This document shows, one piece after another, positions 1-64,000 of a DNA stretch of 64,000 bases (position 1 is the stretch's first letter; every line of letters starts with the position of its first letter). The stretch comes from Achromobacter aloeverae (lineage in GTDB: Bacteria > Pseudomonadota > Gammaproteobacteria > Burkholderiales > Burkholderiaceae_B): the NCBI RefSeq assembly GCF_004121055.1, contig NZ_PYAL01000007.1, positions 310,001 to 374,000 of the forward strand, given 5' to 3'. The notes beneath the pieces are model-generated. The model had not been told where the DNA came from. It was given only the letters and a program-made list of their open reading frames with translations, and made no database searches. A program made the translations under genes and the position numbers.

Positions 1-1002
1 GGCCAGCCGGGCGAGCAGCTTCTCCCCGACGGCGCGGCTGACCGCGCGGCGCGTCAACAGATACTCCACGCCGTGGATCTCGGGCGTCTCCGACAGGATG
101 GCCGTGCCGCCGTGCCTGACCAGGATATCCATGGCGGCCCCCAGCGCCGGATTGGCGGTGATGCCGGAAAAACCGTCGGAGCCCCCGCACTCCAGGCCGA
201 TCTTCAAATGCCTGGCCGATACCGGCACGCGGCGACAGGCGTTCGCCGCGGGCAGCATCTCCCGCACCGCCGCGATGCCCGCCGCGATGGTGGCGCGCGT
301 GCCGCCCGTGTCCTGCATTACCAGCGTGCGCACGCGCGGGTCCTGCGCCAGGCCTTGGGACTCGACCAGCGCATCCACCTGGTTGCGTTCGCAGCCCAGG
401 CCCACGATCAACACGCCCGCCAGGTTGGGATGGCGCGCATAGCCCGCCAGGGTACGGCGCAGCACGTCGAAATGCTCGCTCGGCGAGGACATGCCGCAAC
501 CGCTCGTCTGCGCGAAGGCGGCCACGCCATCGACATTGGGATACGCCGCCAGGGCTTGCGCGTCGAAGTGCGCGGCGATGTTCCGGATCACGGTCGCCGA
601 ACAGTTCACCGAGGACAGGATGCCGATGAAATTGCGCGTGCCCACGCCGCCGTCCGGCCGGAGATAGCCCATGAAGCTGGCCTGTTCGGCCTCCGGCAGG
701 TAGTCGACCGGCGCCACGTCCTGGCAGAAACCCGGGTCGCGGTGGATATCCGCCAGGTCGACGTTATGCGTGTGCACATGCTCGCCGGGTTCGATGTCGC
801 GCCCCGCCACGCCGATCACCACGTCGTACTTGCGCACCGCCTCGCCCCGCGCAATGCGCCGCGCGGCGATCTTGTGGCCGGCGGGGACCTGGGCGCGCAC
901 GCGCAGGTCCAGGTCCGGGATGGCCTGGCCCAAGGCCAGGCCATCGCGAGCGATCAGCACATTGTCTTCGGGGTGCAGCCGGATAAGCGGGGAAAGCGTC
1001 AC
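1..1002 (-). CDS. UxaA-family altronate/galactarate dehydratase, partial
   Basis: The gene runs off the left edge, so only the first 334 codons are present. The family dehydrates altronate or galactarate to 2-keto-3-deoxy sugar acids in the cytoplasm. The N-terminus looks like the SAF domain (HKIAARRIARGE, then VHTHN). The central domain follows, with GYLRPDGGVGTRNFIGIL, the Cys-containing stretches SSVNCSAT and QTSGCG, the GLGCERNQ segment and LKIGLECGGSDG, all typical of UxaA/GarD. I chose the GTG start at 1002: it lies 4 bp past the stop of the upstream Bug gene and has an AAGG about 10 nt before it. The tight spacing suggests one transcript with the Bug protein, which would then bring in a sugar acid. 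Exact substrate is not visible. Confidence 0.88.
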   Translation of the reverse strand, partial: MTLSPLIRLHPEDNVLIARDGLALGQAIPDLDLRVRAQVPAGHKIAARRIARGEAVRKYDVVIGVAGRDIEPGEHVHTHNVDLADIHRDPGFCQDVAPVDYLPEAEQASFMGYLRPDGGVGTRNFIGILSSVNCSATVIRNIAAHFDAQALAAYPNVDGVAAFAQTSGCGMSSPSEHFDVLRRTLAGYARHPNLAGVLIVGLGCERNQVDALVESQGLAQDPRVRTLVMQDTGGTRATIAAGIAAVREMLPAANACRRVPVSARHLKIGLECGGSDGFSGITANPALGAAMDILVRHGGTAILSETPEIHGVEYLLTRRAVSRAVGEKLLARLA

Positions 1003-1006
1003 GGGT

Positions 1007-2008
1007 TCAGCCTTGTTGCAATAGCGCCTTCAGGCCCAGGCGGGCGATCAGCCGGGTCTCCTGGTCGTAGACCTGGGACACGTAGCGCTGGTAGTCGGGA
1101 CCGTCCAGGTACATGATGGGCGCGTCGATGGTATCGGTGATCTTGCGGAAATCGTCGCTGGCCACCGCCTGCCGGAAGGCATCGCGCAGGACCTTGTCCA
1201 CGGCCGGATCCAGGCCCTTGGGCGCGCCCACGCCGTTGGGCGCGTCGACCACCACGTCGTAGCCCAGGTCCTTCAGCGTGGGGCTGTCGCGAAAGCGCGG
1301 CGGACGTTGTTCGCCCCACGTGGCCAGCAGCCGCAGGTTGCCGGACTCTACCTGGGGCGCCCAGGAGCTGGAGTCGGCCAGCATGTCGATCTGCCCGCCC
1401 AGCAGGTCCTGCAAGGCCGGCGCGCCGCCCTTGTAGGCAATGGCATTGAGCTTGATGCCGGCGGCGAGGGCGAACTGCTCCATGCCCACGTGCGTCGCGC
1501 CGCCCACGCCCGCGTGCCCATACGAAACGATGCCGGGGTGGTCCTTGGCGTACGCCACCATGTCCGCCAGCGTCTTGAAGCGCGAATTCGCCTTCACCAC
1601 GATGCCGAAGGTCTGGCCCGAGGTGCGCGCGATATACGTGAAGTCGGTGCGCGGGTCGGCGGCCAGCATGTTCAATTGCGCGAACCGGGTGACGGAGATG
1701 GGGATCTGCCCGATGGTGTAGCCATCCGGCTTGGCGGTGGCGATGGCCTTGGCGCCTATCATTCCCGACGCGCCCGCCCGGTTCTCGACCACGATGGTCT
1801 GGTCCAGCACCTTGCCCGCGGCCTGGCACAGCACGCGCATGGATTGGTCGGCCGTACCGCCGACCGCCCACGGACAGATGAACGTGATGGGACGGTTGGG
1901 AAAACCCGCCGCGCGGGCGGCGCGCGGCAGCAGCGTCGACGCGGCCATGGCGGCACCGCCCAGCAATAGCGTCCTGCGCGACGGCAGCGTCGCAAGTGTG
2001 TTCTTCAT
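1007..2008 (-). CDS. Bug-family (TctC-like) periplasmic solute-binding protein
   Basis: A 333-residue binding protein of the tripartite tricarboxylate transporter type, which captures small carboxylates in the periplasm. The N-terminus is a twin-arginine-like signal (SRRTLLLGG) ending near AARA. Mature family landmarks follow: FPNRPITFICPW, then VGGTAD where most relatives have PGGxxD, then VVENRAGASG and KPDGYT. An ATG at 2008 with GAGGAGA just upstream is preferred over upstream alternatives. The sugar-acid dehydratase gene follows after 4 bp, so a sugar acid is a plausible ligand (inference). No TctA/TctB membrane genes are adjacent. A LysR gene is divergent. Confidence 0.9.
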   Translation of the reverse strand: MKNTLATLPSRRTLLLGGAAMAASTLLPRAARAAGFPNRPITFICPWAVGGTADQSMRVLCQAAGKVLDQTIVVENRAGASGMIGAKAIATAKPDGYTIGQIPISVTRFAQLNMLAADPRTDFTYIARTSGQTFGIVVKANSRFKTLADMVAYAKDHPGIVSYGHAGVGGATHVGMEQFALAAGIKLNAIAYKGGAPALQDLLGGQIDMLADSSSWAPQVESGNLRLLATWGEQRPPRFRDSPTLKDLGYDVVVDAPNGVGAPKGLDPAVDKVLRDAFRQAVASDDFRKITDTIDAPIMYLDGPDYQRYVSQVYDQETRLIARLGLKALLQQG

Positions 2009-2194
2009 GGTCTCCTCGCTCTGTTTTTCTACCGCGCGGTGGCCTCGCGGACGTGCCACGGGCCGGTTCGCGGCGGTGCTGTCAGCCCGGATCGGGGCGC
2101 CCGAGCGTGCTCGCATTGTGGCTGTCCTTTCCATAACCTTCCATTCGAATATCGGCATTGCTGCATAACATCCCTGTTAAGTACACTCACCGCC

Positions 2195-3160
2195 ATGGCC
2201 CAACTCGACCGTGTACTGCGCAGCAACATCAAGCTGCGCCACCTGCAATTGCTGGTGGCGCTGGACCAGTTTCGCCACCTGGGACGCACATCCGAATTCC
2301 TGTCCGTGAGCCAGCCGGCCGTCTCGCGCATGTTGACGGAAATCGAAGCCATGCTGGGGCAGACGCTGTTCACCCGCTCCACGCGGGGCACCGAACCCAC
2401 GGCGGCGGGCGGCGCCATGCTGCGCTTCGCCCGGTCGGTGCTGGCGCAGTACGAACGCACCCGCGACGAGATCGGCGCGCAGGAAAGCGGCGCGGCCGGC
2501 CGCGTGCGCGTCGGCGCCATGGGCGTGGCGCTGTCGCCGCTGCTGGCCGACGCGGTGGATACCTTGAAGGCGCAGTCGGCGCGCGCCACGGTGCTGATCG
2601 AAACAGGCGACCTGACGGGCCTGCTGCCCAAGCTGCGCCTGGGCGAAATCGACCTGTTCGTGGGCCGCCTGGAGCCGGGTTACGCCGCGCCGGACCTGAC
2701 GACCGAAGCCCTGTATGAGGAACCCATGGTGGCGGTCGTCGCGCCGGACCATGCCCTGTCGCGGCGGCGCAAACCGGGCTGGGCGGACATCGCCGCCCTG
2801 CCCTGCGTCATGCCGCCGCCGTGGGCCTCGCTGCGCGTGAAGCTGGAGCAGCAATTCCACCGCCATGGGGTGCAGCCTCCCGGCGACGTCATCGAGTCAT
2901 CTTCCTACCAGGCAATCGTCCTGTTCGTGCAGCGGCGCGGCGCCGTGGGCTTCCTGGCGGCCAGCGCCGCCCGGGAGCACGCGAAGGCCGGCGCGCTGCG
3001 CGTGCTGCCCCTGGACGTGCGGCTGGACCTGCCCAGCGTCGGCATCATCGCCATGCGGAACGTGGCGCCGACCGCGATCGCGCTGCGTATGACCGAATGC
3101 CTGCGGCTGGCCGCACGCGGCATGCCGGCACGGGCAAAGCCGCGTCGGTCTGCCCGATAG
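2195..3160 (+). CDS. LysR-family transcriptional regulator
   Basis: A 321-residue LysR regulator. The winged helix-turn-helix is at residues ~10-70 (IKLRHLQLLVALDQFRHLG, then SVSQPAVSRMLTEIEAMLG), followed by a periplasmic-binding-like effector domain from about residue 95 with the usual GDLTGLLPKLRLGEIDLFVGR segment. I chose the ATG at 2195, which gives the usual family N-terminus. The short stretch to the divergent Bug gene (2009-2194) should hold the shared control region. It contains an ATTCGAAT palindrome at 2143-2150, but no clear T-N11-A box that I would commit to. It probably controls the Bug-dehydratase transcript in response to its substrate (inference from divergent placement). Confidence 0.9.
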   Translation: MAQLDRVLRSNIKLRHLQLLVALDQFRHLGRTSEFLSVSQPAVSRMLTEIEAMLGQTLFTRSTRGTEPTAAGGAMLRFARSVLAQYERTRDEIGAQESGAAGRVRVGAMGVALSPLLADAVDTLKAQSARATVLIETGDLTGLLPKLRLGEIDLFVGRLEPGYAAPDLTTEALYEEPMVAVVAPDHALSRRRKPGWADIAALPCVMPPPWASLRVKLEQQFHRHGVQPPGDVIESSSYQAIVLFVQRRGAVGFLAASAAREHAKAGALRVLPLDVRLDLPSVGIIAMRNVAPTAIALRMTECLRLAARGMPARAKPRRSAR

Positions 3161-3211
3161 AGACGCAACCCAATGGCTGCCGGGTCCGCCGGGGAAGCCG
3201 TGGCGGCGCCC

Positions 3212-4768
3212 CTAGTGCGCTCCCGACGCGTCCGCGCCACCGCCGCCCTTGGCGGGCCGCGTGATCCAGATCAATGGAATGATCAGCAGGAAGATGATCG
3301 CCGAGACGAAAAAGATGTCGTTCAGCCCCATCATCGCCGCCTGCGCGTTGACGGTGGAATCGAACAGGTTGTTGGCCGCGTTGGTGTCCAGGTGCAGCAG
3401 CGAACGGATCATGTCGATCTGGTGCGCGAACAGCGGATTGTCGGCATTCGCCGCTTCCGTCAGGCGCTCGTGGTGCAGGACGGTTCGGTCGTTCCATACC
3501 GTGCCCGCGATGGAGGTGCCGATGGCGCCGCAGAACACCCGCACGAAGTTCGACAGGCCGGCCGCGGCCGGGATGCGGTGCGGCGGCTGGCCGGACAGGA
3601 TGATGGCCGTCAAGGGAATGAAGAACAACGCCATCGGGATGCCTTGCAGCAGGGTGGGCAGCACCAGGTGCCAGGTGTCGATCTCCAGCACGTAGTCGGC
3701 CCGCATGTAGAACACGCCCGCGAACGTGAGAAAGGCCACCGTGGCGATGATGCGCGCGTCCGACTTGGGCAGCAGCTTGCCGACCACCGGGGACAGGACA
3801 AGCGCGAAGATGCCCAGCGGGGCCATCACCATGCCGGCATCCACCGACCGGTAGTTCAGGTATTCCTGCATCCACTGCGGCAGCAGGACCAGGTTGCCGA
3901 AGAAAACGCCATAGGCAATGGAAATGGCGACCGTGCCGCCCAGGAAGTTGCGTTGCCCGAACAGGCGCAGGTCGACGATGGGATGCGCCTCCGTCAGCTC
4001 CCAGATCACGAAGAGGACGAAGCTGACGAAGGCCGTGACGGCAAGTCCGACGATGAGCCCGGAACTGAACCAGTCCAGGTCGCGCCCCTTGTCCAGCATG
4101 ATTTGCAAGGCGCCCACCCAGGTGATGAGCAGGCACAGGCCGACCAGGTCGATGGGCAGCTTGCGCGTGGGCGATTCGCGATGGCGATAGATGCTCCAGC
4201 TCACCAATGCCGCGAAGATGCCCACGGGAATGTTGATATAGAAAATCCACGACCAGCTGTAGCGGTCCGTTATCCAGCCCCCCAGCGACGGACCCGCGAT
4301 GGGTCCCACGGTCGCGGTCATGGCCCATAGGGCCAGGGCCATCGAACTCTTTTCCTTCGGATACGACCCCAGGAGGATGGCTTGCGACATGGGTATCAGG
4401 GGACCCGCGACGACGCCTTGCAGCACCCGCGCGAACAGCAGCACGGGCAGGTTGGGCGCGATGCCGCAGAGGAAGGACGCCAGCGTGAACAGCGCCACCG
4501 CGCCGACGAACAGCTTGATCTGCCCCAGCCGCTGCGTCAGCCAGCCCGTCAAGGGAATGGACACGGCATTGGCCGCGGCGAACACGGTGATCACCCAGGT
4601 GCCTTCATCCACGGACACGCCCAGGTTGCCCGAAATCGTCGGAATCGCCACGTTGGCGATCGAGGTGTCGAGCACGTTCATGAAGGTCGCCAGCGCCACC
4701 GCGAAGGTGGCCAGCACGAGTTGCCCGCCATGCAAGGGCGGATAGGGAGCGGGTTGTTGGGTGGCCAT
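3212..4768 (-). CDS. DHA2-family (EmrB/QacA) MFS multidrug efflux pump
   Basis: A 518-residue inner-membrane proton-driven pump with about 14 membrane segments. The first helix carries LDTSIANVAIPTI and the loop has DEGTWVITVFAAA, both characteristic of EmrB. Motif C-like GPIAGPSLGGWI is also present. The hydrophilic C-terminus is Gly- and Ala-rich. The ATG at 4768 was chosen because a TTG further out (4807) would add only a polar tail. There is no strong ribosome site for either. No EmrA or TolC partner adjoins it. A FUSC-family exporter is divergent across 232 bp (4769-5000) in which I see no gene or clear operator. Substrate unknown. Confidence 0.9.
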   Translation of the reverse strand: MATQQPAPYPPLHGGQLVLATFAVALATFMNVLDTSIANVAIPTISGNLGVSVDEGTWVITVFAAANAVSIPLTGWLTQRLGQIKLFVGAVALFTLASFLCGIAPNLPVLLFARVLQGVVAGPLIPMSQAILLGSYPKEKSSMALALWAMTATVGPIAGPSLGGWITDRYSWSWIFYINIPVGIFAALVSWSIYRHRESPTRKLPIDLVGLCLLITWVGALQIMLDKGRDLDWFSSGLIVGLAVTAFVSFVLFVIWELTEAHPIVDLRLFGQRNFLGGTVAISIAYGVFFGNLVLLPQWMQEYLNYRSVDAGMVMAPLGIFALVLSPVVGKLLPKSDARIIATVAFLTFAGVFYMRADYVLEIDTWHLVLPTLLQGIPMALFFIPLTAIILSGQPPHRIPAAAGLSNFVRVFCGAIGTSIAGTVWNDRTVLHHERLTEAANADNPLFAHQIDMIRSLLHLDTNAANNLFDSTVNAQAAMMGLNDIFFVSAIIFLLIIPLIWITRPAKGGGGADASGAH

Positions 4769-5000
4769 GGCTGCGGAAGGTGAGGAACGCGAATTGCGGT
4801 GCGGCAAACGATATAGCGTCGCATGAATAGCTGAATATGGCCTGAGTCCAGTTGGCCTCGGGTATCGGCCCCGAGCTATTCTTGCGGTGCGTCCCCGCTT
4901 TCACCCCGGCTGGTCCGGCGGCGAAAGTCCCCCTGAAAATCTCCGGCGGCGAGCAATTGCGCTCCCCCAGGGCCGTGGCCTCACGGCATAGGAAGCGTCC

Positions 5001-6341
5001 ATGAATGGCGAGGGCATGTCCGGCTTGACCCTGTTTTCCATGTTGGCCCAGGCCAGCCGGGCCGCGTTGGCCTCGCTCGGCCGGGAGCTGCGCGCCTGGC
5101 GCCCGTCGCGCGAGCGCGCCATGTTCGGCATCGAAGCCTTGCTGTCCGTCGCGCTCGCGGTGGCTGCAGCGCATGCGCTGCAGCTGACGCACACGTGGTG
5201 GGCGGCGCTCAGCGGCTTCGCCGTCATGCAGGCCAATTTCTCGGCATCCCTGCAACGGGCCGCCTATCGCATCGTCGGCACGGTGGCCGGCGCCGCCATA
5301 GGCACGCTGGCGGGGCCCTGGACGGGCGACGCGCCCTGGCTCTTCGTGCCGGCGATGGCCGTCATCGGCGCCGTCACGGTCTATAACGTGAACGCCTCCC
5401 GCTGGGCCTATGCCTGGATGCTGGGCGGCATCACGGCGCTGATGGTGATGTGCGAAGCACGGACTGGGCCGGGCTTGCAGCTGACCGCTGAATTCGCCAC
5501 GCTGCGCGTGGCCGAGGTCGTGGTCGGCACGCTGGCCTGCGTGCTGGTGGCGACACTGTTCCATTGGGGCGCGAAGGCGTACTCGGAGTACCGGATATCG
5601 GTCGAGATCGCGCCTGCCGGCACGGCGGGAACGGGGCCGGGGCCGGTGGCCGAGGCGAGGGCCGAGGCAAGCGCCAAGTCAGGGGCCGAGGCAGGAGTCG
5701 AGGCAGGGTGGGCAGTATCACCGGACACGGCAGCGACGGCGACCACGGCGGGGCGGTGGACGCCCACCGCCGACGGCAAGGCCCCGGCCGACCCACCGGC
5801 CGACCCGCCCGCCACCGCGACGCCGCCGGCGTTGCGCCGCCTGCTCGCCATGCAGGCCGCGCTGGCCATCGCCCTCATCGCCGCGTCCGTGCAATTCCTG
5901 CAGCTCCCCGGCTACGAGCAGGCCATGGTCACCGCGATCGCCGTGTTGATGCTACCGGCCGGCCAGCACCCCGACACCGTCCACAAGCCCATGTTGGAAA
6001 AGATGACGCAGCGCGCCATCGGCTGCCTGCTCGCCGGCATCATAGGCGTCGCCATGCTGCCCCTCATGAGGGGCCATGCCGTCCTGTGCCTGATGGCGCT
6101 GGCCGCGGGCGTGTGGGCGGGCTGCCATGTGCAGACCGGCAAGGAAGGCGCCAGCTACGTCGGCCGCCAATTCGCCATCGCCTTCCTTATGGTATTCGTG
6201 CAGGACCAGCTATGGTCCGCCGATCCGATGCCCGCGCTATTGCGCCTGGCGGGCATCTTCGCCGGCATGGCCGCCCTGCTGGCCGCCGTGCTGGCGACGT
6301 CCGCCTTCCGGTTCGCCAGGGACCCATCTCCGCCCGGTTAA
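5001..6341 (+). CDS. FUSC-family (fusaric acid resistance/AaeB-like) membrane transporter
   Basis: A 446-residue inner-membrane protein of the FUSC superfamily, whose members export aromatic carboxylic acids and similar toxic compounds. Two membrane blocks (residues ~45-195 and ~280-440) flank a polar linker. Landmarks are AALSGFAVMQANFSASLQRA followed by RIVGTVAGAAIGTLAG, typical of the first FUSC block, and VLMLPAGQ with KMTQRAIGCLLAGIIG in the second. The linker, residues ~205-275, is a low-complexity Ala/Glu/Thr/Pro stretch encoded by near-repetitive DNA. AGGAAG precedes the ATG at 5001; an in-frame ATG at 5016 is possible. No AaeA-like membrane fusion partner is present. Confidence 0.8.
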   Translation: MNGEGMSGLTLFSMLAQASRAALASLGRELRAWRPSRERAMFGIEALLSVALAVAAAHALQLTHTWWAALSGFAVMQANFSASLQRAAYRIVGTVAGAAIGTLAGPWTGDAPWLFVPAMAVIGAVTVYNVNASRWAYAWMLGGITALMVMCEARTGPGLQLTAEFATLRVAEVVVGTLACVLVATLFHWGAKAYSEYRISVEIAPAGTAGTGPGPVAEARAEASAKSGAEAGVEAGWAVSPDTAATATTAGRWTPTADGKAPADPPADPPATATPPALRRLLAMQAALAIALIAASVQFLQLPGYEQAMVTAIAVLMLPAGQHPDTVHKPMLEKMTQRAIGCLLAGIIGVAMLPLMRGHAVLCLMALAAGVWAGCHVQTGKEGASYVGRQFAIAFLMVFVQDQLWSADPMPALLRLAGIFAGMAALLAAVLATSAFRFARDPSPPG

Positions 6342-6407
6342 AAACGCGCTGCGCGCGAAGCGTCTCCCGTCTCCTGGCGGCGGCCCGGCCCGCCGCGGCC
6401 GTCCCTC

Positions 6408-7742
6408 CTACGCCGCCACCGCGTGCTCGGCCTGCCCCACGGGCCGCAGGCCGTAGTGGTCCCGCAAGGTCGTGCCGGTATAGTCCTCGCGGAACAGGCC
6501 GCGCTTGCGCAGCAAGGGGACGACCTCGCTGGCGAACAGTTCCAGCTGTTGGTTGATGATGGGCGGCATGACGTTGAATCCATCCGACGCGCCGGACGTG
6601 AACCAGTCCTGGATGATGTCGGCGATCTCCTCCGGCGTGCCGGCCACGGCCAGGTGGCCGCGGGCGCCGGCCAGCCGGCTGAGCAGCTGGCGCAGCGTCA
6701 GGCCCTCGCCCAAGGCCAGGTTCACGTAGCCGATGGAACGGCTCTTCGATGCCTGCACCTGGTTGGGGTCGGGAAAATCGTCCCGGGTCAGCTTCCTGTC
6801 CAGCGGAATGCCCCGGAAGTCGTGCCCGCCGAAGCGGTCCGACAAACGGGCCAGCCCGACTTCCGGATGGGTCAGCGCATCCAGTTCTTCCCATACCTGC
6901 CGCGCCTCATATTGGGTCGAACCGATGGCGGCGCTGATGCCGGGCAGGATGACAATGTCTTGCGCCCGTCGGCCATGGCGGGCGGCGCGCCCCTTCACGT
7001 CGCCATAGAAGGACTGCGCCGATTCCTTGGTCAGGTGCGCGGTGAAGATCGCCTCGGCCCATTTGGCGGCGAAGTTGCGGCCATCGTCGGACTGACCCGC
7101 CTGCACGTACAAGGGCCTTCCCTGAGGCCCGGCGGGCACGTTCAGTGGACCGCGGGTCTTGATGTACTGGCCGTCGTAGTCGATGGGCTGGATCCCGGAC
7201 ATATCCAGGTAGCGGCCGCCATCGCGATCGTCCAGCACGGCGGCGGCGGGATAGCTGCGCCATAGCGCATCCACCGCCTCGATGAATTCCTCCGCGATGC
7301 GGTAGCGGTCGCCATGCCCCACGTTCTCGGTGTGTCCGTAGTTGGCGCCGGCTCGCGGCAGCCAGGACGTGACGATGTTCCAGCCAGCCCGGCCCCCGGA
7401 CAGGTGGTCCAGCGACGCGAACTGGCGCGCCAGCGTATACGGATGGTTATACGTGGTCGATGCCGTGCCGATCAGCCCGATATGCCGGGTGCGCGCCGCC
7501 AGCGCCGTCAATAGCGTGAGCGGTTCCAGCGCACCGTTGGCGACCAGGCCGCCGTTCTCGGCCACGGCCAGCGAATCCGCCAGGAACACGGCGTCGAATT
7601 TCGCCGCTTCGGCGATGCGCGCGGCGTCGGCGTAGAGGTCGATGTCGGTCAGGGCGCGCGGGCTGGAGCCGGCATGGCGCCAGGCGGCCTCGTGATGCCC
7701 GCGCGCCATCAGGAAGAGGTTCAAGTGCAATTGTCGAGCCAT
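6408..7742 (-). CDS. NtaA/SnaA/DszA-family FMN-dependent monooxygenase
   Basis: A 444-residue bacterial luciferase-like (LLM) flavin monooxygenase, the group that includes nitrilotriacetate, dibenzothiophene-sulfone and dimethylsulfide monooxygenases. It should use FMNH2 from a separate reductase and oxygen to cleave C-S or C-N bonds. Visible landmarks are the TIM-barrel start (LHLNLFLMARGHHEAAWR), ARIAEAAKFDAVFLAD, GTASTTYNHPYTLARQFASLD, SGGRAGWNIVTSW and GRPLYVQAGQSDDGRNFA, all characteristic. Its gene is the last of a four-gene block with an SsuABC-like importer, 15 bp after the ATPase gene. The substrate is therefore probably an imported sulfonate, sulfone or amine (inference). No flavin reductase gene is nearby. 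Confidence 0.88.
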   Translation of the reverse strand: MARQLHLNLFLMARGHHEAAWRHAGSSPRALTDIDLYADAARIAEAAKFDAVFLADSLAVAENGGLVANGALEPLTLLTALAARTRHIGLIGTASTTYNHPYTLARQFASLDHLSGGRAGWNIVTSWLPRAGANYGHTENVGHGDRYRIAEEFIEAVDALWRSYPAAAVLDDRDGGRYLDMSGIQPIDYDGQYIKTRGPLNVPAGPQGRPLYVQAGQSDDGRNFAAKWAEAIFTAHLTKESAQSFYGDVKGRAARHGRRAQDIVILPGISAAIGSTQYEARQVWEELDALTHPEVGLARLSDRFGGHDFRGIPLDRKLTRDDFPDPNQVQASKSRSIGYVNLALGEGLTLRQLLSRLAGARGHLAVAGTPEEIADIIQDWFTSGASDGFNVMPPIINQQLELFASEVVPLLRKRGLFREDYTGTTLRDHYGLRPVGQAEHAVAA

Positions 7743-7757
7743 GGCATATCCTTTTTT

Positions 7758-8486
7758 CTAGACGGGCGTCTGTTCCACCCCGAGGCTGCGCAGCAGCCTT
7801 GCCCTGAGGGCGACGAAGGCCCCGTCGCCGGACTGTCGGGGATGGGGCAGGCCGACGACGTGATCTTCTTCGATACGGCCGTTGCGCAACACCAGCACGC
7901 GGTCCGACAGCATCAGCGCCTCGTCCACGTCGTGGGTGACCAGGATCACCGTGGGCCGCTGCCGCTCGACCAGGCGGAACAACAAGGCGTGCATGCGCAA
8001 GCGCGTCAGCGCATCGAGCGCCCCGAACGGTTCATCGGCCAGCAGGACGTCCGGCTCGCGCAACAATGACCGGGCGAGCGCGGCCCGCTGCTTCTGGCCG
8101 CCGGACAGGGTCGACGGCCACATCGTCGCCTTGCCGCCCAGCCCGACGGCGTCCAGCATGTCCAGGGCGGCCTGGTCGGCATCCGCGCGCCGCAGGCCCA
8201 GCTTGAGGTTCTCGATGACCGGCAGCCAGGGCAGCAGCCTGGCGTCCTGGAAAAGCACGGAGACGCTGCCCCGCACGTGCAGGCTGCCGGACGTCTCGGC
8301 GGCATCGTCCAGGCCCGCCAGCGTGCGCAGCAAGGTCGTCTTGCCGGAACCGGACTCCCCCAGCAGGGCGACGAACTGGCCGCGCGGCACGCTGAGCGAC
8401 AGCTGGTCCAGCACCGCCTTGCCGCCGAAGCCGCGCGACAGGCCGCGCAGCTGGACGGCGCTTTCCGTGGAAAAAGAGGCCGTCAT
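7758..8486 (-). CDS. ABC transporter ATP-binding protein, SsuB/TauB-like
   Basis: A 242-residue ATPase energising import of sulfonates, nitrate or taurine-like ligands. Walker A is GESGSGKTTLL, the Q-loop FQDARLLPW is the SsuB form, the signature is LSGGQKQR and Walker B is VLLADEPFGALD. The ATG at 8486 overlaps the stop of the permease gene in an ATGA arrangement, implying coupled translation. An upstream extension in the same frame lies wholly inside the permease gene and was rejected. It forms the importer with the next two genes in the transcript order binding protein, permease, ATPase. Confidence 0.93.
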   Translation of the reverse strand: MTASFSTESAVQLRGLSRGFGGKAVLDQLSLSVPRGQFVALLGESGSGKTTLLRTLAGLDDAAETSGSLHVRGSVSVLFQDARLLPWLPVIENLKLGLRRADADQAALDMLDAVGLGGKATMWPSTLSGGQKQRAALARSLLREPDVLLADEPFGALDALTRLRMHALLFRLVERQRPTVILVTHDVDEALMLSDRVLVLRNGRIEEDHVVGLPHPRQSGDGAFVALRARLLRSLGVEQTPV

Positions 8487-9376
8487 GATCCCAGCGTACG
8501 CCTGTAGGAGAGCGCGCGGCTTTCCAGCAGCCTGACCACCGCGTCCGAAGCCAGTCCCAGCGCCGCGTAGATCATGATGCCCACGACGATGATGTCGGTC
8601 TGCCCCCAATCCCGTGCCCGGTTCATCAGGTAGCCGATGCCAGTCTGGGTGTTGATGAGCTCCAGCACCACCAAGGCCGTCCAGCACAGTGCGACGGCCA
8701 GCCGCAGGCCGGTGAAGAACCCGGGCAAGGCGCCCGGCAAGGCCACCTTCCTGATGAACTCCCCTCGCGTCAGGCCCAGCGTCTGCGCCAGTTCGATGTG
8801 TCCGATGTCCATCCCCTTCAACGCGGCATGCGTGTTGATGTAGATCGGCACCAGCACCGACGTGAAGATGAGGAAGACCTTCATGGCCTCGCCTATGCCC
8901 AGCCAGATGATGGCCAGGGGGATCAGGGCCAGCGTGGGAATGGCGCGCTTGATCTGCACCAGGCCGTCGATCAAGGCTTCGCCGGTGCGCGTCAGCCCAG
9001 CCGCCAGCGCCAGCGCGACGCCCGCGACGATGCCCAGGAGCAGGCCGCCATAGGCGCGCGTGGCGGAAGCCAGCAGATGCGGCAGCAGTTCGCCGTCGGC
9101 GAACATGCGGGCCGCCGTGGCCAGCGCCTGGCTAGGCGCGCTCAAGGTCGACGGCGAAAGCCAGCCCAGGCGTGCGGCTCCCTCCCAGGCAAGCAAGGCG
9201 ATGAGCGGACCAAGCAGGCGCATGCCGGCCGGCAGCCGCCGCGGCGCGTAGCGCCTGGCGCCGGCGTGATGCGAGCCGGGCTCGCCCGCGGCCTCGGATT
9301 CCGCCGCGGATTTCGGCGCGGTTTCCGGATAGGCGCCAGCCTGGGTAAGGGAGGATGACAGCGAGGGTGGCGACAT
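8483..9376 (-). CDS. ABC transporter permease, SsuC/TauC-like
   Basis: A 297-residue inner-membrane permease of the BPD_transp_1 family. The first ~50 residues are polar and Ser/Ala/Arg-rich, longer than usual, before the first membrane helix (LLGPLIALLAWEGAARLG). The coupling region has LPGALPGFFTGLRLAVALCW, the EAA-loop form found in SsuC. IINTQTGIGYLMN-type residues and DIIVVGIMIYAALGL follow. The gene lies 27 bp after the binding-protein gene and overlaps the ATPase gene by 4 bp. The long polar leader could mean a start further in, but no clearly better site is visible. Confidence 0.92.
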   Translation of the reverse strand: MSPPSLSSSLTQAGAYPETAPKSAAESEAAGEPGSHHAGARRYAPRRLPAGMRLLGPLIALLAWEGAARLGWLSPSTLSAPSQALATAARMFADGELLPHLLASATRAYGGLLLGIVAGVALALAAGLTRTGEALIDGLVQIKRAIPTLALIPLAIIWLGIGEAMKVFLIFTSVLVPIYINTHAALKGMDIGHIELAQTLGLTRGEFIRKVALPGALPGFFTGLRLAVALCWTALVVLELINTQTGIGYLMNRARDWGQTDIIVVGIMIYAALGLASDAVVRLLESRALSYRRTLGS

Positions 9377-9403
9377 CGTATTTCCTCGATCGAATACCCG
9401 GCG

Positions 9404-10387
9404 TCAGCGCTGCGCGGCGATGACCGCGTCGTAGGCGTCGGTGAAGGATTGCGTCGCGTCCAGGCGCTGCTTGATGGAGCCCGCGGCATACAGGATGTCG
9501 ATGAGCTTCTGGTGGTCCGCCACGGCTTCGCGCGACGTCTGGAAAACCAGCGGCGACTGGGACGCGAGGATGGCCGCCGTGCTTTGCGGATCCAGCCGCT
9601 GGAAGTCCGTGTAATAGGCCTTCCCCCATTGCTCCTGGTGCGCGTTGCTCCACTTCCCGGCGCGCACGAGCGCGCCGACGAATGCACGGATGGCGGCGGA
9701 CCGGCGCGGATCGGCCAGGACTTCGGGCCGGGCGTAGATATAACTGACGCCCGGCAGGAGCTGGCGCTCGACCGGGTCCCGCACGGGCGTCGCCCCCACC
9801 TGCTTGGCCAGCCGGGTGACATAGGGTTCGTTCAGCACCGCGACGTCGATGGCGCTCGAGCGGATCGCGTCCGGCAGGTCGGCGATGCGCAGCGCCACGG
9901 GCTCGATATCCTTGAGGGTGAGACCCGCGCGGCTCAAGGCCTCGATCAGGAACACCTGTCTGCCGGAACCCTCGATATAGCTGATCCGCTTGCCCTTGAG
10001 CTGCGCCAGCGTGTCGATCACCAGGCCGGGCCGGCTGACCAGCCGGTACGTCGACAACTGCCGCGAGATGGTGGCGACGATGGGCAACAAGGTGCCCGCC
10101 GCCCGCGCCTGGATGGGCGGCGTGTCGCCGACATAGGCGATATCGAGCGCGCCGGCCCGCATGGCCTCGAAGATGGCGGGGCCGCCGGCGAAATTGGGCA
10201 GTTGGAGGTCGAAATCCAGCGTTTTTCTTTCCCCGCTGGCCTCAAGCAGGACACGCACCAGTTCGCCCTGGTCGGCAAGGACCAGCCTGGTCTTGGGATC
10301 CACCGCCGCTTGCGCCAAGGCGCGCGCGCCCCACGTACCCGAAAATACCGCCGCCGACGTCGCGGCAAGGAAAGTGCGCCTGTCCAT
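9404..10387 (-). CDS. ABC transporter substrate-binding protein, SsuA/NMT1-like
   Basis: A 327-residue periplasmic receptor. It starts with a twin-arginine signal (DRRTFLAATSAAVF) ending near ALAQA. The mature protein has the SsuA-like layout: GAL-DIAYVGDTPPIQARAAG, LKGKRISYIEGSGRQVFLIEAL, and DVAVLNEPYVTRLA. It is the first gene of the four-gene importer/monooxygenase unit. Upstream, 10388-10524 is non-coding and contains the 13-bp repeat described separately. Ligand is likely an organosulfonate or a related small acid, judged by family and by the linked monooxygenase, not by any residue I can read. Confidence 0.9.
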   Translation of the reverse strand: MDRRTFLAATSAAVFSGTWGARALAQAAVDPKTRLVLADQGELVRVLLEASGERKTLDFDLQLPNFAGGPAIFEAMRAGALDIAYVGDTPPIQARAAGTLLPIVATISRQLSTYRLVSRPGLVIDTLAQLKGKRISYIEGSGRQVFLIEALSRAGLTLKDIEPVALRIADLPDAIRSSAIDVAVLNEPYVTRLAKQVGATPVRDPVERQLLPGVSYIYARPEVLADPRRSAAIRAFVGALVRAGKWSNAHQEQWGKAYYTDFQRLDPQSTAAILASQSPLVFQTSREAVADHQKLIDILYAAGSIKQRLDATQSFTDAYDAVIAAQR

Positions 10388-10490
10388 ATCATCCGAATCG
10401 AAAAGAGTCGGATATGTTAAGAAGCAGGCACGGCGCCTAGAAATACAAAATGCGCATGAGCTAATCCGTGGACGGTGCCGGGGCGCCGCC

Positions 10491-10529
10491 CCGCCGCGTC
10501 ACTCCGCCGCGTCACTCCGCCGCGTCACT
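10491..10529. repeat. Three perfect 13-bp tandem repeats at a gene end
   Basis: The unit CCGCCGCGTCACT occurs three times without interruption (10491-10503, 10504-10516, 10517-10529). On the minus strand each copy carries a TGA. The gene-proximal copy supplies the stop codon of the ABC exporter gene. Because 13 is not a multiple of 3, the three copies put a stop in all three frames. Confidence 0.9.
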
Positions 10530-12351
10530 CCGCCGCGGCTTCCAGCGCCTGCGTCAGCGACAACGCCTGCCGTTCGAACAGGTTCCGGTAGACGCCCCCC
10601 GGCCGCTGGATCAGCGCATCGTGCGTTCCTTCTTCGATGATGCGGCCCTTCTCCAGCACGATCAGCCGGTCCAGCGCCCGCACGGTCGACAGCCGGTGCG
10701 CGATGACCAGCGTGGTGCGGCCCACCATCAGCCGTTCCATGGCCTGCTGGATCAGCATCTCGCTTTCGCTGTCCAGGCTGGACGTGGCCTCGTCCAGGAT
10801 CAGGATGGGCGCGTCGGCCAGGAAGGCGCGGGCGATGGCGACGCGCTGCCGCTCGCCGCCCGACAGCTTCACGCCGCGCTCGCCCACCAGCGTGTCGTAG
10901 CCGCGCGGCAGCGCGGCGATGAAATCGTGGGCATTGGCCAAACGCGCGGCCGCCTCGATATCGGCCTGCGAGGCGCCAGGACGCGCGTATGCGATGTTCT
11001 CCGCCAGCGTGCGGTGGAATAGCACGGGGTCCTGCATGACGATGGCGATCTGCGCACGCAGCGAGGACTGCGCCACCTGCGCGATATCCTGGCCGTCGAT
11101 GCTGATCGTTCCGGTATTCACGTCGTGCATGCGCTGGATCAGCTTGATCAGCGTGGTCTTGCCGGAGCCCGAATGCCCCACCAGGCCGATGCGTTCGCCC
11201 GGCGCGATATGCAGGGAGAAGTCCCGGTACAGCGGCGTCACGTGGCCGCCGTACTGGAAGGTCACGTGCTCGAAGCGGATGTCGCCCTTGGTGATGACGA
11301 TGGGCCGCGCGCCGGGACGGTCGGCGATACCGGGCGGCTGGCGCTCCAGGCCCACCAGTTCTTCCATGTCGTTGACCGACCGCTGCAGGTTGCGCACATG
11401 CATGCCAACCTCGCGCATATAGCCGTGCAGGATGAAATACATGGTCAAGGCGAAGGTGATGTCGCCCGCGCTGGCTTGCTGGTCGGCCCACAGCAGCAGC
11501 GCGGCGCCGACGATGGCGGTGCGCATGGCGATCAGCAGCGCGCCTTGCAGGCCGCCGTTGATCGTGCCCCGTATCCATCCGCGATAGGTGCGGTCGCGCC
11601 ATTTCGCCAGGATGCGGCCCAGGCGCGCCTCTTCGCGCGGCTCGGCGCCGAAGGCCTTGACCACCGCGTTGCAGCTGATCGCATCCGCCAGCGCGCCGCC
11701 CAGCCGCGTATCCCAGGAATTGGCCAGCCGGGCGGCCGGCGCGACGTAGAGCAGGGACAGCGTAACGATCACCACCAGGTAGATCACGGCCCCGCCGCCC
11801 ACCACCAGCCCCATGACCGGCCAGTGCCAACCCAGCAGCACGGCCGCTCCCACCAGCATCGTCAGCGAAGGCAGCAGGGCCACCAGCAAGGTATCGTTCA
11901 GCAGGTCCAGCGCCCAGATGCCGCGCGTGATCTTGCGGACCGTGGAACCGGCGAAGGTATTGGCGTGCCAGTCGCTGGAAAAACGCTGGACGCGGTGAAA
12001 GGCCTCGGCGCAGATGCGGTTCATCATGCGCACCGTCAACGCCGAGATCACGCCATACGACAGTTGTCGCAGCACGGTACCGGCCAGGCCCACGACGATC
12101 AGCAGGACGAAGGCCGACAGCGCCGATTTCCAGATGGCGGGATTGGAGGGGGGGCCCGCCGTCACCGCGTCGATGAGACGGCCGGCGAACAAGGGGGTGA
12201 CCACGTCCGCCAGCGCACCGCCCAGCACCAGCAAGATGATGAGGGCGATGCGGCGCGGCTGGTGGCGCCAGTGATGGAAGGTGTAGCCGAGGACATCCTT
12301 GAAGACCTGTCCTCGCATGTCGATGCGCGTGCGCTTGGATTGACGTGGCAT
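10525..12351 (-). CDS. MsbA/ATM1-type ABC exporter (fused membrane and ATPase domains)
   Basis: A 608-residue half-transporter that should act as a homodimer in the inner membrane. The membrane domain covers residues ~35-320 with six predicted helices. The ATPase domain starts near residue 355: Walker A GHSGSGKTT at 392-400, signature LSGGE at 496-500, Walker B ILILDEAT around 516-523, and the H-loop in VIAHRLSTV. Landmarks such as FHRVQRFSSDWHANTFAGSTVRKI fit the ABC-exporter group annotated as multidrug or lipid exporters. The ATG is at 12351. Divergent from an RraA-like gene. Substrate cannot be inferred from context. Confidence 0.9.
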   Translation of the reverse strand: MPRQSKRTRIDMRGQVFKDVLGYTFHHWRHQPRRIALIILLVLGGALADVVTPLFAGRLIDAVTAGPPSNPAIWKSALSAFVLLIVVGLAGTVLRQLSYGVISALTVRMMNRICAEAFHRVQRFSSDWHANTFAGSTVRKITRGIWALDLLNDTLLVALLPSLTMLVGAAVLLGWHWPVMGLVVGGGAVIYLVVIVTLSLLYVAPAARLANSWDTRLGGALADAISCNAVVKAFGAEPREEARLGRILAKWRDRTYRGWIRGTINGGLQGALLIAMRTAIVGAALLLWADQQASAGDITFALTMYFILHGYMREVGMHVRNLQRSVNDMEELVGLERQPPGIADRPGARPIVITKGDIRFEHVTFQYGGHVTPLYRDFSLHIAPGERIGLVGHSGSGKTTLIKLIQRMHDVNTGTISIDGQDIAQVAQSSLRAQIAIVMQDPVLFHRTLAENIAYARPGASQADIEAAARLANAHDFIAALPRGYDTLVGERGVKLSGGERQRVAIARAFLADAPILILDEATSSLDSESEMLIQQAMERLMVGRTTLVIAHRLSTVRALDRLIVLEKGRIIEEGTHDALIQRPGGVYRNLFERQALSLTQALEAAAE

Positions 12352-12547
12352 GGCGTAGTGGGCGGGGGCCCCGAGCAGGGCTGGCTGCCGCAGGCTGAAT
12401 GAACGGTTTCCAGTGTATCCCGCCCTCCCCGCCGCGCATGCGTTGACCCCGCGAGCGCCGCTGCGTTACCGTGTCCCCCAAGGAAAGCGCACGGCAGGCC
12501 AGCCGTGGCGACTATCCGGACACCACGCTCATACAAGGGGAATCAAC

Positions 12548-13237
12548 TTGAGCACGACCATCATCGACGCCCTGCGCGGCATCGACACGCCCACCGTCTG
12601 CAATGCCATGATCGTCATGGACCCCGCCTTGCGGGGCAGGAACTACACCCTCGACACCGTGGTCGCGGCCAATCCCGGCCTGCCGCCCTTCACCGGCTAT
12701 GCGCTGACCGCGAAGATCGTGTCCTCGCAGCCCTGCACGGATAGCCCCGAGGTGATGGCCCAGCGCCGCTACGCCTATTACAAATACCTGGCCGACGCGG
12801 GCCGGCCCACCGTCGTGGTCATGGAAGACTGCGGCAGCCGGCCCGGCGTCGGTTCCATCTGGGGCGAAATCAACGCGTCGCTGCACAAGGCCATGGGCGT
12901 GGCCGGCGTGGTGACCAATGGCGCGATCCGCGACCTGGACACGCTGCCGGCCGGCTATCAGCTGCTCGGCGGCAACGTCACCCCCGGCTCCGGCTTCGCG
13001 CACCTCGTCGATTTCGATACGCCGGTGACGGTATTCGGCCTGGCGGTGCGCCCGGGCGACCTGGTCCACGCCGACCGCCATGGCTGCGTCGTCATCCGTC
13101 CCGACCTGGTCGAGAAACTGCCGGCCGCCATCGCCCGCGTGCAGCAGCGCGAGTCCACGCTGCTGAAGGTGCTGAACGGGCCGGACTTCGACTACGACAA
13201 GCTCATAGCGGCCTGGCATCAGTTCGAAATAAAGTAG
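12548..13237 (+). CDS. RraA-family protein (HMG/CHA aldolase-like)
   Basis: A 229-residue member of the RraA/4-carboxy-4-hydroxy-2-oxoadipate aldolase family, which cleaves or decarboxylates oxo-acids using a divalent metal. RraA proteins that inhibit RNase E are shorter, about 160 residues. Visible features are the WGEI segment (105-108) and the TNGAIRDLDTLP motif, whose Arg128-Asp129 correspond to the conserved substrate- and metal-contacting pair. I chose a TTG start at 12548 because AAGGGGA lies 6 bp upstream and it gives the standard N-terminus. The upstream stretch 12352-12547 is non-coding and shared with the divergent ABC exporter. The 3' end overlaps the convergent acyltransferase gene by 19 bp. 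Confidence 0.85.
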   Translation: MSTTIIDALRGIDTPTVCNAMIVMDPALRGRNYTLDTVVAANPGLPPFTGYALTAKIVSSQPCTDSPEVMAQRRYAYYKYLADAGRPTVVVMEDCGSRPGVGSIWGEINASLHKAMGVAGVVTNGAIRDLDTLPAGYQLLGGNVTPGSGFAHLVDFDTPVTVFGLAVRPGDLVHADRHGCVVIRPDLVEKLPAAIARVQQRESTLLKVLNGPDFDYDKLIAAWHQFEIK

Positions 13238-14439
13238 CGCCCGCGCAGCACGGCATTGGCTGGATCCGAACACCTCCGGCCCACGACCGATGCCAACGCG
13301 ATGGACAGCGCGATATAAACCGCCAGCATCAGCAAGCGCCAGTCGCCCGCCACTTCGGCGGCCGGCCAGGCGGTCCTGGCCAGGCCCAGCACGAGCAAAT
13401 GCAGCAGGTAGAGTTCGTAGCTGCGCCGGCCGCAAGCCGCCAGCGCCCGCGCTATCCACCGCGCGGTTATCCACAGCGGCCGTGCCAGCCGGTGACGACC
13501 GGCGTACCGGCGCGGGCCCCGTCCGGCCTGCATCCGGCCTTCCCCCGCACCACAAGGAGCCGCTTCCTGCCTGCCGCGATCCTCGCGCCCCTCGGCGCCA
13601 AGCAGGAGCCACGCCGTCCCCAGCGCCATCGCCGTCACGCCCAGCACGTTGCTCTCGCCTATGGGCCATGCCAGGTACAGCACGGACATCGCGATCGCGA
13701 CCAGGGCGCGCGCCGCGCGCGTCCTCGGCAAACGGACGCCGCCGCGACGCGCCAGCACCGCGCCGCAGCAGCCGATGGCGATGGCGTCGAAGCAGGCCAG
13801 GTAACCGTACAGGTAGGCCTCCGCGTCCCCCTGGTGGGCCAGCCGGTACCATGGCCCGGCGCAAACGACCATGAGCGCCAGCACCGGCAACAGCCACCTC
13901 CGCTGACGCGCCAAGCCGATGCACAGCAAGGGGAACAACAGGTAGAAAACGAGTTCGACGGAAAGCGACCACAACACGCCCAGCGGATAGTTGACCCAGC
14001 CCACGCGCGTGATGAGGACGTTCATCCAGAACGTCAGCGCGGCGGCATTGACGGTCCACAGCGATACCGGCGCATCCACCCGATTGTCGAAGATGCGCAC
14101 CCCGGCCAACGCCAGCGTATCGACCACCAGCAGCACCAGCACCAGGCAGGGCAGGATGCGGGCTGCCCGCAAGACGTAGAAGTCGGCCAAGCGGATGCGC
14201 GCCAGGCTTCCCCAGCGCGCCAGCGCATTGCGCGTAATGAGGAAGCCGGACACGGCGAAGAACATCGTCACGCCGTAATTGCCGTTGCGCACGATCGCGT
14301 GCACCAGCGGCCAGCCCAGCCACGCGGCCAGCGTCGTACGTTCCAGGGAGTACGCGATATTGAAGTGATGCAGCAATACCAGCAGTATCGCGATCCCGCG
14401 CAGCGTATCGATGCGCCAGTCCCTTGCGCCGGAAGTCAT
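13219..14439 (-). CDS. Acyltransferase 3 (OafA/NodX-type) membrane protein
   Basis: A 406-residue multi-pass inner-membrane O-acyltransferase. Members transfer acetyl or other acyl groups to lipopolysaccharide, capsule or other extracytoplasmic sugars. The family signature is clear: DTLRGIAILLVLLHHF at the N-terminus with the conserved His pair, GVTMFFAVSGFLITRN, and LWSLSVELVFYLLFPLL. A hydrophilic loop near residue ~290 is Arg- and Gly-rich. The gene is codirectional with the beta-lactamase operon and starts 73 bp after it, so read-through is possible but no functional link is evident. Acceptor unknown. Confidence 0.88.
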   Translation of the reverse strand: MTSGARDWRIDTLRGIAILLVLLHHFNIAYSLERTTLAAWLGWPLVHAIVRNGNYGVTMFFAVSGFLITRNALARWGSLARIRLADFYVLRAARILPCLVLVLLVVDTLALAGVRIFDNRVDAPVSLWTVNAAALTFWMNVLITRVGWVNYPLGVLWSLSVELVFYLLFPLLCIGLARQRRWLLPVLALMVVCAGPWYRLAHQGDAEAYLYGYLACFDAIAIGCCGAVLARRGGVRLPRTRAARALVAIAMSVLYLAWPIGESNVLGVTAMALGTAWLLLGAEGREDRGRQEAAPCGAGEGRMQAGRGPRRYAGRHRLARPLWITARWIARALAACGRRSYELYLLHLLVLGLARTAWPAAEVAGDWRLLMLAVYIALSIALASVVGRRCSDPANAVLRGRYFISN

Positions 14440-14512
14440 GGGTTCGGCGTCACGGGCCGGCGTTCAACGGTGGCAGGCGCGTTCCGGCTCACACTCCGGC
14501 TCACACGCCGGC

Positions 14513-15358
14513 TCATTTGGCGCCGCTCCCCGCCGCGACCAGGCCAGGCAGGGCCTCGACCAGGCTGGCGCGGGCACGCAGGCCAGGGCTGGGCGTGGTC
14601 GCCTTCTCATCCTGGATCAGGCGGGCGAAAGCCACCTTGCGGCCATCCTTCTCCATCCAGCCCACGAACCAGCCGTAGGCCAGGCTGGCGTCGTAATGGC
14701 CATCGCTGCCCGGGGACCCGGCGCCCGTCTTTCCATACAGGCGCCAGCCGTCGGCGATCAGCCCCTGGTCCAGGATGCGGGTCGTCATGTCGTACGCATG
14801 CGCACTGACGGGCAGTTGGCGATTGACGATCTTCCGCATGAAATCGACCTGCTCGCGCGGCGATATCCGCAAGGAGGAAATGATCCAGGCCCCGTCCACG
14901 CCATCGTTCTTGCCCGGTTCTCCGGACACGTCCTCGTTGCCGAAATGGAATTTCGACGTGTATTCCTGGAAGCGCGCCTGCCCCAGCCGCCGGGCGACCT
15001 GCTGCGAATACCAGACGATGGAATACTTGATCCACCGCGCCGGCGTGGCGGGCTTGCGCCACTCCTCGCCACCCCAGTCAGGATAGCCGGGCTGGAAATT
15101 CCAGGCCGGCGTGTTCTCGTCCTGCAGGATACCGGCGTCGAATCCCATCAGGCTGATGGCGATCTTGAAGGTGGAAGCGGGCGTATAGCGCTCGCCGCAA
15201 GCCCCCTGTTCCGCCAGGACGCGGCCATCGGCGGCGTCGGCCACAAGGGTGCATATCGTGCGGGCCTGGGCCGGCGCGGCGTGGAAGGCGCAAGCGGCGA
15301 ATACCGCGGACAGGAACAGGGGTGCGGCGGCGGCGCGCAGCGTCGTGCATGACGTCAT
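14513..15358 (-). CDS. Class D (OXA-type) beta-lactamase
   Basis: A 281-residue serine beta-lactamase secreted to the periplasm by a signal peptide (cleavage near APAQA, residue ~32). All class D motifs are present: S62-TF-K65 (the acylating Ser and the Lys that becomes carboxylated), S113-I-V115, FGN at 139-141 in place of the commoner YGN, W158 in GAWIISSLRISP, and K210-TG. The YPDWGGEEWR and SGEPGKNDG segments recall the chromosomal OXA enzymes of Achromobacter and Bordetella (recognised from memory, not searched). It is the last gene of a blaI-sensor-bla transcript, starting 69 nt after the sensor gene, and lacks a strong ribosome site. Spectrum cannot be read from sequence. Confidence 0.95.
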   Translation of the reverse strand: MTSCTTLRAAAAPLFLSAVFAACAFHAAPAQARTICTLVADAADGRVLAEQGACGERYTPASTFKIAISLMGFDAGILQDENTPAWNFQPGYPDWGGEEWRKPATPARWIKYSIVWYSQQVARRLGQARFQEYTSKFHFGNEDVSGEPGKNDGVDGAWIISSLRISPREQVDFMRKIVNRQLPVSAHAYDMTTRILDQGLIADGWRLYGKTGAGSPGSDGHYDASLAYGWFVGWMEKDGRKVAFARLIQDEKATTPSPGLRARASLVEALPGLVAAGSGAK

Positions 15359-15427
15359 GATCGAGGACCGGAAAGATCGAAGAGAGGGGTAAGGAAAGGA
15401 GGAAAAAAGCGCGCCGACGTGTCGTCG

Positions 15428-17164
15428 CTACGCGGGCTGCCGGCGCGCATTCAGCAGCACCAGCGTCAAGTCACGGTCGCGGACCTGCACGCGCATCACC
15501 AGGCACCGCCCCGCGCGCTCGGACGCGGCGGTCTTGGACAGGCGGATATCCCAGCCTTCCCGCCCGACCAGCGCATTGGTATTGCGATAGCGTATGACGC
15601 CGCCCGCCGCGTTCACGTCCTCATCCAGCGCGACGGTGTCGCGCACGATCGCCGGATAGGTCGCGGCCGCGCCGACGATGCGGGCGATATCGGAGGCGGT
15701 GGAACGGTTGGCGGACGACACGCCCGTCGGCTCCCGCAGCGTCGTGTGGGCCAGACCCAGCGCCAGCCGCTTGCGCTCCAGGGCCTGCTCGAATGCAGGC
15801 AAGCCGCCGGGGTAGCTGCGGGCAAGGGCATACGCCGCACGGTTGTCCGAGGCCATCAAGGTCAGTTTCAACAAGGTATCTCGCGTGGCCACCGTACCGA
15901 CCGGCAGGCGCGACATCCCTTCCCGGGTGGCGACGGCGTCCGCTTCCTCGATGCGCACCGCTTGCGTCATGTCCAGGTTGGCGTCCATCACCACCATGGC
16001 GGTCATCAGCTTGGTCAGCGACGCGATGGGCACCACTTCGTTTTCCGCCCGCGCCGCCAGCCGGCCGCCGGACCGGGTGTCCACCACCAGCACGTGGGCT
16101 GCGCCGCTGGTCTCGACCAGCGACTGGATGGCCGGGTAGTCCGCCAGCACGCCGCGACTGTCATCCGCGCCTGGGGCGGCTTGCGCACGGCCCGGGTCCG
16201 CCGCCGACCACAGGCTCGCGCCGGCCATGGCCAGGACGGCCGCCAGCAGCGACGCCGCCATGCTCCGGCGCGCCGCCACACGCGGATGCACCAGGCGGCG
16301 GATGCGGTCCACCAGCGGACCATGCTTCGCGCCCTGCGCGAGGCCCACTCGCGCATCGTCGTCGCCATGGTCGGCCGAGCGGCTCAGGGCATCCAGCGCG
16401 CGGGCCAGCCGGCGCGGATCGCCGACCAGGCCCGCCGCGATTTCATCCGCGATCCGCTCGCGCTCCACGCGGATGCGGCGCGACAGCCACCATATCGAAG
16501 GATGGAAGAACAACAGGGCCTCGATGCCGTGCTGCAACAGGTTCACCAGGAAATCGAGACGCCGCACGTGGGCCAGTTCATGTGCCAGCAAGGCCTCCAG
16601 CAGATCCGCGGGCATGCCCGTGACCAGGTGCGCGGGAACCAGGATCACCGGATTGAGCCATCCCGCCGTGATGGGAGTGGACAGGCCGCGCGCGATGCGC
16701 AGTCCCACCGTGCGGGGCAGGCGCAAGGCCTGCGCCATCGCGGCCATCCGCGTCCGCCATGCCGCGTCGGTCCACGGCGTACTGGCGCTCACCACGCGAC
16801 GCAGCCATGCGATGCCCAAGCCGGTGCGCAGCGCGACCAGCACGGCGCCGGCAAGCCAGCCGGCGGCCAGCCACACCGGCCAGTACGCCTGGACCGCTGC
16901 TGCCTGCCCACCGTCGGCACGCGCCATGCCTCCTTGCGCCAACGAGGCCAGTTCAATGCGATAGCCCTGCGCCACATCCACGGCAAACACCACGCCGCAC
17001 GCCAGCAACGCCAGGCACGACACCACGTAGCGCGGCCTGGGGGCGCCGGCGCGCAGCGACAGCAGCAGCCCCATGGCCACGGCGTGGATGCACAATCCCT
17101 TCCACAGGAACACGGGCAAGGTCTTGCCCAGGGCCCACGCGAACACCACGAGCGACGGGCTCAC
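15428..17164 (-). CDS. BlaR1-like M56 metalloprotease fused to an S11 penicillin-binding sensor domain
   Basis: A 578-residue membrane protein with BlaR1 topology but a different sensor. Three hydrophobic segments (about 5-35, 47-66, 95-118) precede the M56 zinc-protease domain with H195-E-L-A-H199 and a downstream ERIAD (236-240). A fourth hydrophobic segment at ~301-320 should place the C-terminus in the periplasm. Residues ~340-575 form an S11 peptidase domain like PBP7/PbpG: S382-LT-K385, S439-DN441, and K544-T-A546 where KTG is usual, followed by AGRCLVM. BlaR1 and MecR1 normally carry an OXA-like sensor here. GTG at 17164 overlaps the blaI stop (GTGA). Probable role: acylation by a beta-lactam activates proteolysis that relieves BlaI repression (inference from family). 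Confidence 0.88.
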   Translation of the reverse strand: MSPSLVVFAWALGKTLPVFLWKGLCIHAVAMGLLLSLRAGAPRPRYVVSCLALLACGVVFAVDVAQGYRIELASLAQGGMARADGGQAAAVQAYWPVWLAAGWLAGAVLVALRTGLGIAWLRRVVSASTPWTDAAWRTRMAAMAQALRLPRTVGLRIARGLSTPITAGWLNPVILVPAHLVTGMPADLLEALLAHELAHVRRLDFLVNLLQHGIEALLFFHPSIWWLSRRIRVERERIADEIAAGLVGDPRRLARALDALSRSADHGDDDARVGLAQGAKHGPLVDRIRRLVHPRVAARRSMAASLLAAVLAMAGASLWSAADPGRAQAAPGADDSRGVLADYPAIQSLVETSGAAHVLVVDTRSGGRLAARAENEVVPIASLTKLMTAMVVMDANLDMTQAVRIEEADAVATREGMSRLPVGTVATRDTLLKLTLMASDNRAAYALARSYPGGLPAFEQALERKRLALGLAHTTLREPTGVSSANRSTASDIARIVGAAATYPAIVRDTVALDEDVNAAGGVIRYRNTNALVGREGWDIRLSKTAASERAGRCLVMRVQVRDRDLTLVLLNARRQPA

Positions 17165-17556
17165 TGCTTGCCCTCGTCGCGCAACAAGGCCTCGATTTCG
17201 GCGCGGTCCTGCTTGCTCACCTGGCCTTCGCGCAAGGCGGCCAGCACCAGCGCCTTGCCCGAGCCGGCGAAAGCCTTGCGGATCAGGTCCCGCACCAACC
17301 CTCCCTGCGTCGCATTCTGGCTTTGCGCCGCGGCATAGACGTGGGAGCGTTCGCGCTCGTCACGATCGAGCAAGCCCTTGCCGTGCATGATCTGCATCAG
17401 CCGCAATACGTTCGCGTAGGTCAGCTCCGGCCGCGTGGGGGCCATGGCCGCATGCACCTGCTTGACGGTGGACGGCCCGATCTCCCAGATCGTTTGCAGC
17501 ACGTCGAGTTCGGCGCTGGTGGGTTTGACCGTCGGGAACGTGGACCGGGTGTTCAT
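17161..17556 (-). CDS. blaI: BlaI/MecI-family transcriptional repressor
   Basis: A 131-residue winged-helix repressor. The DNA-binding part covers residues ~10-80 (PTSAELDVLQTIWEIGPSTV, then YANVLRLMQIMHGKGLL and RSHVYAA), the standard BlaI pattern. The C-terminal third (LIRKAFAGSGKALVLAALRE) corresponds to the dimerisation helix region where staphylococcal BlaI is cut after induction. First gene of the operon; its stop overlaps the sensor start. The leader from the predicted promoter is about 75 nt and has no strong ribosome site. It most likely binds the TTCTAGAA palindromes at 17635-17669. Confidence 0.93.
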   Translation of the reverse strand: MNTRSTFPTVKPTSAELDVLQTIWEIGPSTVKQVHAAMAPTRPELTYANVLRLMQIMHGKGLLDRDERERSHVYAAAQSQNATQGGLVRDLIRKAFAGSGKALVLAALREGQVSKQDRAEIEALLRDEGKQ

Positions 17557-17634
17557 TATTCGGCCGCGGCGAAGCGGATTGAAGGATGGACGGGAGCAGG
17601 GGCGCGAAGCACGGGCCTCGGCTCCGCAGCGTCT

Positions 17635-17669
17635 TTCTAGAATATTCTTTCTAGAAAATATTGTCTAGA
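17635..17669 (-). promoter_or_regulatory. blaI operon promoter with three phased BlaI-type palindromes
   Basis: Three palindromes with core TCTAGA lie at 17635-17642 (TTCTAGAA), 17649-17656 (TTCTAGAA) and 17664-17669 (TCTAGA inside GTCTAGAAC). Their centres are 14 bp apart. On the minus strand a -35-like TAGACA (17662-17667) and a -10-like TATTCT (17639-17644) are separated by exactly 17 bp, so the palindromes cover the whole core promoter. Repressor occupancy would block polymerase. The assignment to BlaI is inferred from position. Confidence 0.75.
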
Positions 17670-17808
17670 ACGTTTTCGCGGCGTGCCCGCAACACCGATG
17701 CGCATTCTCCCCGGCCCCCCTACCCTACAGATTGCTTAATGCGTTCGGCCTAGTGATAATCCGCGAAATTGGCCGGCGGCTCCTCCTGCCCGCCCCTCGG
17801 AGCCCGAC

Positions 17809-19005
17809 ATGCTGGACCCCCAGACCGTCATCGGTCAGCTGTACGACGCCGTCATGGACGAGGACGCCTTTCATCCCGCGGTGGCCGCGTGCGGGCAATT
17901 GATAGGTCAGAGCCACGGCGTCCTGCTGGCCTGGAGCGGCCAGGCGACCGACATGCCCGTCGTGGCCTCGCATTTTTCGTCGGACCCCGACCGGCTGCAA
18001 CGCTATTTGGCGGACTACGCGGCGTACTACCACTTGCTGGACCCCACCAAGGAACGCTGGCACGCGGCGAGCGAAGGGGACTGGCTGATCGACAGCCGCG
18101 ATCTCACGCCCGGCCGCTGGAACAGCCAGGCCTTCTACCATGACTTCGCCCAGCCGCTGGGCATGGACGGCTGGGCGGCCTTGAAGGTGGCTGCGGCCCG
18201 GCCCCAGGCCGGATCGCCCGAATGGGCCTTCAGCCTGCTGCGCAACAAGGACGACCCCTCTTTTTCCAGCGAGGCCCTGGCGCTGGTGAACCAGGTGCAT
18301 CCCCACCTGCAACGCACGCTGCTGCTGCGGCAACGCTACGCCGAACTGCGGCAGACCGCCGCCATGGGCCTGGGCGTGCTGGACCAGATCGCGCTGCCGA
18401 TATGGATAGCCGAAGCGGATGGCCGCCTGCGCCACGCCAACGCGGCCGCGGAAGCGGCGCAGCGGCGGCCCGGCTTCCCCTTGCGGCAGTCCGGCGGCCG
18501 CCTGCTGCTTCCCGACGGCCGCCTGCAAGCGGCCTGGGAAGCCCTCTTCCATCCCAAGGCGGACCATGCCGCCGGCGGCGGCCTGAACGTCCCCGCGCCG
18601 GACGGCCACGATGTGCTGTTGCAGGTCCTCGCCCTGCCGGCGGGCCTGGCCGCCTCGGGCAGCATCGAACGTCCCTTGCGCATGGTGGTCGCGCATCTAC
18701 GGAACGATGTGCTGTCCCCGTCCTGGCGGGCGATCCTGGCGGGTCTCTACGGCCTTACCACCGCTGAAATCGCGGTCGCGGCCGACCTGGCCCGCGACCA
18801 CACCGTCACGGAGATCGCCATGGTTCGCGGCAGCCATGTCGAGACCGTGCGCTCACAGATCAAGTCCATCCTCAACAAGACGGGATGCCGGCGCCAGGTG
18901 ACGCTGGTCAGGCTGCTTGACCGCCTGGGTGTCTGCGCCTATGCGGCGGACAATCAGCCCGGCAGCCCCAGCTTGCGAAACACGGCCCCGCGCACGCGGT
19001 CGTAG
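17809..19005 (+). CDS. LuxR-family helix-turn-helix regulator
   Basis: A 398-residue protein with a LuxR/GerE DNA-binding domain at the C-terminus (about 325-385: LYGLTTAEIAVAADLARDHT, then VETVRSQIKSILNKTGCRR). The first ~300 residues have a PAS-like look (LPIWIAEADGRLRHANAAAE around 205-225) and no recognised autoinducer domain. GGAG precedes the ATG at 17809. It is divergent from the bla operon, whose operators are 140 bp away, but I have no evidence that it takes part in beta-lactam response. The 3' end overlaps the convergent glycosyltransferase gene by 52 bp. Signal and targets unknown. Confidence 0.8.
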   Translation: MLDPQTVIGQLYDAVMDEDAFHPAVAACGQLIGQSHGVLLAWSGQATDMPVVASHFSSDPDRLQRYLADYAAYYHLLDPTKERWHAASEGDWLIDSRDLTPGRWNSQAFYHDFAQPLGMDGWAALKVAAARPQAGSPEWAFSLLRNKDDPSFSSEALALVNQVHPHLQRTLLLRQRYAELRQTAAMGLGVLDQIALPIWIAEADGRLRHANAAAEAAQRRPGFPLRQSGGRLLLPDGRLQAAWEALFHPKADHAAGGGLNVPAPDGHDVLLQVLALPAGLAASGSIERPLRMVVAHLRNDVLSPSWRAILAGLYGLTTAEIAVAADLARDHTVTEIAMVRGSHVETVRSQIKSILNKTGCRRQVTLVRLLDRLGVCAYAADNQPGSPSLRNTAPRTRS

Positions 19006-19835
19006 CCCGGCACGCACTTGAACTGTCCCTTGTGGCTGGGTTCCGGGCACACGTCCGAACTGCAGCAATAGATCTGGCAATCGCCCTTCACCAGCTCGAA
19101 CTTGTGCAGCGGGTTCTCCTGGCGATACATCGCCCGCTTGCTCCATTCGATGGACATGTCCAGCACGATCATCTCGACATCGGTGGCGCCCGCCAGCACC
19201 GACAGGCCGTTCTGGTTGGAGACGAACAGGCGGCACTTGGCGATGGTGTAGTAGGTCTGGTCCAGCGACAGCGCGTTGACCAGGTTGCGGCACCCCTGCA
19301 AGGGCAGCGATTGCTTGCGCAAGGCGTCCGACGAACTGCTGACGTCCTTGCCCACCACCGCCACCGACAATCCCCTGGCCGCCAGTTCGTCGGCCAGGCG
19401 CTGCCAATGCTCGATGGGCCAGCTGCGGCTGGGCCAGGTGCGCGAGGTATTGAGCACGACATCGAAGGTCTCGGCGGCGTCCGGCTCCGTGGGGAAGTAC
19501 TCCAGCTGCTTTTCGCGGAAACTCAACTGCCCCATGCCCGTGGGCAGGCTGATGAAATCGGTGGTGTCCATCGCCCAATGCTCGAACTTCTTCAGGTCGA
19601 ACAGCTGTATCAGCTTGTTGTTCCGGTAGTAGTCCTGGATGAGCGGGCCGTCCGCAAAAGGATAGACCCTGTCCACATAGGGACAGGACTGGAACAGGTC
19701 CGGCTGCTTGGTGAAGATGTCGTACACCCGGGTCGACCGGGTCGCCGCATGAAGCTTCCTGATAACTGGAATGGCGTACAGGCAGTCGCCCATGCCCTCA
19801 CAGGCCAGGGCGATGCCATAGCGATCAATTTTCAT
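18954..19835 (-). CDS. Glycosyltransferase family 9 (heptosyltransferase-like) protein
   Basis: A 293-residue cytoplasmic protein resembling family 9 glycosyltransferases, which add heptose or other sugars to lipopolysaccharide core or to surface proteins. The N-terminal Rossmann-like half begins GIALACEGMGDCLYAIPVIR. The C-terminal donor-binding half has the RSWPIEHWQRLADEL segment and VSNQNGLSVLAGA, the equivalents of the P-x-K-W and G-x-x-H-x-A-x-A regions, here lacking the His. A Cys cluster (CQIYCCSSDVCPEPS, then KCVPG) near the C-terminus is similar to that in other family 9 members. ATG at 19835. Flanking genes give no pathway clue. Confidence 0.65.
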   Translation of the reverse strand: MKIDRYGIALACEGMGDCLYAIPVIRKLHAATRSTRVYDIFTKQPDLFQSCPYVDRVYPFADGPLIQDYYRNNKLIQLFDLKKFEHWAMDTTDFISLPTGMGQLSFREKQLEYFPTEPDAAETFDVVLNTSRTWPSRSWPIEHWQRLADELAARGLSVAVVGKDVSSSSDALRKQSLPLQGCRNLVNALSLDQTYYTIAKCRLFVSNQNGLSVLAGATDVEMIVLDMSIEWSKRAMYRQENPLHKFELVKGDCQIYCCSSDVCPEPSHKGQFKCVPGYDRVRGAVFRKLGLPG

Positions 19836-19932
19836 CTTTTCTACTTGCCAGCCTGCGCGGCCCGGCATCCGGGCGAGGGAGAGGAGCAGCGAAGTGTAGC
19901 GCTGTCCGCATGGAGGCAGCGGCAGGCGCTAC

Positions 19933-20652
19933 TCAGAAATAGACGTCCACGTAGTCGGTCAGGTTGTCGCAGAACTCCATCTGTTGCAAACGCCAGTATT
20001 TGCGCTTGCCGCTGATGCGGAAATCGAAATCGCCCGTACGCTCGCAATTCCGGCCCTTGTCGGGGGCGTCGACGATCAGGATGGTGCCGCGGAAACGGAA
20101 ACGGTCCGCCGAAATCGCCACCACGTCGCCCTTGATCTTCAAGGTGCCTTCGTAGTTCGACTGCGTGCCTTCCAGGCTGACCACGTCGTTGACATCGGTC
20201 GCCGTCAAGTGGCCGCGGTCGGCATGCCACAGCCACTGCACCGTGATGCCGCTGTTGTTCATCAGGCGCTCGTAGGCTGCCTGGTCCTGGACGATGGTCT
20301 TGCCCACCGGCGCCAGGGTCGGGCGTGGCGCATAGGGATTCATCGGGCCTTTCGTCACCGGCGTGGCGTAGGGGTCGCCGGCGCTGGCCGGCGCGGAAGG
20401 AGCGGTAGGCGGCGCGCCATGGGCGGAGGCCGGCGCGGCGGACGGCTGGGCCGTATCGGCGGCGCGCGGATGCGCGGACTGCGTGACGGCCGAGGCGCCG
20501 CCGTGGGCGGACTGCGTAATGCCCTGGGCGCACGCCGGCGCCGTGGCCGCCAATGCCATCGCGGCGGCGACAGCGGCGACGGCAGCGGCGACGGGCGCCC
20601 GTTTCACGGAGACAACAGCAATGCTCGGATCGCGATCGAGGTCTTTGTGCAT
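19933..20652 (-). CDS. Secreted protein of unknown function
   Basis: I do not recognise this 239-residue protein. It has a signal-peptide-like start with an Ala-rich hydrophobic run (residues ~20-43, ending ACAQG), then a low-complexity Ala/Pro/Ser/His region to about residue 95 in which QSAHGGASAV and QSAHPRAA echo each other. The C-terminal ~110 residues look folded and conserved in type: SGITVQWLWHADRG, LKIKGDVVAISADRFRF, KGRNCERTGDFDF, and an ending DYVDVYF. Two Cys residues could form a periplasmic disulfide. The gene stands alone, between a glycosyltransferase and a phosphatase gene. The 97 bp after it and the 185 bp before it hold nothing obvious. Confidence 0.65.
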   Translation of the reverse strand: MHKDLDRDPSIAVVSVKRAPVAAAVAAVAAAMALAATAPACAQGITQSAHGGASAVTQSAHPRAADTAQPSAAPASAHGAPPTAPSAPASAGDPYATPVTKGPMNPYAPRPTLAPVGKTIVQDQAAYERLMNNSGITVQWLWHADRGHLTATDVNDVVSLEGTQSNYEGTLKIKGDVVAISADRFRFRGTILIVDAPDKGRNCERTGDFDFRISGKRKYWRLQQMEFCDNLTDYVDVYF

Positions 20653-20837
20653 TCTTTCTTATTCAGGCTTCGAGTGGATGAAGCGACAGCCCGCCAGCCC
20701 GGGCCGCCGTATGCGAGGCAAGAAGATATTCGGTTTGGATGGCAATCGGGCGTCGAGGTAGCAAACTGTTTCAACGCGCCCGGCGGCAGGAAGCGCCTCC
20801 GTACCATGCCGCCTCCCGGCGGGATCGCCGGCGCGCG

Positions 20838-21419
20838 TCACGCCGGTCCGTAGCCGAAATCCTCCCGGATGGGGGCTTCGCTGTCTTCCGGCAGCAGCAG
20901 TTGCGGCACCTGCGCCAGCGTCCACTCGCCGCCTGCCCGCTCCAGCAGCCAGATCATGTCGAAGCGGCTCTCCGGCCACTCAGCGGGAACCGTGCGCGCG
21001 CCGATGGCGCGCGCCAGTTCGGGCAGGGTGTCCTGGCGCCAGCTCACCAGCACGGCCCCCTGCGTGGCCGCGCTGCACAGGGTATCGGCCACCTTGGCCA
21101 GGGGCGGATCGGAACCGTAGTCGTCCCGCACCGGCAGGTTCAATGCCGCCGCCAGCGGCTTGACGGTATCCACCGGCCGCGTGCTGCGATGCCGCGCCGT
21201 GGTCGCCGCGGCGAAGATGAACGCCGGCCTGCACAGGCCGCGCTCGCGCAAGACCTCGTCCGAGGACGCGAAATACGCCGCCAGCAGCTGGGCGCGGCGC
21301 TCGCCACGCGGGCTCAATCCGTGCTGGCCCCCGGCCCCGGGGTTGTCCTGCGCATAACGCGGTTCGCGCAGGGGCTTCTCCGCATGGCGGATAAGCATGA
21401 TGGGATGGAAGTGATTCAT
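20838..21419 (-). CDS. Histidine phosphatase superfamily protein
   Basis: A 193-residue cytoplasmic protein beginning MNHFHPIMLIRHAEKP. RHA is the family RHG motif containing the catalytic His that is phosphorylated. Later features are GLSPRGERRAQLLAAYF, the substrate-pocket FAAATTARHRSTRP, and LVSWRQDTLPELARAIG, where the second catalytic His is usually expected in a GHG/SH context but appears to be replaced (SWR). It may therefore be weakly active or non-catalytic (inference). The true start is the ATG at 21419. An upstream in-frame extension translates a CTG/TTG repeat and was rejected. Confidence 0.75.
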   Translation of the reverse strand: MNHFHPIMLIRHAEKPLREPRYAQDNPGAGGQHGLSPRGERRAQLLAAYFASSDEVLRERGLCRPAFIFAAATTARHRSTRPVDTVKPLAAALNLPVRDDYGSDPPLAKVADTLCSAATQGAVLVSWRQDTLPELARAIGARTVPAEWPESRFDMIWLLERAGGEWTLAQVPQLLLPEDSEAPIREDFGYGPA

Positions 21420-21472
21420 GGTCGACCTGCGATTCGGGTCATGCCGCCACCCACGGGGGGGCGGCATCAAGG

Positions 21473-21538
<66 letters not shown>

Positions 21539-21694
21539 ATACGCCGCCCTGCCCGCCGCAAACGCCACGCCCGGCAGCGCGGGCCTCGGCGCCCGCGCTA
21601 GGGTTTTCACCAAGTTCCGGCATGTGCGACGCAACATAAAATCCGCAGCAGGTTCCATTTTTCAAGACATGGTTCCATTTTACGGAACTCAACA

Positions 21695-22462
21695 ATGAGC
21701 ATCCTCGACAGCGCCACCGACGTCCTGCGCCTGCTGGCACGCAGCGGCCGCGACCTTACAGTCACGGACGTGGTCAACGGACTGGACGTCCCCAAGAGCA
21801 GCGCCTCGCGCGTGCTGAAGCAGATGATGGAATGCGGCCTGCTGGAGCGCGACGTGCGCACCCTGGCCTATCGCCCCTCCCTGCTCATGCTCGAACTTTC
21901 GCACCAGGTGCGGGCGTCCTCCTCCACCCTGGACCGCATGGAAGAAGCCTTGCAGTCGCTGGTGCAGGAAACCGGACATACCGGCTACATCTCCGTCCTG
22001 GACGAGACCGGCCGCCACGTGGTCGTCCTGCGCGTGCGCCATGGGTCGCACCCCTTGCGGGTGGTGACGTGGCCTGGCCACCGTTCGCTCGCCGTCGCCG
22101 TCTCGACTGGCCGTACCCTGCTGGCTCGCCTGCCCGACGATGCCTTGGCGCGCGTCTATGGCAAGGACTATCCCTCGGTGCCGGACCGCGCGCCCGCCAG
22201 CCTGCCCGCGCTGCTCGAACGGCTGGAGCAGGTTCGGCGCGACGGCTGGTCGATCGCCATCGACGAGGCGCTGCCGGGCGTCGGTTCCATCAGTTGCTCG
22301 GTCGCCGATCCGGACAGCGGCGAGACCCTGGCCTTTTGCCTGAGCTTTCCATCGCCGCAAGAAGACCCTGACTTTGTCGCGGCCTTGACCCAGCGGCTCG
22401 TCGGCCATGCCCGCGCCATCGGACGCGCGGCGCGAGATGAATTCTGGACCGCGCGGTCCTGA
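21695..22462 (+). CDS. IclR-family transcriptional regulator
   Basis: A 255-residue IclR regulator. The winged helix is at residues ~1-60 (ILDSATDVLRLLARSGRDLT, then DVPKSSASRVLKQMMECGLL) and the GAF-like effector domain follows from ~80 (ETGHTGYISVLDETGRHVVV, AVSTGRTLLARLPDD, GVGSISCSVADP). It sits 54 bp before and codirectional with the OPT transporter gene, so it very likely controls the OPT-DUF1177-AroM-PepE operon and may be cotranscribed with it. The effector is presumably a peptide or its breakdown product (inference). Confidence 0.92.
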   Translation: MSILDSATDVLRLLARSGRDLTVTDVVNGLDVPKSSASRVLKQMMECGLLERDVRTLAYRPSLLMLELSHQVRASSSTLDRMEEALQSLVQETGHTGYISVLDETGRHVVVLRVRHGSHPLRVVTWPGHRSLAVAVSTGRTLLARLPDDALARVYGKDYPSVPDRAPASLPALLERLEQVRRDGWSIAIDEALPGVGSISCSVADPDSGETLAFCLSFPSPQEDPDFVAALTQRLVGHARAIGRAARDEFWTARS

Positions 22463-22516
22463 CCCGCCACACCACACAACAATCTGTCTTCACCGATACC
22501 AAATCAAGGGAAACCC

Positions 22517-24178
22517 ATGCAAGCCTCGACCCATCCGCGCGCCTTGGCCGGCGGTACGCTGGTGCTATTGGCGCTATTGAGCGTCCTCGGCGCCATCATC
22601 GGCATCCAGTTGTTGACGTCCCTGGGCGTGACGCCAAATACGTCCATCATCGGGGCGCTCATCGCCATGCTGCTCGCCCGCGTACCGCTGTCCTTCCTGA
22701 ACCGCTTCCGCTCCGTGCACGAGCAGAACCTGGCGCAATCGGCCATTTCCTCGGCCACGTTCGGCGCCGCCAACAGCCTGCTGCTGCCCATCGCCATTCC
22801 CTTCCTGATCGGCCGCAACGACCTCGTCGTCCCCATGTTCATCGGCGTTTCGCTGGCCATGCTGCTGGACGGCTACCTGCTGTATCGCATGTTCGATACG
22901 CGCATCTTCCCGGCCTCGGGCGCGTGGCCGCCCGGCACGGCGGCGGCCGAAGCCATCAAGGCGGGCGACACCGGCGGCAAGCAGGCCGCGCTGCTGGCCC
23001 TGGGCATAGGCGCGGGCGTGGCCGGCAGTTGGCTGGGCGTGCCGATGTCGGCCTTCGGGACCGCATTCCTGGGCAACATCTGGGCGCTGTCCATGTTCGG
23101 TATCGGGCTGCTGGCGCGCGCCTATGCCCAGCCCCTCGCGGGCGTGGACATCAACGCCGTCTACCTGCCGCATGGCCTGATGATAGGCGCCGGCCTGGTG
23201 GCACTGCTGCAGGTCATCGGCCAGATGCGGCAACGGCGCACGGCCGACGCCGTGACCGACACCGTGGCCAACACCGTGTCCAATACCGTGTCCAATACCG
23301 TGGCCGGCACCTCGGCCACGACGTCGGCCGCGCCGCCGGAGCTCGCCTCCCGGCAGATCGCCTACGACCTGACCAAGACCCTGCGTTTCGGCGCCATCGC
23401 GTACATCGTGCTGGCCGCGCTGATCGCCCTGGGCAGCGGCCTTTATGCCGAAATGTCCCCGCCCATGCTGGCGCTCTTCATCGTGTACGCCGCCTTCGCG
23501 GCCTTCGTCCACGAAATGATCGTCGGCATCGCGGCCATGCACTCGGGCTGGTTCCCGGCCTTCGCCGTCGCCTTGATCACCCTGCTCGTAGGCATGCTGC
23601 TGGGCTTCCCGCCCATCGCCCTGGTCATGCTGTGCGGCTTCTCGGCGGCCACCGGCCCGGCATTCGCCGACATGGGCTACGACTTGCGCGCGGGCTATAT
23701 GCTGCGCGGCAACGGCGCGGACCCGCGCTTCGAGCTCGAAGGCCGTCGCCAGCAGCTCGCGGCCGGCATGCTGGCCTTCGTCATCGCCATCCCGATGGTG
23801 TATTTCTCCTTCGGCACCTACTTCGCGCAGGGGCTGATCCCGCCGGTCGCCAAGGTCTATGTCGCCACCATCAAGGCGGGGATCGCGCCCGGCGTGGCGG
23901 GCAAGCTGCTGCTGTGGGCCATCCCGGGCGCCCTCATCCAGCTCGCGGGCGGGCCGCGCCGCCAATTGGGCGTGCTGCTGTCCACCGGCCTGCTGATCCT
24001 GAATGCCAGCGCCGGCTGGGCCGTGCTGGTCGGCATCCTGCTGCGCCTCCTGATCCAGCGCCGCTGGGGCGAATCGGCCCGCAACAAGGCGGAAGTCTTC
24101 GCCGCGGGCTGCATCGCCGGCGACGCCCTCTACAGCTTCTTCAATTCGATGGCCCGCGCGAACCTGAAATCCAGGTAA
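22517..24178 (+). CDS. OPT-family oligopeptide transporter
   Basis: A 553-residue inner-membrane protein with about 14 hydrophobic segments, of the OPT/YSL-like group that imports peptides or peptide-like metal chelates using ion gradients. Landmarks are SVHEQNLAQSAISSATFGAANSLL, GTAAAEAIKAGD and SGWFPAFAVALITLLVGMLLG (shown here only in part as family features). Residues ~245-264 form a repeat (TDTVANTVSN, then TVSNTVAGT) in a cytoplasmic loop, encoded by 12-bp units. A ribosome site, AAGGGAAA, precedes the ATG at 22517. It heads a run of four tightly spaced genes whose last member is dipeptidase E, suggesting uptake of Asp-containing dipeptides (inference). Confidence 0.8.
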   Translation: MQASTHPRALAGGTLVLLALLSVLGAIIGIQLLTSLGVTPNTSIIGALIAMLLARVPLSFLNRFRSVHEQNLAQSAISSATFGAANSLLLPIAIPFLIGRNDLVVPMFIGVSLAMLLDGYLLYRMFDTRIFPASGAWPPGTAAAEAIKAGDTGGKQAALLALGIGAGVAGSWLGVPMSAFGTAFLGNIWALSMFGIGLLARAYAQPLAGVDINAVYLPHGLMIGAGLVALLQVIGQMRQRRTADAVTDTVANTVSNTVSNTVAGTSATTSAAPPELASRQIAYDLTKTLRFGAIAYIVLAALIALGSGLYAEMSPPMLALFIVYAAFAAFVHEMIVGIAAMHSGWFPAFAVALITLLVGMLLGFPPIALVMLCGFSAATGPAFADMGYDLRAGYMLRGNGADPRFELEGRRQQLAAGMLAFVIAIPMVYFSFGTYFAQGLIPPVAKVYVATIKAGIAPGVAGKLLLWAIPGALIQLAGGPRRQLGVLLSTGLLILNASAGWAVLVGILLRLLIQRRWGESARNKAEVFAAGCIAGDALYSFFNSMARANLKSR

Positions 24179-24209
24179 GCCGCCACGCCAACCCAGAAAA
24201 GGAAACACC

Positions 24210-25142
24210 ATGAGCCTTTCCCATACCCTCAAAGCCTACGAAGCCCTCGACAGCGCCTACTGCAACGGCCAGACGGTCGTCGACCTGCTGGCCCCCTACG
24301 CCCGCCACGCCAAGGTCACGGTCAAGACGATCACGGGGCCGAAGGGAAAGACCGACCTGGTGCGCGTGGAAATCGCCGGCACCGAAGGCAAGCAGGCCGG
24401 CGGCAAGGCCCGGACCCTGGGCATCGTCGGCCGCCTGGGCGGCGTGGGCGCGCGGCCCAGCCGCATCGGCCTGGTGTCCGATGGCGACGGCGCGGTGGCG
24501 GCCGTCGCCGCCGCGCTGAAGCTGGCCCACATGCGCGAACAGGGCGACGCCCTGCCCGGCGACGTGGTCCTGAGCACGCACATCTGCCCGGACGCCCCCA
24601 CGCGGCCGCACGAACCGGTGGACTTCATGGACTCGCCCATGGACACCGAGACCCTGAACGAGAACGAAATCACCCCGGACATGGACGCGGTGCTGTCCAT
24701 CGACACCACCAAGGGCAACCGCATTCTCAACCACAAGGGCTATGCGATTTCCCCGACCGTGAAGGAAGGCTATATCCTGCGTGTATCGGAAGACCTGGTG
24801 CGCATCATGGAAATGACCAGCGGGCGCCCCGCCGTGACCTTCCCGATCACTACCCAGGACATCACGCCTTATGGCAACGGCGTCTACCACCTGAACAGCA
24901 TCCTGCAACCCTCCACGGCCACCACCGTGCCCACCGTCGGCGTGGCCATTTCCGCGCAAAGCGTGGTGCCGGGTTGCGGCACGGGCGCCAGCGACGAATA
25001 CGACATTGCCGCGGCCGTGCGCTTCGCCGTGGAAGTCGCGAAGGAATACACGCGCGGCACCTGCCAATTCCACGACGAGGCGGAGTACCAACAGCTGCTC
25101 AAGCTCTACGGCTCCCTGGGTCACCTGCAAAAGCGCCAATAA
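24210..25142 (+). CDS. DUF1177-family protein
   Basis: A 310-residue soluble protein of the uncharacterised DUF1177 family. Recognised segments are SLSHTLKAYEALDSAYCNGQ at the start, VLSTHICPDAPTRPHEPVDF, NENEITPDMDAVLSIDTTKG, and VVPGCGTGASDEYDIAAAVR. The many Asp, Glu and His residues in these segments, with VLSTHICPD and SIDTTKG, are suggestive of a metal-dependent hydrolase, but the family has no assigned activity that I know of. AGGAAA precedes the ATG. It lies 31 bp after the transporter and 23 bp before the AroM gene, in the same operon. Confidence 0.88.
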   Translation: MSLSHTLKAYEALDSAYCNGQTVVDLLAPYARHAKVTVKTITGPKGKTDLVRVEIAGTEGKQAGGKARTLGIVGRLGGVGARPSRIGLVSDGDGAVAAVAAALKLAHMREQGDALPGDVVLSTHICPDAPTRPHEPVDFMDSPMDTETLNENEITPDMDAVLSIDTTKGNRILNHKGYAISPTVKEGYILRVSEDLVRIMEMTSGRPAVTFPITTQDITPYGNGVYHLNSILQPSTATTVPTVGVAISAQSVVPGCGTGASDEYDIAAAVRFAVEVAKEYTRGTCQFHDEAEYQQLLKLYGSLGHLQKRQ

Positions 25143-25165
25143 CGGCACGACAACGAGGAAACGAA

Positions 25166-25873
25166 ATGACGGTTGCCTCCATCCCGACCTCATCCCGCAA
25201 GCGGCTGGGCACGCTGACCATCGGCCAGGCGCCGCGCGCGGACATCACCCCCATACTGGCCGCCGCCCTCCCCGAGGGCGTCGACTGCCTGCACCTGGGC
25301 GTGCTCGACGGCCTGTCGCGCGAGGACATCGCGGCCCGCTACGCGCCGCGCGCGGGCGAGCCCGTGCTGGTCACCCGCCTGCTGGACGGCGGCTCGGTCA
25401 CGCTGGACAAGGCCGCCGTGCGGCGCGACCTGGACGGCAAGCTGGCCGAGCTGCAAGCCAGCGGCTGCCAGGTCGTGCTGATCCTGTGCACCGGCGAATT
25501 CCACGGCCTGAACCTCGACCCGGCCTGGCTGGTCGAACCCGACCGCATCGTGCCGCCCGCGGCGGCGGCCCTCGCGGGAGACCGCCAGGTCGGCATCATG
25601 GTGCCCCTGCCGCAGCAGGCCGCCAGCGAAGCCGGCAAGTTCGCGGCCCTGGCCAGGCCGCCCATATGCGCGGCCGCGTCGCCCTACGCCGACGGCCTGC
25701 GGGAACTCGAACGTGCGGCCGCCGAGTTGCGCGAGCGCGGGGCGCAGGTATTGTTGCTGGACTGCATGGGCTACACGGAGGAGCATCGCCGGGCCGCCGC
25801 GCGGGCCAGCGGCCTGCCCGTCATCCTCTCGAATGCGCTCATCGCCAAGCTCACCGCCGAACTGCTGGCTTGA
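25166..25873 (+). CDS. AroM-family protein
   Basis: A 235-residue protein of the AroM family, named after an E. coli gene of unknown role that is co-regulated with shikimate kinase aroL. Family features: LGTLTIGQAPRADITP near the N-terminus, a VLILCTGEFHG segment at about 105-115 with a conserved Cys, and VLLLDCMGYTEEHR at about 193-206. The fold probably resembles the Asp/Glu racemase group, which uses paired Cys residues; the two Cys here fit that picture (inference). An ATG at 25166 with GAGGAAA upstream was chosen. Third gene of the peptide operon. A racemase-like step acting on a peptide-derived amino acid is possible but unproven. Confidence 0.85.
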   Translation: MTVASIPTSSRKRLGTLTIGQAPRADITPILAAALPEGVDCLHLGVLDGLSREDIAARYAPRAGEPVLVTRLLDGGSVTLDKAAVRRDLDGKLAELQASGCQVVLILCTGEFHGLNLDPAWLVEPDRIVPPAAAALAGDRQVGIMVPLPQQAASEAGKFAALARPPICAAASPYADGLRELERAAAELRERGAQVLLLDCMGYTEEHRRAAARASGLPVILSNALIAKLTAELLA

Positions 25874-25942
25874 CTCGTCCGCCCGAGGCGCGGGCGGACA
25901 ACGCCTTCGTCCCCCTTCTATTACCGATATCGACTCCTAGCC

Positions 25943-26632
25943 ATGAACCTTCTTCTCCTCAGCAACTCGCGCTCGCCCGACGGCGGCTATCTGGACCATG
26001 CCGTCGAACTTGCGCGCGAATTGGCTGGCGGCCGCACCAAGGCGCTCTTCCTGCCCTTCGCCGGCGTCACCACCACCTGGGACGAGTACACGGACAAGGT
26101 GCGGCAGGCCCTGGCGCCGGCCGGGCTGGCGCTGACGGGCGCGCATACCGTCCAGGCCGCCGACATAGCCGCCTTCGAGCTGGTGATCGTAGGAGGCGGC
26201 AACACCTTCCAGCTCACGCAGCAGGCGCGGCAGCGCGGCTGGCTGCAGGCCGTGCGCCGCAGCGTCGCCGCCGGCACGCCCTATATGGGCTGGAGCGCGG
26301 GCGCCAACCTCGCCTGCCCGACGATCTGCACGACCAATGACATGCCCATCGTCGACCCCGGCGGCTTCGACGCCCTGGGGCTCATCGACATGCAGATCAA
26401 TCCGCACTACACCAACGCCCTGCCTGCCGGCCACCAGGGCGAAACGCGCGACCAGCGCATCGCCGAGTTCCTGGCCGTGCGGCCGGAAATGAAGGTCATC
26501 GGCCTGCCCGAGGGCGACTGGCTGCGGGTGCGCGGCAAGCAGGTGCAACTGGGCGGCCCCCACCCCGCCCGCGTATTCCAGGGCGGCCGGGAAGCCGTGG
26601 AAGTCACGGCGCCGGCGCTGCTGGCCGGCTGA
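25943..26632 (+). CDS. pepE: Dipeptidase E (alpha-aspartyl dipeptidase, S51)
   Basis: A 229-residue cytoplasmic serine peptidase that splits dipeptides with N-terminal Asp. The nucleophile elbow GWSAGAN places Ser118. His155 lies in [10 protein letters not shown] and Asp133 in TNDMPI, matching the E. coli PepE triad region by region. GGGNTFQL (84-91) and [10 protein letters not shown] are also family-typical. Length is normal. It is the last gene of the operon, 69 bp after the AroM gene. With the OPT importer it suggests use of aspartyl dipeptides as a carbon or nitrogen source. Confidence 0.93.
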
Positions 26633-26663
26633 TCGGGGCCTGGGGGCCAAGGAGCATCAAGCT

Positions 26664-26719
26664 ATTGTCAGAAACCGACAATACACTGAAAGGAATTGAG
26701 ACCTTACGACGTAATCGTC
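26664..26719. promoter_or_regulatory. Two inverted repeats upstream of the aldehyde dehydrogenase gene
   Basis: The 204-bp gap between pepE and the dehydrogenase gene contains ATTGTC-N7-GACAAT (26664-26682) and GACG-TAAT-CGTC (26708-26719). The first resembles operators of GntR-type regulators in layout. No regulator gene adjoins, so the binding protein is unknown. The surrounding DNA is noticeably more AT-rich than the genes. Confidence 0.5.
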
Positions 26720-26836
26720 AAAAATGTTAGCCTACGAGGCGGCGTACACGCATCCCACCTGGGCGGCGCGACCAGCGCATTGCAAGACAAGAACGATATC
26801 GTGACCAGAACTCTCTCCTAAAGGTACGGAGCATCC

Positions 26837-28276
26837 ATGAGCAGTTACCCCGACACTCTCCTCCTGATCGATAACGAATGGCGCGAAGCGCGTGGGAACA
26901 AGCGCATCGACGTCGTCAATCCGGCGACCGGAAACAAGATCGGCCAGGTGGCCAACGCCAGCAAGGAAGACCTCGACCTGGCCCTGGCCGCCGCCCAGCG
27001 CGGCTTTGAAACCTGGCGCGACATGTCGGCCCACGAGCGCTGCACCCTCATGCGCAAGGCCGCCCAGCTGGTGCGCGAGCGCGTCGACAGCATCGCCCGC
27101 CTGCTCACGCAGGAGCAGGGCAAGCCGCTGGCCGAAGCCCGCATCGAAGTCGCCGCCGGCGCTGAAATCATCGACTGGTTCGCCAACGAAGCCCTGCGCG
27201 TCTATGGCCGTATCGTGCCGGCCCGCAACCCCGCGGCCCAGCAGATGGTCCTCAAGGAGCCGGTGGGCCCCGTGGCGGCCTTCACGCCCTGGAACTTCCC
27301 CGTCAACCAGATCGTGCGCAAGCTGGGCGCGGCCCTGGCCTCCGGCTGCTCCTTCCTGGTGAAGGCGCCCGAGGAAACCCCGGCCTCGCCCGCCGCGCTG
27401 CTGAACTGCTTCGTGGACGCCGGCCTGCCCAAGGGCGTGATCGGCCTGGTGTTCGGCTCCCCCGCCGAGATCTCCAGCTACCTGATTCCGCACCCCATCA
27501 TCCGCAAGGTCACCTTCACCGGCTCCACCCCGGTCGGCAAGCAGTTGGCCGCGCTGGCGGGCCAGCACATGAAGCGCGTGACCATGGAGCTGGGTGGCCA
27601 CGCCCCCGTGATCGTGGCGCAGGACGCCGACGTCGAACTGGCCGTCAAGGCCTCCGGCGGCGCCAAGTTCCGCAACGCCGGCCAGGTGTGCATTTCGCCG
27701 ACCCGCTTCCTGGTCCACAAGGACGTCAAGGCAGCCTTCGAGCAGGCGCTGGTCAAGCACGCTGAAAGCCTCAAGCTGGGCGACGGCCTGGCCGACGGCA
27801 CCACGCTGGGCCCCCTGGCCAACGACCGCCGCCTGGTCGCGATGGACAAGATCGTGAAGAACGCCAGCGCCAAGGGTGCGAAGGTCGCCACCGGCGGCGA
27901 GCGCATCGGCTCGGCAGGCAACTTCTTCGCGCCCACCGTGCTGACCGACGTGCCGCTGGACGCCGACGTGTTCAATGAAGAACCGTTCGGCCCCATCGCC
28001 GCGGTCCGCAGCTTCGAGAATCTCGAAGACGCCATCAAGGAAGCGAACCGCCTGCCCTTCGGCCTGGCCGCCTACGCGTTCACCCGTTCGTTCAAGAACG
28101 TCACCGAACTGTCGCGCCGCCTGGAAGTGGGCATGGTCTGGATCAACCAGCCCGCCACGCCCTCGGCCGAACTGCCGTTCGGCGGCGTCAAGGATTCCGG
28201 CTATGGCTCGGAAGGCGGTCCGGAAGCGCTGGAGGCGTATCTGGTGACGAAGGCGGTTTCCGTCGTCGGCGTCTGA
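26837..28276 (+). CDS. NAD(P)-dependent aldehyde dehydrogenase, succinate-semialdehyde type
   Basis: A 479-residue enzyme of the aldehyde dehydrogenase superfamily, oxidising an aldehyde to the acid with NAD(P). Catalytic residues are in place: N153 (PWNFPVN), K176, E251 (MELGGH) and C285 (AGQVCISP). The whole layout, including EQGKPLAEA and [15 protein letters not shown], fits the succinate-semialdehyde/alpha-ketoglutarate-semialdehyde branch. AAAGGTACGGAG precedes the ATG. It is monocistronic: a long intergenic region lies before it and a strong terminator after it. Actual substrate is uncertain. Confidence 0.88.
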
Positions 28277-28325
28277 TCGCGGACAGGCCATGGCGCCGGC
28301 GTGGGCCGGCCGCCGTGGCGCGCCG

Positions 28326-28345
28326 CCCCCGGCGGCCGCCGGGGG
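28326..28345. repeat. Perfect 20-bp GC palindrome
   Basis: The arm CCCCCGGCGG (28326-28335) is immediately followed by its exact reverse complement (28336-28345), with no loop. It lies 50 bp after the dehydrogenase stop codon. It may form a cruciform or stabilise the mRNA end; there is no T-tract after it. Confidence 0.7.
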
Positions 28346-28356
28346 ATGAGCGGCAA

Positions 28357-28416
28357 TAGCACAGCAACAGAACAGCCAATAGAACAGCCAACAGAACAGC
28401 CAACAGAACAGCAACA
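28357..28416. repeat. 12-bp tandem repeats, AGAACAGCCAAC type
   Basis: Units at 28369-28380 (AGAACAGCCAAT), 28381-28392 and 28393-28404 (both AGAACAGCCAAC) are flanked by degenerate partial units on each side. The array lies between a GC palindrome and the terminator, outside any gene. Its CAACAG core recalls the hexamer array at 21473-21538. Confidence 0.85.
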
Positions 28417-28419
28417 AAC

Positions 28420-28463
28420 GGGGCGCGCGTTCCATACGGGAACGCGCGCCCCATCTTCTTCTT
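28420..28463 (+). terminator. Strong intrinsic terminator after the aldehyde dehydrogenase gene
   Basis: A perfect 14-bp stem (28420-28433, arm GGGGCGCGCGTTCC; partner 28439-28452) encloses a 5-nt loop. It is followed by the T-rich ATCTTCTTCTT. It separates the dehydrogenase from the MFS gene that starts at 28485. Confidence 0.88.
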
Positions 28464-28484
28464 AACGCCTTACCTATACCCCCA

Positions 28485-29750
28485 ATGTTTGGGCAGCTTT
28501 TCACCACCGTCCTCGCGCCTATCCTTGGCCTTTTCGTCGTCGCGACCGGCAACGGCTTCATCTCCTCGCTGACCACCCTGCGCCTGGACTCCTCGGGCGC
28601 GCCGGCGCTGACCGTGGGCCTGATTTCGTCCGCGTACTTCATCGGACTGACGATAGGGGCATTCTTCAACGACCGGCTCATCGCGCGGGTCGGCCATATC
28701 CGGGCCTACAGCAGCTTCGTGTCGGTCATCTCGATCACCTTCCTGCTGCAAGGCCTCTTCTCCGAACCCGCGTTCTGGCTGGTGCTGCGCCTGGTCAACG
28801 GCTGGGCCACGCTGGGAGTCTTCCTCGTCGTTGAAAGCTGGCTGCTGCTGGCCGGCACGCCCAAGCAGCGGGGACGCCTGCTGGCGCTGTACATGATCGC
28901 CTTCTATGGCTCGACCCTGCTGGGCCAGCTGGTACTGGGCAGCGTCGATGCGGCCGGCCCGACCGTGCCCTTCATCGTGGGCGGCATGCTGGCTTCCCTG
29001 TCCGTGCTGCCCATGGTCATCATTCCGCGGATTTCGCCGGTCATGGATCCGGTCCAGCCGCTGCGCTTCGGCGACCTGCTGCGGGTCACCTCCACCGGCG
29101 TGGTGGGCTGCTTCGGTTCCGGCGTGGCCATCGCGGCGATCTATACGCTGCTGCCGCTCTATCTCCAGCACGTGGGCATGAACGTGGACCAGGTCGGCAG
29201 CCTGATGTCGGCAACCATCCTGGGCGCGATGGTGCTGCAATACCCCGTCGGCCGCTGGTCGGACCACAGGGATCGCCAGGCCGTGCTGATCGTGCTGGGC
29301 GCCGTGTGCGTGGCGGACTCGCTGCTGATTCTCGCGCTGCCCAGCTCGCCGGCCTGGCTGGTGCTGCCCCTGTTCCTGCTTGGCGGCGGCATCTTCGCCA
29401 TCTATCCCGTCGCCGTCAGTCATTCCGCCGACAAGGCCGGTCCCGATGCGCTGGTGCGCATGATCCAGGGCCTGCTGTTGATCAACTCGGTGGGATCGGC
29501 CATCAGTCCGATGATCATCGCGTTGTTGATGGAACGCGCGGGCTCGGCGGGATTCTTCTGGGCCATGGCGGTCCTCAACCTGGCCATGGCGGCCTTCTTC
29601 CTGTGGCGGCGCAAGCAATCGCCCGTCGCCGCGCCGGTGGCGCCCTTCGAACCGGCCACGCAGATGTCGCCGGTAGGCGTGGAAATCCGCGTGACCGAGG
29701 ACCTGATACAGGGCGCGATGACCCAGGCGATGGACCAGGCCAGCGATTAG
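28485..29750 (+). CDS. MFS transporter, YcaD-like
   Basis: A 421-residue inner-membrane transporter with 12 predicted helices. The opening helix (LAPILGLFVVATGNGFISSL), the FFNDRLIARVGHIRAY loop (motif A-like) and LVNGWATLGVFLVVESWLLL are features of the YcaD group, whose substrates are unknown. The C-terminal ~45 residues are hydrophilic and end in an acidic helix. The ATG at 28485 comes only about 20 nt after a terminator T-tract, with no clear ribosome site, so its own promoter must lie within the terminator region or transcription must read through. I see no obvious promoter. Confidence 0.85.
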   Translation: MFGQLFTTVLAPILGLFVVATGNGFISSLTTLRLDSSGAPALTVGLISSAYFIGLTIGAFFNDRLIARVGHIRAYSSFVSVISITFLLQGLFSEPAFWLVLRLVNGWATLGVFLVVESWLLLAGTPKQRGRLLALYMIAFYGSTLLGQLVLGSVDAAGPTVPFIVGGMLASLSVLPMVIIPRISPVMDPVQPLRFGDLLRVTSTGVVGCFGSGVAIAAIYTLLPLYLQHVGMNVDQVGSLMSATILGAMVLQYPVGRWSDHRDRQAVLIVLGAVCVADSLLILALPSSPAWLVLPLFLLGGGIFAIYPVAVSHSADKAGPDALVRMIQGLLLINSVGSAISPMIIALLMERAGSAGFFWAMAVLNLAMAAFFLWRRKQSPVAAPVAPFEPATQMSPVGVEIRVTEDLIQGAMTQAMDQASD

Positions 29751-29804
29751 CGGCCGCCGGCGGCGCGGGCGCCTCGCGCCGCTACACTCACGCCACTACA
29801 CCAT

Positions 29805-29819
29805 TGAGAACTGTTATCG
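29805..29819. promoter_or_regulatory. Fur-like box upstream of the heme importer
   Basis: TGAGAACTGTTATCG matches the 7-1-7 Fur palindrome TGATAATnATTATCA at 11 of 14 defined positions when read on the minus strand. It sits about 60 bp before the hmuT start. Fur control is expected for heme uptake genes; the site is a by-eye match only. Confidence 0.45.
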
Positions 29820-29877
29820 TTGCCGCTGTGGCCGCCCCCGCGGCCGCTGACCAAGCGACGAAACCAAGGACGAGATC

Positions 29878-30726
29878 ATGATGTATCGGGCGACGGCCTT
29901 GCTGCTGGGCGCATTGCTGGCCGGCTCCGTCCAGGCCCAGGCGCGGCAGCGCGTGGTGACCCTCGGCGGCAGCGTCACGGAAATCGTCTATGCGCTGGGA
30001 CAGGGCGACCGCCTGGTGGGCGACGACCTGTCCAGCCTGTATCCGGACGCCGCCACGCGGCTGCCCCGCGTCGGCTACTATCGGGCCACGCCGGTGGAAG
30101 GCGTGCTGGCGCTCAAGCCGGACCTGGTCCTGGCATCGGAGCAGGCCGGCCCGCCCGATGCCATCAAGCAGTTGGCCAGCGCGGGCGTCCGCGTCGAAAG
30201 CGTTTCCGACCAGCCCTCGGTGCAATCCCTGCACAAGCGCATCGGCCAGATCGCGCAAATCCTGGGCGACGAGGCCGCGGGCCGGCGCCTGGTCGAAGCG
30301 GTCGACCGCGACCTGCAGGCCGCCCAGGCCCTGCCGACAAGCAATGCGCGCGCGCTGCTGATCATGAACCGCACGGGCACCCCGCAAGGCGCCGGCAAGG
30401 GCACCGCCGCCGGGTTGGTCCTGCGGCTGGCGGGACTGCGCAACGTGCTGCAGGACCAGCAGGGCTACAAGACCTTGTCGCCCGAAGCGTTCTCCTCGCT
30501 GGCGCCCCAGGTGCTGGTCATCACCCGCACCTCGCTGGAGGCGTCCGGCGGGCTGGACAAGCTGCGCGCGATGCCCGGCCTCGCCGGCACGCCTGCAGCT
30601 TCCTGCATCGTCGTCATGGACGACCTGCTCGCGCTGGGCACCGGCCCGCGCCTGCCGCAGGCGGTACGCCAGTTGAAGGAGACGGATTGTGTCGCTCGCC
30701 AGGGCCCGCACCGCACGCCCGGCTGA
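29878..30726 (+). CDS. hmuT: Heme ABC transporter periplasmic binding protein (HmuT/BhuT-like)
   Basis: A 282-residue periplasmic heme receptor with a signal peptide cleaved near SVQAQA. Landmarks are RVVTLGGSVTEIVYALGQGDRLVG, the PRVGYYRATPVEGVLALKPDLV stretch including a candidate heme-ligand Tyr in GYYR, and GAGKGTAAGLVLRLAGLRNV. GGACGAG precedes two adjacent ATG codons; I use the first. The next gene, the permease, overlaps it by 38 bp. Unlike the complete Bordetella bhuRSTUV locus, no TonB receptor or hemS-like gene lies here. Confidence 0.9.
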   Translation: MMYRATALLLGALLAGSVQAQARQRVVTLGGSVTEIVYALGQGDRLVGDDLSSLYPDAATRLPRVGYYRATPVEGVLALKPDLVLASEQAGPPDAIKQLASAGVRVESVSDQPSVQSLHKRIGQIAQILGDEAAGRRLVEAVDRDLQAAQALPTSNARALLIMNRTGTPQGAGKGTAAGLVLRLAGLRNVLQDQQGYKTLSPEAFSSLAPQVLVITRTSLEASGGLDKLRAMPGLAGTPAASCIVVMDDLLALGTGPRLPQAVRQLKETDCVARQGPHRTPG

Positions 30727-31720
30727 CTCGCGCAAGGGCGACGCGGCGCTGCTGTGCCTGGCGCTGGCCCTCGTGGCCGTGGCCGTGCTGGCCGCGGCCA
30801 GCGGCGCGGTGCGCATTCCCGTCGCCGATGCGCTGCGCCTGCTGTGGTCGGCCACGCCGCAAAAGCCCGACGACGAACTGTGGCGCAACGTCCTGCTCAA
30901 TATCCGCCTGCCGCGCGTGCTGTTCGCGGCCGTGACCGGCGCGGGCCTGGCCGTCTGCGGCGCGGCCCTGCAAGCCCTGTTCCGCAATCCGCTGGCGGAG
31001 CCCGGACTGGTCGGCATCTCAGCCGGCGGCGCGCTGGGCGCGGTCGGCGCCATCGTCCTGACCAGCGGCGGCTATGCGGTGATCGCGCCCGCCGCCTTCG
31101 CCGGCAGCCTGGCCGCCACCGCCTGCGCCTACCTGGTCGGGCGGCGCGCGCCGGGCGTGGCAGGCCTGCTGCTGGCAGGCGTGGCGATCAACACCGTGGC
31201 CGGCAGCCTTATCGGCCTGCTCACGTATCTCGCGTCCGACAACCAGCTGCGCGACCTGACGTTCTGGAGCATGGGCAGCCTGGCAGGCGCCAATTGGCGC
31301 CTGCTGGCCTTCCTGGGTCCCTGGACGCTCCTGTGTTCCGCATGGCTGCTCAGTCAATGGCGCGTCATGAACGCCTTGCTGCTGGGCGAGCGCGAGGCCG
31401 GCCATCTGGGCTATGCCCTGGTGTCGGTGCGGCGGCGGCTGGTCATGGCCACCGCACTGATCGTCGGGCCCCTGGTCGCCGCCACCGGCGGCATCGGCTT
31501 CATCGGGCTCGTGGTGCCGCACTTATTGCGCATGACGCTGGGCGCGGACCACCGCCGCCTGATGCCGGCGTCGATATTGGCGGGCGCGCTTGCGCTGGTG
31601 CTGGCCGACTGGCTGGCACGCGTCGTCGTCATCCCGGCCGAGTTGCCGATCGGCCTGGTCACCAGCCTGGTCGGCGGCCCGTTCTTCCTGTGGTTGCTGG
31701 CGCGAGGACGCAGATTCTGA
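30689..31720 (+). CDS. hmuU: Heme ABC transporter permease (HmuU/BhuU-like, FecCD family)
   Basis: A 343-residue inner-membrane permease of the BtuC/FecCD family with about ten helices. Recognised segments include RLPRVLFAAVTGAGLAVCGA, ALFRNPLAEPGLVGISAGGALG and GGIGFIGLVVPHLLRM. A GTG start at 30689 is backed by AAGGAGACGG immediately upstream and lies inside the hmuT 3' end. The stop overlaps the ATPase start as TGATG. It should form the channel for heme across the inner membrane. Confidence 0.92.
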   Translation: MSLARARTARPADSRKGDAALLCLALALVAVAVLAAASGAVRIPVADALRLLWSATPQKPDDELWRNVLLNIRLPRVLFAAVTGAGLAVCGAALQALFRNPLAEPGLVGISAGGALGAVGAIVLTSGGYAVIAPAAFAGSLAATACAYLVGRRAPGVAGLLLAGVAINTVAGSLIGLLTYLASDNQLRDLTFWSMGSLAGANWRLLAFLGPWTLLCSAWLLSQWRVMNALLLGEREAGHLGYALVSVRRRLVMATALIVGPLVAATGGIGFIGLVVPHLLRMTLGADHRRLMPASILAGALALVLADWLARVVVIPAELPIGLVTSLVGGPFFLWLLARGRRF

Positions 31721-32511
31721 TGACGCTGGACGCCGACAACATCGACGTGGCGCGCGGCCAGGCGCGGGTGCTGCACCGGGTATCGCTATCGATACGTCCA
31801 GGCAGCGTCGTCGGCCTGCTAGGCGCCAACGGCGCCGGCAAGTCCACGCTGCTGGCCGCGCTGGCGGGCGAACTGCGACCGGACGCCGGACGCATCCTGC
31901 TGGACGGCGAAGACGCGCGCGGCGTACCCGCGCGGCGGCAGGCGCGCCGCCGTGCCGTGCTGCCGCAAAAACCGTCGCTGACGTTCGACCTGGGCGTGCG
32001 CGACGTCGTATCCATGGGCGCCTATCCCTTTCCCGAATTGAGCGCCGACACCGTCGATGCCCTGATCGACGGTGCGCTGGACCAGGCCGGCGTGGCCCAC
32101 CTCGCCGACCGTCGCTATCCCGAACTGTCCGGTGGCGAGCAGCAGCGCGTGCAATTCGCGCGCGTACTCACCCAATGTCGCGCCGCCGCGCGCGACGGCG
32201 CCCCTCCCTACCTGCTGCTGGACGAACCCATCTCCAGCCTCGACCCCAAGCACCAGATCGAGTTGCTGCGCACGACATGGACGCTGGCGCACCAGGACGG
32301 CCTGGGCGTGCTGGTCATCGTGCACGACATCAACCTGGCGGCGTGCTGGTGCGACCGCCTGGTGCTATTGGCCGACGGCGCCGTGGCAGCCGAGGGCGTA
32401 CCGTCGACAGTGCTCACGCCCGCGCTGTTGCGCGCGGTGTACGACCTCGACGCCGACGTCCTGCCGCATCCGCGCCAGGCCGGCAAGCTGCTGGTGCTGA
32501 CGCGCGAGTAG
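31720..32511 (+). CDS. hmuV: Heme ABC transporter ATP-binding protein (HmuV/BhuV-like)
   Basis: A 263-residue ATPase for heme import. Walker A is GANGAGKSTLL, the Q-loop lies in VLPQKPSL, the signature is LSGGEQQRVQFARVL and Walker B is YLLLDEPISSLD. The VVSMGAYPFP and insertion TQCRAAARDGAPPYLLL are typical of HmuV. The ATG at 31720 shares its A with the permease stop codon, so translation is likely coupled. Last gene of the hmuTUV unit. Confidence 0.93.
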   Translation: MTLDADNIDVARGQARVLHRVSLSIRPGSVVGLLGANGAGKSTLLAALAGELRPDAGRILLDGEDARGVPARRQARRRAVLPQKPSLTFDLGVRDVVSMGAYPFPELSADTVDALIDGALDQAGVAHLADRRYPELSGGEQQRVQFARVLTQCRAAARDGAPPYLLLDEPISSLDPKHQIELLRTTWTLAHQDGLGVLVIVHDINLAACWCDRLVLLADGAVAAEGVPSTVLTPALLRAVYDLDADVLPHPRQAGKLLVLTRE

Positions 32512-32539
32512 TACGCCGATATCAAGTCGAGATGCGATA

Positions 32540-32613
32540 TGCGATGAAACATCGCAACGCGGACCGATAGATTCGTATATCGCAGCGAAATCAAATACCA
32601 AAAAATCGCTGCG
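32540..32613. promoter_or_regulatory. Two inverted repeats between hmuV and the porin gene
   Basis: TGCGATG-AAA-CATCGCA (32540-32556) and CGCAGCGA-N17-TCGCTGCG (32581-32613) lie in the 277-bp gap. The loop of the second is AT-rich. They could be factor-independent terminators without a clear T-tract, or operators of the porin promoter. The remainder of 32512-32788 holds no gene. Confidence 0.5.
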
Positions 32614-32788
32614 GAACGTTCGTCCGGCGTCCCTCACCTACACCACAGCGTACGCGCCCCGACGCTATCCAAGCCCGCGCTGCCGGCAATCTCGTCGCTC
32701 CCCGAGCGAGGACGGCGGCCGCTACGGGCTTCCAACGCGGCTGCCTCGCCGGCCGCGCTCACGACACGACTTGGGAAACACCAGACAC

Positions 32789-33892
32789 ATGAAACGTTAT
32801 CCGCTTGCATTCGCCATCGCCGCGTCCAGCGTCTCCATGCCGGCGCACTCGGCCAGCGAAGTCCAACTCTATGGCGCCATCGACGCCGGCTACCAATACC
32901 TGCACATCAAGGGCCTGGGCCACTCCAGCGGCCTGGTCAGCGGCGGCCAGGGCGCATCCCGCTTCGGCCTGCGCGGCATTGAAGACCTGGGCGACGGCCT
33001 CAAGGCCCGCTTTCAGCTCGAAGGCAGCTTCGACGCCACCAACGGCAAGGCCGGCGTCCCCGGTCGCGGGGTGTTCGGCCGTACCACGTGGCTGGGCCTG
33101 GAAGGCGACTTCGGCGAGTTCCGCATGGGCCGGCAAACGCTGGCCGCCAGCGACATGACGGACGTCTTCAGCCCCTTCGGTTCCAGCTACAAGCTCGCCG
33201 GCGCCGGCAGCGCGATCAACAGCAACACCACGCCGCGCGCCGACAACACCCTCAAGTTCATCTCGCCGAACCTGGGCGGTTTCCAGGCCACGGCCAGCTA
33301 CGCCTTCGACGCGCACCTGGCGCAGAACAAGGACGGACTGAACGGGACCTTCCTGGACAAGGACGCCCAGGACCGCGTATTCAGCGGCGCGGCCAGCTAT
33401 GGAAGCCAGGCATGGAAGCTCGTCGCCTACTACCAGCAGGCGACGCTGGAGTCCCACACCAGCTCCTTCGGCAAGCACTACGACGTGTCCCCGCGCGAAT
33501 ACGGCCTGGGCGGCAAGGTTACGTTCGGTCCCACCACCCTGCATGCCGGCTGGGCGCAACACCGTGACGCCTATATCAATGGCGTGCATCCCAACAATCT
33601 TGGCCAGGCGTCCGTCTTCCGGGGGGGCGTGGTCAACGGCTATACGCTGGGCGCGTCCCATGAAATCGGCGCCGGCAAGCTGCTGGGGCAGGTGCAATGG
33701 AACGCTCCCAACCGCGACGTGCACTGGTTGGGCAAACGGGCCCACGACCAGAAGGTGTACAGCGTCGGCTACAGCCACGGCCTGAGCAAGCGCACCAATG
33801 TCTATACGTACGTCGCCTATCTCGACGGCGCCTGGTACGACAAGGATTGGAACGCCACCCAGTTCATCGTGGGGATGCAACACCGGTTCTGA
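32789..33892 (+). CDS. Gram-negative general porin
   Basis: A 367-residue outer-membrane beta-barrel porin of the betaproteobacterial type (Bordetella porin/OmpC group). It has a signal peptide cleaved after AHSA, the standard start of the mature chain (SEVQLYGAIDAGYQYLH), GASRFGLRGIEDLGDGLKARFQLEG, FGRTTWLGLEGDFGEFRMGR, and a terminal Phe (QHRF) required for barrel assembly. ATG at 32789. The stop codon is immediately followed by the stop of the convergent isocitrate-lyase-like gene. Selectivity is not apparent. Confidence 0.93.
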   Translation: MKRYPLAFAIAASSVSMPAHSASEVQLYGAIDAGYQYLHIKGLGHSSGLVSGGQGASRFGLRGIEDLGDGLKARFQLEGSFDATNGKAGVPGRGVFGRTTWLGLEGDFGEFRMGRQTLAASDMTDVFSPFGSSYKLAGAGSAINSNTTPRADNTLKFISPNLGGFQATASYAFDAHLAQNKDGLNGTFLDKDAQDRVFSGAASYGSQAWKLVAYYQQATLESHTSSFGKHYDVSPREYGLGGKVTFGPTTLHAGWAQHRDAYINGVHPNNLGQASVFRGGVVNGYTLGASHEIGAGKLLGQVQWNAPNRDVHWLGKRAHDQKVYSVGYSHGLSKRTNVYTYVAYLDGAWYDKDWNATQFIVGMQHRF

Positions 33893-34723
33893 TCACCGAT
33901 CTCGGCCTTCCCCGAACAGCGCGTTCAACTGCGCGCCCGACGCCGCATCGGCGAACCCGTCGAAGCGGCCCTGCACCAGCGCCTGGGCGGCGCGCATCGC
34001 GCCAGCCCAGGCGGCACGCGCCAGTGCGCCGCCCACGCTCACCCGCCGCACGCCCATGGCCGCTAGGTCCTGCAAGGTGAATTCGGACGGCGCGCTGACC
34101 AGCACGTTCACGGGCTTGGGGGCCACCGCCCTGACCACGGCCTCGATATGTTCGCGCGTCTTGATTCCCGGCGCGTACAGGCAGTCCGCGCCCGCGTCGG
34201 CGTAGGTCCGCAAGCGGACCAGCACGTCATCGATATCCGGCTTGCCCGTAAAGAAATTTTCCGCGCGGCCAACCAGCAAGGTATCACCGCCGCGCACGTC
34301 GATCGCGCGCCGCGCCGCCGCGATGCGCGCCACCGCCACATCCAGGGGAAAAAGGGAGCCGTCGGCCGCGCCGGTGGAATCCTCGATCGACAGCCCGGCC
34401 ACGCCCGTCTCGACAGCCAGGCCCACGCTCTCGCCCACGGCGGCCGCATCCGCGCCGAACCCATTCTCGAAATCCGCGTTCACGGGCAGGGCGGTGGCCG
34501 CGACCATTTCGCGCAGGTGCGCAAGCACCGCCTCGCGCGTGACATGGTTGTCCGCGTGGCCCCTGGACCAGGCGTATCCTGAACTGGTCGTCGCGAGGGC
34601 CTGGAATCCCAGGCTGGCGAGATACCCGGCACTGCCCACATCCCAGGGATTGGGCAACATGAAGCAGCCGGTCGTGTGCAGGGCCCGGAAGGCCGCTCGT
34701 TTTTGCGTGATCGTTCGTGACAT
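33893..34723 (-). CDS. Isocitrate lyase/PEP phosphonomutase-family protein
   Basis: A 276-residue TIM-barrel enzyme of the family that includes 2-methylisocitrate lyase, PEP mutase and oxaloacetate hydrolase. Segments CFMLPNPWDVGSAGYLASLG, TTSSGYAWSRG, VNADFENGFG and GLSIEDSTG are typical, including the acidic metal-binding residues. The Cys motif KKCGH of true isocitrate lyases is absent, so the substrate is some other oxo-acid or phosphonate. GGAG lies ahead of the ATG at 34723. Divergent from the CocE-type hydrolase gene. Confidence 0.87.
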   Translation of the reverse strand: MSRTITQKRAAFRALHTTGCFMLPNPWDVGSAGYLASLGFQALATTSSGYAWSRGHADNHVTREAVLAHLREMVAATALPVNADFENGFGADAAAVGESVGLAVETGVAGLSIEDSTGAADGSLFPLDVAVARIAAARRAIDVRGGDTLLVGRAENFFTGKPDIDDVLVRLRTYADAGADCLYAPGIKTREHIEAVVRAVAPKPVNVLVSAPSEFTLQDLAAMGVRRVSVGGALARAAWAGAMRAAQALVQGRFDGFADAASGAQLNALFGEGRDR

Positions 34724-34989
34724 AAAAGTCTCCTGTGTAGGCATGGGCCGCGGCCTGCCCGCGCCGGCATCCGTCCGGCATCCGTCCGGCATATACGCAG
34801 TTTATGCCGGTATAAACATCACATGTCATTGCGGGTTCTGCAATTCCATTAAATTCGACCGAAATATTGCTGCTTGATAACTCGCACATCCAAGGGAGAA
34901 GGCATGGCGTACTCCATGCTGCACGGCGTCGCGCCATCGATCGCGACACCGATGCCGGCCGACCGCGCAGGCTGCCGGGAGCGTCAGCG

Positions 34990-36981
34990 ATGACCGCCCG
35001 CGATACCGAAAAACACGACATCCGCATCATCAAGGGCCTGCGCATCCGCATGCGCGATGGCGTGGAGTTGAATGTCCGCATCACCCGGCCGGCCACACCA
35101 GGCCGCTATCCCGCGGTGCTGGAATACAACCCCTACCGGCGCCTGGATCATGCCCAGGCCAGCTTCCCGCCCGCCGTGCCCTATCTGGCCGAACACGGCT
35201 ACGTCGTGGTGCAGTTCGACGTACGCGGCACGGGCAGCTCGACCGGCACGTCGACGGACGCCTACTCGGACGATGAACAGCAAGACGGCTACGACATGGT
35301 CGAATGGGCCGCGCGGCAGGACTGGTGCACCGGCGCCGTCGGCATGATAGGCAAGTCCTACGGCGCGACCGTGCAATGGCAGGTGGCCGGCAAGGCGCCG
35401 CCGCACCTGAAAGCCATCATCGTGCGGTCCGGCAGCAATGACATGTACGAGGACACCGCCTATCCGGGCGGCTGCCGGCGTCCCTGGCGCTTCGAGTTCT
35501 TCGCGCCGAACATGAACGCGTACAACTTCGCGCCGCCGGACCCCATGCTGACGGGCGCCGACTGGTCGCGCGTCTGGCAGCAGCGCCTGGACGGCAGCCA
35601 GCCCTGGAGCCTCAACATCTTTCGCCACGACACCGACAGCGGCTACTGGCGCGGCAAGAGCATCAAGGGCAACTTCCAGGACGTAGGCTGCGCCGTGTAC
35701 CTGATCGAGGGTTGGGCGGATTGGTACGCCTATGCCGAACTGGACGCCTTCCGCGAACTGAATGCCCCCAAGAAGGTCGTCATCGGCCCTTGGGGCCATT
35801 ACTATCCCGAGGAAAAATTCGCCCTGCCCGGCCCCCGCATCGACACCCGCATCGAGTACCTGAGGTGGTTCGACCACTGGCTCAAGGGTATCGCCAACGG
35901 CATCATGGACGAGCCGCCCGTGACGGTATTCGTCCGCCAGTGGCAGCAGCCCTCGCTGCTCACGCTGAACGAACCCGGGCACTGGCACAGCGACACGAAC
36001 TGGCCGCCCGCCGCATCCAGGACCGTCGGCTACTACCTCGATCCCGCATCCGCGGGCCTCGCCGCCCAGGCGCCGGAGGACGGCGCCGTCAGCTACGACT
36101 ACCGGCCCACCGTAGGCATGGCCAGCGGCCGTGTCGGCCTGGGCAGTACGTCCCCCTGGGGGATGCCCACCGATCAACGCATCGACGATGCGTATGCGGC
36201 CTGCTTCACCACGCCGCCGCTGGATGCGCCCCTGGCCTTGCTGGGGCAGCCGCAAGCCGTGCTGTTCGTTTCTTCCTCCGCCGAAGTGGCCTATTTCAAC
36301 GTCAGGGTCTGCGATGTCGCGCCCGACGGCACGTCGCGCCTGCTCAGCCAGGGCGGCCGCCTGGCCACCCATCGTGCAGGCCACGACCGGCCCGAGCCGC
36401 TCGCGCCCGGGGAGATCTACGAACTTCGCGTGACCTTGCGCGACCTCGCCTATGAAATCGCCCCTGGCCATCGCCTGCGCATCGCTGTCTCCAGCGCGGA
36501 CTTCCAGAATGCATGGCCGACCGGGATGCCGGCCCGTAATACCATCCATTGCGGCGCGGCCCATCCGTCGCGCGTCGAACTGACGCTCCTGCCCGCGGGT
36601 GGCCCGCGGCAGGATCCGCCGTCGTTCGCGCCCTCGCCGCACCCGCTGCCCGCCGCGTCGGAAGTGCCCAAGGCGACCTACACCCTTACCCACGACCTGG
36701 CCGCGGACACCGTCGTCTGCACGCTGGGCGCGACGGGCGACGGCACCGTGCGGCGCTCCGACTACACGGTCTCGAACCGCGACCCGGCACGCGCCTCGAT
36801 CGTGGCGGAGGTCCGCTATCGCGCGCCGCATCCCAACATGGCCATCGACATCGAGTCGAATTGCCAGACCACGAGCACGCGCTCGGAATTCACGCACGCC
36901 GCCCAAGTCACCATACGCATCGAAGGCAAGGTGCATTTCCAGAAAAGCTGGGCGGAAAGCGTGCCGCGGAACCATGCATGA
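34990..36981 (+). CDS. CocE/NonD-family X-Pro dipeptidyl-peptidase-like hydrolase
   Basis: A 663-residue serine hydrolase of the CocE family, which includes cocaine esterase and other ester or amide hydrolases. The nucleophile is S123 in GMIGKSYGA; likely triad partners are D244 (EGWADWY) and H270 (IGPWGHYYPEE). The C-terminal part (~330-560) is the jelly-roll domain (RLRIAVSSADFQNAWPTG). No signal peptide is visible, so it should act in the cytoplasm. ATG at 34990 with GGGAG upstream. It is followed after 15 bp by an oligopeptide-type binding-protein gene, suggesting uptake and hydrolysis of a peptide- or ester-like compound. Confidence 0.87.
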   Translation: MTARDTEKHDIRIIKGLRIRMRDGVELNVRITRPATPGRYPAVLEYNPYRRLDHAQASFPPAVPYLAEHGYVVVQFDVRGTGSSTGTSTDAYSDDEQQDGYDMVEWAARQDWCTGAVGMIGKSYGATVQWQVAGKAPPHLKAIIVRSGSNDMYEDTAYPGGCRRPWRFEFFAPNMNAYNFAPPDPMLTGADWSRVWQQRLDGSQPWSLNIFRHDTDSGYWRGKSIKGNFQDVGCAVYLIEGWADWYAYAELDAFRELNAPKKVVIGPWGHYYPEEKFALPGPRIDTRIEYLRWFDHWLKGIANGIMDEPPVTVFVRQWQQPSLLTLNEPGHWHSDTNWPPAASRTVGYYLDPASAGLAAQAPEDGAVSYDYRPTVGMASGRVGLGSTSPWGMPTDQRIDDAYAACFTTPPLDAPLALLGQPQAVLFVSSSAEVAYFNVRVCDVAPDGTSRLLSQGGRLATHRAGHDRPEPLAPGEIYELRVTLRDLAYEIAPGHRLRIAVSSADFQNAWPTGMPARNTIHCGAAHPSRVELTLLPAGGPRQDPPSFAPSPHPLPAASEVPKATYTLTHDLAADTVVCTLGATGDGTVRRSDYTVSNRDPARASIVAEVRYRAPHPNMAIDIESNCQTTSTRSEFTHAAQVTIRIEGKVHFQKSWAESVPRNHA

Positions 36982-36996
36982 CAAGGGGAAAGGACC

Positions 36997-38592
36997 ATGT
37001 ACTCGAAACGACGTGATTTTCTGCTGGGTACCGCCGGCACGCTGGCCGTACTGGCGAGCCCCCGGACGCTGCATGCCCAGACGCGCCAGGACACGCTGAT
37101 CATCGGCACCCGCTCGGCGGCGACGTCCGCGGACCCGCACTATGCCAATACCCAGCCCAATATCGACTACGCCTCGCACGTTTTCGAGAAGCTGGTCGAG
37201 CGGGACGAGCACTCCAAGCCCACCAACGGCGGTCTCGCGGAATCGTGGAAACTGATTTCCGACACGGTGTGGGAATTCAAGCTGCGGCCCAACGTGCGCT
37301 GGCATGACGGCAAGCCGTTCTCGGCGGAGGACGTCGAGTTCACGCTCAAGCGCGTGCCCAACATCCCCGGCACCCCGGGCGGCTTCGCAAGCTATATCAA
37401 CGCGATCTCGAAGATCGAGATCATCGACCCGCTGACGGTGCGCCTGCATACATCGACACCCTACGCGAACCTGCCGCGCGGCGTGGGCACGATCTACATC
37501 GTTTCCAGGCATGTGGGCGAAGGCGCCAAGCCCGAGGACTACAACACCGGCCGCGCCGCCATCGGTACCGGCCCCTACCGCTACGAGTATTTCAAGCAGA
37601 ACGAGGAAGCGGGTTTCGTCCGCAACGACGACTACTGGGACCGGAAGGCGCCGTGGGCGCGCGTGCGCCTGCGCACGCTGGCCAACGACAGCACGCGCAT
37701 CGCGGCCCTGCTGGCCGGCGACATCGACATGGCCGACCAGATCCCGACCTCCGACATCGCCCACCTGAAGACGGCGTCCAAGGTCAGTGTCGACCAGATC
37801 GACGGCATGCGCTCGATCTTCCTGTTTCCCAACGTCTCGCGCGACACGGACATGTCCTTCATCAAGGCCATGGACGGATCGCCGCTGCCGCACAATCCCT
37901 TGCGCGACCTGCGCGTCCGGCAAGCGCTCTCCCTGTCCATCGACCGGAAGCTGTTGGTGGATCGCCTGATGAACGGGGGGGCGGCGGCGAACGGCCAGTG
38001 GATACCGGCGGGCGCCTACTCCTACAACCCGGAGATTCCCGTCCCGCAAGCCAATCCGCAGGAGGCCAGGCGGCTGCTGGCCGAGGCCGGCTATCCGCAG
38101 GGCTTCCGGATCACCCTGCACAGCCCGAACGACCGCTATCCCAACGACGCGCGCGTCGCCCAGGCCATCGGGCAGATGTGGACCCGCGCGGGCCTGGCGG
38201 TGGATGTCGCCGTCATGCCCTACGCCGTTTTTGCGCCGCGCGCGCGCAAGCAGGAATTCGCCATCCACCTGATCGGCTGGGGCAATTCCGCGGGCGACGC
38301 ATCGACGGGCCTCATGAACGTGGTCGGCACCTACAACGCCGAAACCGGATGGGGCGTGGCGAACGAAGGCCGCTACAGCAACCCCAAGCTCGACGCGATG
38401 ACGGCCAAGGCGCTGGCAACCATGGATGACCAGTCGCGCGAGCAGCAATTCAAGGATGCCGTCAAGGTGGCCGTCGACGACCTTGCCATCCTGCCGCTCT
38501 ACCAGGTCAATCCGGTATGGGCCGTGCGCAAGGGACTGCGGCATCATCCCAGGGCGGACGAGCGGACATCGGCGATCGACATGTCGGCGTGA
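36997..38592 (+). CDS. ABC transporter substrate-binding protein, family 5 (DppA/OppA-like)
   Basis: A 531-residue periplasmic binding protein with a twin-arginine signal (SKRRDFLLGTAG, ending HAQ). Family 5 landmarks: LAESWKLISDTVWEFKLRPN, WHDGKPFSAEDVEFTLKR, GTGPYRYEYF, VRQALSLSIDRKLLVDR and ILPLYQVNPVWAV. AAGGGGAAAGG precedes the ATG. No permease or ATPase genes follow, so it must use a transporter encoded elsewhere. Cotranscribed with the CocE-type hydrolase, which probably acts on the imported ligand (inference). Confidence 0.92.
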   Translation: MYSKRRDFLLGTAGTLAVLASPRTLHAQTRQDTLIIGTRSAATSADPHYANTQPNIDYASHVFEKLVERDEHSKPTNGGLAESWKLISDTVWEFKLRPNVRWHDGKPFSAEDVEFTLKRVPNIPGTPGGFASYINAISKIEIIDPLTVRLHTSTPYANLPRGVGTIYIVSRHVGEGAKPEDYNTGRAAIGTGPYRYEYFKQNEEAGFVRNDDYWDRKAPWARVRLRTLANDSTRIAALLAGDIDMADQIPTSDIAHLKTASKVSVDQIDGMRSIFLFPNVSRDTDMSFIKAMDGSPLPHNPLRDLRVRQALSLSIDRKLLVDRLMNGGAAANGQWIPAGAYSYNPEIPVPQANPQEARRLLAEAGYPQGFRITLHSPNDRYPNDARVAQAIGQMWTRAGLAVDVAVMPYAVFAPRARKQEFAIHLIGWGNSAGDASTGLMNVVGTYNAETGWGVANEGRYSNPKLDAMTAKALATMDDQSREQQFKDAVKVAVDDLAILPLYQVNPVWAVRKGLRHHPRADERTSAIDMSA

Positions 38593-38674
38593 GGCGTGAG
38601 GCGTGAGGCTGGGCCGGCCCTCGCGCCACGCCTCGGATAACATGTCGATTTTCAAGCAAACCAGGAAATCCGCA

Positions 38675-39019
38675 ATGCTCCCAGTCATCCAGCCCGGCGC
38701 CGCGTTCAAGGACAACTTGCAGAAGCTGCCGTCCATCGACGGCGTCCAGCGCATCGATCTCATCGACGGCAAGGGCGCCGTCGTCGCCAGCATCGAGAAC
38801 CAGCCCGGCAAGCAGGGCTCGCTGGCGATCTACCAATACCTGGCGCAGGCCTTCGGCAAGCTCGACGCCAAGGCGGCGGAGCACGGCCTGGCCGTCTTCG
38901 GCGAGCATACCGCCGATGCGCGCAACCGTCCGGGCGCGCATCCCAACGTCGACCGCCTGCTGGCAATCGCCGCGGGCGGCGCAGCCTTGCGCATCGAGGT
39001 CATCGCCGCGGGACGCTGA
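38675..39019 (+). CDS. DUF2322-family protein
   Basis: A 114-residue small soluble protein of the DUF2322 family, known mainly from betaproteobacteria and without assigned function. It contains FKDNLQKLPSIDGVQRIDLI, NQPGKQGSLAIYQYLAQAFG and AHPNVDRLLAIAAGGA. The ATG at 38675 has AGGAA eight nucleotides upstream. Short upstream in-frame extensions lack a ribosome site. It stands 82 bp after the binding-protein gene and faces the phoD gene tail to tail. The 78-bp gap between them holds nothing notable. Confidence 0.8.
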   Translation: MLPVIQPGAAFKDNLQKLPSIDGVQRIDLIDGKGAVVASIENQPGKQGSLAIYQYLAQAFGKLDAKAAEHGLAVFGEHTADARNRPGAHPNVDRLLAIAAGGAALRIEVIAAGR

Positions 39020-39097
39020 GCAGAATGCACAGGGCGCACCCATCCCGCAACGTCACGCCGTGGGACACATGCCCGCCTTCCGGGGCGCAGGATCTTC

Positions 39098-41221
39098 CTA
39101 CGCGACGCTGACGGTAACGTCCGGCGTGCCCGCCGCGACGGTCGCGGTCACGACCTGGGCCACGACGTTGGCGCCCGTGGGCGCCGTGGCGCCATCGGAC
39201 AGCAGCTTGTGGACCTTCTTGATCTGGCAGGTGAGGCTGGCGGGCGTCAGCGTGACGACGGCATAGCCCTGCGCGTCCGTATCGGCGTACTTGATCCACG
39301 AGCCCGATCCCTTCATCGTGGCCGATAGCGCGTCGCCGGTGTAGTTGGCCACGTCGGTCACCACCAGGCTGGCCATGGCATCGAAGGCGTGGTTGGCGTT
39401 CTTGATCGCCGCCGTATAGAAGCCCAGCAGCGACGTGCTGGATATGCCGGGCGTCATCAGGTCGACCATCACCGGCGTGGGCGTCGCCGCATCGTAGTCG
39501 TCCATGACCTGGCCGGCGAAGATGGCATGCAGGTCGCCCGTCAAGGCCACCACGTTCTGGATGCCGTTGCTCTTCAGGTGAGCCATCAACGCCTTGCGCT
39601 CCGCGTCGTAGCCGTCCCACTGGTCGCAGTCGAACAGGTAATTGGCCAAATACTGGAAGAAGGACGAATAGCCGCCATTGAGCGTGGACACCAGGCTGGC
39701 CGCGACGGCGGCGGCCGACGGCGCGTCCGCCAGCATCGTCACCAGGGCCTGCGTCCGCGCCAGGTCGCCTGCCGCGATGGCCAGGGTGCCGCCCTGCGCC
39801 TTGGCGAGCAGATATTGCGTGCCGAAGCTTTTCAGGTCGGCGGCGATGGCCGTGGCCAGCTGGGCCTGGGCGGGCGCCAGGGCCGGCACGGCGGCAACCA
39901 CGCCGGCGGCCAGTTGCGGTCCCAGCCGCAGGGCGTTGACGAGATCCACCTGCATGCGCATCAAGGACACTTCATTGCCCCACAGCTTCCACGTGGTCTT
40001 GCCATTGGCGGCGCTCATCTGGTCCTTCCACCACTGGCGCTGGACATCGCCCAGCATCGATACCGACGCGTTGACGCCGCCGCCCGCCAGTTTCCGCGCC
40101 TCGACGGCCTGCAGCAAAGGCTGCGGCACCAGGTAGCGGCTGCCGATCTCGCTGCCGCCCGTATTGCTCTCCGGAATCAGATGGTCCGCGCGGTAGAGGC
40201 GTTCGTCGGTCATCACCAGCGTCGCCAGCTTGCCGAAGGTGAAGGAGCGGTAGATCTGGATATCCAGGTACTGGTCGCCGGTCATGCCGTCCGTGAACGT
40301 CACGTCGGCCAGCATGTATTCGTACCAGGCCTGGTTGGCGCCGCGGCGGCGGGCCGGCTGCGGCACGCCGGTGCTGGTGTCGCCGTTGTCGTTGTAGGTG
40401 CTGTCGTCGCCCCAGCAATCGTCCGAGAACTCGTGATCGTCCCAGATGGCGATGAAGGGGTAGCGGGCATGCAGGGCCTGCAGGCGCGGGTCGGAGCGAT
40501 AGGTCTTGTACAGGGCGCGATAGTCGTCGATGGTGGTGGCGTACACGTCATCGCCCACCTTCGTGCCCCCCGCCAGCTTGTCGACCAGCGGCGGATGCAC
40601 GTCCTCGCAAGCCACCAGGCGGGTCGCGGCCGCGCGTTCGTAGATATAGTCGCCGACGTGGACGATGAACTTGATGTCCGGGTCCTCGGCATTCACCAGG
40701 GCATCGAAGGCCCCCCAGTGGTTGGCGTTCCAGTCCTGGCAGGTGATGAAGGCGAATTTCAGGCTGGCCACGTCCGCGTCGGCGGCCGGCGCCGTCCAGG
40801 TGCGTCCGGTCGTGCTGGTCACCGCGCCCGTGAGAAAGCGGTAGTAGTAGTTGGTGTTGGGCGTGAGCCCCGTCACCTTGTGACGCACCGTGTAGTCCCA
40901 CTGCGATACCGCGCTGACCTGGGCGTCCACCACCAGGGCCGTGAAGCCGGCATCGGTGGCCACCTGCACGCGCACCGCCACCGTGCCGCCCGAACCGCCA
41001 TCGACGCGTGTCCACAGGATGACGCTATCGGGCGTGGGATCGCCCGACGCCACGCCCAGCGTGAAACCCGTGCCGGCGTTGGCGCCCGTTCCTGGATCGG
41101 CGCCGGCGCCGGCATCCGTGTCGTCGTCTTCGTGATCGCCGCCACAAGCGGTCAGCAAGACGGGGCTGACGGCCGAGACGCTGATGAATCCACTCCACTT
41201 GAGGAACCGGCGACGATCCAT
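39098..41221 (-). CDS. phoD: PhoD-family alkaline phosphatase/phosphodiesterase
   Basis: A 707-residue Tat-exported metallophosphatase. The N-terminus has DRRRFLKWSGF and a Cys (LLTACGG) that may be a lipoprotein site. A PhoD_N domain (GVASGDPTPDSVILWTRV, GLTPNTNYYYRF) precedes the catalytic domain with HVGDYIYERA, FIAIWDDHEFSDD and LTGDLHAIFAG, which carry the Asp, His and Asn ligands for Fe and Ca. At 707 residues it is longer than many PhoD proteins. The extra length includes an Ala-rich segment between the HE motif and GDLHA. It releases phosphate from phosphomono- and diesters in the periplasm. ATG at 41221 with AAGGA upstream. Confidence 0.9.
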   Translation of the reverse strand: MDRRRFLKWSGFISVSAVSPVLLTACGGDHEDDDTDAGAGADPGTGANAGTGFTLGVASGDPTPDSVILWTRVDGGSGGTVAVRVQVATDAGFTALVVDAQVSAVSQWDYTVRHKVTGLTPNTNYYYRFLTGAVTSTTGRTWTAPAADADVASLKFAFITCQDWNANHWGAFDALVNAEDPDIKFIVHVGDYIYERAAATRLVACEDVHPPLVDKLAGGTKVGDDVYATTIDDYRALYKTYRSDPRLQALHARYPFIAIWDDHEFSDDCWGDDSTYNDNGDTSTGVPQPARRRGANQAWYEYMLADVTFTDGMTGDQYLDIQIYRSFTFGKLATLVMTDERLYRADHLIPESNTGGSEIGSRYLVPQPLLQAVEARKLAGGGVNASVSMLGDVQRQWWKDQMSAANGKTTWKLWGNEVSLMRMQVDLVNALRLGPQLAAGVVAAVPALAPAQAQLATAIAADLKSFGTQYLLAKAQGGTLAIAAGDLARTQALVTMLADAPSAAAVAASLVSTLNGGYSSFFQYLANYLFDCDQWDGYDAERKALMAHLKSNGIQNVVALTGDLHAIFAGQVMDDYDAATPTPVMVDLMTPGISSTSLLGFYTAAIKNANHAFDAMASLVVTDVANYTGDALSATMKGSGSWIKYADTDAQGYAVVTLTPASLTCQIKKVHKLLSDGATAPTGANVVAQVVTATVAAGTPDVTVSVA

Positions 41222-41442
41222 GACTATCCTTTTTTCGCGCTTCGCATTTGCGAAGCTGGTGTGTAGGCCGGGCATCCGTACGCAAGGCCGAATGCCGGAA
41301 AAGGCGCATTTACACACAGGGAGGTGTCACAGGAGTTACAACCGGGTCCGAGACGATAGCGTGTCGGGCGATCGTCGGGATACGGCCAGCTCCGGCCAGT
41401 CGGGCTTCAGGGAAACAGGGGGCGCTCGATAAGGGAAAAAAC

Positions 41443-41473
41443 TTGACCTTGCCAGCATGGCAAGGTACAGACT
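41443..41473 (+). promoter_or_regulatory. CueR/MerR-type promoter
   Basis: A -35 TTGACC (41443-41448) and a -10-like CAGACT (41468-41473) are separated by 19 bp, the over-long spacer typical of MerR-family promoters. Within it lies the palindrome ACCTTGCC-N5-GGCAAGGT (41446-41466), a close match to copper-responsive CueR boxes. It sits 35 bp upstream of the DUF305 gene. No cueR gene is in the window. Confidence 0.82.
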
Positions 41474-41508
41474 GGCGGGTCCGCTGTCCACGTACGAGGA
41501 TACCCAGT

Positions 41509-41907
41509 ATGAAACAACGCCCCTTGCTGCTCGCGATGTGCACCCTCTCGCTCGCCCTCGCCTCGGGCCTGGCCCAGGCCCAATCCAAGCCGACAGACCC
41601 CGCGATGGGAACCATGGCGACGCACGGCCACGCGGCGGGCAAGCCGTCGTCGAATGCGGCGGTCCAGGCCTACCAGCAGGCTAACGCGAAGATGCATGGC
41701 GCCATGGCCATCGACTATACCGGCGATGCCGATGTCGACTTCATGCGGGCCATGATCCCCCACCACCAGGGCGCCATCGACATGGCGCGCGTGGAACTGG
41801 CGCACGGCAAGGATCCGGAAGTGCGTAAACTCGCGGAAAGCGTCATTGCCGCCCAGGAAGCCGAGATCGCGTCCATGCGGAAATGGCTGGCCGCGCGGGG
41901 GCATTGA
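41509..41907 (+). CDS. DUF305-family periplasmic metal-associated protein
   Basis: A 132-residue secreted protein: signal peptide cleaved near LAQAQ, a His/Met-rich stretch ([14 protein letters not shown]), and the DUF305 core with [20 protein letters not shown]. The Met and His residues in that core are typical of this family, often linked to copper. ATG at 41509. The CueR-type promoter immediately upstream suggests induction by copper, silver or gold, and a role in periplasmic metal binding or detoxification (inference). Confidence 0.9.
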
Positions 41908-41920
41908 GCCCGCCGTTCCA

Positions 41921-41972
41921 GGCCAATGACCCGGGCCAATAACCCGGGCCAGTGACCCGGGCCAGTGACCCG
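41921..41972. repeat. Four 13-bp tandem repeats
   Basis: Units of GGCCAATGACCCG type at 41921-41933, 41934-41946, 41947-41959 and 41960-41972, differing by one or two bases; adjoining units make CCCGGG sites. The array fills the gap between the DUF305 gene and the small unknown gene. Confidence 0.88.
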
Positions 41973-42012
41973 CGCTACCGACACCCAGCAACGCACCCGC
42001 AAAGGACCACGC

Positions 42013-42351
42013 ATGCCAACGCCCGCCCCCCTTTCGGCCTACGACCAGCTCGTCGCCGCCATCGACCAGGCCTGCCGGGAAAAGAAGGATACCCCCGTGG
42101 TCGACGTCGCCGTCGCCCTGGACATGAAGGAAGTGGCCAGCAAGTGGAAGACCGCCTACTGGCAATATGAACTGGAGACCGAGGCCGAGGGCACCATCAC
42201 CGTGATCCACGGCTGGAACGACGTCTCAGGCAGCAACCCGGGCAGCAACCCCGGCGGCAATCCGGCCCCGAACCCGGGCTCGTCCGAAGCCGAACTGTTC
42301 GAAATTTCCAGGACGCGGCCGCCCGCCACCTACCGCAACCAGTACGAATAA
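42013..42351 (+). CDS. Small protein of unknown function with NPG repeats
   Basis: A 112-residue protein I do not recognise. It starts MPTPAPLSAYDQLVAAIDQA, has no signal peptide, and contains an acidic/aromatic stretch (KWKTAYWQYELETEAEGTI). A low-complexity run follows at residues ~75-90 (SNPGSNPGGNPAPNPGS), encoded by 12-bp units. The ATG at 42013 has AAAGGA eight nucleotides upstream. Codon usage looks native. It may be cotranscribed with the DUF305 gene and so be under copper control, but the gap of 105 bp and the repeats between leave this open. Confidence 0.6.
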   Translation: MPTPAPLSAYDQLVAAIDQACREKKDTPVVDVAVALDMKEVASKWKTAYWQYELETEAEGTITVIHGWNDVSGSNPGSNPGGNPAPNPGSSEAELFEISRTRPPATYRNQYE

Positions 42352-42375
42352 TCGCCGCCGGCGCCGTCCCGCGCA

Positions 42376-43317
42376 TCAAGCGGCGCCAGCGTCCGCCGCG
42401 CCCGCGGCCGGCGTCCTCGATCCCGCCGCCAGGCTGCGCGCGACCTCCAGCAGGGAGTGCAGCGCCGGATTCGCGTCATTGCGACGCCAGGCGATGGAGA
42501 CCTCCTGGTCCAGATAGGGCGTGCGGTTCGAGATGGGCACATAGCAGACCTTGGGGTGGATGAGCGAGGTCAGGTTGCCCGACACCAGCGCGACCGACAG
42601 GCCCGCGGCGATCAGGCAAATGACGCTGGCCACCTGCGAGCACTCCTGCTCGATGTTGGGATGGAAACCCGCCGCCCCGCACACCGAGATCAGCTGCGCG
42701 TGCGCCGCGGGCACCTTCTCCCTGGAAAACGAGACGAACGACTCTCCCGCCAGCTGCCGCAGGTCGATGCGCTTGCGTCCCGCCAGCGGATGGCTACGCG
42801 GCAGCGCGACCACCAGCACGTCGCGCTTGTGAAAGCGCGTCTGGATCTGCGGCGCGGCGACCGGCAGCGGCGTGCGCAGCATGCCGACATCCAGCGCGCG
42901 CCCCTGTAGCTGCTCCAGCTGGTCCTTGGTCGTCATCTCGACGACGCGCAGCCGCACCTGCGGATATTCCAGCCGAAACCGGTTGATCAGTTCCGGCATG
43001 AAGCCATAGCCCACGCTGCCGATGAAGCCTATGGTCAACTGCCCTGTCTTGCCGCTGCTCGCGCCCACGGTGCGCTGTATCGCCACCTCTTCATAGCACA
43101 GCCACTGGTACGCCTCTTCAAGGAACACCGTGCCGGCCGGCGTCAGCGCGACCGACCGCTTGTTGCGCACGAACAGCGCCGTACCCACATGGGCCTCCAG
43201 TTTCTGGATGGCCTGGCTGAGCGGCGACTGCGCGATGCCGGCGCGCGCCGCGGCGCGGCCGTAGTGGAGTTCCTCGGCCACCGCGATGAATTGCCGGAGC
43301 ACGCGGCTATTGATCAT
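42376..43317 (-). CDS. LysR-family transcriptional regulator
   Basis: A 313-residue LysR regulator close to the aromatic-catabolism (BenM/CatR-like) branch by look: VLRQFIAVAEELHYGRAA, IAQSPLSQAIQKLEAHVG and RNKRSVALTPAG make the helix-turn-helix region, and GQLTIGFIGSVGYGFMPELI opens the effector domain. The C-terminus is Ala-rich. It is divergent from the CoA-transferase gene across 105 bp (43318-43422), where AAATTATATGTTGGAC recalls the box shared by two downstream Bug promoters. It probably controls that transcript. Confidence 0.92.
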   Translation of the reverse strand: MINSRVLRQFIAVAEELHYGRAAARAGIAQSPLSQAIQKLEAHVGTALFVRNKRSVALTPAGTVFLEEAYQWLCYEEVAIQRTVGASSGKTGQLTIGFIGSVGYGFMPELINRFRLEYPQVRLRVVEMTTKDQLEQLQGRALDVGMLRTPLPVAAPQIQTRFHKRDVLVVALPRSHPLAGRKRIDLRQLAGESFVSFSREKVPAAHAQLISVCGAAGFHPNIEQECSQVASVICLIAAGLSVALVSGNLTSLIHPKVCYVPISNRTPYLDQEVSIAWRRNDANPALHSLLEVARSLAAGSRTPAAGAADAGAA

Positions 43318-43422
43318 TTAAGACACGCCTTATCTCACAGACCCACAAATTATATGTTGGACGCGTTTTTTCCCGCTTTATAGACTGCCCTTCCCGCATT
43401 CGATGAAGATGGAGTTCCTGTC

Positions 43423-44868
43423 ATGCAAGCGTCCCCTACCCTGTCCCACCGCGCCTGCGAGGCCATCACGGATCTGCTCGGCGCGCAGCAGCCATGGGAG
43501 GAGGCGCCGGCCGCCAGGCTGCGTTTTCACGGCACGGCGCCGGCGTTCGATACGCCGCACGCGCTGACGCTGTCGGCAGGCGCGGCGATAGGGGCGTATG
43601 CGCTGGCGGTGGAGAAATGGTGGCATCTGGCCACGGGCCAGCGCCAGACGGTCGCCATCGACTGGATGCAGGCGGCGTCCTCGCTCAATCCCGGGCACTT
43701 CCAGACCCAGAACGGCTACGGCCTGCCGGCCTTGTCCCTCCTGACCGAACTGAAGGCCGACTTCTACCGGACGGCCGACCAACGCTGGTTCTTTCCCATC
43801 GGCTCCTATCCCCACTTGCGCGACGGCGTGCTGGAGCTGCTGGACTGCGCCAATACCCCTGCCGCGCTGAGCCGCGCCATCGGCCGCTGGAAAGGCGACG
43901 ACCTGGAAGCCGCCTTCGAGGAAAAACGCCTGCCCGGCGTCTACGCGCGCAGCACGGAGGAATGGCTGCGGCATCCGCAGGGCGCGCTGCTGGCGCAACG
44001 GCCGGTCATCGAAATCACCAGGATTGCCGACAGCGATCCGGAGCCGGCCCGCCCGGGCGCCCGGCCGCTGTCGGCGCTGCGCGTGCTGGACCTGGGCCAC
44101 GTGATTGCCGGTCCCGTCGTCGCGCGCTCGCTGGCCGAGCATGGCGCCGAAGTGCTGCGCGTCACCCCGCCGATGAACCAGGATCCCTTCCGCCAGACGA
44201 TAGACACGAACATCGGCAAGCAGTCCGCCTTTCTCGACCTGACGCAGGCCGCCGACCAGCAGCGCGCGCGCGAGCTGGTCAGCGGCGCGGACGTCGTGGT
44301 GCAGTCATGGCGGCCCGGCAGCCTGGCCCGCCGCGGCCTGGGCGCCGAGGACGCGGCCGCCTTGCGCCCGGGCGTGATCTACGTCAGCGTGAGCGCCTTC
44401 GGCGACAGCGGTCCCTGGGCCGAGCGCGGCGGCTTCGAGCAACTGGGCCAGACGGTCACCGGCATCGCCATCAGCGAGGGCGTGGCCGGCGGCAAGCCAC
44501 GCGTCGTGCCGACCTACCTGCTGAACGACTACCTGACCGGCTACCTGGGCGCCGCCGGCGTCATGCTGGCATTGCTGCGCCGTGCCGTCGAAGGCGGCAG
44601 CTACCACGTCAAGGTGTCGCTGACCCGGACCTCGATGTGGGTGCAGGGCCTGGGACTGGAGCCCGGCCACACGCCGCGCGAGGACCGCCGCCATTTCGCG
44701 GAAGGGCTCCTGCCCTTGCTGGAAACCCGTCCCTCGGCCTATGGCGTGCTGCAACAACTGCCGCCCGTGGCGCAGTTCTCGCACACGCGCGCCCATTGGG
44801 CCCTGCCGCCCGCGCCCAACGGCGCGCATCCAGCGGCGTGGCTGCATCGCCCGGCCCTCACGCCATGA
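43423..44868 (+). CDS. CaiB/BaiF-family CoA-transferase, long form
   Basis: A 481-residue family III CoA-transferase, which moves CoA between carboxylic acids through an Asp-linked intermediate. The recognisable CaiB start, LRVLDLGHVIAGPVVARSLA, only comes at residue ~219. The candidate catalytic Asp is D369 in LLNDYLTGYLGAAG. The first ~200 residues resemble the region after the catalytic Asp (for example 51-85 against 371-405) but lack that Asp, so the protein looks like a fused, partly degenerate double domain. It would activate an imported acid as its CoA ester. First gene of the 43-54 kb catabolic cluster. Confidence 0.85.
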   Translation: MQASPTLSHRACEAITDLLGAQQPWEEAPAARLRFHGTAPAFDTPHALTLSAGAAIGAYALAVEKWWHLATGQRQTVAIDWMQAASSLNPGHFQTQNGYGLPALSLLTELKADFYRTADQRWFFPIGSYPHLRDGVLELLDCANTPAALSRAIGRWKGDDLEAAFEEKRLPGVYARSTEEWLRHPQGALLAQRPVIEITRIADSDPEPARPGARPLSALRVLDLGHVIAGPVVARSLAEHGAEVLRVTPPMNQDPFRQTIDTNIGKQSAFLDLTQAADQQRARELVSGADVVVQSWRPGSLARRGLGAEDAAALRPGVIYVSVSAFGDSGPWAERGGFEQLGQTVTGIAISEGVAGGKPRVVPTYLLNDYLTGYLGAAGVMLALLRRAVEGGSYHVKVSLTRTSMWVQGLGLEPGHTPREDRRHFAEGLLPLLETRPSAYGVLQQLPPVAQFSHTRAHWALPPAPNGAHPAAWLHRPALTP

Positions 44869-44935
44869 CCGCCATGACGCATTAACGCATTAACGCCCAC
44901 GCGCGCATCACCTTACCCATAACAAGGAGACACCC

Positions 44936-45943
44936 ATGAGAACGACGCTGCCCCGCATTTCCCGCAAGCAAGCCGCCGCACTGGCGTTGGCGCTGGCCGC
45001 TTTTGCCGCCGCGATGCCCGGGGCGCAAGCCGCCGATGCCTATCCCAACAAGCCGATCACCCTGCTGATCGGTTTCGCGCCGGGCGGGCCTACCGATGCC
45101 ATCGGCCGCGTGCTGTTCAAGCGCGTCTCCGAAATCCTGGACGTACCCATCATCATCGAGAACCGTCCCGGCGCGGGCGGCAATATCGGCACGCAGGAAC
45201 TGATACGGGCCAAGCCGGACGGCTACACCCTGATGTACGGCACGTCGTCGGTGACCACCGCGCCCGCGCTGTTCAACCGGGACGACCTCGACCCCACCAA
45301 GGCCTTCGCCGTCGCCGGCTGCTCGGTATCCGTGCCCCTGATCCTGCTGGTGTCCAGGACGGAGGCGGCCGCCAACGCCGAGGACTTCTACAAGGCCGTC
45401 AAGGCGAATCCCGCGAAGTATTTCCAGGGCTCCTCGGGCAACGGATCGATAGACCACCTGGTGTCCATGGACATCGCGGGCAGGCTGGACCTGAAGTTCC
45501 AGCATGTGCCGTACAAAGGCAACGGTCCCGCGCTGTCGGATCTCGCCGGCGGCAACGTCAACTTCATGTACTCGGGTTCCTTCAACAGCGCGCTGCCCTT
45601 CATCAAGGCCGGCAAGGTCAAGCCGCTGGCCGTCACGTCCGGCCACCGGTCGCAGGCCCTGCCCGACGTGCCGTCGCTCAGCGAAAGCGTGGCGGGACTG
45701 CGCGGCTTCGATGCCGGCACCTGGCAGATACTGGCCGCGCCCAGGGGCACCCCGCCCGCGGTGCTGGCGAAACTGAACGACGCGATGCAGGCCGCCATGA
45801 AGGACGCCAAGGTCAAGGAGAGCCTGGACTTCCAAGGCGCCGAGCCGATGAACATGGACCAGAAGCAGTGCAGCGCCTACATCGGCCAGGAATACACGCG
45901 CTGGTCCGGCACCATCAAGCGGCTGGGACTGAAGTCCGAGTAG
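44936..45943 (+). CDS. Bug-family periplasmic solute-binding protein
   Basis: A 335-residue binding protein with a signal peptide cleaved near AQAA. Family landmarks: YPNKPITLLIGFAPGGPTDAIG, IIIENRPGAGGNIGTQ, AKPDGYTLMYG, KYFQGSSGNGSIDHL and VPYKGNGPALSDL. AAGGAGA precedes the ATG. It lies 67 bp after the CoA-transferase gene and is likely cotranscribed, which suggests that the bound carboxylate is the acid then activated to a CoA ester (inference). No TctAB genes adjoin. Confidence 0.92.
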   Translation: MRTTLPRISRKQAAALALALAAFAAAMPGAQAADAYPNKPITLLIGFAPGGPTDAIGRVLFKRVSEILDVPIIIENRPGAGGNIGTQELIRAKPDGYTLMYGTSSVTTAPALFNRDDLDPTKAFAVAGCSVSVPLILLVSRTEAAANAEDFYKAVKANPAKYFQGSSGNGSIDHLVSMDIAGRLDLKFQHVPYKGNGPALSDLAGGNVNFMYSGSFNSALPFIKAGKVKPLAVTSGHRSQALPDVPSLSESVAGLRGFDAGTWQILAAPRGTPPAVLAKLNDAMQAAMKDAKVKESLDFQGAEPMNMDQKQCSAYIGQEYTRWSGTIKRLGLKSE

Positions 45944-45985
45944 AAGGCGTCCGGACGCGGCGCGCCGGGCACTGATTCCCGCATC

Positions 45986-46016
45986 GAATTACTGCGATGC
46001 CAAATGCAAATTGGAC
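45986..46016. promoter_or_regulatory. 31-bp box, copy 1, upstream of the second Bug gene
   Basis: The box runs from GAATTACT (45986-45993) through CCAAATGCAAATTGGAC to 46016. It matches the box at 48931-48961 at 22 of 31 positions without gaps, best at both ends (GAATTACT and AATTGGAC). It lies 60 bp before the start codon. It probably binds the LysR protein encoded at 47919-48842. Confidence 0.6.
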
Positions 46017-46075
46017 CGGGCGGGAAGAACAAGCGACATTAAGCGCACAGAAGAACACACACACCGGAGACAAGC

Positions 46076-47059
46076 ATGCGCAAGCCCTTCACGATGCGCC
46101 TGATGGCCGGCCTCGGCCTGGCCGCGGCCCTATCCTGGCTTCCTCTCGCCGGACACACGGCGCCGGTCTTTCCCGACAAGCCCATCCATCTCGTCGTGCC
46201 CTTCCCCCCGGGCGGCGGCACGGACACCCTGGCCAGGGTGCTTGCAGAACGCATGGGCGCGGAACTGAAAACCAGCGTGATCGTCGAGAACCGGCCCGGC
46301 GCGGGCACGGTCGTCGGCAGCGATTATGTCGCGCGTAGCGATCCCAGCGGCTATACCCTCCTGCTGAACACATCCGCGCACGCGATCAACGACACGCTGG
46401 CGCCCAGGCTGCCCTACGAAACCGAGCAGGCCTTCGCACCCATCGCCATCGTGGGGCGGGCGCCGAACGTCGTGGTCGTGCGGCCCGACAGCCCGTTCAA
46501 GACCATCGAGGATATCGCCGCCTACGCCAGGACGCACCCGGGCAAGCTGACCTTCGGGTCCTCGGGCAACGGCACGGCGGTGCACCTGGCCGCGGAGCTG
46601 TTCAAGGAGACGGCGCGGATATCGCTGACGCACGTTCCCTACAAGGGCGCCAGTCCGGCGATGACCGACCTCATCGGCGGCCAGATCGATATGTTCTTCG
46701 GCACCGCCGGTGCCGTCACTCCCCTGGTCAAGGCCGGCAAGCTGCGCGCCGTGGCGATCACCAGCACCGAACGTTCGCCTTACTGGCCCGGCGTTCCGAC
46801 GATCGCGGAAACGTATCCGGGCTACGCGGCCGACGTCTGGTACGCCCTGTTCGCCGCGGCGAAGACGCCGCCCGCCGTCATCGACGCGCTGAACCGCGCC
46901 GCCATCGGCGCCACGCAATCGGACCTGTTCAAGCAGCGCATGGGCAGCGAGGGCATCACCAACAGCCCCAATACGCCCGCCGATCTGGCCCGGTACGTGC
47001 ACGAGGAGATCGCGCGCTGGCGCAAGGTCATCCAGGATGGCCACGTCGCCATGGGCTGA
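46076..47059 (+). CDS. Bug-family periplasmic solute-binding protein
   Basis: A 327-residue binding protein with signal peptide ending near GHTA. It has FPDKPIHLVVPFPPGGGTDTLAR, VIVENRPGAGTVVGSDYVAR, KLTFGSSGNGTAVHLA and VPYKGASPAMTDL, all standard. GGAGA precedes the ATG. It is 132 bp from the preceding Bug gene, with its own candidate operator in the gap, and 69 bp before an SDR gene with which it probably forms an operon. Different residues in the pocket loops from its neighbour suggest a different or related ligand. Confidence 0.92.
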   Translation: MRKPFTMRLMAGLGLAAALSWLPLAGHTAPVFPDKPIHLVVPFPPGGGTDTLARVLAERMGAELKTSVIVENRPGAGTVVGSDYVARSDPSGYTLLLNTSAHAINDTLAPRLPYETEQAFAPIAIVGRAPNVVVVRPDSPFKTIEDIAAYARTHPGKLTFGSSGNGTAVHLAAELFKETARISLTHVPYKGASPAMTDLIGGQIDMFFGTAGAVTPLVKAGKLRAVAITSTERSPYWPGVPTIAETYPGYAADVWYALFAAAKTPPAVIDALNRAAIGATQSDLFKQRMGSEGITNSPNTPADLARYVHEEIARWRKVIQDGHVAMG

Positions 47060-47128
47060 CCGCCCCACCGCGCGCACCCCACGGACGGCGGCGCGCGCCC
47101 ATGAAATTCTCGTTGGAAAGGAAGTGCC

Positions 47129-47932
47129 ATGAATGAAAAAGGCAGGCTGGCCGGCAAGGTCGGCATCATCGTCGGCGGCGGCCAGCAGCCCGGCGGAACC
47201 ATAGGCAACGGCCGCGCGGTGGCGGAACGCTTCGCCGCCGAAGGCGCCACGCTGCTCATCGTCGACATCAACCCGGAATGGGCCGACGATACGCTGCAGG
47301 CCGTCGCCGGGCTAGGGGCGCGCGCGTCGGTCCTGCGCGCCGACATCACGAAGGAGGACGACTGCCGCGCGATCGCGCGGGCCTGCGTGGAGCGCTATGG
47401 CCGCATAGACATCCTGCACAACAACGTGGGCCGGTCCACGGGAGACCGGCGGACCACCGACCTGGACGTCGACATGTGGGACGCCATCATGGATATGAAC
47501 CTCAAGGGCATGTTCATGACCTGCAAGCACGTCCTGCCGGTGATGATCGCCCAGGAATCAGGCTGCATCATCAATGTATCGTCCACGTCGTCGCTGGCCG
47601 CGCGCCCCACGCTGACCTACAAGACCAGCAAGGGCGCCGTGAACACGCTGACCCAGCACCTGGCCATGGAGAACGCGGCGCACGGCATCCGCGCCAATGC
47701 GCTGCTGCCCGGCCTGATCGACACGCCCATGGCCATCGAGCGGCGGGCCCGCGAGCGCGGCGTCCCGCGCGAACAGGTGCGGGCGGAGCGGGACGCCCTG
47801 GTTCCCATGGGCCGCATGGGAACCGCCCTGGACGTGGCCAACGCCGCGCTGTTCCTGGCGTCCGACGAGGCCAGGTACATCACCGGCGTGCTGCTGCCGG
47901 TCGACGGCGGCCTGCTGGTCAAGCGCGGCTGA
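47129..47932 (+). CDS. Short-chain dehydrogenase/reductase (SDR), extended glycine loop
   Basis: A 267-residue NAD(P)-dependent oxidoreductase. The nucleotide-binding loop is longer than usual: GGGQQPGGTIGNGRAVA in place of the standard GxxxGxG. The rest is classical: DILHNNVG, catalytic Ser near 151 (INVSSTSS), Y164 and K168 in YKTSKGA, and PVDGGLLV at the end. It should oxidise a hydroxyl group of the imported compound. A homologous SDR with the same loop lies at 50677-51477. AAAGGAAG precedes the ATG. The 3' end overlaps the convergent LysR gene by 14 bp. Confidence 0.9.
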   Translation: MNEKGRLAGKVGIIVGGGQQPGGTIGNGRAVAERFAAEGATLLIVDINPEWADDTLQAVAGLGARASVLRADITKEDDCRAIARACVERYGRIDILHNNVGRSTGDRRTTDLDVDMWDAIMDMNLKGMFMTCKHVLPVMIAQESGCIINVSSTSSLAARPTLTYKTSKGAVNTLTQHLAMENAAHGIRANALLPGLIDTPMAIERRARERGVPREQVRAERDALVPMGRMGTALDVANAALFLASDEARYITGVLLPVDGGLLVKRG

Positions 47933-48842
47933 CCGGCGCCGGCGGGCGACCCGTTTCCAGCAAGGAAAGGACCCGCGGCAACAGGGGCAGCGTATTCGCC
48001 GGATTCCACACCGCCGAATACTCCGCCTCGACGGCGACGCCCTCGATCGGCTTGAATATCGCGCCCGGCAGGCCGGCGCGCGCGAACGATCGCGGCACCA
48101 GCGATACGCCGCGTCCCATCGCGACCAGGCTCACCACCGACACCAGGTGCTTGGCGTAGTGGACGATGCGGGGGCTGAAGCCCGCGCCCATGCACGCCGC
48201 GATGGTCAGGTCGTGGAAGCTGGGACCGCTGTGCCGCGGGATGGCGATGAACGCGTCCTCGGCCAGGTCCGCCAGGCGCACCTTGCGGCGGCGCGCCAGC
48301 GGATGCCCCGTCTCCAGCGCGACCACCAGGTCCACCCGCCCCACGGGTATGGACATCATCTCGCTCATTCCCCGCGATATCTGCGCGAAGCCGATGTCGA
48401 TACGGTCCTGTTGCAGCGCCCGGATCTGCTCCGATGAACTCATTTCCTCCCACTGGGTCTCCAGGCCCGGCATCTTGCGTTCCAGCCCGAGTATCACCTC
48501 GCGGATGTCCATGAAGAGCACGGCGGCGACGAAGCCTATGCGTATCCGGCCGGCATTGCCGCGCTCGGCGCGCTGCACGGCGCGTATGGACAACTCGGTC
48601 TGCGTCAACAGCCGGCGCGCCTCCTCGACCAGCACATTGCCCGCGACGGTCAGGCGCACGCTGCGCTTGTTGCGGTCGAAGAGCGTGACGCCCAGGCGCT
48701 CCTCCATCTGCTGGATCGCCTTGGTCAACGGCGGCTGCGAGATGAAAAGGCGCTCCGCGGCCCGGCCATAGTGCAACTCTTCGGCCAAGGCGAGAAACAT
48801 GCGCAGGAATTTTGGATCCATGGAATGGGGGTCGAGGTGCAT
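47919..48842 (-). CDS. LysR-family transcriptional regulator
   Basis: A 307-residue LysR regulator: DPKFLRMFLALAEELHYGRAA, FISQPPLTKAIQQMEERLG and RNKRSVRLTVAG form the DNA-binding part; GRIRIGFVAAVLFMDI begins the effector domain. The ATG at 48821 would give the more usual N-terminus; 48842 is used here because neither has a clear ribosome site. It is divergent from the Bug gene at 49027. The intergenic region carries a 9-bp perfect inverted repeat and the 31-bp box, which also occurs before the Bug gene at 46076, so this regulator may govern both. Confidence 0.9.
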   Translation of the reverse strand: MHLDPHSMDPKFLRMFLALAEELHYGRAAERLFISQPPLTKAIQQMEERLGVTLFDRNKRSVRLTVAGNVLVEEARRLLTQTELSIRAVQRAERGNAGRIRIGFVAAVLFMDIREVILGLERKMPGLETQWEEMSSSEQIRALQQDRIDIGFAQISRGMSEMMSIPVGRVDLVVALETGHPLARRRKVRLADLAEDAFIAIPRHSGPSFHDLTIAACMGAGFSPRIVHYAKHLVSVVSLVAMGRGVSLVPRSFARAGLPGAIFKPIEGVAVEAEYSAVWNPANTLPLLPRVLSLLETGRPPAPVSRA

Positions 48843-48915
48843 GGAATCGAGGGCCTGGAGTTATGCATGCAGGATATTCAGCGCGGGATACTCACCGCAG
48901 AACACGCGCCGCGGC

Positions 48916-48961
48916 AGTAATTCCAATAGGGAATTACTTACATCCAAAAATGCAATTGGAC
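48916..48961. promoter_or_regulatory. LysR-type operator and 31-bp box, copy 2
   Basis: AGTAATTCC (48916-48924) and GGAATTACT (48930-48938) form a perfect 9-bp inverted repeat around a 5-nt spacer, fitting the T-N11-A layout of LysR sites. The right arm begins the 31-bp box (48931-48961) that ends AATTGGAC. Located between the divergent LysR gene and the Bug gene whose start is 66 bp further on. Confidence 0.7.
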
Positions 48962-49026
48962 GGATATCTGCCAGCTTAAGCAGAATCTCCCCACAAGACA
49001 ACAAGGCAAACACCGAGGAGACTTTC

Positions 49027-49998
49027 TTGACCAAGCGCATCCTGCGTTGGCTGATCGCCATCGCCGCTCCCCTGGCCATCCTGGCAAGCGGCACCGCCGC
49101 CGCGGGCTATCCCGAACGGCCCATCCGGCTGATCGTGACCTTCGTGCCCGGGGGCGGCGCGGACCTGCTGGCGCGCTACCTGGCGAAGGCCCTCAGCGAG
49201 GACATGGGGCAGCCCGTCATCGTGGAGAATCGCCCGGGCGCCGGCGGGATGATAGGCGTGGAAGCCGGGCGCAACACCAAGCCGGACGGCTATACCCTGA
49301 CGCTGATTTCATCGAGCTACACGGTCAACCCCAGCCTGTACCGGATGACCTTCGATCCCGTGGCCGACATCACGCCCATCGTGCAGGTATCGCGCGGCCC
49401 GCTGCTGGTGGTGGCGAATCCGGCGTTCCCGCCCAACTCCCTGCCCGAATTGATCGCCTATGCCAAGGCGCATCCCGGCGCCATCAACTATGCCTCGTCG
49501 GGCGAAGGCAGCGTCATCCACCTGGCCACCGAACTGTTTGCCCGCCAGGCCGGCATCCGCATGACGCACATCCCCTACAAGGGCGGCGGCAATGCGCAGA
49601 CCGACCTGATGGCCGGCCAGGTCCAGCTCTACTTCGCGGCCACGGCCAGCGCCCTGCCTCATGTGGCGGCCGGAAAAATGAAGGCGCTGGCGGTCACCAC
49701 GGCAAATCGCATCGCGGCCCTTCCCGAGGTGCCGACCATTGCCGAAAGCGGCCTGCCGGGCTATGACGCCACCCTGTGGTACGGCTTGATCGGCCCGAAG
49801 AACCTGCCCGTCGACATCGTCGAAAAAATCAATGCCGCGGTGAATCGCGCGCTGGTGACGCCGGAGGCCCACGCCAAGCTCCAGGCCGACGGCGCCGAGC
49901 CGGCCGGCGGCAGCGCGGCGGCCTTCACGACGACGATCGCCACGGGGATCACGCAGTGGGCCGGCATCGTGAAGGACCTTGGCATCAAGCCCGAATGA
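49027..49998 (+). CDS. Bug-family periplasmic solute-binding protein
   Basis: A 323-residue binding protein. I chose a TTG start at 49027 because GAGGAG lies six nucleotides upstream and the signal peptide then begins TKRILRWLIAIAAPLAILAS, cleaved near TAAA. Landmarks: YPERPIRLIVTFVPGGGADLLAR, VIVENRPGAGGMIG, INYASSGEGSVIHLA and IPYKGGGNAQTDL. It heads a run of six codirectional genes (to 54268) with short gaps, and is the likely receptor for the compound degraded by that operon. Confidence 0.9.
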   Translation: MTKRILRWLIAIAAPLAILASGTAAAGYPERPIRLIVTFVPGGGADLLARYLAKALSEDMGQPVIVENRPGAGGMIGVEAGRNTKPDGYTLTLISSSYTVNPSLYRMTFDPVADITPIVQVSRGPLLVVANPAFPPNSLPELIAYAKAHPGAINYASSGEGSVIHLATELFARQAGIRMTHIPYKGGGNAQTDLMAGQVQLYFAATASALPHVAAGKMKALAVTTANRIAALPEVPTIAESGLPGYDATLWYGLIGPKNLPVDIVEKINAAVNRALVTPEAHAKLQADGAEPAGGSAAAFTTTIATGITQWAGIVKDLGIKPE

Positions 49999-50077
49999 AC
50001 GATGCCGGGAATGACATCCGGAAGCACCGTCCGCCAATGATTCCGGCCTTTCCCGGAAACCGAACAGGAGTCCATCC

Positions 50078-50635
50078 ATGGCAAGAGTCCTCCCTCCCCT
50101 GGTCGAGGAAATGTCGCCCGCGCAGAAACGCGTGCACGACCTCATCGCCGCCGGCCCGCGCGGCCGCGTACGCGGACCGCTGGCCGTATGGCTGCACCGG
50201 CCGGCGATGGCCGAGCCCGCGCAGGCGCTGGGCCAGTTCTGCCGCTACGACAGCGCGCTGCCGCCGCGCCTCTCCGAGCTGGCCATCCTGGTCATCGCGC
50301 GCTGGTGGGGCGCGGAGTTCGAGTGGTGGGCGCACAAGAAGATCGCGCTGCAGGCGGGGGTGGACGTCGCGGTCGCGGACGCCATACGCGACCGGCGCCC
50401 GATTCCCTTCACCCGCGACGACGAAGCGCTGGTGCACGAATTCCTCACCGTGCTGCACGAAACGCGCGAAGTGCCCGACCCGGTCTATCGGCGCGCCGAG
50501 GCCATGCTGAGCCGCGACGGCGTGCTCGACCTGGTCACGCTGGCCGGGTACTACACCCTGATCTCGATGACCCTGAACGTATTCCGCATCGAACCGCCCG
50601 CGGGCGAACCGCAAGAGATGCGCGCCGGCGCCTGA
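50078..50635 (+). CDS. Carboxymuconolactone decarboxylase-family protein
   Basis: A 185-residue cytoplasmic protein of the CMD family. The conserved helix is SELAILVIARWWGAEFEWWAHKKIALQAG, with the Glu and the WxxH of lactone-decarboxylase-type members (quoted here as landmarks, residues ~66-94). The CxxC/CxxH of AhpD-type peroxidases is absent, so a decarboxylase or a related non-redox role is more likely. AGGAG precedes the ATG. It sits between a Bug gene and an SDR gene, in one transcript. Confidence 0.88.
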   Translation: MARVLPPLVEEMSPAQKRVHDLIAAGPRGRVRGPLAVWLHRPAMAEPAQALGQFCRYDSALPPRLSELAILVIARWWGAEFEWWAHKKIALQAGVDVAVADAIRDRRPIPFTRDDEALVHEFLTVLHETREVPDPVYRRAEAMLSRDGVLDLVTLAGYYTLISMTLNVFRIEPPAGEPQEMRAGA

Positions 50636-50676
50636 ACGCCGGGCGCGTCCCCTCACTCTCAAGGAGCCATGACGAC

Positions 50677-51477
50677 ATGAAAGGAAGACTGGAAGGAAAA
50701 GTGGCCATCGTGACCGGCGCCGGCTGCGTCGGCCCCGGCTGGGGCAATGGCCGGGCGGTGGCGGTCCGCTTCGCGCAGGAAGGCGCCAAGGTCCTGGCCG
50801 TCGATATCAGCGCGGATGCCATGGCGGAGACGCTGGCGCTGGCCCAAGGCGCGCCCGGTGAAATCCGCGCTTGGACCGCGGATGCCACCCGCAACGCCGA
50901 CGTCCAGGCAATGGTCGCGGCCTGCCTGGACAACTACGGCCGCATTGACATTCTCGTCAACAACGTCGGCGGCTCGCGCCGGGGCGGCCCCGTCGACCTC
51001 TCCGAGGACGACTGGGACGCGCAGATGGACTTCAACCTGAAGAGCGTATTCCTCGCCTGCAAGCACGTGATACCCGTCATGCAGCAACAGGGCGGCGGCG
51101 CGATCGTGAACACGGCATCGACCTCCGGCATCCGCTGGACCGGCGCGGCGCAGGTGGGCTACGCGTCGTCCAAGGCGGGAATCATCCAGTTCTCCCGGGT
51201 GGTCGCGGTGGAATACGCCAAGCACAGGATACGCGTGAACACCGTGGTCCCCGGCCAGATGCACACCCCCATGGTGGAAGCCCGGCTGGCGAAACAGCGC
51301 GCGGGCGGCGACGTGGAGGCGCTGCTCAAGCAACGCCAGGCGCGCATTCCGCTGGGCTTCATGGGCGACGGCACCGACACGGCCAATGCCACGCTGTTCC
51401 TGGCATCGGACGAGGCCCGCTTCATCACCGGCACCGAAATCATCGTCGATGGCGGCATGAGCGTGCGGTGCGATTGA
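50677..51477 (+). CDS. Short-chain dehydrogenase/reductase (SDR), extended glycine loop
   Basis: A 266-residue oxidoreductase homologous to the SDR at 47129. The loop TGAGCVGPGWGNGRAVA is again extended. NNVGGS, S148, Y162 and K166 (YASSKAG) form the classical active site, and IIVDGGMSV ends the fold. ATG at 50677; AAGGAG lies 12 nt before it. It is 41 bp after the CMD gene and 22 bp before the amidohydrolase gene. Oxidation of a sugar or cyclic alcohol to a lactone would fit the following two hydrolases (inference). Confidence 0.9.
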   Translation: MKGRLEGKVAIVTGAGCVGPGWGNGRAVAVRFAQEGAKVLAVDISADAMAETLALAQGAPGEIRAWTADATRNADVQAMVAACLDNYGRIDILVNNVGGSRRGGPVDLSEDDWDAQMDFNLKSVFLACKHVIPVMQQQGGGAIVNTASTSGIRWTGAAQVGYASSKAGIIQFSRVVAVEYAKHRIRVNTVVPGQMHTPMVEARLAKQRAGGDVEALLKQRQARIPLGFMGDGTDTANATLFLASDEARFITGTEIIVDGGMSVRCD

Positions 51478-51499
51478 GCGGCGGCCAAGGATAGCCAAC

Positions 51500-52306
51500 A
51501 TGCCGGAACACGATATCTGGGATTGCCACACGCATATCTTCGGCCCCTGGGCGGACTTCCCCTTGCCGGAAAGTCCGACGTACCAGCCGGACGCCGCGCC
51601 CTACGCCGAACTGCGCGCGCTGCACGCCCGTTGCGGCATCACGCGGGGAGTCATCGTCCAGGCCACGCCTTACCGGGACGACCACGGCGCCCTGCTGGCG
51701 GCGCTGCAAGCCAGCGCCGGCGCCTATCGCGGCATCGCGCTCATCGATCTCGACACCTCCGAGGAAACGCTGGACAGCATGCATCGGCTGGGCGTGCGTG
51801 GCATCCGGCTAGGCATGATGAAACACTTGGCCGGCGCGCTGGACCTGGACCGGATGCGCGCGCTGCTGCAACGCATAAGGCCCTACGGCTGGCACGCCCT
51901 GGTCCATGCCGACCTGGCCGACGTGCTCGCCGCCGTGCCGGCGCTGGCCCCGCTGGGCGTGCCATTGATCATCGACCACATGGGCCGGATACCGGTCCAC
52001 GCAGCCCATGACCCCGCGCCGCTGCTGCGCCTGCTCGACGACCCGGGGGTCTGGATGAAGATATCGGGCGCCGACCGCGTCACCGGGGGGCGCGACGGCT
52101 ACCAGGCGGCGCTGCCGCTCATGCGGCGGCTGATCGCGCGTGCGCCGGACCGCATCCTGTGGGGAACGGACTGGCCACACGTCAATATCGCCTATGCCCG
52201 CCCGCGCGTCGAAGCCTTGTACGACCTGCTGCGCCAGGCTTGCGCCGATACGCCCCAGGCGTTGACGGCCATCCTGGGCACCAACCCCGCCCGCCTCTAC
52301 GGCTGA
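51500..52306 (+). CDS. Amidohydrolase family 2 (LigI/2-pyrone-4,6-dicarboxylate lactonase-like)
   Basis: A 268-residue TIM-barrel metal hydrolase of the COG3618 group, whose characterised members open lactones. The H10-T-H12 pair in DCHTHIFGP, LIIDHMGR and the ILWGTDWPHVN segment supply metal and catalytic His and Asp residues. Length is normal for LigI-like enzymes. AAGGA lies 12 nt upstream of the ATG. Neighbours include an SDR and a second lactonase type (SMP-30), pointing to a pathway through one or more lactones. Exact substrate unknown. Confidence 0.88.
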   Translation: MPEHDIWDCHTHIFGPWADFPLPESPTYQPDAAPYAELRALHARCGITRGVIVQATPYRDDHGALLAALQASAGAYRGIALIDLDTSEETLDSMHRLGVRGIRLGMMKHLAGALDLDRMRALLQRIRPYGWHALVHADLADVLAAVPALAPLGVPLIIDHMGRIPVHAAHDPAPLLRLLDDPGVWMKISGADRVTGGRDGYQAALPLMRRLIARAPDRILWGTDWPHVNIAYARPRVEALYDLLRQACADTPQALTAILGTNPARLYG

Positions 52307-52330
52307 TTCCATCCACCAGGGACATGCATC

Positions 52331-53269
52331 ATGTGGCAACCCTCGCAACGCTACCCCGACCCAGCCATCCGCGTGCTGGACCACCGCTTCGAGAAATACC
52401 ATCTGGCGTCCACCGCCGTCGAACGGCTGGCGACCGGATGCCGCTGGGCCGAGGGACCCGTGTGGTTTGGCGATGGCCGCTACCTGCTCTGGAGCGACAT
52501 CCCGAACGACCGCATCCTGCGCTGGGACGAGATCGGCAACAGCGTCCAGGTGTACCGTTCGCCGTCCAATCACGCCAACGGCAACACCCGCGACCGGCAG
52601 GGACGGCTCATCACCTGCGAACATCGTGGGCGGCGCGTCACGCGCACGGAGCACGATGGCCGCATCGCGGTGCTGGCGGACCGCCACGACGGCAAGCCCC
52701 TGAACTCGCCCAACGACGTCGTCGTCAAATCGGATGGCTCCATCTGGTTCACGGACCCGCCCTTCGGCATCGTCGGCTACTACCAGGGCGAGCCGGCGGT
52801 GCAGGAACTGCCCGGCAATGTCTATCGCATCGATGGCGTGACCGGCGAACTCACCGTCGTGGCCGAAGGCATCAACGGCCCGAACGGCCTCGCGTTCTCT
52901 CCCGACGAAAAGCGGCTGTACATCGTCGAATCGCGCGCGCGGCCGCGCAACATCGTCGTCCTGCGGGTCAGCGACGACGGGCGAGGCCTGTCCCGGCCCG
53001 AGGTCCTGATCGATGCGGGCCCCGGCACGCCGGACGGCTTGCGGGTCGACGTGGACGGCAATCTCTGGTGCGGCTGGGGCATGGGCACGGAGGAACTGGA
53101 CGGCGTGCGGGTATTCACGCCGGAGGGCGATGCCATCGGCCACATCGCCTTGCCCGAACGCTGCGCGAACCTGTGCTTCGGCGGCCTGCATCGCACCCGG
53201 CTGTTCATGGCGTCCTGCACGTCCATTTATTCGTTGTACGTGAATACCCAGGGTGTCGCCGGCGGCTGA
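52331..53269 (+). CDS. SMP-30/gluconolactonase-family protein
   Basis: A 312-residue six-bladed beta-propeller lactonase. Metal-ligand positions are recognisable: Glu in RWAEGPVWFGDGR, Asn in SPNDVVVKSDGSIWFTDP, Asn in GPNGLAFSPDEKRLY and Asp in PDGLRVDVDGNLWCGWG. It opens sugar lactones such as gluconolactone or xylonolactone; no signal peptide is visible, so it acts in the cytoplasm. It lies 24 bp after the amidohydrolase gene and 33 bp before a Bug gene in the same operon. Confidence 0.92.
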   Translation: MWQPSQRYPDPAIRVLDHRFEKYHLASTAVERLATGCRWAEGPVWFGDGRYLLWSDIPNDRILRWDEIGNSVQVYRSPSNHANGNTRDRQGRLITCEHRGRRVTRTEHDGRIAVLADRHDGKPLNSPNDVVVKSDGSIWFTDPPFGIVGYYQGEPAVQELPGNVYRIDGVTGELTVVAEGINGPNGLAFSPDEKRLYIVESRARPRNIVVLRVSDDGRGLSRPEVLIDAGPGTPDGLRVDVDGNLWCGWGMGTEELDGVRVFTPEGDAIGHIALPERCANLCFGGLHRTRLFMASCTSIYSLYVNTQGVAGG

Positions 53270-53302
53270 GCCGCCGCGCGCCTTGCCTGGAGGAGATACG
53301 AC

Positions 53303-54268
53303 ATGAAGAAGAATATCCGCCGCGCCATGCTGGCAGGCGCCATGATGGCCGGGCTGGCAGCCGCCGCCAGCCACGCCGCGCAACCCGTGCGGCTGGTGGT
53401 GGCCTTTCCGCCTGGCGGTCCGGCCGACACGCTGGCCCGCGTCCTGGCCAGGGAACTGGCCGACGACTTGAAGGAATCGGTCATCGTGGAGAACAAGCCG
53501 GGCGCCAACGGAGCCATCGCCATTACGTATGTGATGCGCGGCCCGGCCGACGGCAGCGTGCTGTTCCTCAGCTCGGCGGGCGCCATCGCCATCAATCCTT
53601 CCCTGTATCCCAGCCTGCCGTACAAGCCGCTGGAAGACCTGGCGCCCATTTCCCTGGTGGTGCACACGCCGGAGGTGCTGGTGGTCGCGCCCGGCAATCC
53701 CGCGCGCTCCGCCGCGGACTTCGTGGCCGCGTCGCGCCAGCAGGCCAAGCCGGCCAACCTTGCCTCCTCCGGCATCGGCAGCATGCCGCACATGGCCATC
53801 GAGCTGTTCAAGCAGCAGACCAAGGTGGGCTTCCTGCATGTTGCCTACAAGGGCGCTGCGCCCGCCATCTCCGGCACCATAGGCGGCCACGTGGACGGTT
53901 TCTTCGGCGACGTTTCGGGACTGATGCCCTTCATCGGCGACAAGCAGCTCAGGGCGATCGGCGTCGCGGCCCCGCGGCGCCTGAAGGCCCTGCCCGACGT
54001 GCCCACCCTGGCGGAGCAAGGCATACCGAACGTCGAGGCCAGCAACTGGTACGGCGTCTTCGGCCCGAAAGGCATGTCGCCGGAACGGGTGGCCAGCCTC
54101 AACGCGGCGGTGGGTCGCGCCTTGACCGCCAAGGCGCTGGTCGACAACCTGGCCACGCAGGGTGTCGAGCCCACCGGATCGACGCCCCAGGCGTTCCGCG
54201 AGCTGATCCAGCGCGACACGGAGAAATGGGCCAAGGTCATCAAGGACGGCAAGATCAAGGCGGAGTGA
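53303..54268 (+). CDS. Bug-family periplasmic solute-binding protein
   Basis: A 321-residue binding protein and the last gene of the six-gene run. Signal peptide ends near SHAA. Landmarks: PVRLVVAFPPGGPADTLAR, VIVENKPGANGAIAITYV, ANLASSGIGSMPHMA and VAYKGAAPAISGTIGG. GAGGAGA precedes the ATG. Two Bug genes in one operon, here and at 49027, suggest receptors for two related substrates. The LysR gene downstream is convergent. Confidence 0.92.
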   Translation: MKKNIRRAMLAGAMMAGLAAAASHAAQPVRLVVAFPPGGPADTLARVLARELADDLKESVIVENKPGANGAIAITYVMRGPADGSVLFLSSAGAIAINPSLYPSLPYKPLEDLAPISLVVHTPEVLVVAPGNPARSAADFVAASRQQAKPANLASSGIGSMPHMAIELFKQQTKVGFLHVAYKGAAPAISGTIGGHVDGFFGDVSGLMPFIGDKQLRAIGVAAPRRLKALPDVPTLAEQGIPNVEASNWYGVFGPKGMSPERVASLNAAVGRALTAKALVDNLATQGVEPTGSTPQAFRELIQRDTEKWAKVIKDGKIKAE

Positions 54269-54325
54269 CCCGCCGCGCGCCAGGCAATTGACGATCCGGG
54301 ACCGGAAAACGACATGCGTCCGCGC

Positions 54326-55249
54326 CTAGCCCGCGGCAAGCGGTCCGGCCCCCATCAGCGCCGGAATCCGCGCGGCCAGCGCATCGATGGCCGCGCGGGT
54401 CTTGCAGCGCAGGTGGCGGGCCCGCGGCCAGACCGCGTGGATCTCCTGCGGCTGGATGGTGGTGTTCTCCAGCACCTGCACCAGCGCTCCGCGCTGGACA
54501 TAGCGCGCCAGCAGCCAGGCGGGCATCCAGGCGAGACCCAGGCCGTCGGCGGCCGCGTTGGCGATGGCCTGGATATCGTCCATGCTGATCTGCGCCGGCA
54601 CGTCCACCCGGCGCGCGCGCCCGTCGGCATCGCGCAGCGTCCATGCCGCGGTCGCCCCGCCATGCGAATAGGCGATGCGCACGTGGCCTTCCAGGTCGCC
54701 GACATCGCGCGGGGCGCCATGGCGCGCCAGGTAGGCCGGCGACGCGCCTATGCCCGTGTGCTGCGTGCCCAGGCGCCGCGCCGCCAGGGTGCTGCTGTCT
54801 TCCAGCGCGCCGATACGGATGGCCAGGTCGAAACCTTCCTCGATAAGATCCACGTAGCGGTCGCTGAAGGACAGGTCGACGTGCAGCCGTGGGTGCTGGC
54901 GCGCCAGGTCCAGCAGCACGGGCGCGACGCACAGCTGCCCGAATGCCTCGGGCACGCTGACGCGCAGCCGGCCGCTGGGCGCCATGCGCCCGCTGTCCAG
55001 GTCGGCTTCGCCCGCGTCCAGTTCGGCGAGCGCGCGCACGCAGCGTTCGTAATAGGCCTGGCCCTCGGCGGTCAGCGCCTGGTTGCGCGTGTTGCGCTGG
55101 ATGAGCCGCACGCCCAGCCTGGCCTCCAGCCGGGCGATGGCCTTGCCGACCGCCGAGCGGGTCAGGTCCAGCCGCGCCGCGGCGGGGGCGAATCCACCGG
55201 TTTCCACCACCTGCACGAAGGTGGTGACGCCGTCCAGTTTGTCGATCAT
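54326..55249 (-). CDS. LysR-family transcriptional regulator
   Basis: A 307-residue LysR regulator of the CrgA-like group: DKLDGVTTFVQVVETGGFA, LTRSAVGKAIARLEARLG, RNTRNQALTAEG, then DVDLSFSDRYVDLIEEGFDL-type effector-domain features. ATG at 55249. It is divergent from the DHA2 pump gene, and the 211-bp gap is full of inverted repeats. This layout, LysR beside an MFS pump, is common where the regulator controls the pump. Confidence 0.92.
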   Translation of the reverse strand: MIDKLDGVTTFVQVVETGGFAPAAARLDLTRSAVGKAIARLEARLGVRLIQRNTRNQALTAEGQAYYERCVRALAELDAGEADLDSGRMAPSGRLRVSVPEAFGQLCVAPVLLDLARQHPRLHVDLSFSDRYVDLIEEGFDLAIRIGALEDSSTLAARRLGTQHTGIGASPAYLARHGAPRDVGDLEGHVRIAYSHGGATAAWTLRDADGRARRVDVPAQISMDDIQAIANAAADGLGLAWMPAWLLARYVQRGALVQVLENTTIQPQEIHAVWPRARHLRCKTRAAIDALAARIPALMGAGPLAAG

Positions 55250-55304
55250 GGCACCGCCGATAGGCGTCCCGGTGGGGCTCGCCTGGGTCTGTATCGGACT
55301 CCCG

Positions 55305-55377
55305 TTGGATCCGAATTGGATCCTTACAGGATCAATAGCTAGGAATATATCTAGCCAATCTGGGAATTTTATTCCCA
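55305..55377. promoter_or_regulatory. Operator-like repeats between LysR and MFS genes
   Basis: A direct repeat TTGGATCC at 55305-55312 and 55316-55323, an inverted repeat GCTAG-N8-CTAGC at 55338-55355, and TGGGAAT-TTT-ATTCCCA at 55361-55377. The stretch is AT-rich against its surroundings. These are good candidates for LysR binding and the divergent promoters. Confidence 0.6.
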
Positions 55378-55460
55378 TAAACTCCGTTCGTCGCGTCCTC
55401 GCCAGGAGCTCACGCCTTTTCCAGGAGCTGGACGCCTTTCCCTTACGGAGTGACAGCACC

Positions 55461-57038
55461 ATGCAGGCCCGCGAAATCGACGTTCCCGCCACGGCCCCCA
55501 CGGATCCCCGCCCTCGGCCCGCGTCGCGCGGCGCCTTCTCGCTCCGCGACCGCCTTGCCCTGCTGGCGGTGTGCCTGGCCGCCTTGATGTCCGGCCTGGA
55601 GATTTCCAGCGTGCCGGTAGTCCTGCCCATCCTGGAGCACACGCTGCAGGGCAGCTTCCAGGGCATGCAATGGATCATGAACGGCTACACCATCGCCTGC
55701 ACCACGGTGCTGATGGCCACCGGCACGCTGGCCGACCGCTATGGCCGCAAGCGCGTGTTCCTCTGCGCGATCGTGCTGTTCGGCGCGTCGTCCCTGCTGT
55801 GCGGCCTGGCCTGGAGCACGCCCCTGCTGATCGCCGCCCGCGTCCTGCAAGGGGCCAGCGGCGGCGCCATGCTGATCTGCCTGGTGGCGGTGCTCTCGCA
55901 CCAGTTCGACCAGCCCGGCGCGCGCGCCAGGGCGTTCGGCGCGTGGGGCATCATCTTCGGCATCGGACTGGGCTTCGGCCCTTTGATCGGCGGCCTCATC
56001 GTCGCCGTCTCCAGTTGGCGCTGGGTGTTCTGGGTGCATGTGTTCGTCGCCGTGCTGACGTGGGCGCTCGCCATGAGCAGCGTGCGCGAATCGCGCGATC
56101 CCCACGCAGGCCGGCTGGACGTCGCGGGTACCGTCACGCTCTCCCTTGCGGTGCTGGGGCTGGCGTACTTCGTGACCCAGGGGGCCGACGCCGGCTTCGA
56201 CAGCGTGCCGGCCCTCGCCGCCCTGGCGGCAAGCGCGATTTCCCTCGTCGCTTTCCTGGCGGCGGAAACGCGCGCCGCGCACCCCATGTTCGACTTCACC
56301 GTATTCCGCGTGCGCAACTTCTCCGGCGCACTGCTGGGCTCGGCGGGCATGAACTTCAGCTTCTGGCCCATGGTCATCTACCTGCCCATCTACTTCCAGG
56401 GCGCCCTGGGCCAGGATGCGGCAACCGCCGGCGCCTCGCTGCTGGCCTACACGCTGCCGACGCTGGTCTTTCCCCCCTTGGGTGAACGCCTGGCGCTGCG
56501 CTATCGGCCGGGCATCGTCATTCCGGCCGGCCTGTTCACCATCGGGCTGGGATTCGCGCTGATGCGCATCGGCAGCGTAACCCCATGGCTGACCGTGCTG
56601 CCGGGCTGCCTGGTGGCCGGCGCCGGACTGGGCTTGACCAACACCCCGGTCACCAACACGTCGACCGGCTCCGTGTCGAGCGCGCGCGCCGGCATGGCGT
56701 CCGGCATGGACATGAGCGCCCGCATGATTTCCCTGTCGGTGAACATCGCCATGATGGGTTTCCTGCTGGTCGCGGGAGTCGCCACCCATCTGCGTACGGC
56801 CTTGCCCGCGCTGCCGGGCGGCGAGGTGGTCCAGGCACTTGCCAGCCGCATCGCCTCGGGCGACGCACGCGAGCTGGCCGTCGTGTCCACCGGCTTGCCG
56901 CCGGCAACGCTGGCGGCGATAGCCCGCGACGCCATCACGCACGGCTTCGGCTGGATCACGCTGTACGGTGCCCTCGCCGTATGGTTGCTCGCCTTGGCCA
57001 GCTACCTGACCATGCGCGGCGCAGGCGCAGGCAAATGA
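55461..57038 (+). CDS. DHA2-family MFS efflux transporter
   Basis: A 525-residue inner-membrane pump with about 14 helices: polar leader of ~28 residues, LMSGLEISSVPVVLPILE, MQWIMNGYTIACTTVLMATG, GTLADRYGRKRVFL (motif A) and GIIFGIGLGFGPLIGGLI (motif C). ATG at 55461 with GGAG upstream. An in-frame extension towards the left overlaps the LysR gene and control region and was rejected. Probably controlled by the divergent LysR protein. Exported compound unknown. Confidence 0.9.
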   Translation: MQAREIDVPATAPTDPRPRPASRGAFSLRDRLALLAVCLAALMSGLEISSVPVVLPILEHTLQGSFQGMQWIMNGYTIACTTVLMATGTLADRYGRKRVFLCAIVLFGASSLLCGLAWSTPLLIAARVLQGASGGAMLICLVAVLSHQFDQPGARARAFGAWGIIFGIGLGFGPLIGGLIVAVSSWRWVFWVHVFVAVLTWALAMSSVRESRDPHAGRLDVAGTVTLSLAVLGLAYFVTQGADAGFDSVPALAALAASAISLVAFLAAETRAAHPMFDFTVFRVRNFSGALLGSAGMNFSFWPMVIYLPIYFQGALGQDAATAGASLLAYTLPTLVFPPLGERLALRYRPGIVIPAGLFTIGLGFALMRIGSVTPWLTVLPGCLVAGAGLGLTNTPVTNTSTGSVSSARAGMASGMDMSARMISLSVNIAMMGFLLVAGVATHLRTALPALPGGEVVQALASRIASGDARELAVVSTGLPPATLAAIARDAITHGFGWITLYGALAVWLLALASYLTMRGAGAGK

Positions 57039-57176
57039 TCCGCGCAGGCAGAGGCCGGCGAAATACGGCAAAATCGCGCAATACGGTGTTGCACTCTTTG
57101 CAAGCCCGTCCACCACCGCTCAGATTCAGCCCCGACCCGGGCTAACCCCCCGGCCCCACGCCACCATCCGCCCCTC

Positions 57177-58058
57177 ATGCGCCGCGCCACGCTGTTACCG
57201 CTCCTGTCCGTCCTCGGCTCCGTGATCTTTCTCGCGCTGGGCACCTCCTGGGCCAAGCACACGCTTTTTCCACTGGTCGGGGCGCAGGGCACGACGGCCG
57301 TGCGGGTCGGCTTCTCGGCCCTGATCCTGCTGCTGCTGTGGCGCCCGTGGCGCTGGCCCCTGCGCGCACGCGACGCGCGCAGGGTGGCCTATTACGGCGC
57401 GGCGCTCGGCGCGATGAATCTTTGCTTCTACATGGCCTTGCGCACCATTCCCTTCGGCGTGGCGGTGGCCATCGAATTCTCCGGCCCCTTGCTGGTGGCC
57501 TTGCTCGCGTCCCGCCGTCCGCTGGATTTCGTCTGGGTGCTGCTCGCCATCGTCGGCCTGGGCCTGCTGCTGCCCATGGTGAACAACGTCAGCACCCTGG
57601 ACCGCACCGGCGTCATGTTCGCCCTCGCGGCAGCCGCGCTTTGGGCCACGTACATCCTCAACGGCAAGCGCGTGGGGCATTTGCACGCCGGGCATTCGGT
57701 GTCGCTGGGCCTGACGGTCGCCGCCCTCGTCGTCGTTCCCATCGGCGCGGCGCAGGCCGGCACGGCCCTGCTGTCGCCCACGGTGCTCCTGGTCGGCCTG
57801 TGCGTGGCCGCCCTCTCCAGCGCGATTCCCATGTCGCTGGAAATGGTGGCGCTCAAGCGCCTGCCCAAGCAGGCTTTCGGCATCATGCTCAGCATGGAGC
57901 CCGCGGCGGCGGCGCTGCTGGCCCTGCTCATGCTGGATGAACATCTCAGCACGACCCAATGGCTGGCCATCGGCCTGATCATGGCGGCGTCCATGGGCAC
58001 CGCCCTCACGTCGCAGCGGTCGCCGGTCACCCCGGCGGCGGCTTCGCTACAAGGGTAG
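57177..58058 (+). CDS. EamA-family exporter, RhtA-like
   Basis: A 293-residue inner-membrane protein with ten helices in two EamA halves. It resembles RhtA, the threonine/homoserine exporter: MNLCFYMALRTIPFGVAVAI, EFSGPLLVALLASRRPLDF and LPKQAFGIMLSMEPAAAALL are typical. The ATG at 57177 follows a 138-bp gap after the MFS gene and has no strong ribosome site. The 3' end overlaps the convergent acyltransferase gene by 32 bp. Confidence 0.87.
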   Translation: MRRATLLPLLSVLGSVIFLALGTSWAKHTLFPLVGAQGTTAVRVGFSALILLLLWRPWRWPLRARDARRVAYYGAALGAMNLCFYMALRTIPFGVAVAIEFSGPLLVALLASRRPLDFVWVLLAIVGLGLLLPMVNNVSTLDRTGVMFALAAAALWATYILNGKRVGHLHAGHSVSLGLTVAALVVVPIGAAQAGTALLSPTVLLVGLCVAALSSAIPMSLEMVALKRLPKQAFGIMLSMEPAAAALLALLMLDEHLSTTQWLAIGLIMAASMGTALTSQRSPVTPAAASLQG

Positions 58059-59235
58059 CGCTGCGCCTGCGCGGGTCGCCGCTGCGCAGCGCCAGCGCGC
58101 CCCGCAGGTATCGCTGCGCGGGCTTCTCGATCCAGCGATAGCAGGCAGCCGCCAGCAGCAGGCTGGTTCCCAGCATCAGCGCCAGCAACCACAGCGACGT
58201 ACCGGAGGACAGCGCATGGCGGTCCTGGATATGCAGCCCCCGCGACAGCACTTCGCTGGCCGCATGCTGCACCAGGCCATGGATCAGGTACAAGGCGTAC
58301 GAGACCTCGCCCAGCCAGACCAGCGGACTGCTGTTCAGCCATGCCCCGATCCGGCTGCGGTTGGACACCACCGCCATCAACAATCCCGCGAACAGCAGGA
58401 TCGCCATCAGGTCCGGCCCCTTGGCATGCAGCGTCAACAGCAGCGCGGCCAGCAGGCCTATCGCCACCGCGTCGCCGGACAACAGCGCGGCGCGCGCCGG
58501 CGACAGGTAGGCGCGATAGAGCAGCGTGCCGAGCAGGAATTCCGGCAGGCAGCGCAACAAGGTGGTGGGCCCGTCCCATTGGTTGAAATCGTCGCCGGTC
58601 CACCATGCCAATCCGGCCAGGATCGTGCACATGGCCAGCGCCAGCAAGGCCTGCGTTCGCGGACTGGCCCGCCATACCCACGCCAGCACGAAGGGGAAGG
58701 CCAGGTACGCCATGAACTCCAGGCTGATGGACCACGCCGCGTAGTTCCAGCTCAAGGTGCTGGCATGCAGGCCCTGCAGCATGAAAAGATTGGCGACCAG
58801 CGCCAGCAGGGATCGGACGCCTGTGACGGGGATGCCCGACAGGGGGCCGCCGGAGGCGTACTCCACGGCGCAGACCGCCAGCGCCAGCGCCACGAACAAC
58901 CCCAGCACGGCGAGGTGCAGCGGATACAGGCGCGCGATCCGCGCCGACAGGAAGGCCCAATAGCCGCGCTTGTCGACCTGGCGCGAGAACGTTTCGCGAT
59001 AGACGTGCGCCATCACGAAACCGCTCAGCAGGAAGAACAGGTCCACCGCCAGGTATCCCTTGTTCAGCAGGGCCGTATGCCTGTCCGGCCGCATCGCGGG
59101 AAAATAAAGCACGCCGTAGTGATAGAGCACCACCCAGACGGCGGCGATGCCGCGCAGTGGCGTCAGTGAAGGCAGGTGGGAGACGCGCCGGCCTGGCGCC
59201 GACGGCGGATTATCCAATCGCCCGGCCGCTCCCAC
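58027..59235 (-). CDS. Acyltransferase 3 (OafA-type) membrane protein
   Basis: A 402-residue multi-pass acyltransferase, second of its kind in the window. Signature segments: LTPLRGIAAVWVVLYHYG, KGYLAVDLFFLLSGFVMAHVY, RLYPLHLAVLG and NYAAWSISLEFMAYLAFPFVL. The start used is a GTG at 59235 with GGAGGA 12 nt upstream. It should acylate a sugar of lipopolysaccharide, capsule or a similar polymer; no surface polysaccharide genes adjoin. Confidence 0.85.
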   Translation of the reverse strand: MGAAGRLDNPPSAPGRRVSHLPSLTPLRGIAAVWVVLYHYGVLYFPAMRPDRHTALLNKGYLAVDLFFLLSGFVMAHVYRETFSRQVDKRGYWAFLSARIARLYPLHLAVLGLFVALALAVCAVEYASGGPLSGIPVTGVRSLLALVANLFMLQGLHASTLSWNYAAWSISLEFMAYLAFPFVLAWVWRASPRTQALLALAMCTILAGLAWWTGDDFNQWDGPTTLLRCLPEFLLGTLLYRAYLSPARAALLSGDAVAIGLLAALLLTLHAKGPDLMAILLFAGLLMAVVSNRSRIGAWLNSSPLVWLGEVSYALYLIHGLVQHAASEVLSRGLHIQDRHALSSGTSLWLLALMLGTSLLLAAACYRWIEKPAQRYLRGALALRSGDPRRRSATLVAKPPPG

Positions 59236-59633
59236 GGCGTGGGCGTCCTCCGGAGGCGAGGACGATGTTTGCGAGATAGTGCGGTCCGTGATCGCTCGTT
59301 CCTCCTCGATTCAAGTTCCCGGGCAGGCTATCACGCGATGCCGGGGCGGGAGATCTCGATAACTCAAAGGATGTTTCCGTATCTTCCGTCTCTTCCGGGG
59401 CGGCCCAGGACGCGGGGACACCCGATAGCCGTTCTTCGTCAGGGGCGGCCACCTCTGCAGGACGGCTCGTCGCACGGCGGCACCTGTTACGGCTGGTGGC
59501 CGACCCGCCGGCCGCCAACCCTTCGGTTTTACTGAAGAGGGGTTGGACCAAAGTGAATGCCGGGCCGCGCCGAAGGGCGCAGACTCATTGGCGCAGTGCC
59601 ACTGACATGAATAAAAACGACGGAGACTAGCCT
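59236..59633. other. Intergenic region without a convincing gene
   Basis: About 400 bp between the divergent acyltransferase and Bug genes. Open frames here are short and lack ribosome sites or recognisable products. Near the right end an imperfect hairpin has outer arms CCAACCC (59515-59521) and GGGTTGG (59540-59546) with further pairing inside; it may be an operator or leader structure of the Bug gene. Confidence 0.6.
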
Positions 59634-60620
59634 GTGAAATCGATAAGCACCCGCCTTGCGACAGCCTTTCTTGGCATTTCCCTGATATCCGGCGCCGCCT
59701 GCGCGCAGTCCAAGGCCGCGGACAACTATCCCGACCACCCCATCAAGATCGTGGTGGGGTACACCCCCGGGGGCGGCAACGATGTCGCGGCACGCCTGCT
59801 GGCCAAGGAGCTGGCGAGCATCCTGCATGGCAACATCGTGGTCGAGAACCGCCCCGGCGCGGGCACCAACATAGGCGCGGCCTATGTCGCGCGATCGGCG
59901 CCCGATGGCTACACGCTGTCCCTGTCGTCGACGGCCCTGGCCGTGAACAAGACCTTGTATCGCCACCTCGACTACGACGCCGTCAAGGATTTCGAGCCGG
60001 TCGCCCTGTTCGCGGAGGCGCCCAACCTGCTGCTGATCAACCCCAAGCTGCCGGTCAAGTCCGTGTCCGAGTTCATCGCCTATGCCAAGAAGCATCCCGG
60101 CAAGTTGAACTTTTCGTCGGCCGGCAGCGGCAGCACGCAGCACCTGTCCGGCGAGCTGTTCAAGCTCAAGACCGGCATCGAGGCTACCCATGTGCCCTAC
60201 AAGGGCTCGGCGCCCGCATTGACCGCGGTCATCAGCGGCGAGGCCGATTTCAGCTTCATCAACATCCCCAGCTCCAAGCAGCTGATAGAAAGCGGCCAGA
60301 TCCGGGCGTTGGCCATCACGGCCGCCAAGCGCTTCCCGGCCGTGCCGGACATACCGACCATGGCGGAGCAAGGCGTCACGGGCATGGAAGTGGCCACGTG
60401 GTACTCCATCGTCGCCCCCGCCGGCACCCCCACGCCCATCATCGACAAGCTGAACAAGGCCATCAACCAGGCGATGAAGGAACCCGAGCTGCGCCAGCGC
60501 TTCATCGACCTGGGCATGGCGCCGATGGCGGAATCGCCGGCCTTCTTCAAGAAATACCTGGCCGACGAAATAGAACGCTGGCGCGTCATTGTGCAACAAT
60601 CGCATGCATCCGTAGATTGA
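59634..60620 (+). CDS. Bug-family periplasmic solute-binding protein
   Basis: A 328-residue binding protein. GTG start at 59634 with GGAG nine nucleotides upstream. Signal peptide ends near GAACAQS. Landmarks: YPDHPIKIVVGYTPGGGNDVAAR, IVVENRPGAGTNIGAAYVAR, KLNFSSAGSGSTQHL and VPYKGSAPALTAV. It stands apart from catabolic genes, so no ligand can be proposed. The next codirectional gene is an MFS transporter 154 bp away. Confidence 0.92.
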   Translation: MKSISTRLATAFLGISLISGAACAQSKAADNYPDHPIKIVVGYTPGGGNDVAARLLAKELASILHGNIVVENRPGAGTNIGAAYVARSAPDGYTLSLSSTALAVNKTLYRHLDYDAVKDFEPVALFAEAPNLLLINPKLPVKSVSEFIAYAKKHPGKLNFSSAGSGSTQHLSGELFKLKTGIEATHVPYKGSAPALTAVISGEADFSFINIPSSKQLIESGQIRALAITAAKRFPAVPDIPTMAEQGVTGMEVATWYSIVAPAGTPTPIIDKLNKAINQAMKEPELRQRFIDLGMAPMAESPAFFKKYLADEIERWRVIVQQSHASVD

Positions 60621-60774
60621 TAGATGGCCAGGCGGCCCCGGACAGGGGTCCGCGCCGGCCCTGGACGCGCCTCGGCGACACCCGGCCGCACTCGCGCCCA
60701 GTTGTTGAATTCATCGTCCTCCCGATCACGCGCGGCGCACGTTGGTGCGTCCGCGCACCGCGTCCTTGTCATCC

Positions 60775-62040
60775 ATGTCTTCCTCCGACACCCATTCCGC
60801 CGCGCCGCTCACCCCGGGCAGGGAGCGCGCCCTGCTGTGGCTGCTCGCGCTGACCCAGTTCACCATCATCGTCGACTTCATGGTGATGATGCCGCTGGGA
60901 CCGCAGATCATGCATGCCTTCTCCATCACGCCGGCGGCCTTCGCGGCGGCGGTATCGGCCTATTCCTGGTGCGCCGGCATTTCCGGCCTGCTGGCGGCGA
61001 CCTATGTGGACCGGTTCGACCGCCGCACGATGATGCTGGTGGTCTACGCGCTCTTCGCGCTGTCCAACCTGGTCTGCGCGATGGCGACGAACTATCACGC
61101 GCTGCTGCTGTCGCGCGCCTTCGCCGGCCTGACGGGCGGCGTATTGAACTCCGTGCTGCTCGCGATCATCGGCGACGTCATTCCTCCGCAGCGCCGCGGC
61201 GCCGCGATGGGCCTGGTAATGACTTCGTTCTCGCTGGCGGCCGTGGCGGGCGTACCGCTGGGCGTGGTCCTGGGCGCGCACTACGGCTGGAGTTCGCCGT
61301 TCTTCGAACTGGTCCTGCTGTCGGGCCTGATCTGGGCCGGCGCGTGCAAGGTGGTGCCCACCCTGACCGCGCACATCCGCATTCCGCCCGTGCCGCTTTC
61401 CCGGACGCTGCCGGAACTATGGTCCTTGTTGCGCGAGCCGTCGCACGTGCGCGGCTTCATCCTGACGGCCATCGTCATGGGTTCGCACATGCTGATCGTG
61501 CCCTTCATCTCGCCGACCTTCGTGGGCAACCTGGGCGTGGAGCCGGAGAATATCTCGCTGATCTACATGGCGGGCGGCTTCGCCACCTTCTTCACGTCGC
61601 GCCTGGTCGGCAGGCTTTCCGATCGCTACGGCAAGCGCCGGGTATTCCAGGTGGCCGCGCTGTGTTCCCTGCCGCCGGTCCTCTTCATCACGCATCTTCC
61701 ACAGTTGCCGCTGTGGTGCCTGATCGTCCTTTTCCCCTTCTTCATGGTATCGGGAAATTCGCGCATGATTCCGGTCCAGGCGCTGCTGACCACCGTTCCG
61801 GAACCGCGCCGGCGCGGCGCCTTCATGAGCGTGAATTCGGCGGTGCAGCAGATCGCCACGGGCACCGGCGCGTGGATCGGGGGTTTGACGCTGAGCACTT
61901 CCGACACCGGGCGGATTTCCGGCTACGGCGTGAACGGGTGGCTGTGCTGCGCCTGCATCGTCCTTGCGATGTGGTGGATAGGCAGGGTGAGCCCTTACGC
62001 CGCCATGTCCAAAGGGCAGGCCGTTGCGCCCGCGACCTGA
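60775..62040 (+). CDS. DHA1-type MFS transporter
   Basis: A 421-residue, 12-helix inner-membrane transporter of the drug/arabinose-exporter-like group. Landmarks: LTQFTIIVDFMVMMPLGPQI, ATYVDRFDRRTMMLVVY (motif A), LSRAFAGLTGGVLNSVLLAI and SFSLAAVAGVPLGVVLGAHYGW (motif C). The ATG at 60775 is preferred for its usual N-terminus, although no ribosome site is clear; a start up to 33 bp earlier is possible. Function probably export of a small compound. Confidence 0.88.
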   Translation: MSSSDTHSAAPLTPGRERALLWLLALTQFTIIVDFMVMMPLGPQIMHAFSITPAAFAAAVSAYSWCAGISGLLAATYVDRFDRRTMMLVVYALFALSNLVCAMATNYHALLLSRAFAGLTGGVLNSVLLAIIGDVIPPQRRGAAMGLVMTSFSLAAVAGVPLGVVLGAHYGWSSPFFELVLLSGLIWAGACKVVPTLTAHIRIPPVPLSRTLPELWSLLREPSHVRGFILTAIVMGSHMLIVPFISPTFVGNLGVEPENISLIYMAGGFATFFTSRLVGRLSDRYGKRRVFQVAALCSLPPVLFITHLPQLPLWCLIVLFPFFMVSGNSRMIPVQALLTTVPEPRRRGAFMSVNSAVQQIATGTGAWIGGLTLSTSDTGRISGYGVNGWLCCACIVLAMWWIGRVSPYAAMSKGQAVAPAT

Positions 62041-62176
62041 GGCGGGCGGAGAGTCCGCCCGCGCCTGCCTGGCGCGAGACGATCGCGTGGCCAGGCAGGC
62101 CGGCCTCGCCCTTGCAGCGTCGCCCTTGCAGCGTCCGCCTGTGCGGCCTGGCTTGGCCGCGCCAGGCCAGGCCGCC

Positions 62177-63154
62177 CTACTTGCAGCCCGCGACGCAGAG
62201 CCCCTTTGCATCGAAGGCCATCGTCCGGCCCGACAAGGGCACATGCACCGGCACGTGCACGGCCTTGACGAAGGCCTCGGTCTTGCTGCCTGGCCGGATC
62301 TTGCCATTGACGGTGCCCACCTCGTTGGCGTGCGAGGGGATGACCGAGGCGGGCTTGACCAGGCTGTTGACGATATAGGCGGCCTCGCGCGGCCCCGTGG
62401 TAAAGCCGTCGCCCATGTTCATCACCACGAGCTTGGCGTGGTACAGGTCGCGGACGACGAACTCCTGGTCGGCGAGCACTCCTGTATCGCCTGACAGGTA
62501 GGCCACCAGGCCGTTGCTGAACGTCAGCACGTAGCCCGTGGCCGGCCCGACATCGCCGGCGATGCCGGCATCCTTCATCTGCTTGCCCAGATCGCCGCCG
62601 ATGAGATCCGGGTCCAGGCCGTTGCTATGCAGCGCGGCCACCGTGGCGATGCGCACGCCGCCGATCACCACGCTGCCGCCGAAGCGCGCCAGGACGGCAT
62701 TGGCGGGGTCGCCGCCATTGGCCTTCAGCTTGGCGGCGAAGAACGGCGGCATTTCGCTGCCCGTGACGATCTTCGATTGCTTGGCCAGCGCGATATTGAC
62801 GGCATTGGTGTTGGGCACGTCGGAGACCGACACGTCCGGCTTTTCGCAACTGCCGGAATTGGGCGCCTTGTTGTGGGCATTGCCCACGTGATCGCCATGC
62901 ATGTGGCTGACCAGGATGATATCGATCTTGCCCAGGCGGGGATCGCCGGCGCCCGCGACGGTGCGGCCCGGGTCGTAGAGGATGCGGGTGCCATTGGGAT
63001 CCTCGAAGACCAGGGCGCGATCCTGTGGGCAGAATTCACCGTCGATGCCGCCCAGCGGCGTGACGCGCACATTCCTGGAATCCGGCGAGGCGGCGACGGC
63101 CGGAAGGGTGGAAGCCAGGGTCAGCGCAGCAAGGAATACCGTGAGGGGTTTCAT
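62177..63154 (-). CDS. Secreted metallo-beta-lactamase-fold hydrolase
   Basis: A 325-residue periplasmic protein with a signal peptide cleaved near residue 22 (AVAA). The metal motif H84-M-H86-G-D88-H89 is intact; further His ligands lie in AALHSNGL and IPSHANEVG, and Asp in SGDTGVLAD. It resembles UlaG/RomA-like hydrolases more than true B1-B3 beta-lactamases, so I would not call it a resistance gene. The chain ends with two Cys (CVAGCK), which with Cys42 and Cys108 could make disulfides. GGAG precedes the ATG at 63154. Confidence 0.87.
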   Translation of the reverse strand: MKPLTVFLAALTLASTLPAVAASPDSRNVRVTPLGGIDGEFCPQDRALVFEDPNGTRILYDPGRTVAGAGDPRLGKIDIILVSHMHGDHVGNAHNKAPNSGSCEKPDVSVSDVPNTNAVNIALAKQSKIVTGSEMPPFFAAKLKANGGDPANAVLARFGGSVVIGGVRIATVAALHSNGLDPDLIGGDLGKQMKDAGIAGDVGPATGYVLTFSNGLVAYLSGDTGVLADQEFVVRDLYHAKLVVMNMGDGFTTGPREAAYIVNSLVKPASVIPSHANEVGTVNGKIRPGSKTEAFVKAVHVPVHVPLSGRTMAFDAKGLCVAGCK

Positions 63155-63170
63155 GTAGGGCTCCGTACGG

Positions 63171-63257
63171 GACACGCTCAGGACAGCTCAAGGACACGCT
63201 CAAGGGCACGCTCAAGGGCACGCACAAGGACACGCTCAGGGGAACACGCAAGGACAG
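63171..63257. repeat. Degenerate ~12-bp tandem repeats
   Basis: About seven units related to GACACGCTCAAG run from 63171 to 63257, with one- to three-base differences and small length changes. They begin 17 bp upstream of the metallo-hydrolase start codon, so they occupy its promoter and leader region. Confidence 0.8.
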
Positions 63258-63510
63258 CCGGGCACAGACAACCGCCGCGCTAGTCTAGCTTCGCCCGTCC
63301 TGGATTGCCATGCGGAATTCGCAGTATGCGGGGCATCTTGGGCGGCCCAATTGGTAGCCGGGATGGTGAGGGGACCAACTGGTCGCCATGGCGCCGGCGC
63401 CCCGTTCCGCCCGTTTGATGGTCGCGGTAGTATCGGGGCACCGGCGCGGGGCCGACGGCATCGCCGCGGCGCGTCCGGCGCAACGGGCGTTCGACCTTGG
63501 GAGCTATCAC

Positions 63511-64000
63511 ATGGATCTGGGTATCAAGGGCAAGTCGGCCCTCGTGTTCGGCGGCAGCCGGGGAATGGGGCGGGCCTGCGCGCGCCAGCTGGCGCTGGAA
63601 GGCGTGCGCGTGACGCTGGCGGCCCGCACACCGGCGACGCTGGCTGCCGCGGCCGACGAGATCTCCCGCGAGGCCGGCCTGCCCGTCGGCTGGGTGGCTG
63701 CCGACCTCACCCTGGACGCGGGCCGTTCGGCGGCCCTCGCGGCCTGCCCGGCGCCCGATATCCTGGTCAACAATGCCGATGGCCCCTTGCCCGGAGACTT
63801 CCGCGACTGGGAGCGCCAGGACTGGCTGGACGCGCTCGATGCCATGATGCTGGGCCCCATCGACATGATCCGCCGCACGGTCGACGGCATGATCGCGCGC
63901 CGGTTCGGCCGCATCGTCAACATCGTGTCGCGCAGCGTCAAGGCGCCGCATGCCGAACTGGGCTTGTCCAACGGCGCCCGTGCCGGCCTGGTCGGCTTCG
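63511..64000 (+). CDS. SDR-family protein lacking the catalytic YxxxK, partial
   Basis: The gene runs off the right edge after 163 codons. The cofactor loop GGSRGMGRACA and the NNADGPLPG segment mark an SDR. Where classical enzymes have YxxxK, this one reads LSNGARAG, so both the Tyr (now Leu) and the Lys (now Ala) appear to be missing, while the following GLVGF aligns well. It belongs to a divergent SDR subgroup that I have seen annotated only as oxidoreductase. GGGAG lies nine nucleotides before the ATG. Whether it is catalytic is open. Confidence 0.85.
   Translation, partial: MDLGIKGKSALVFGGSRGMGRACARQLALEGVRVTLAARTPATLAAAADEISREAGLPVGWVAADLTLDAGRSAALAACPAPDILVNNADGPLPGDFRDWERQDWLDALDAMMLGPIDMIRRTVDGMIARRFGRIVNIVSRSVKAPHAELGLSNGARAGLVGF

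Follow-up and report, generated by a model that had tools for sequence, protein, structure and literature searches.

A candidate BlaR-type receptor with a PBP7-like S11 sensor, encoded beside blaI and a class D beta-lactamase gene in Achromobacter aloeverae

Introduction

Is the protein encoded between blaI and an OXA beta-lactamase gene in the 64,000-nt stretch of Achromobacter aloeverae DNA studied here (the window) a beta-lactam receptor, and has a penicillin-binding protein (PBP) of the S11 family been captured as its sensor? In the AmpR-AmpC system, with its inducible chromosomal beta-lactamase, the regulator AmpR belongs to the LysR family, resides in the cytosol, and responds to muropeptides. 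BlaR1 and MecR1, which belong with BlaI and MecI in Staphylococcus aureus and Bacillus licheniformis, carry a class D-like sensor behind an M56 protease. The initial annotation proposed that the window protein keeps the BlaR1 plan and has an S11 domain where the class D one would be. In the literature searched (most subscription journals lie outside it), we found no description of an M56-S11 receptor and no BlaR/BlaI pair for OXA-114-type genes.

Results

Architecture of the receptor

The proposed plan stands: Pfam places an M56 and an S11 domain in one reading frame, whose limits the initial annotation had given exactly, with the motifs where it had put them (Table 1). Peptidase_S11 spans residues 354-574 (E = 1.8e-41, 142.6 bits against a cut-off of 27.6). 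PRK11669, the model for PBP7-type D-Ala-D-Ala endopeptidases, is the top NCBIfam match of the receptor (E = 2.5e-58), at 197.7 bits and below its equivalog cut-off of 294; blaR1_generic matches the M56 half at 58 bits, below its cut-off of 400. Among solved sequences, the PBP7 endopeptidases 6muq and 6azi come nearest (about 1e-40), and positions 89-278 of the receptor profile match the BlaR1 structure 8exs (E = 2e-12); among the best 60 of 100 solved-chain matches, BlaR1 aligned over the M56 part. A simple hydropathy scan gave four peaks ahead of the sensor (about 18-41, 47-65, 103-121, and 296-319) and a further one at 377-395, which is the SxxK helix inside the sensor. A search of the own genome reported no M56 protein besides the receptor; S11 domains number five there, that of the receptor included.

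Table 1 Features of the receptor gene and its cassette in the window
Feature	Position	Strand	Basis
Receptor gene, M56 protease plus S11 (PBP7-like) sensor	15428..17164	-	Single ORF, 578 codons, GTG start
Peptidase_M56 region, residues 98-241	16442..16873	-	Pfam, E 1.1e-23, 84.3 bits vs cut-off 31
HELAH zinc motif, residues 195-199	16568..16582	-	Motif alignment
S11 sensor domain, residues 335-578	15431..16162	-	Fold predicted as PBP7
SxxK motif SLTK, residues 382-385	16010..16021	-	Motif alignment
SxN motif SDN, residues 439-441	15842..15850	-	Motif alignment
KTA (KTG equivalent), residues 544-546	15527..15535	-	Motif alignment
blaI repressor gene (Penicillinase_R), end overlapping receptor start by 4 nt	17161..17556	-	ORF list, Pfam
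Class D (OXA) beta-lactamase gene, 281 aa	14513..15358	-	Pfam, NCBIfam
Membrane acyltransferase gene (Acyl_transf_3), last of the cassette	13219..14439	-	Pfam
Candidate operator upstream of blaI: three TCTAGA at a 14-bp period, two TAGA-N8-TCTA dyads	17636..17669		Pattern search
Sigma-70-like promoter TAGACA-N17-TATTCT inside the operator	17639..17667	-	Pattern search vs shuffles

The alternative of a class D-like sensor, named in the initial annotation, was excluded by profile comparison. A profile of five fused sensors matched six stand-alone S11 proteins with probability 100 (E = 8e-58), compared with probability 0.1 (E = 0.61) for the neighboring OXA family, and an alignment of the five fused with three stand-alone S11 sequences gave the same answer. 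Structure prediction of the sensor region, from a model built on eight sequences (three of them stand-alone S11), likewise suggests a PBP7 fold, and no class D enzyme is named in the titles of the 50 listed structure matches. A model of the full-length receptor (five sequences) was too poor to use (pLDDT 46.9) and was set aside.

Conservation of motifs

We compared motifs in the 17 complete fused proteins (including that of the window). HExxH is kept in all 17 (HELAH in 15, HEVAH and HELGH in the others), as are Glu236 and Asp240, SxxK (SLTK in 15, SISK in two), and SxN (SDN in 15, SNN and SSN in the others). In our reading, with an offset of six, the BlaR1 counterparts of His195, His199, and Asp240 would be His201, His205, and Asp246; these BlaR1 residues are named in the available portion of PMC9834060. 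The third S11 motif is KTG in 13 of the 17 and KTA in four, the window protein among them. The initial annotation had suggested that the KTG-to-KTA change may favor a stable acyl-enzyme; as the key to sensing, this argument falls because 13 of the 17 have KTG.

Fused and stand-alone S11 domains differ steadily at a few places. The middle residue of SxN is Asp in 15 of 17 fused domains vs. Glu in 36 of 38 stand-alone ones, and the residue four past the Lys of the third motif is Ser (14) or Thr (3) in fused domains vs. Ile in 30 of 38; this comparison left out three far outliers (L002, L003, and L043) and the nested L068 and L069 described below. In four pairwise comparisons among five loci, dN/dS was 0.17 to 0.40 in the M56 and S11 halves.

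Distribution and origin of the fusion

The search for other M56-S11 architectures, which the initial annotation had suggested, showed that the fusion recurs in many genomes. Full-length relatives were found by protein search in 13 of 268 family genomes (own genome included), a match in a 14th being cut by a contig end, and in three further genomes among 399 of the order (41-43% identity). In a profile search of 369 class genomes at E up to 1e-60 there was no full-length match except in the own genome; the other matches were to the S11 part alone, or to the M56 part alone in three genomes (G665, G693, and G791). One full-length receptor was found among 69 plasmid records with a match, in Paraburkholderia caribensis. 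Full-length records in the contig collection (Achromobacter sp. HZ34, A. ruhlandii LMG 1866, A. dolens LMG 26840, and Bordetella genomosp. 1) already lie within the family count and were not added again, giving a total of 18 fused loci with the window, 17 of them complete. The receptor is patchy: of the 43 genomes in the G012 genus 10 have it, and of the six in the window's own genus, two.

In the S11 tree the 17 fused domains form one clade (97/93) together with two stand-alone domains (L068 and L069), and outside it fall the remaining 41 stand-alone domains of the sample, among them those from the window's own genome. Strict monophyly of the fusion is unsupported in this tree, since L068 and L069 are nested; the AU test does not reject a clade of fused domains alone (P = 0.314). 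The M56 tree groups 15 of the 17 fused proteins (85/92) and leaves L065 and L066 unplaced (AU P = 0.29). The two nested stand-alone proteins (L068:5808-6842 and L069:5817-6836) are about 50% identical to the sensor, and their genomes (G528 and G321) carry other M56 proteins; separation of sensor and protease there is possible.

Among the 399 order genomes, 11 carry members of this M56 subfamily, at 15 places in total, four of these places with S11, and M56 proteins with a class D domain are described from Oxalobacteraceae in the accessible part of PMC9045261; on both these grounds the C-terminal domain of the M56 chassis looks exchangeable. One further M56 protein (L153:1294-2982, G406) has a C-terminus that, read by eye from its sequence, resembles HEAT-type repeats.

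The blaI-receptor-OXA-acyltransferase cassette

Whether blaI and a beta-lactamase gene adjoin the receptor was also raised by the initial annotation, and both are present in the window. The blaI and receptor genes overlap in 16 of the 17 complete loci, the exception being L065, with the start codon nearest the blaI end taken for the count. A beta-lactamase gene comes next in line in 15 of the 18 fused loci, 14 of class D and one of class A; the latter is the P. caribensis plasmid, where the gene is annotated as class A and scores above the class A cut-off.

The window OXA lies above the class D equivalog cut-off (NF000270, 361.6 vs. 280 bits), and its best family models (OXA-364, OXA-114, and OXA-258) reach 387-390 bits, below their cut-offs of 600-625. 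Enzymes at other loci score above the family cut-offs of OXA-258 (L052, 654.5 vs. 600), OXA-364 (L048, 637.5, and L057, 642.8, vs. 625), OXA-1238 (L050, 661.5 vs. 600), and OXA-114 (L051, 645.4 vs. 620). In L044 to L057, a long acyltransferase match follows in 10 of 14 loci, with partial matches in L045, L049, and L053 and none in L056. The OXA gene of L056 (7760-8622) is split over two frames and looks broken, with the blaI and receptor frames open.

In the G012 genus, the 10 of 43 genomes with an OXA at E < 1e-110 are exactly the 10 with the receptor (nine whole, one cut); six have a distant OXA only, and 27 have none at E 1e-20. These 10 cases represent a single locus, passed on or transferred as a unit, and are not independent events. 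No beta-lactamase gene adjoins the receptor in L065 or L066, nor did we see an operator ahead of one. In L064 (6690-8972) and L066 (7746-10016), a TonB-dependent receptor gene lies directly 3' of the M56-S11 gene, in the place of the beta-lactamase.

The published cleavage site of S. aureus BlaI is Asn101-Phe102 (PMC9834060, the portion available). In all 19 BlaI rows the place aligned to that Phe holds Ala, the alignment of the window and S. aureus repressors being weak (E = 0.0042), and a different cut site would therefore be needed; F(A/S)GS(G/A)xALV is common to all 19.

Three other features of the window may be recorded. A 12-base repeat (2.8 copies, 14483-14515) lies between the OXA and acyltransferase genes, and a CAACAG hexamer repeat (21480-21537) encodes Leu or Gln runs in overlapping ORFs. 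A divergent gene (17809-19005, + strand), about 140 bp from the operator, has a weak PAS_4 match under the cut-off, and no match to it was found in any of 20 loci compared.

Candidate operator and promoter

All 18 loci examined (the 17 complete M56-S11 loci plus L067, whose M56 protein ends in TonB_C) have at least two exact dyads ahead of blaI, and the 14-bp dyad pair is present in 17 of these, the spacing in L051 being 37 bp. The dyad occurs in the 64 kb of the window at the operator site only, and the stricter TAGA-N8-TCTAGA occurs in the whole genome at that site only; G105 and G001, both lacking the receptor, have zero sites of the stricter form. A reversed-pattern control matched by chance between 0 and 5 times on each strand of a genome, and a lone dyad therefore means little. 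The promoter was found once vs. 0.1 expected in shuffles, and in each of the 18 loci it, or a sequence close to it, ranks first or second among the promoter pairs; conservation of the motif may partly reflect promoter rather than operator. The whole cassette is probably read from this one promoter, because no dyad was found near the beta-lactamase gene in the 18 loci.

We scanned the 399 order genomes with the tandem pattern TAGA-N8-TCTAGA-N8-TCTA, which occurs at 17 places in 13 genomes (reversed control: 0 throughout). Ten of the 17 places adjoin M56 genes (four M56-S11, four M56-TonB_C, and two without a known C-terminal domain), and four (in G350, G304, G348, and G527) have no evident target. 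Since the operator is shared with M56 proteins that end in TonB_C or lack a recognized C-terminal domain, it would mark a BlaI subfamily, not beta-lactam sensing as such. The M56-TonB_C proteins (L067, L134, L135, and L137) resemble the window receptor in their M56 part (45-46% identity), in the tandem operator, and in the BlaI beside each (60-63% identical to that of the window), and differ in ending in TonB_C with no S11 sensor. The two M56 proteins without a known sensor (L136:3786-5653 and L139:3119-5139) have a long C-terminal tail of MxxLGKxM-type repeats, and the stretches fetched around them contain no BlaI match (E 1e-4).

In G594 (contig 112), the tandem operator lies just upstream of a class C beta-lactamase gene (520 bits vs. 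an equivalog cut-off of 415), whose product is the only one above that cut-off in the genome; the promoter, read by eye, points at this gene, and an M56-S11 receptor lies on another contig. This link in trans is suggestive only, because G594 is a draft (87% completeness, 7% contamination) and the two contigs may come from different organisms. The class C gene (L143:4448-5757) has a three-dyad operator and is divergent from an MFS transporter gene.

Elsewhere, a blaI gene 55% identical to that of the window stands under a tandem operator in G610 (contig 35, L138:5347-5785), with no M56 match in the stretch fetched. In G566, which also carries an M56-S11 receptor (L065), an esterase-family gene (PF00756) and a divergent gene without a Pfam match share a tandem operator (L110:4175-5169). 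We rejected two lone candidates: a dyad about 50 bp ahead of an acyltransferase gene in G566 (L111), lone sites being at the level of the reversed control, and a site in G499 (contig 9) that lies inside a gene and was taken as chance.

Discussion

We consider it likely that the protein is a transmembrane receptor of the BlaR kind, part of an induction system that works by cleavage of a repressor, in which a beta-lactam would bring about release of BlaI and switch the beta-lactamase on. We observed the architecture, its conservation, the gene order, and the overlap of operator and promoter, and we observed the same repressor, receptor, and operator linked to class D and class A beta-lactamases and, in trans and in a single draft genome, to a class C enzyme. 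S11 PBPs are acylated by beta-lactams, and several of the structures listed as matches to the sensor model are S11 PBP-beta-lactam complexes. A penicillin-type antibiotic in the periplasm would acylate Ser382 of the S11 domain, and the acylated sensor, by analogy with BlaR1, would signal via the membrane part to the M56 zinc protease, which would remove the BlaI encoded just upstream. BlaI would otherwise sit on the dyads that cover the promoter of the blaI-receptor-OXA-acyltransferase cassette, and its release would turn on the beta-lactamase.

Several findings count against this reading. The Phe of the BlaI cut is not kept, L065 and L066 have no linked beta-lactamase, L064 and L066 adjoin a TonB-dependent receptor gene, a tandem operator in G566 stands beside an esterase gene, M56 proteins lacking an S11 sensor share the operator, G594 is a draft, and the receptor is patchy. 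Moreover, OXA-114 is constitutive in A. xylosoxidans according to the part of PMC4245530 available, which cites its reference 1.

The likeness to BlaR1/MecR1 lies in an M56 domain within a predicted membrane part (which may have four segments), with HExxH and a downstream Glu and Asp, in a C-terminal domain of penicillin-binding type, and, as far as gene order and sites go, in an adjacent blaI and a beta-lactamase output under its candidate operator. Here, in contrast, the sensor is S11 (PBP7-like) rather than class D-like, the operator is TAGA-N8-TCTA, BlaI has no cleavage Phe, and the host is Gram-negative. By analogy, then, the receptor would work like BlaR1, and we do not file it as BlaR1 because that name goes with a class D sensor and with a curated score well above the one obtained here. 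With PBP7/PbpG the fused domain shares the S11 fold with SxxK, SxN, and KTG (KTA in the window protein and three others of the 17); unlike PBP7 it is joined to a membrane protease, mostly has SDN for SEN, has Ser/Thr for Ile after KTG, and in the window receptor falls below the PBP7 equivalog cut-off. The Oxalobacteraceae fusions, as given in the part of PMC9045261 available, are likewise M56 receptors with a beta-lactam-type domain in Betaproteobacteria, and differ in that the sensor is class D.

The stronger claim is that this is a new type of beta-lactam receptor, in which low-molecular-weight S11 PBPs have been captured as direct periplasmic sensors on a repressor-cleaving protease of the BlaR type, forming an AmpR-independent circuit in Betaproteobacteria coupled to beta-lactamases of classes D, A, and C; here we judge the odds slightly better than even. 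The proposed circuit resembles AmpR-AmpC in providing an inducible chromosomal beta-lactamase, and differs in that its predicted receptor faces the periplasm and would act by proteolysis.

An unlikely alternative is that the ligands of the S11 domain are peptidoglycan fragments or free stem peptides accumulating after wall damage, with beta-lactams acting only indirectly, as they do through the muropeptides of AmpR. PBP7-type enzymes act on peptidoglycan cross-links; some loci have a TonB-dependent receptor gene, or an operator shared with an esterase gene, instead of a beta-lactamase; and the signature of the fused domain near the active site (mostly SDN for SEN, Ser/Thr for Ile) could mean a changed ligand. 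Against this, the beta-lactamases linked as outputs belong to three unrelated classes, and the fused domains retain the acylation motifs. As to the choice between beta-lactam and muropeptide ligands that the initial annotation had left open, the linked outputs favor a beta-lactam.

We regard it as improbable that the S11 part is an ordinary membrane-tethered DD-endopeptidase, with the operon constitutive or otherwise regulated and the M56 part not signaling. The constitutive expression reported for OXA-114 (PMC4245530, in the part available) and the missing S. aureus cleavage residue would fit this account. Against it, the overlap of receptor and blaI recurs in 16 of 17 complete loci, dyads lie over the promoter in 18 of 18, the zinc motif, Glu, and Asp are kept in 17 of 17, and only two of the 43 stand-alone S11 domains sampled fall in the clade of the fused ones.

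That the fusion is an artefact of a frameshift or assembly error, an alternative which the initial annotation had named, has a negligible chance and is refuted by full-length relatives, with one uninterrupted frame in 12 other family genomes, three of the order, and one plasmid and dN/dS < 1 in both halves, and we found no point in its support.

Returning to the reading of an inducible system with an S11 sensor, Achromobacter causes infections in people who have cystic fibrosis, and the OXA enzymes intrinsic to it are specific to the species (PMC10893412 and PMC4245530, in the parts available). The cassette suggests an overlooked route by which such bacteria could switch on resistance. If the reading is true, the 'constitutive' enzymes that serve as species markers in Achromobacter (OXA-114, OXA-258, and OXA-364) would be inducible under conditions yet untried. 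A receptor, repressor, and operator upstream of the OXA genes would make their 'constitutive' expression a regulated trait, and would predict which genomes are inducible. This arrangement would, moreover, show that BlaR systems can exchange their sensor: in related M56 proteins, a single BlaI subfamily and a single operator go together with C-termini of the S11, TonB_C, or another type.
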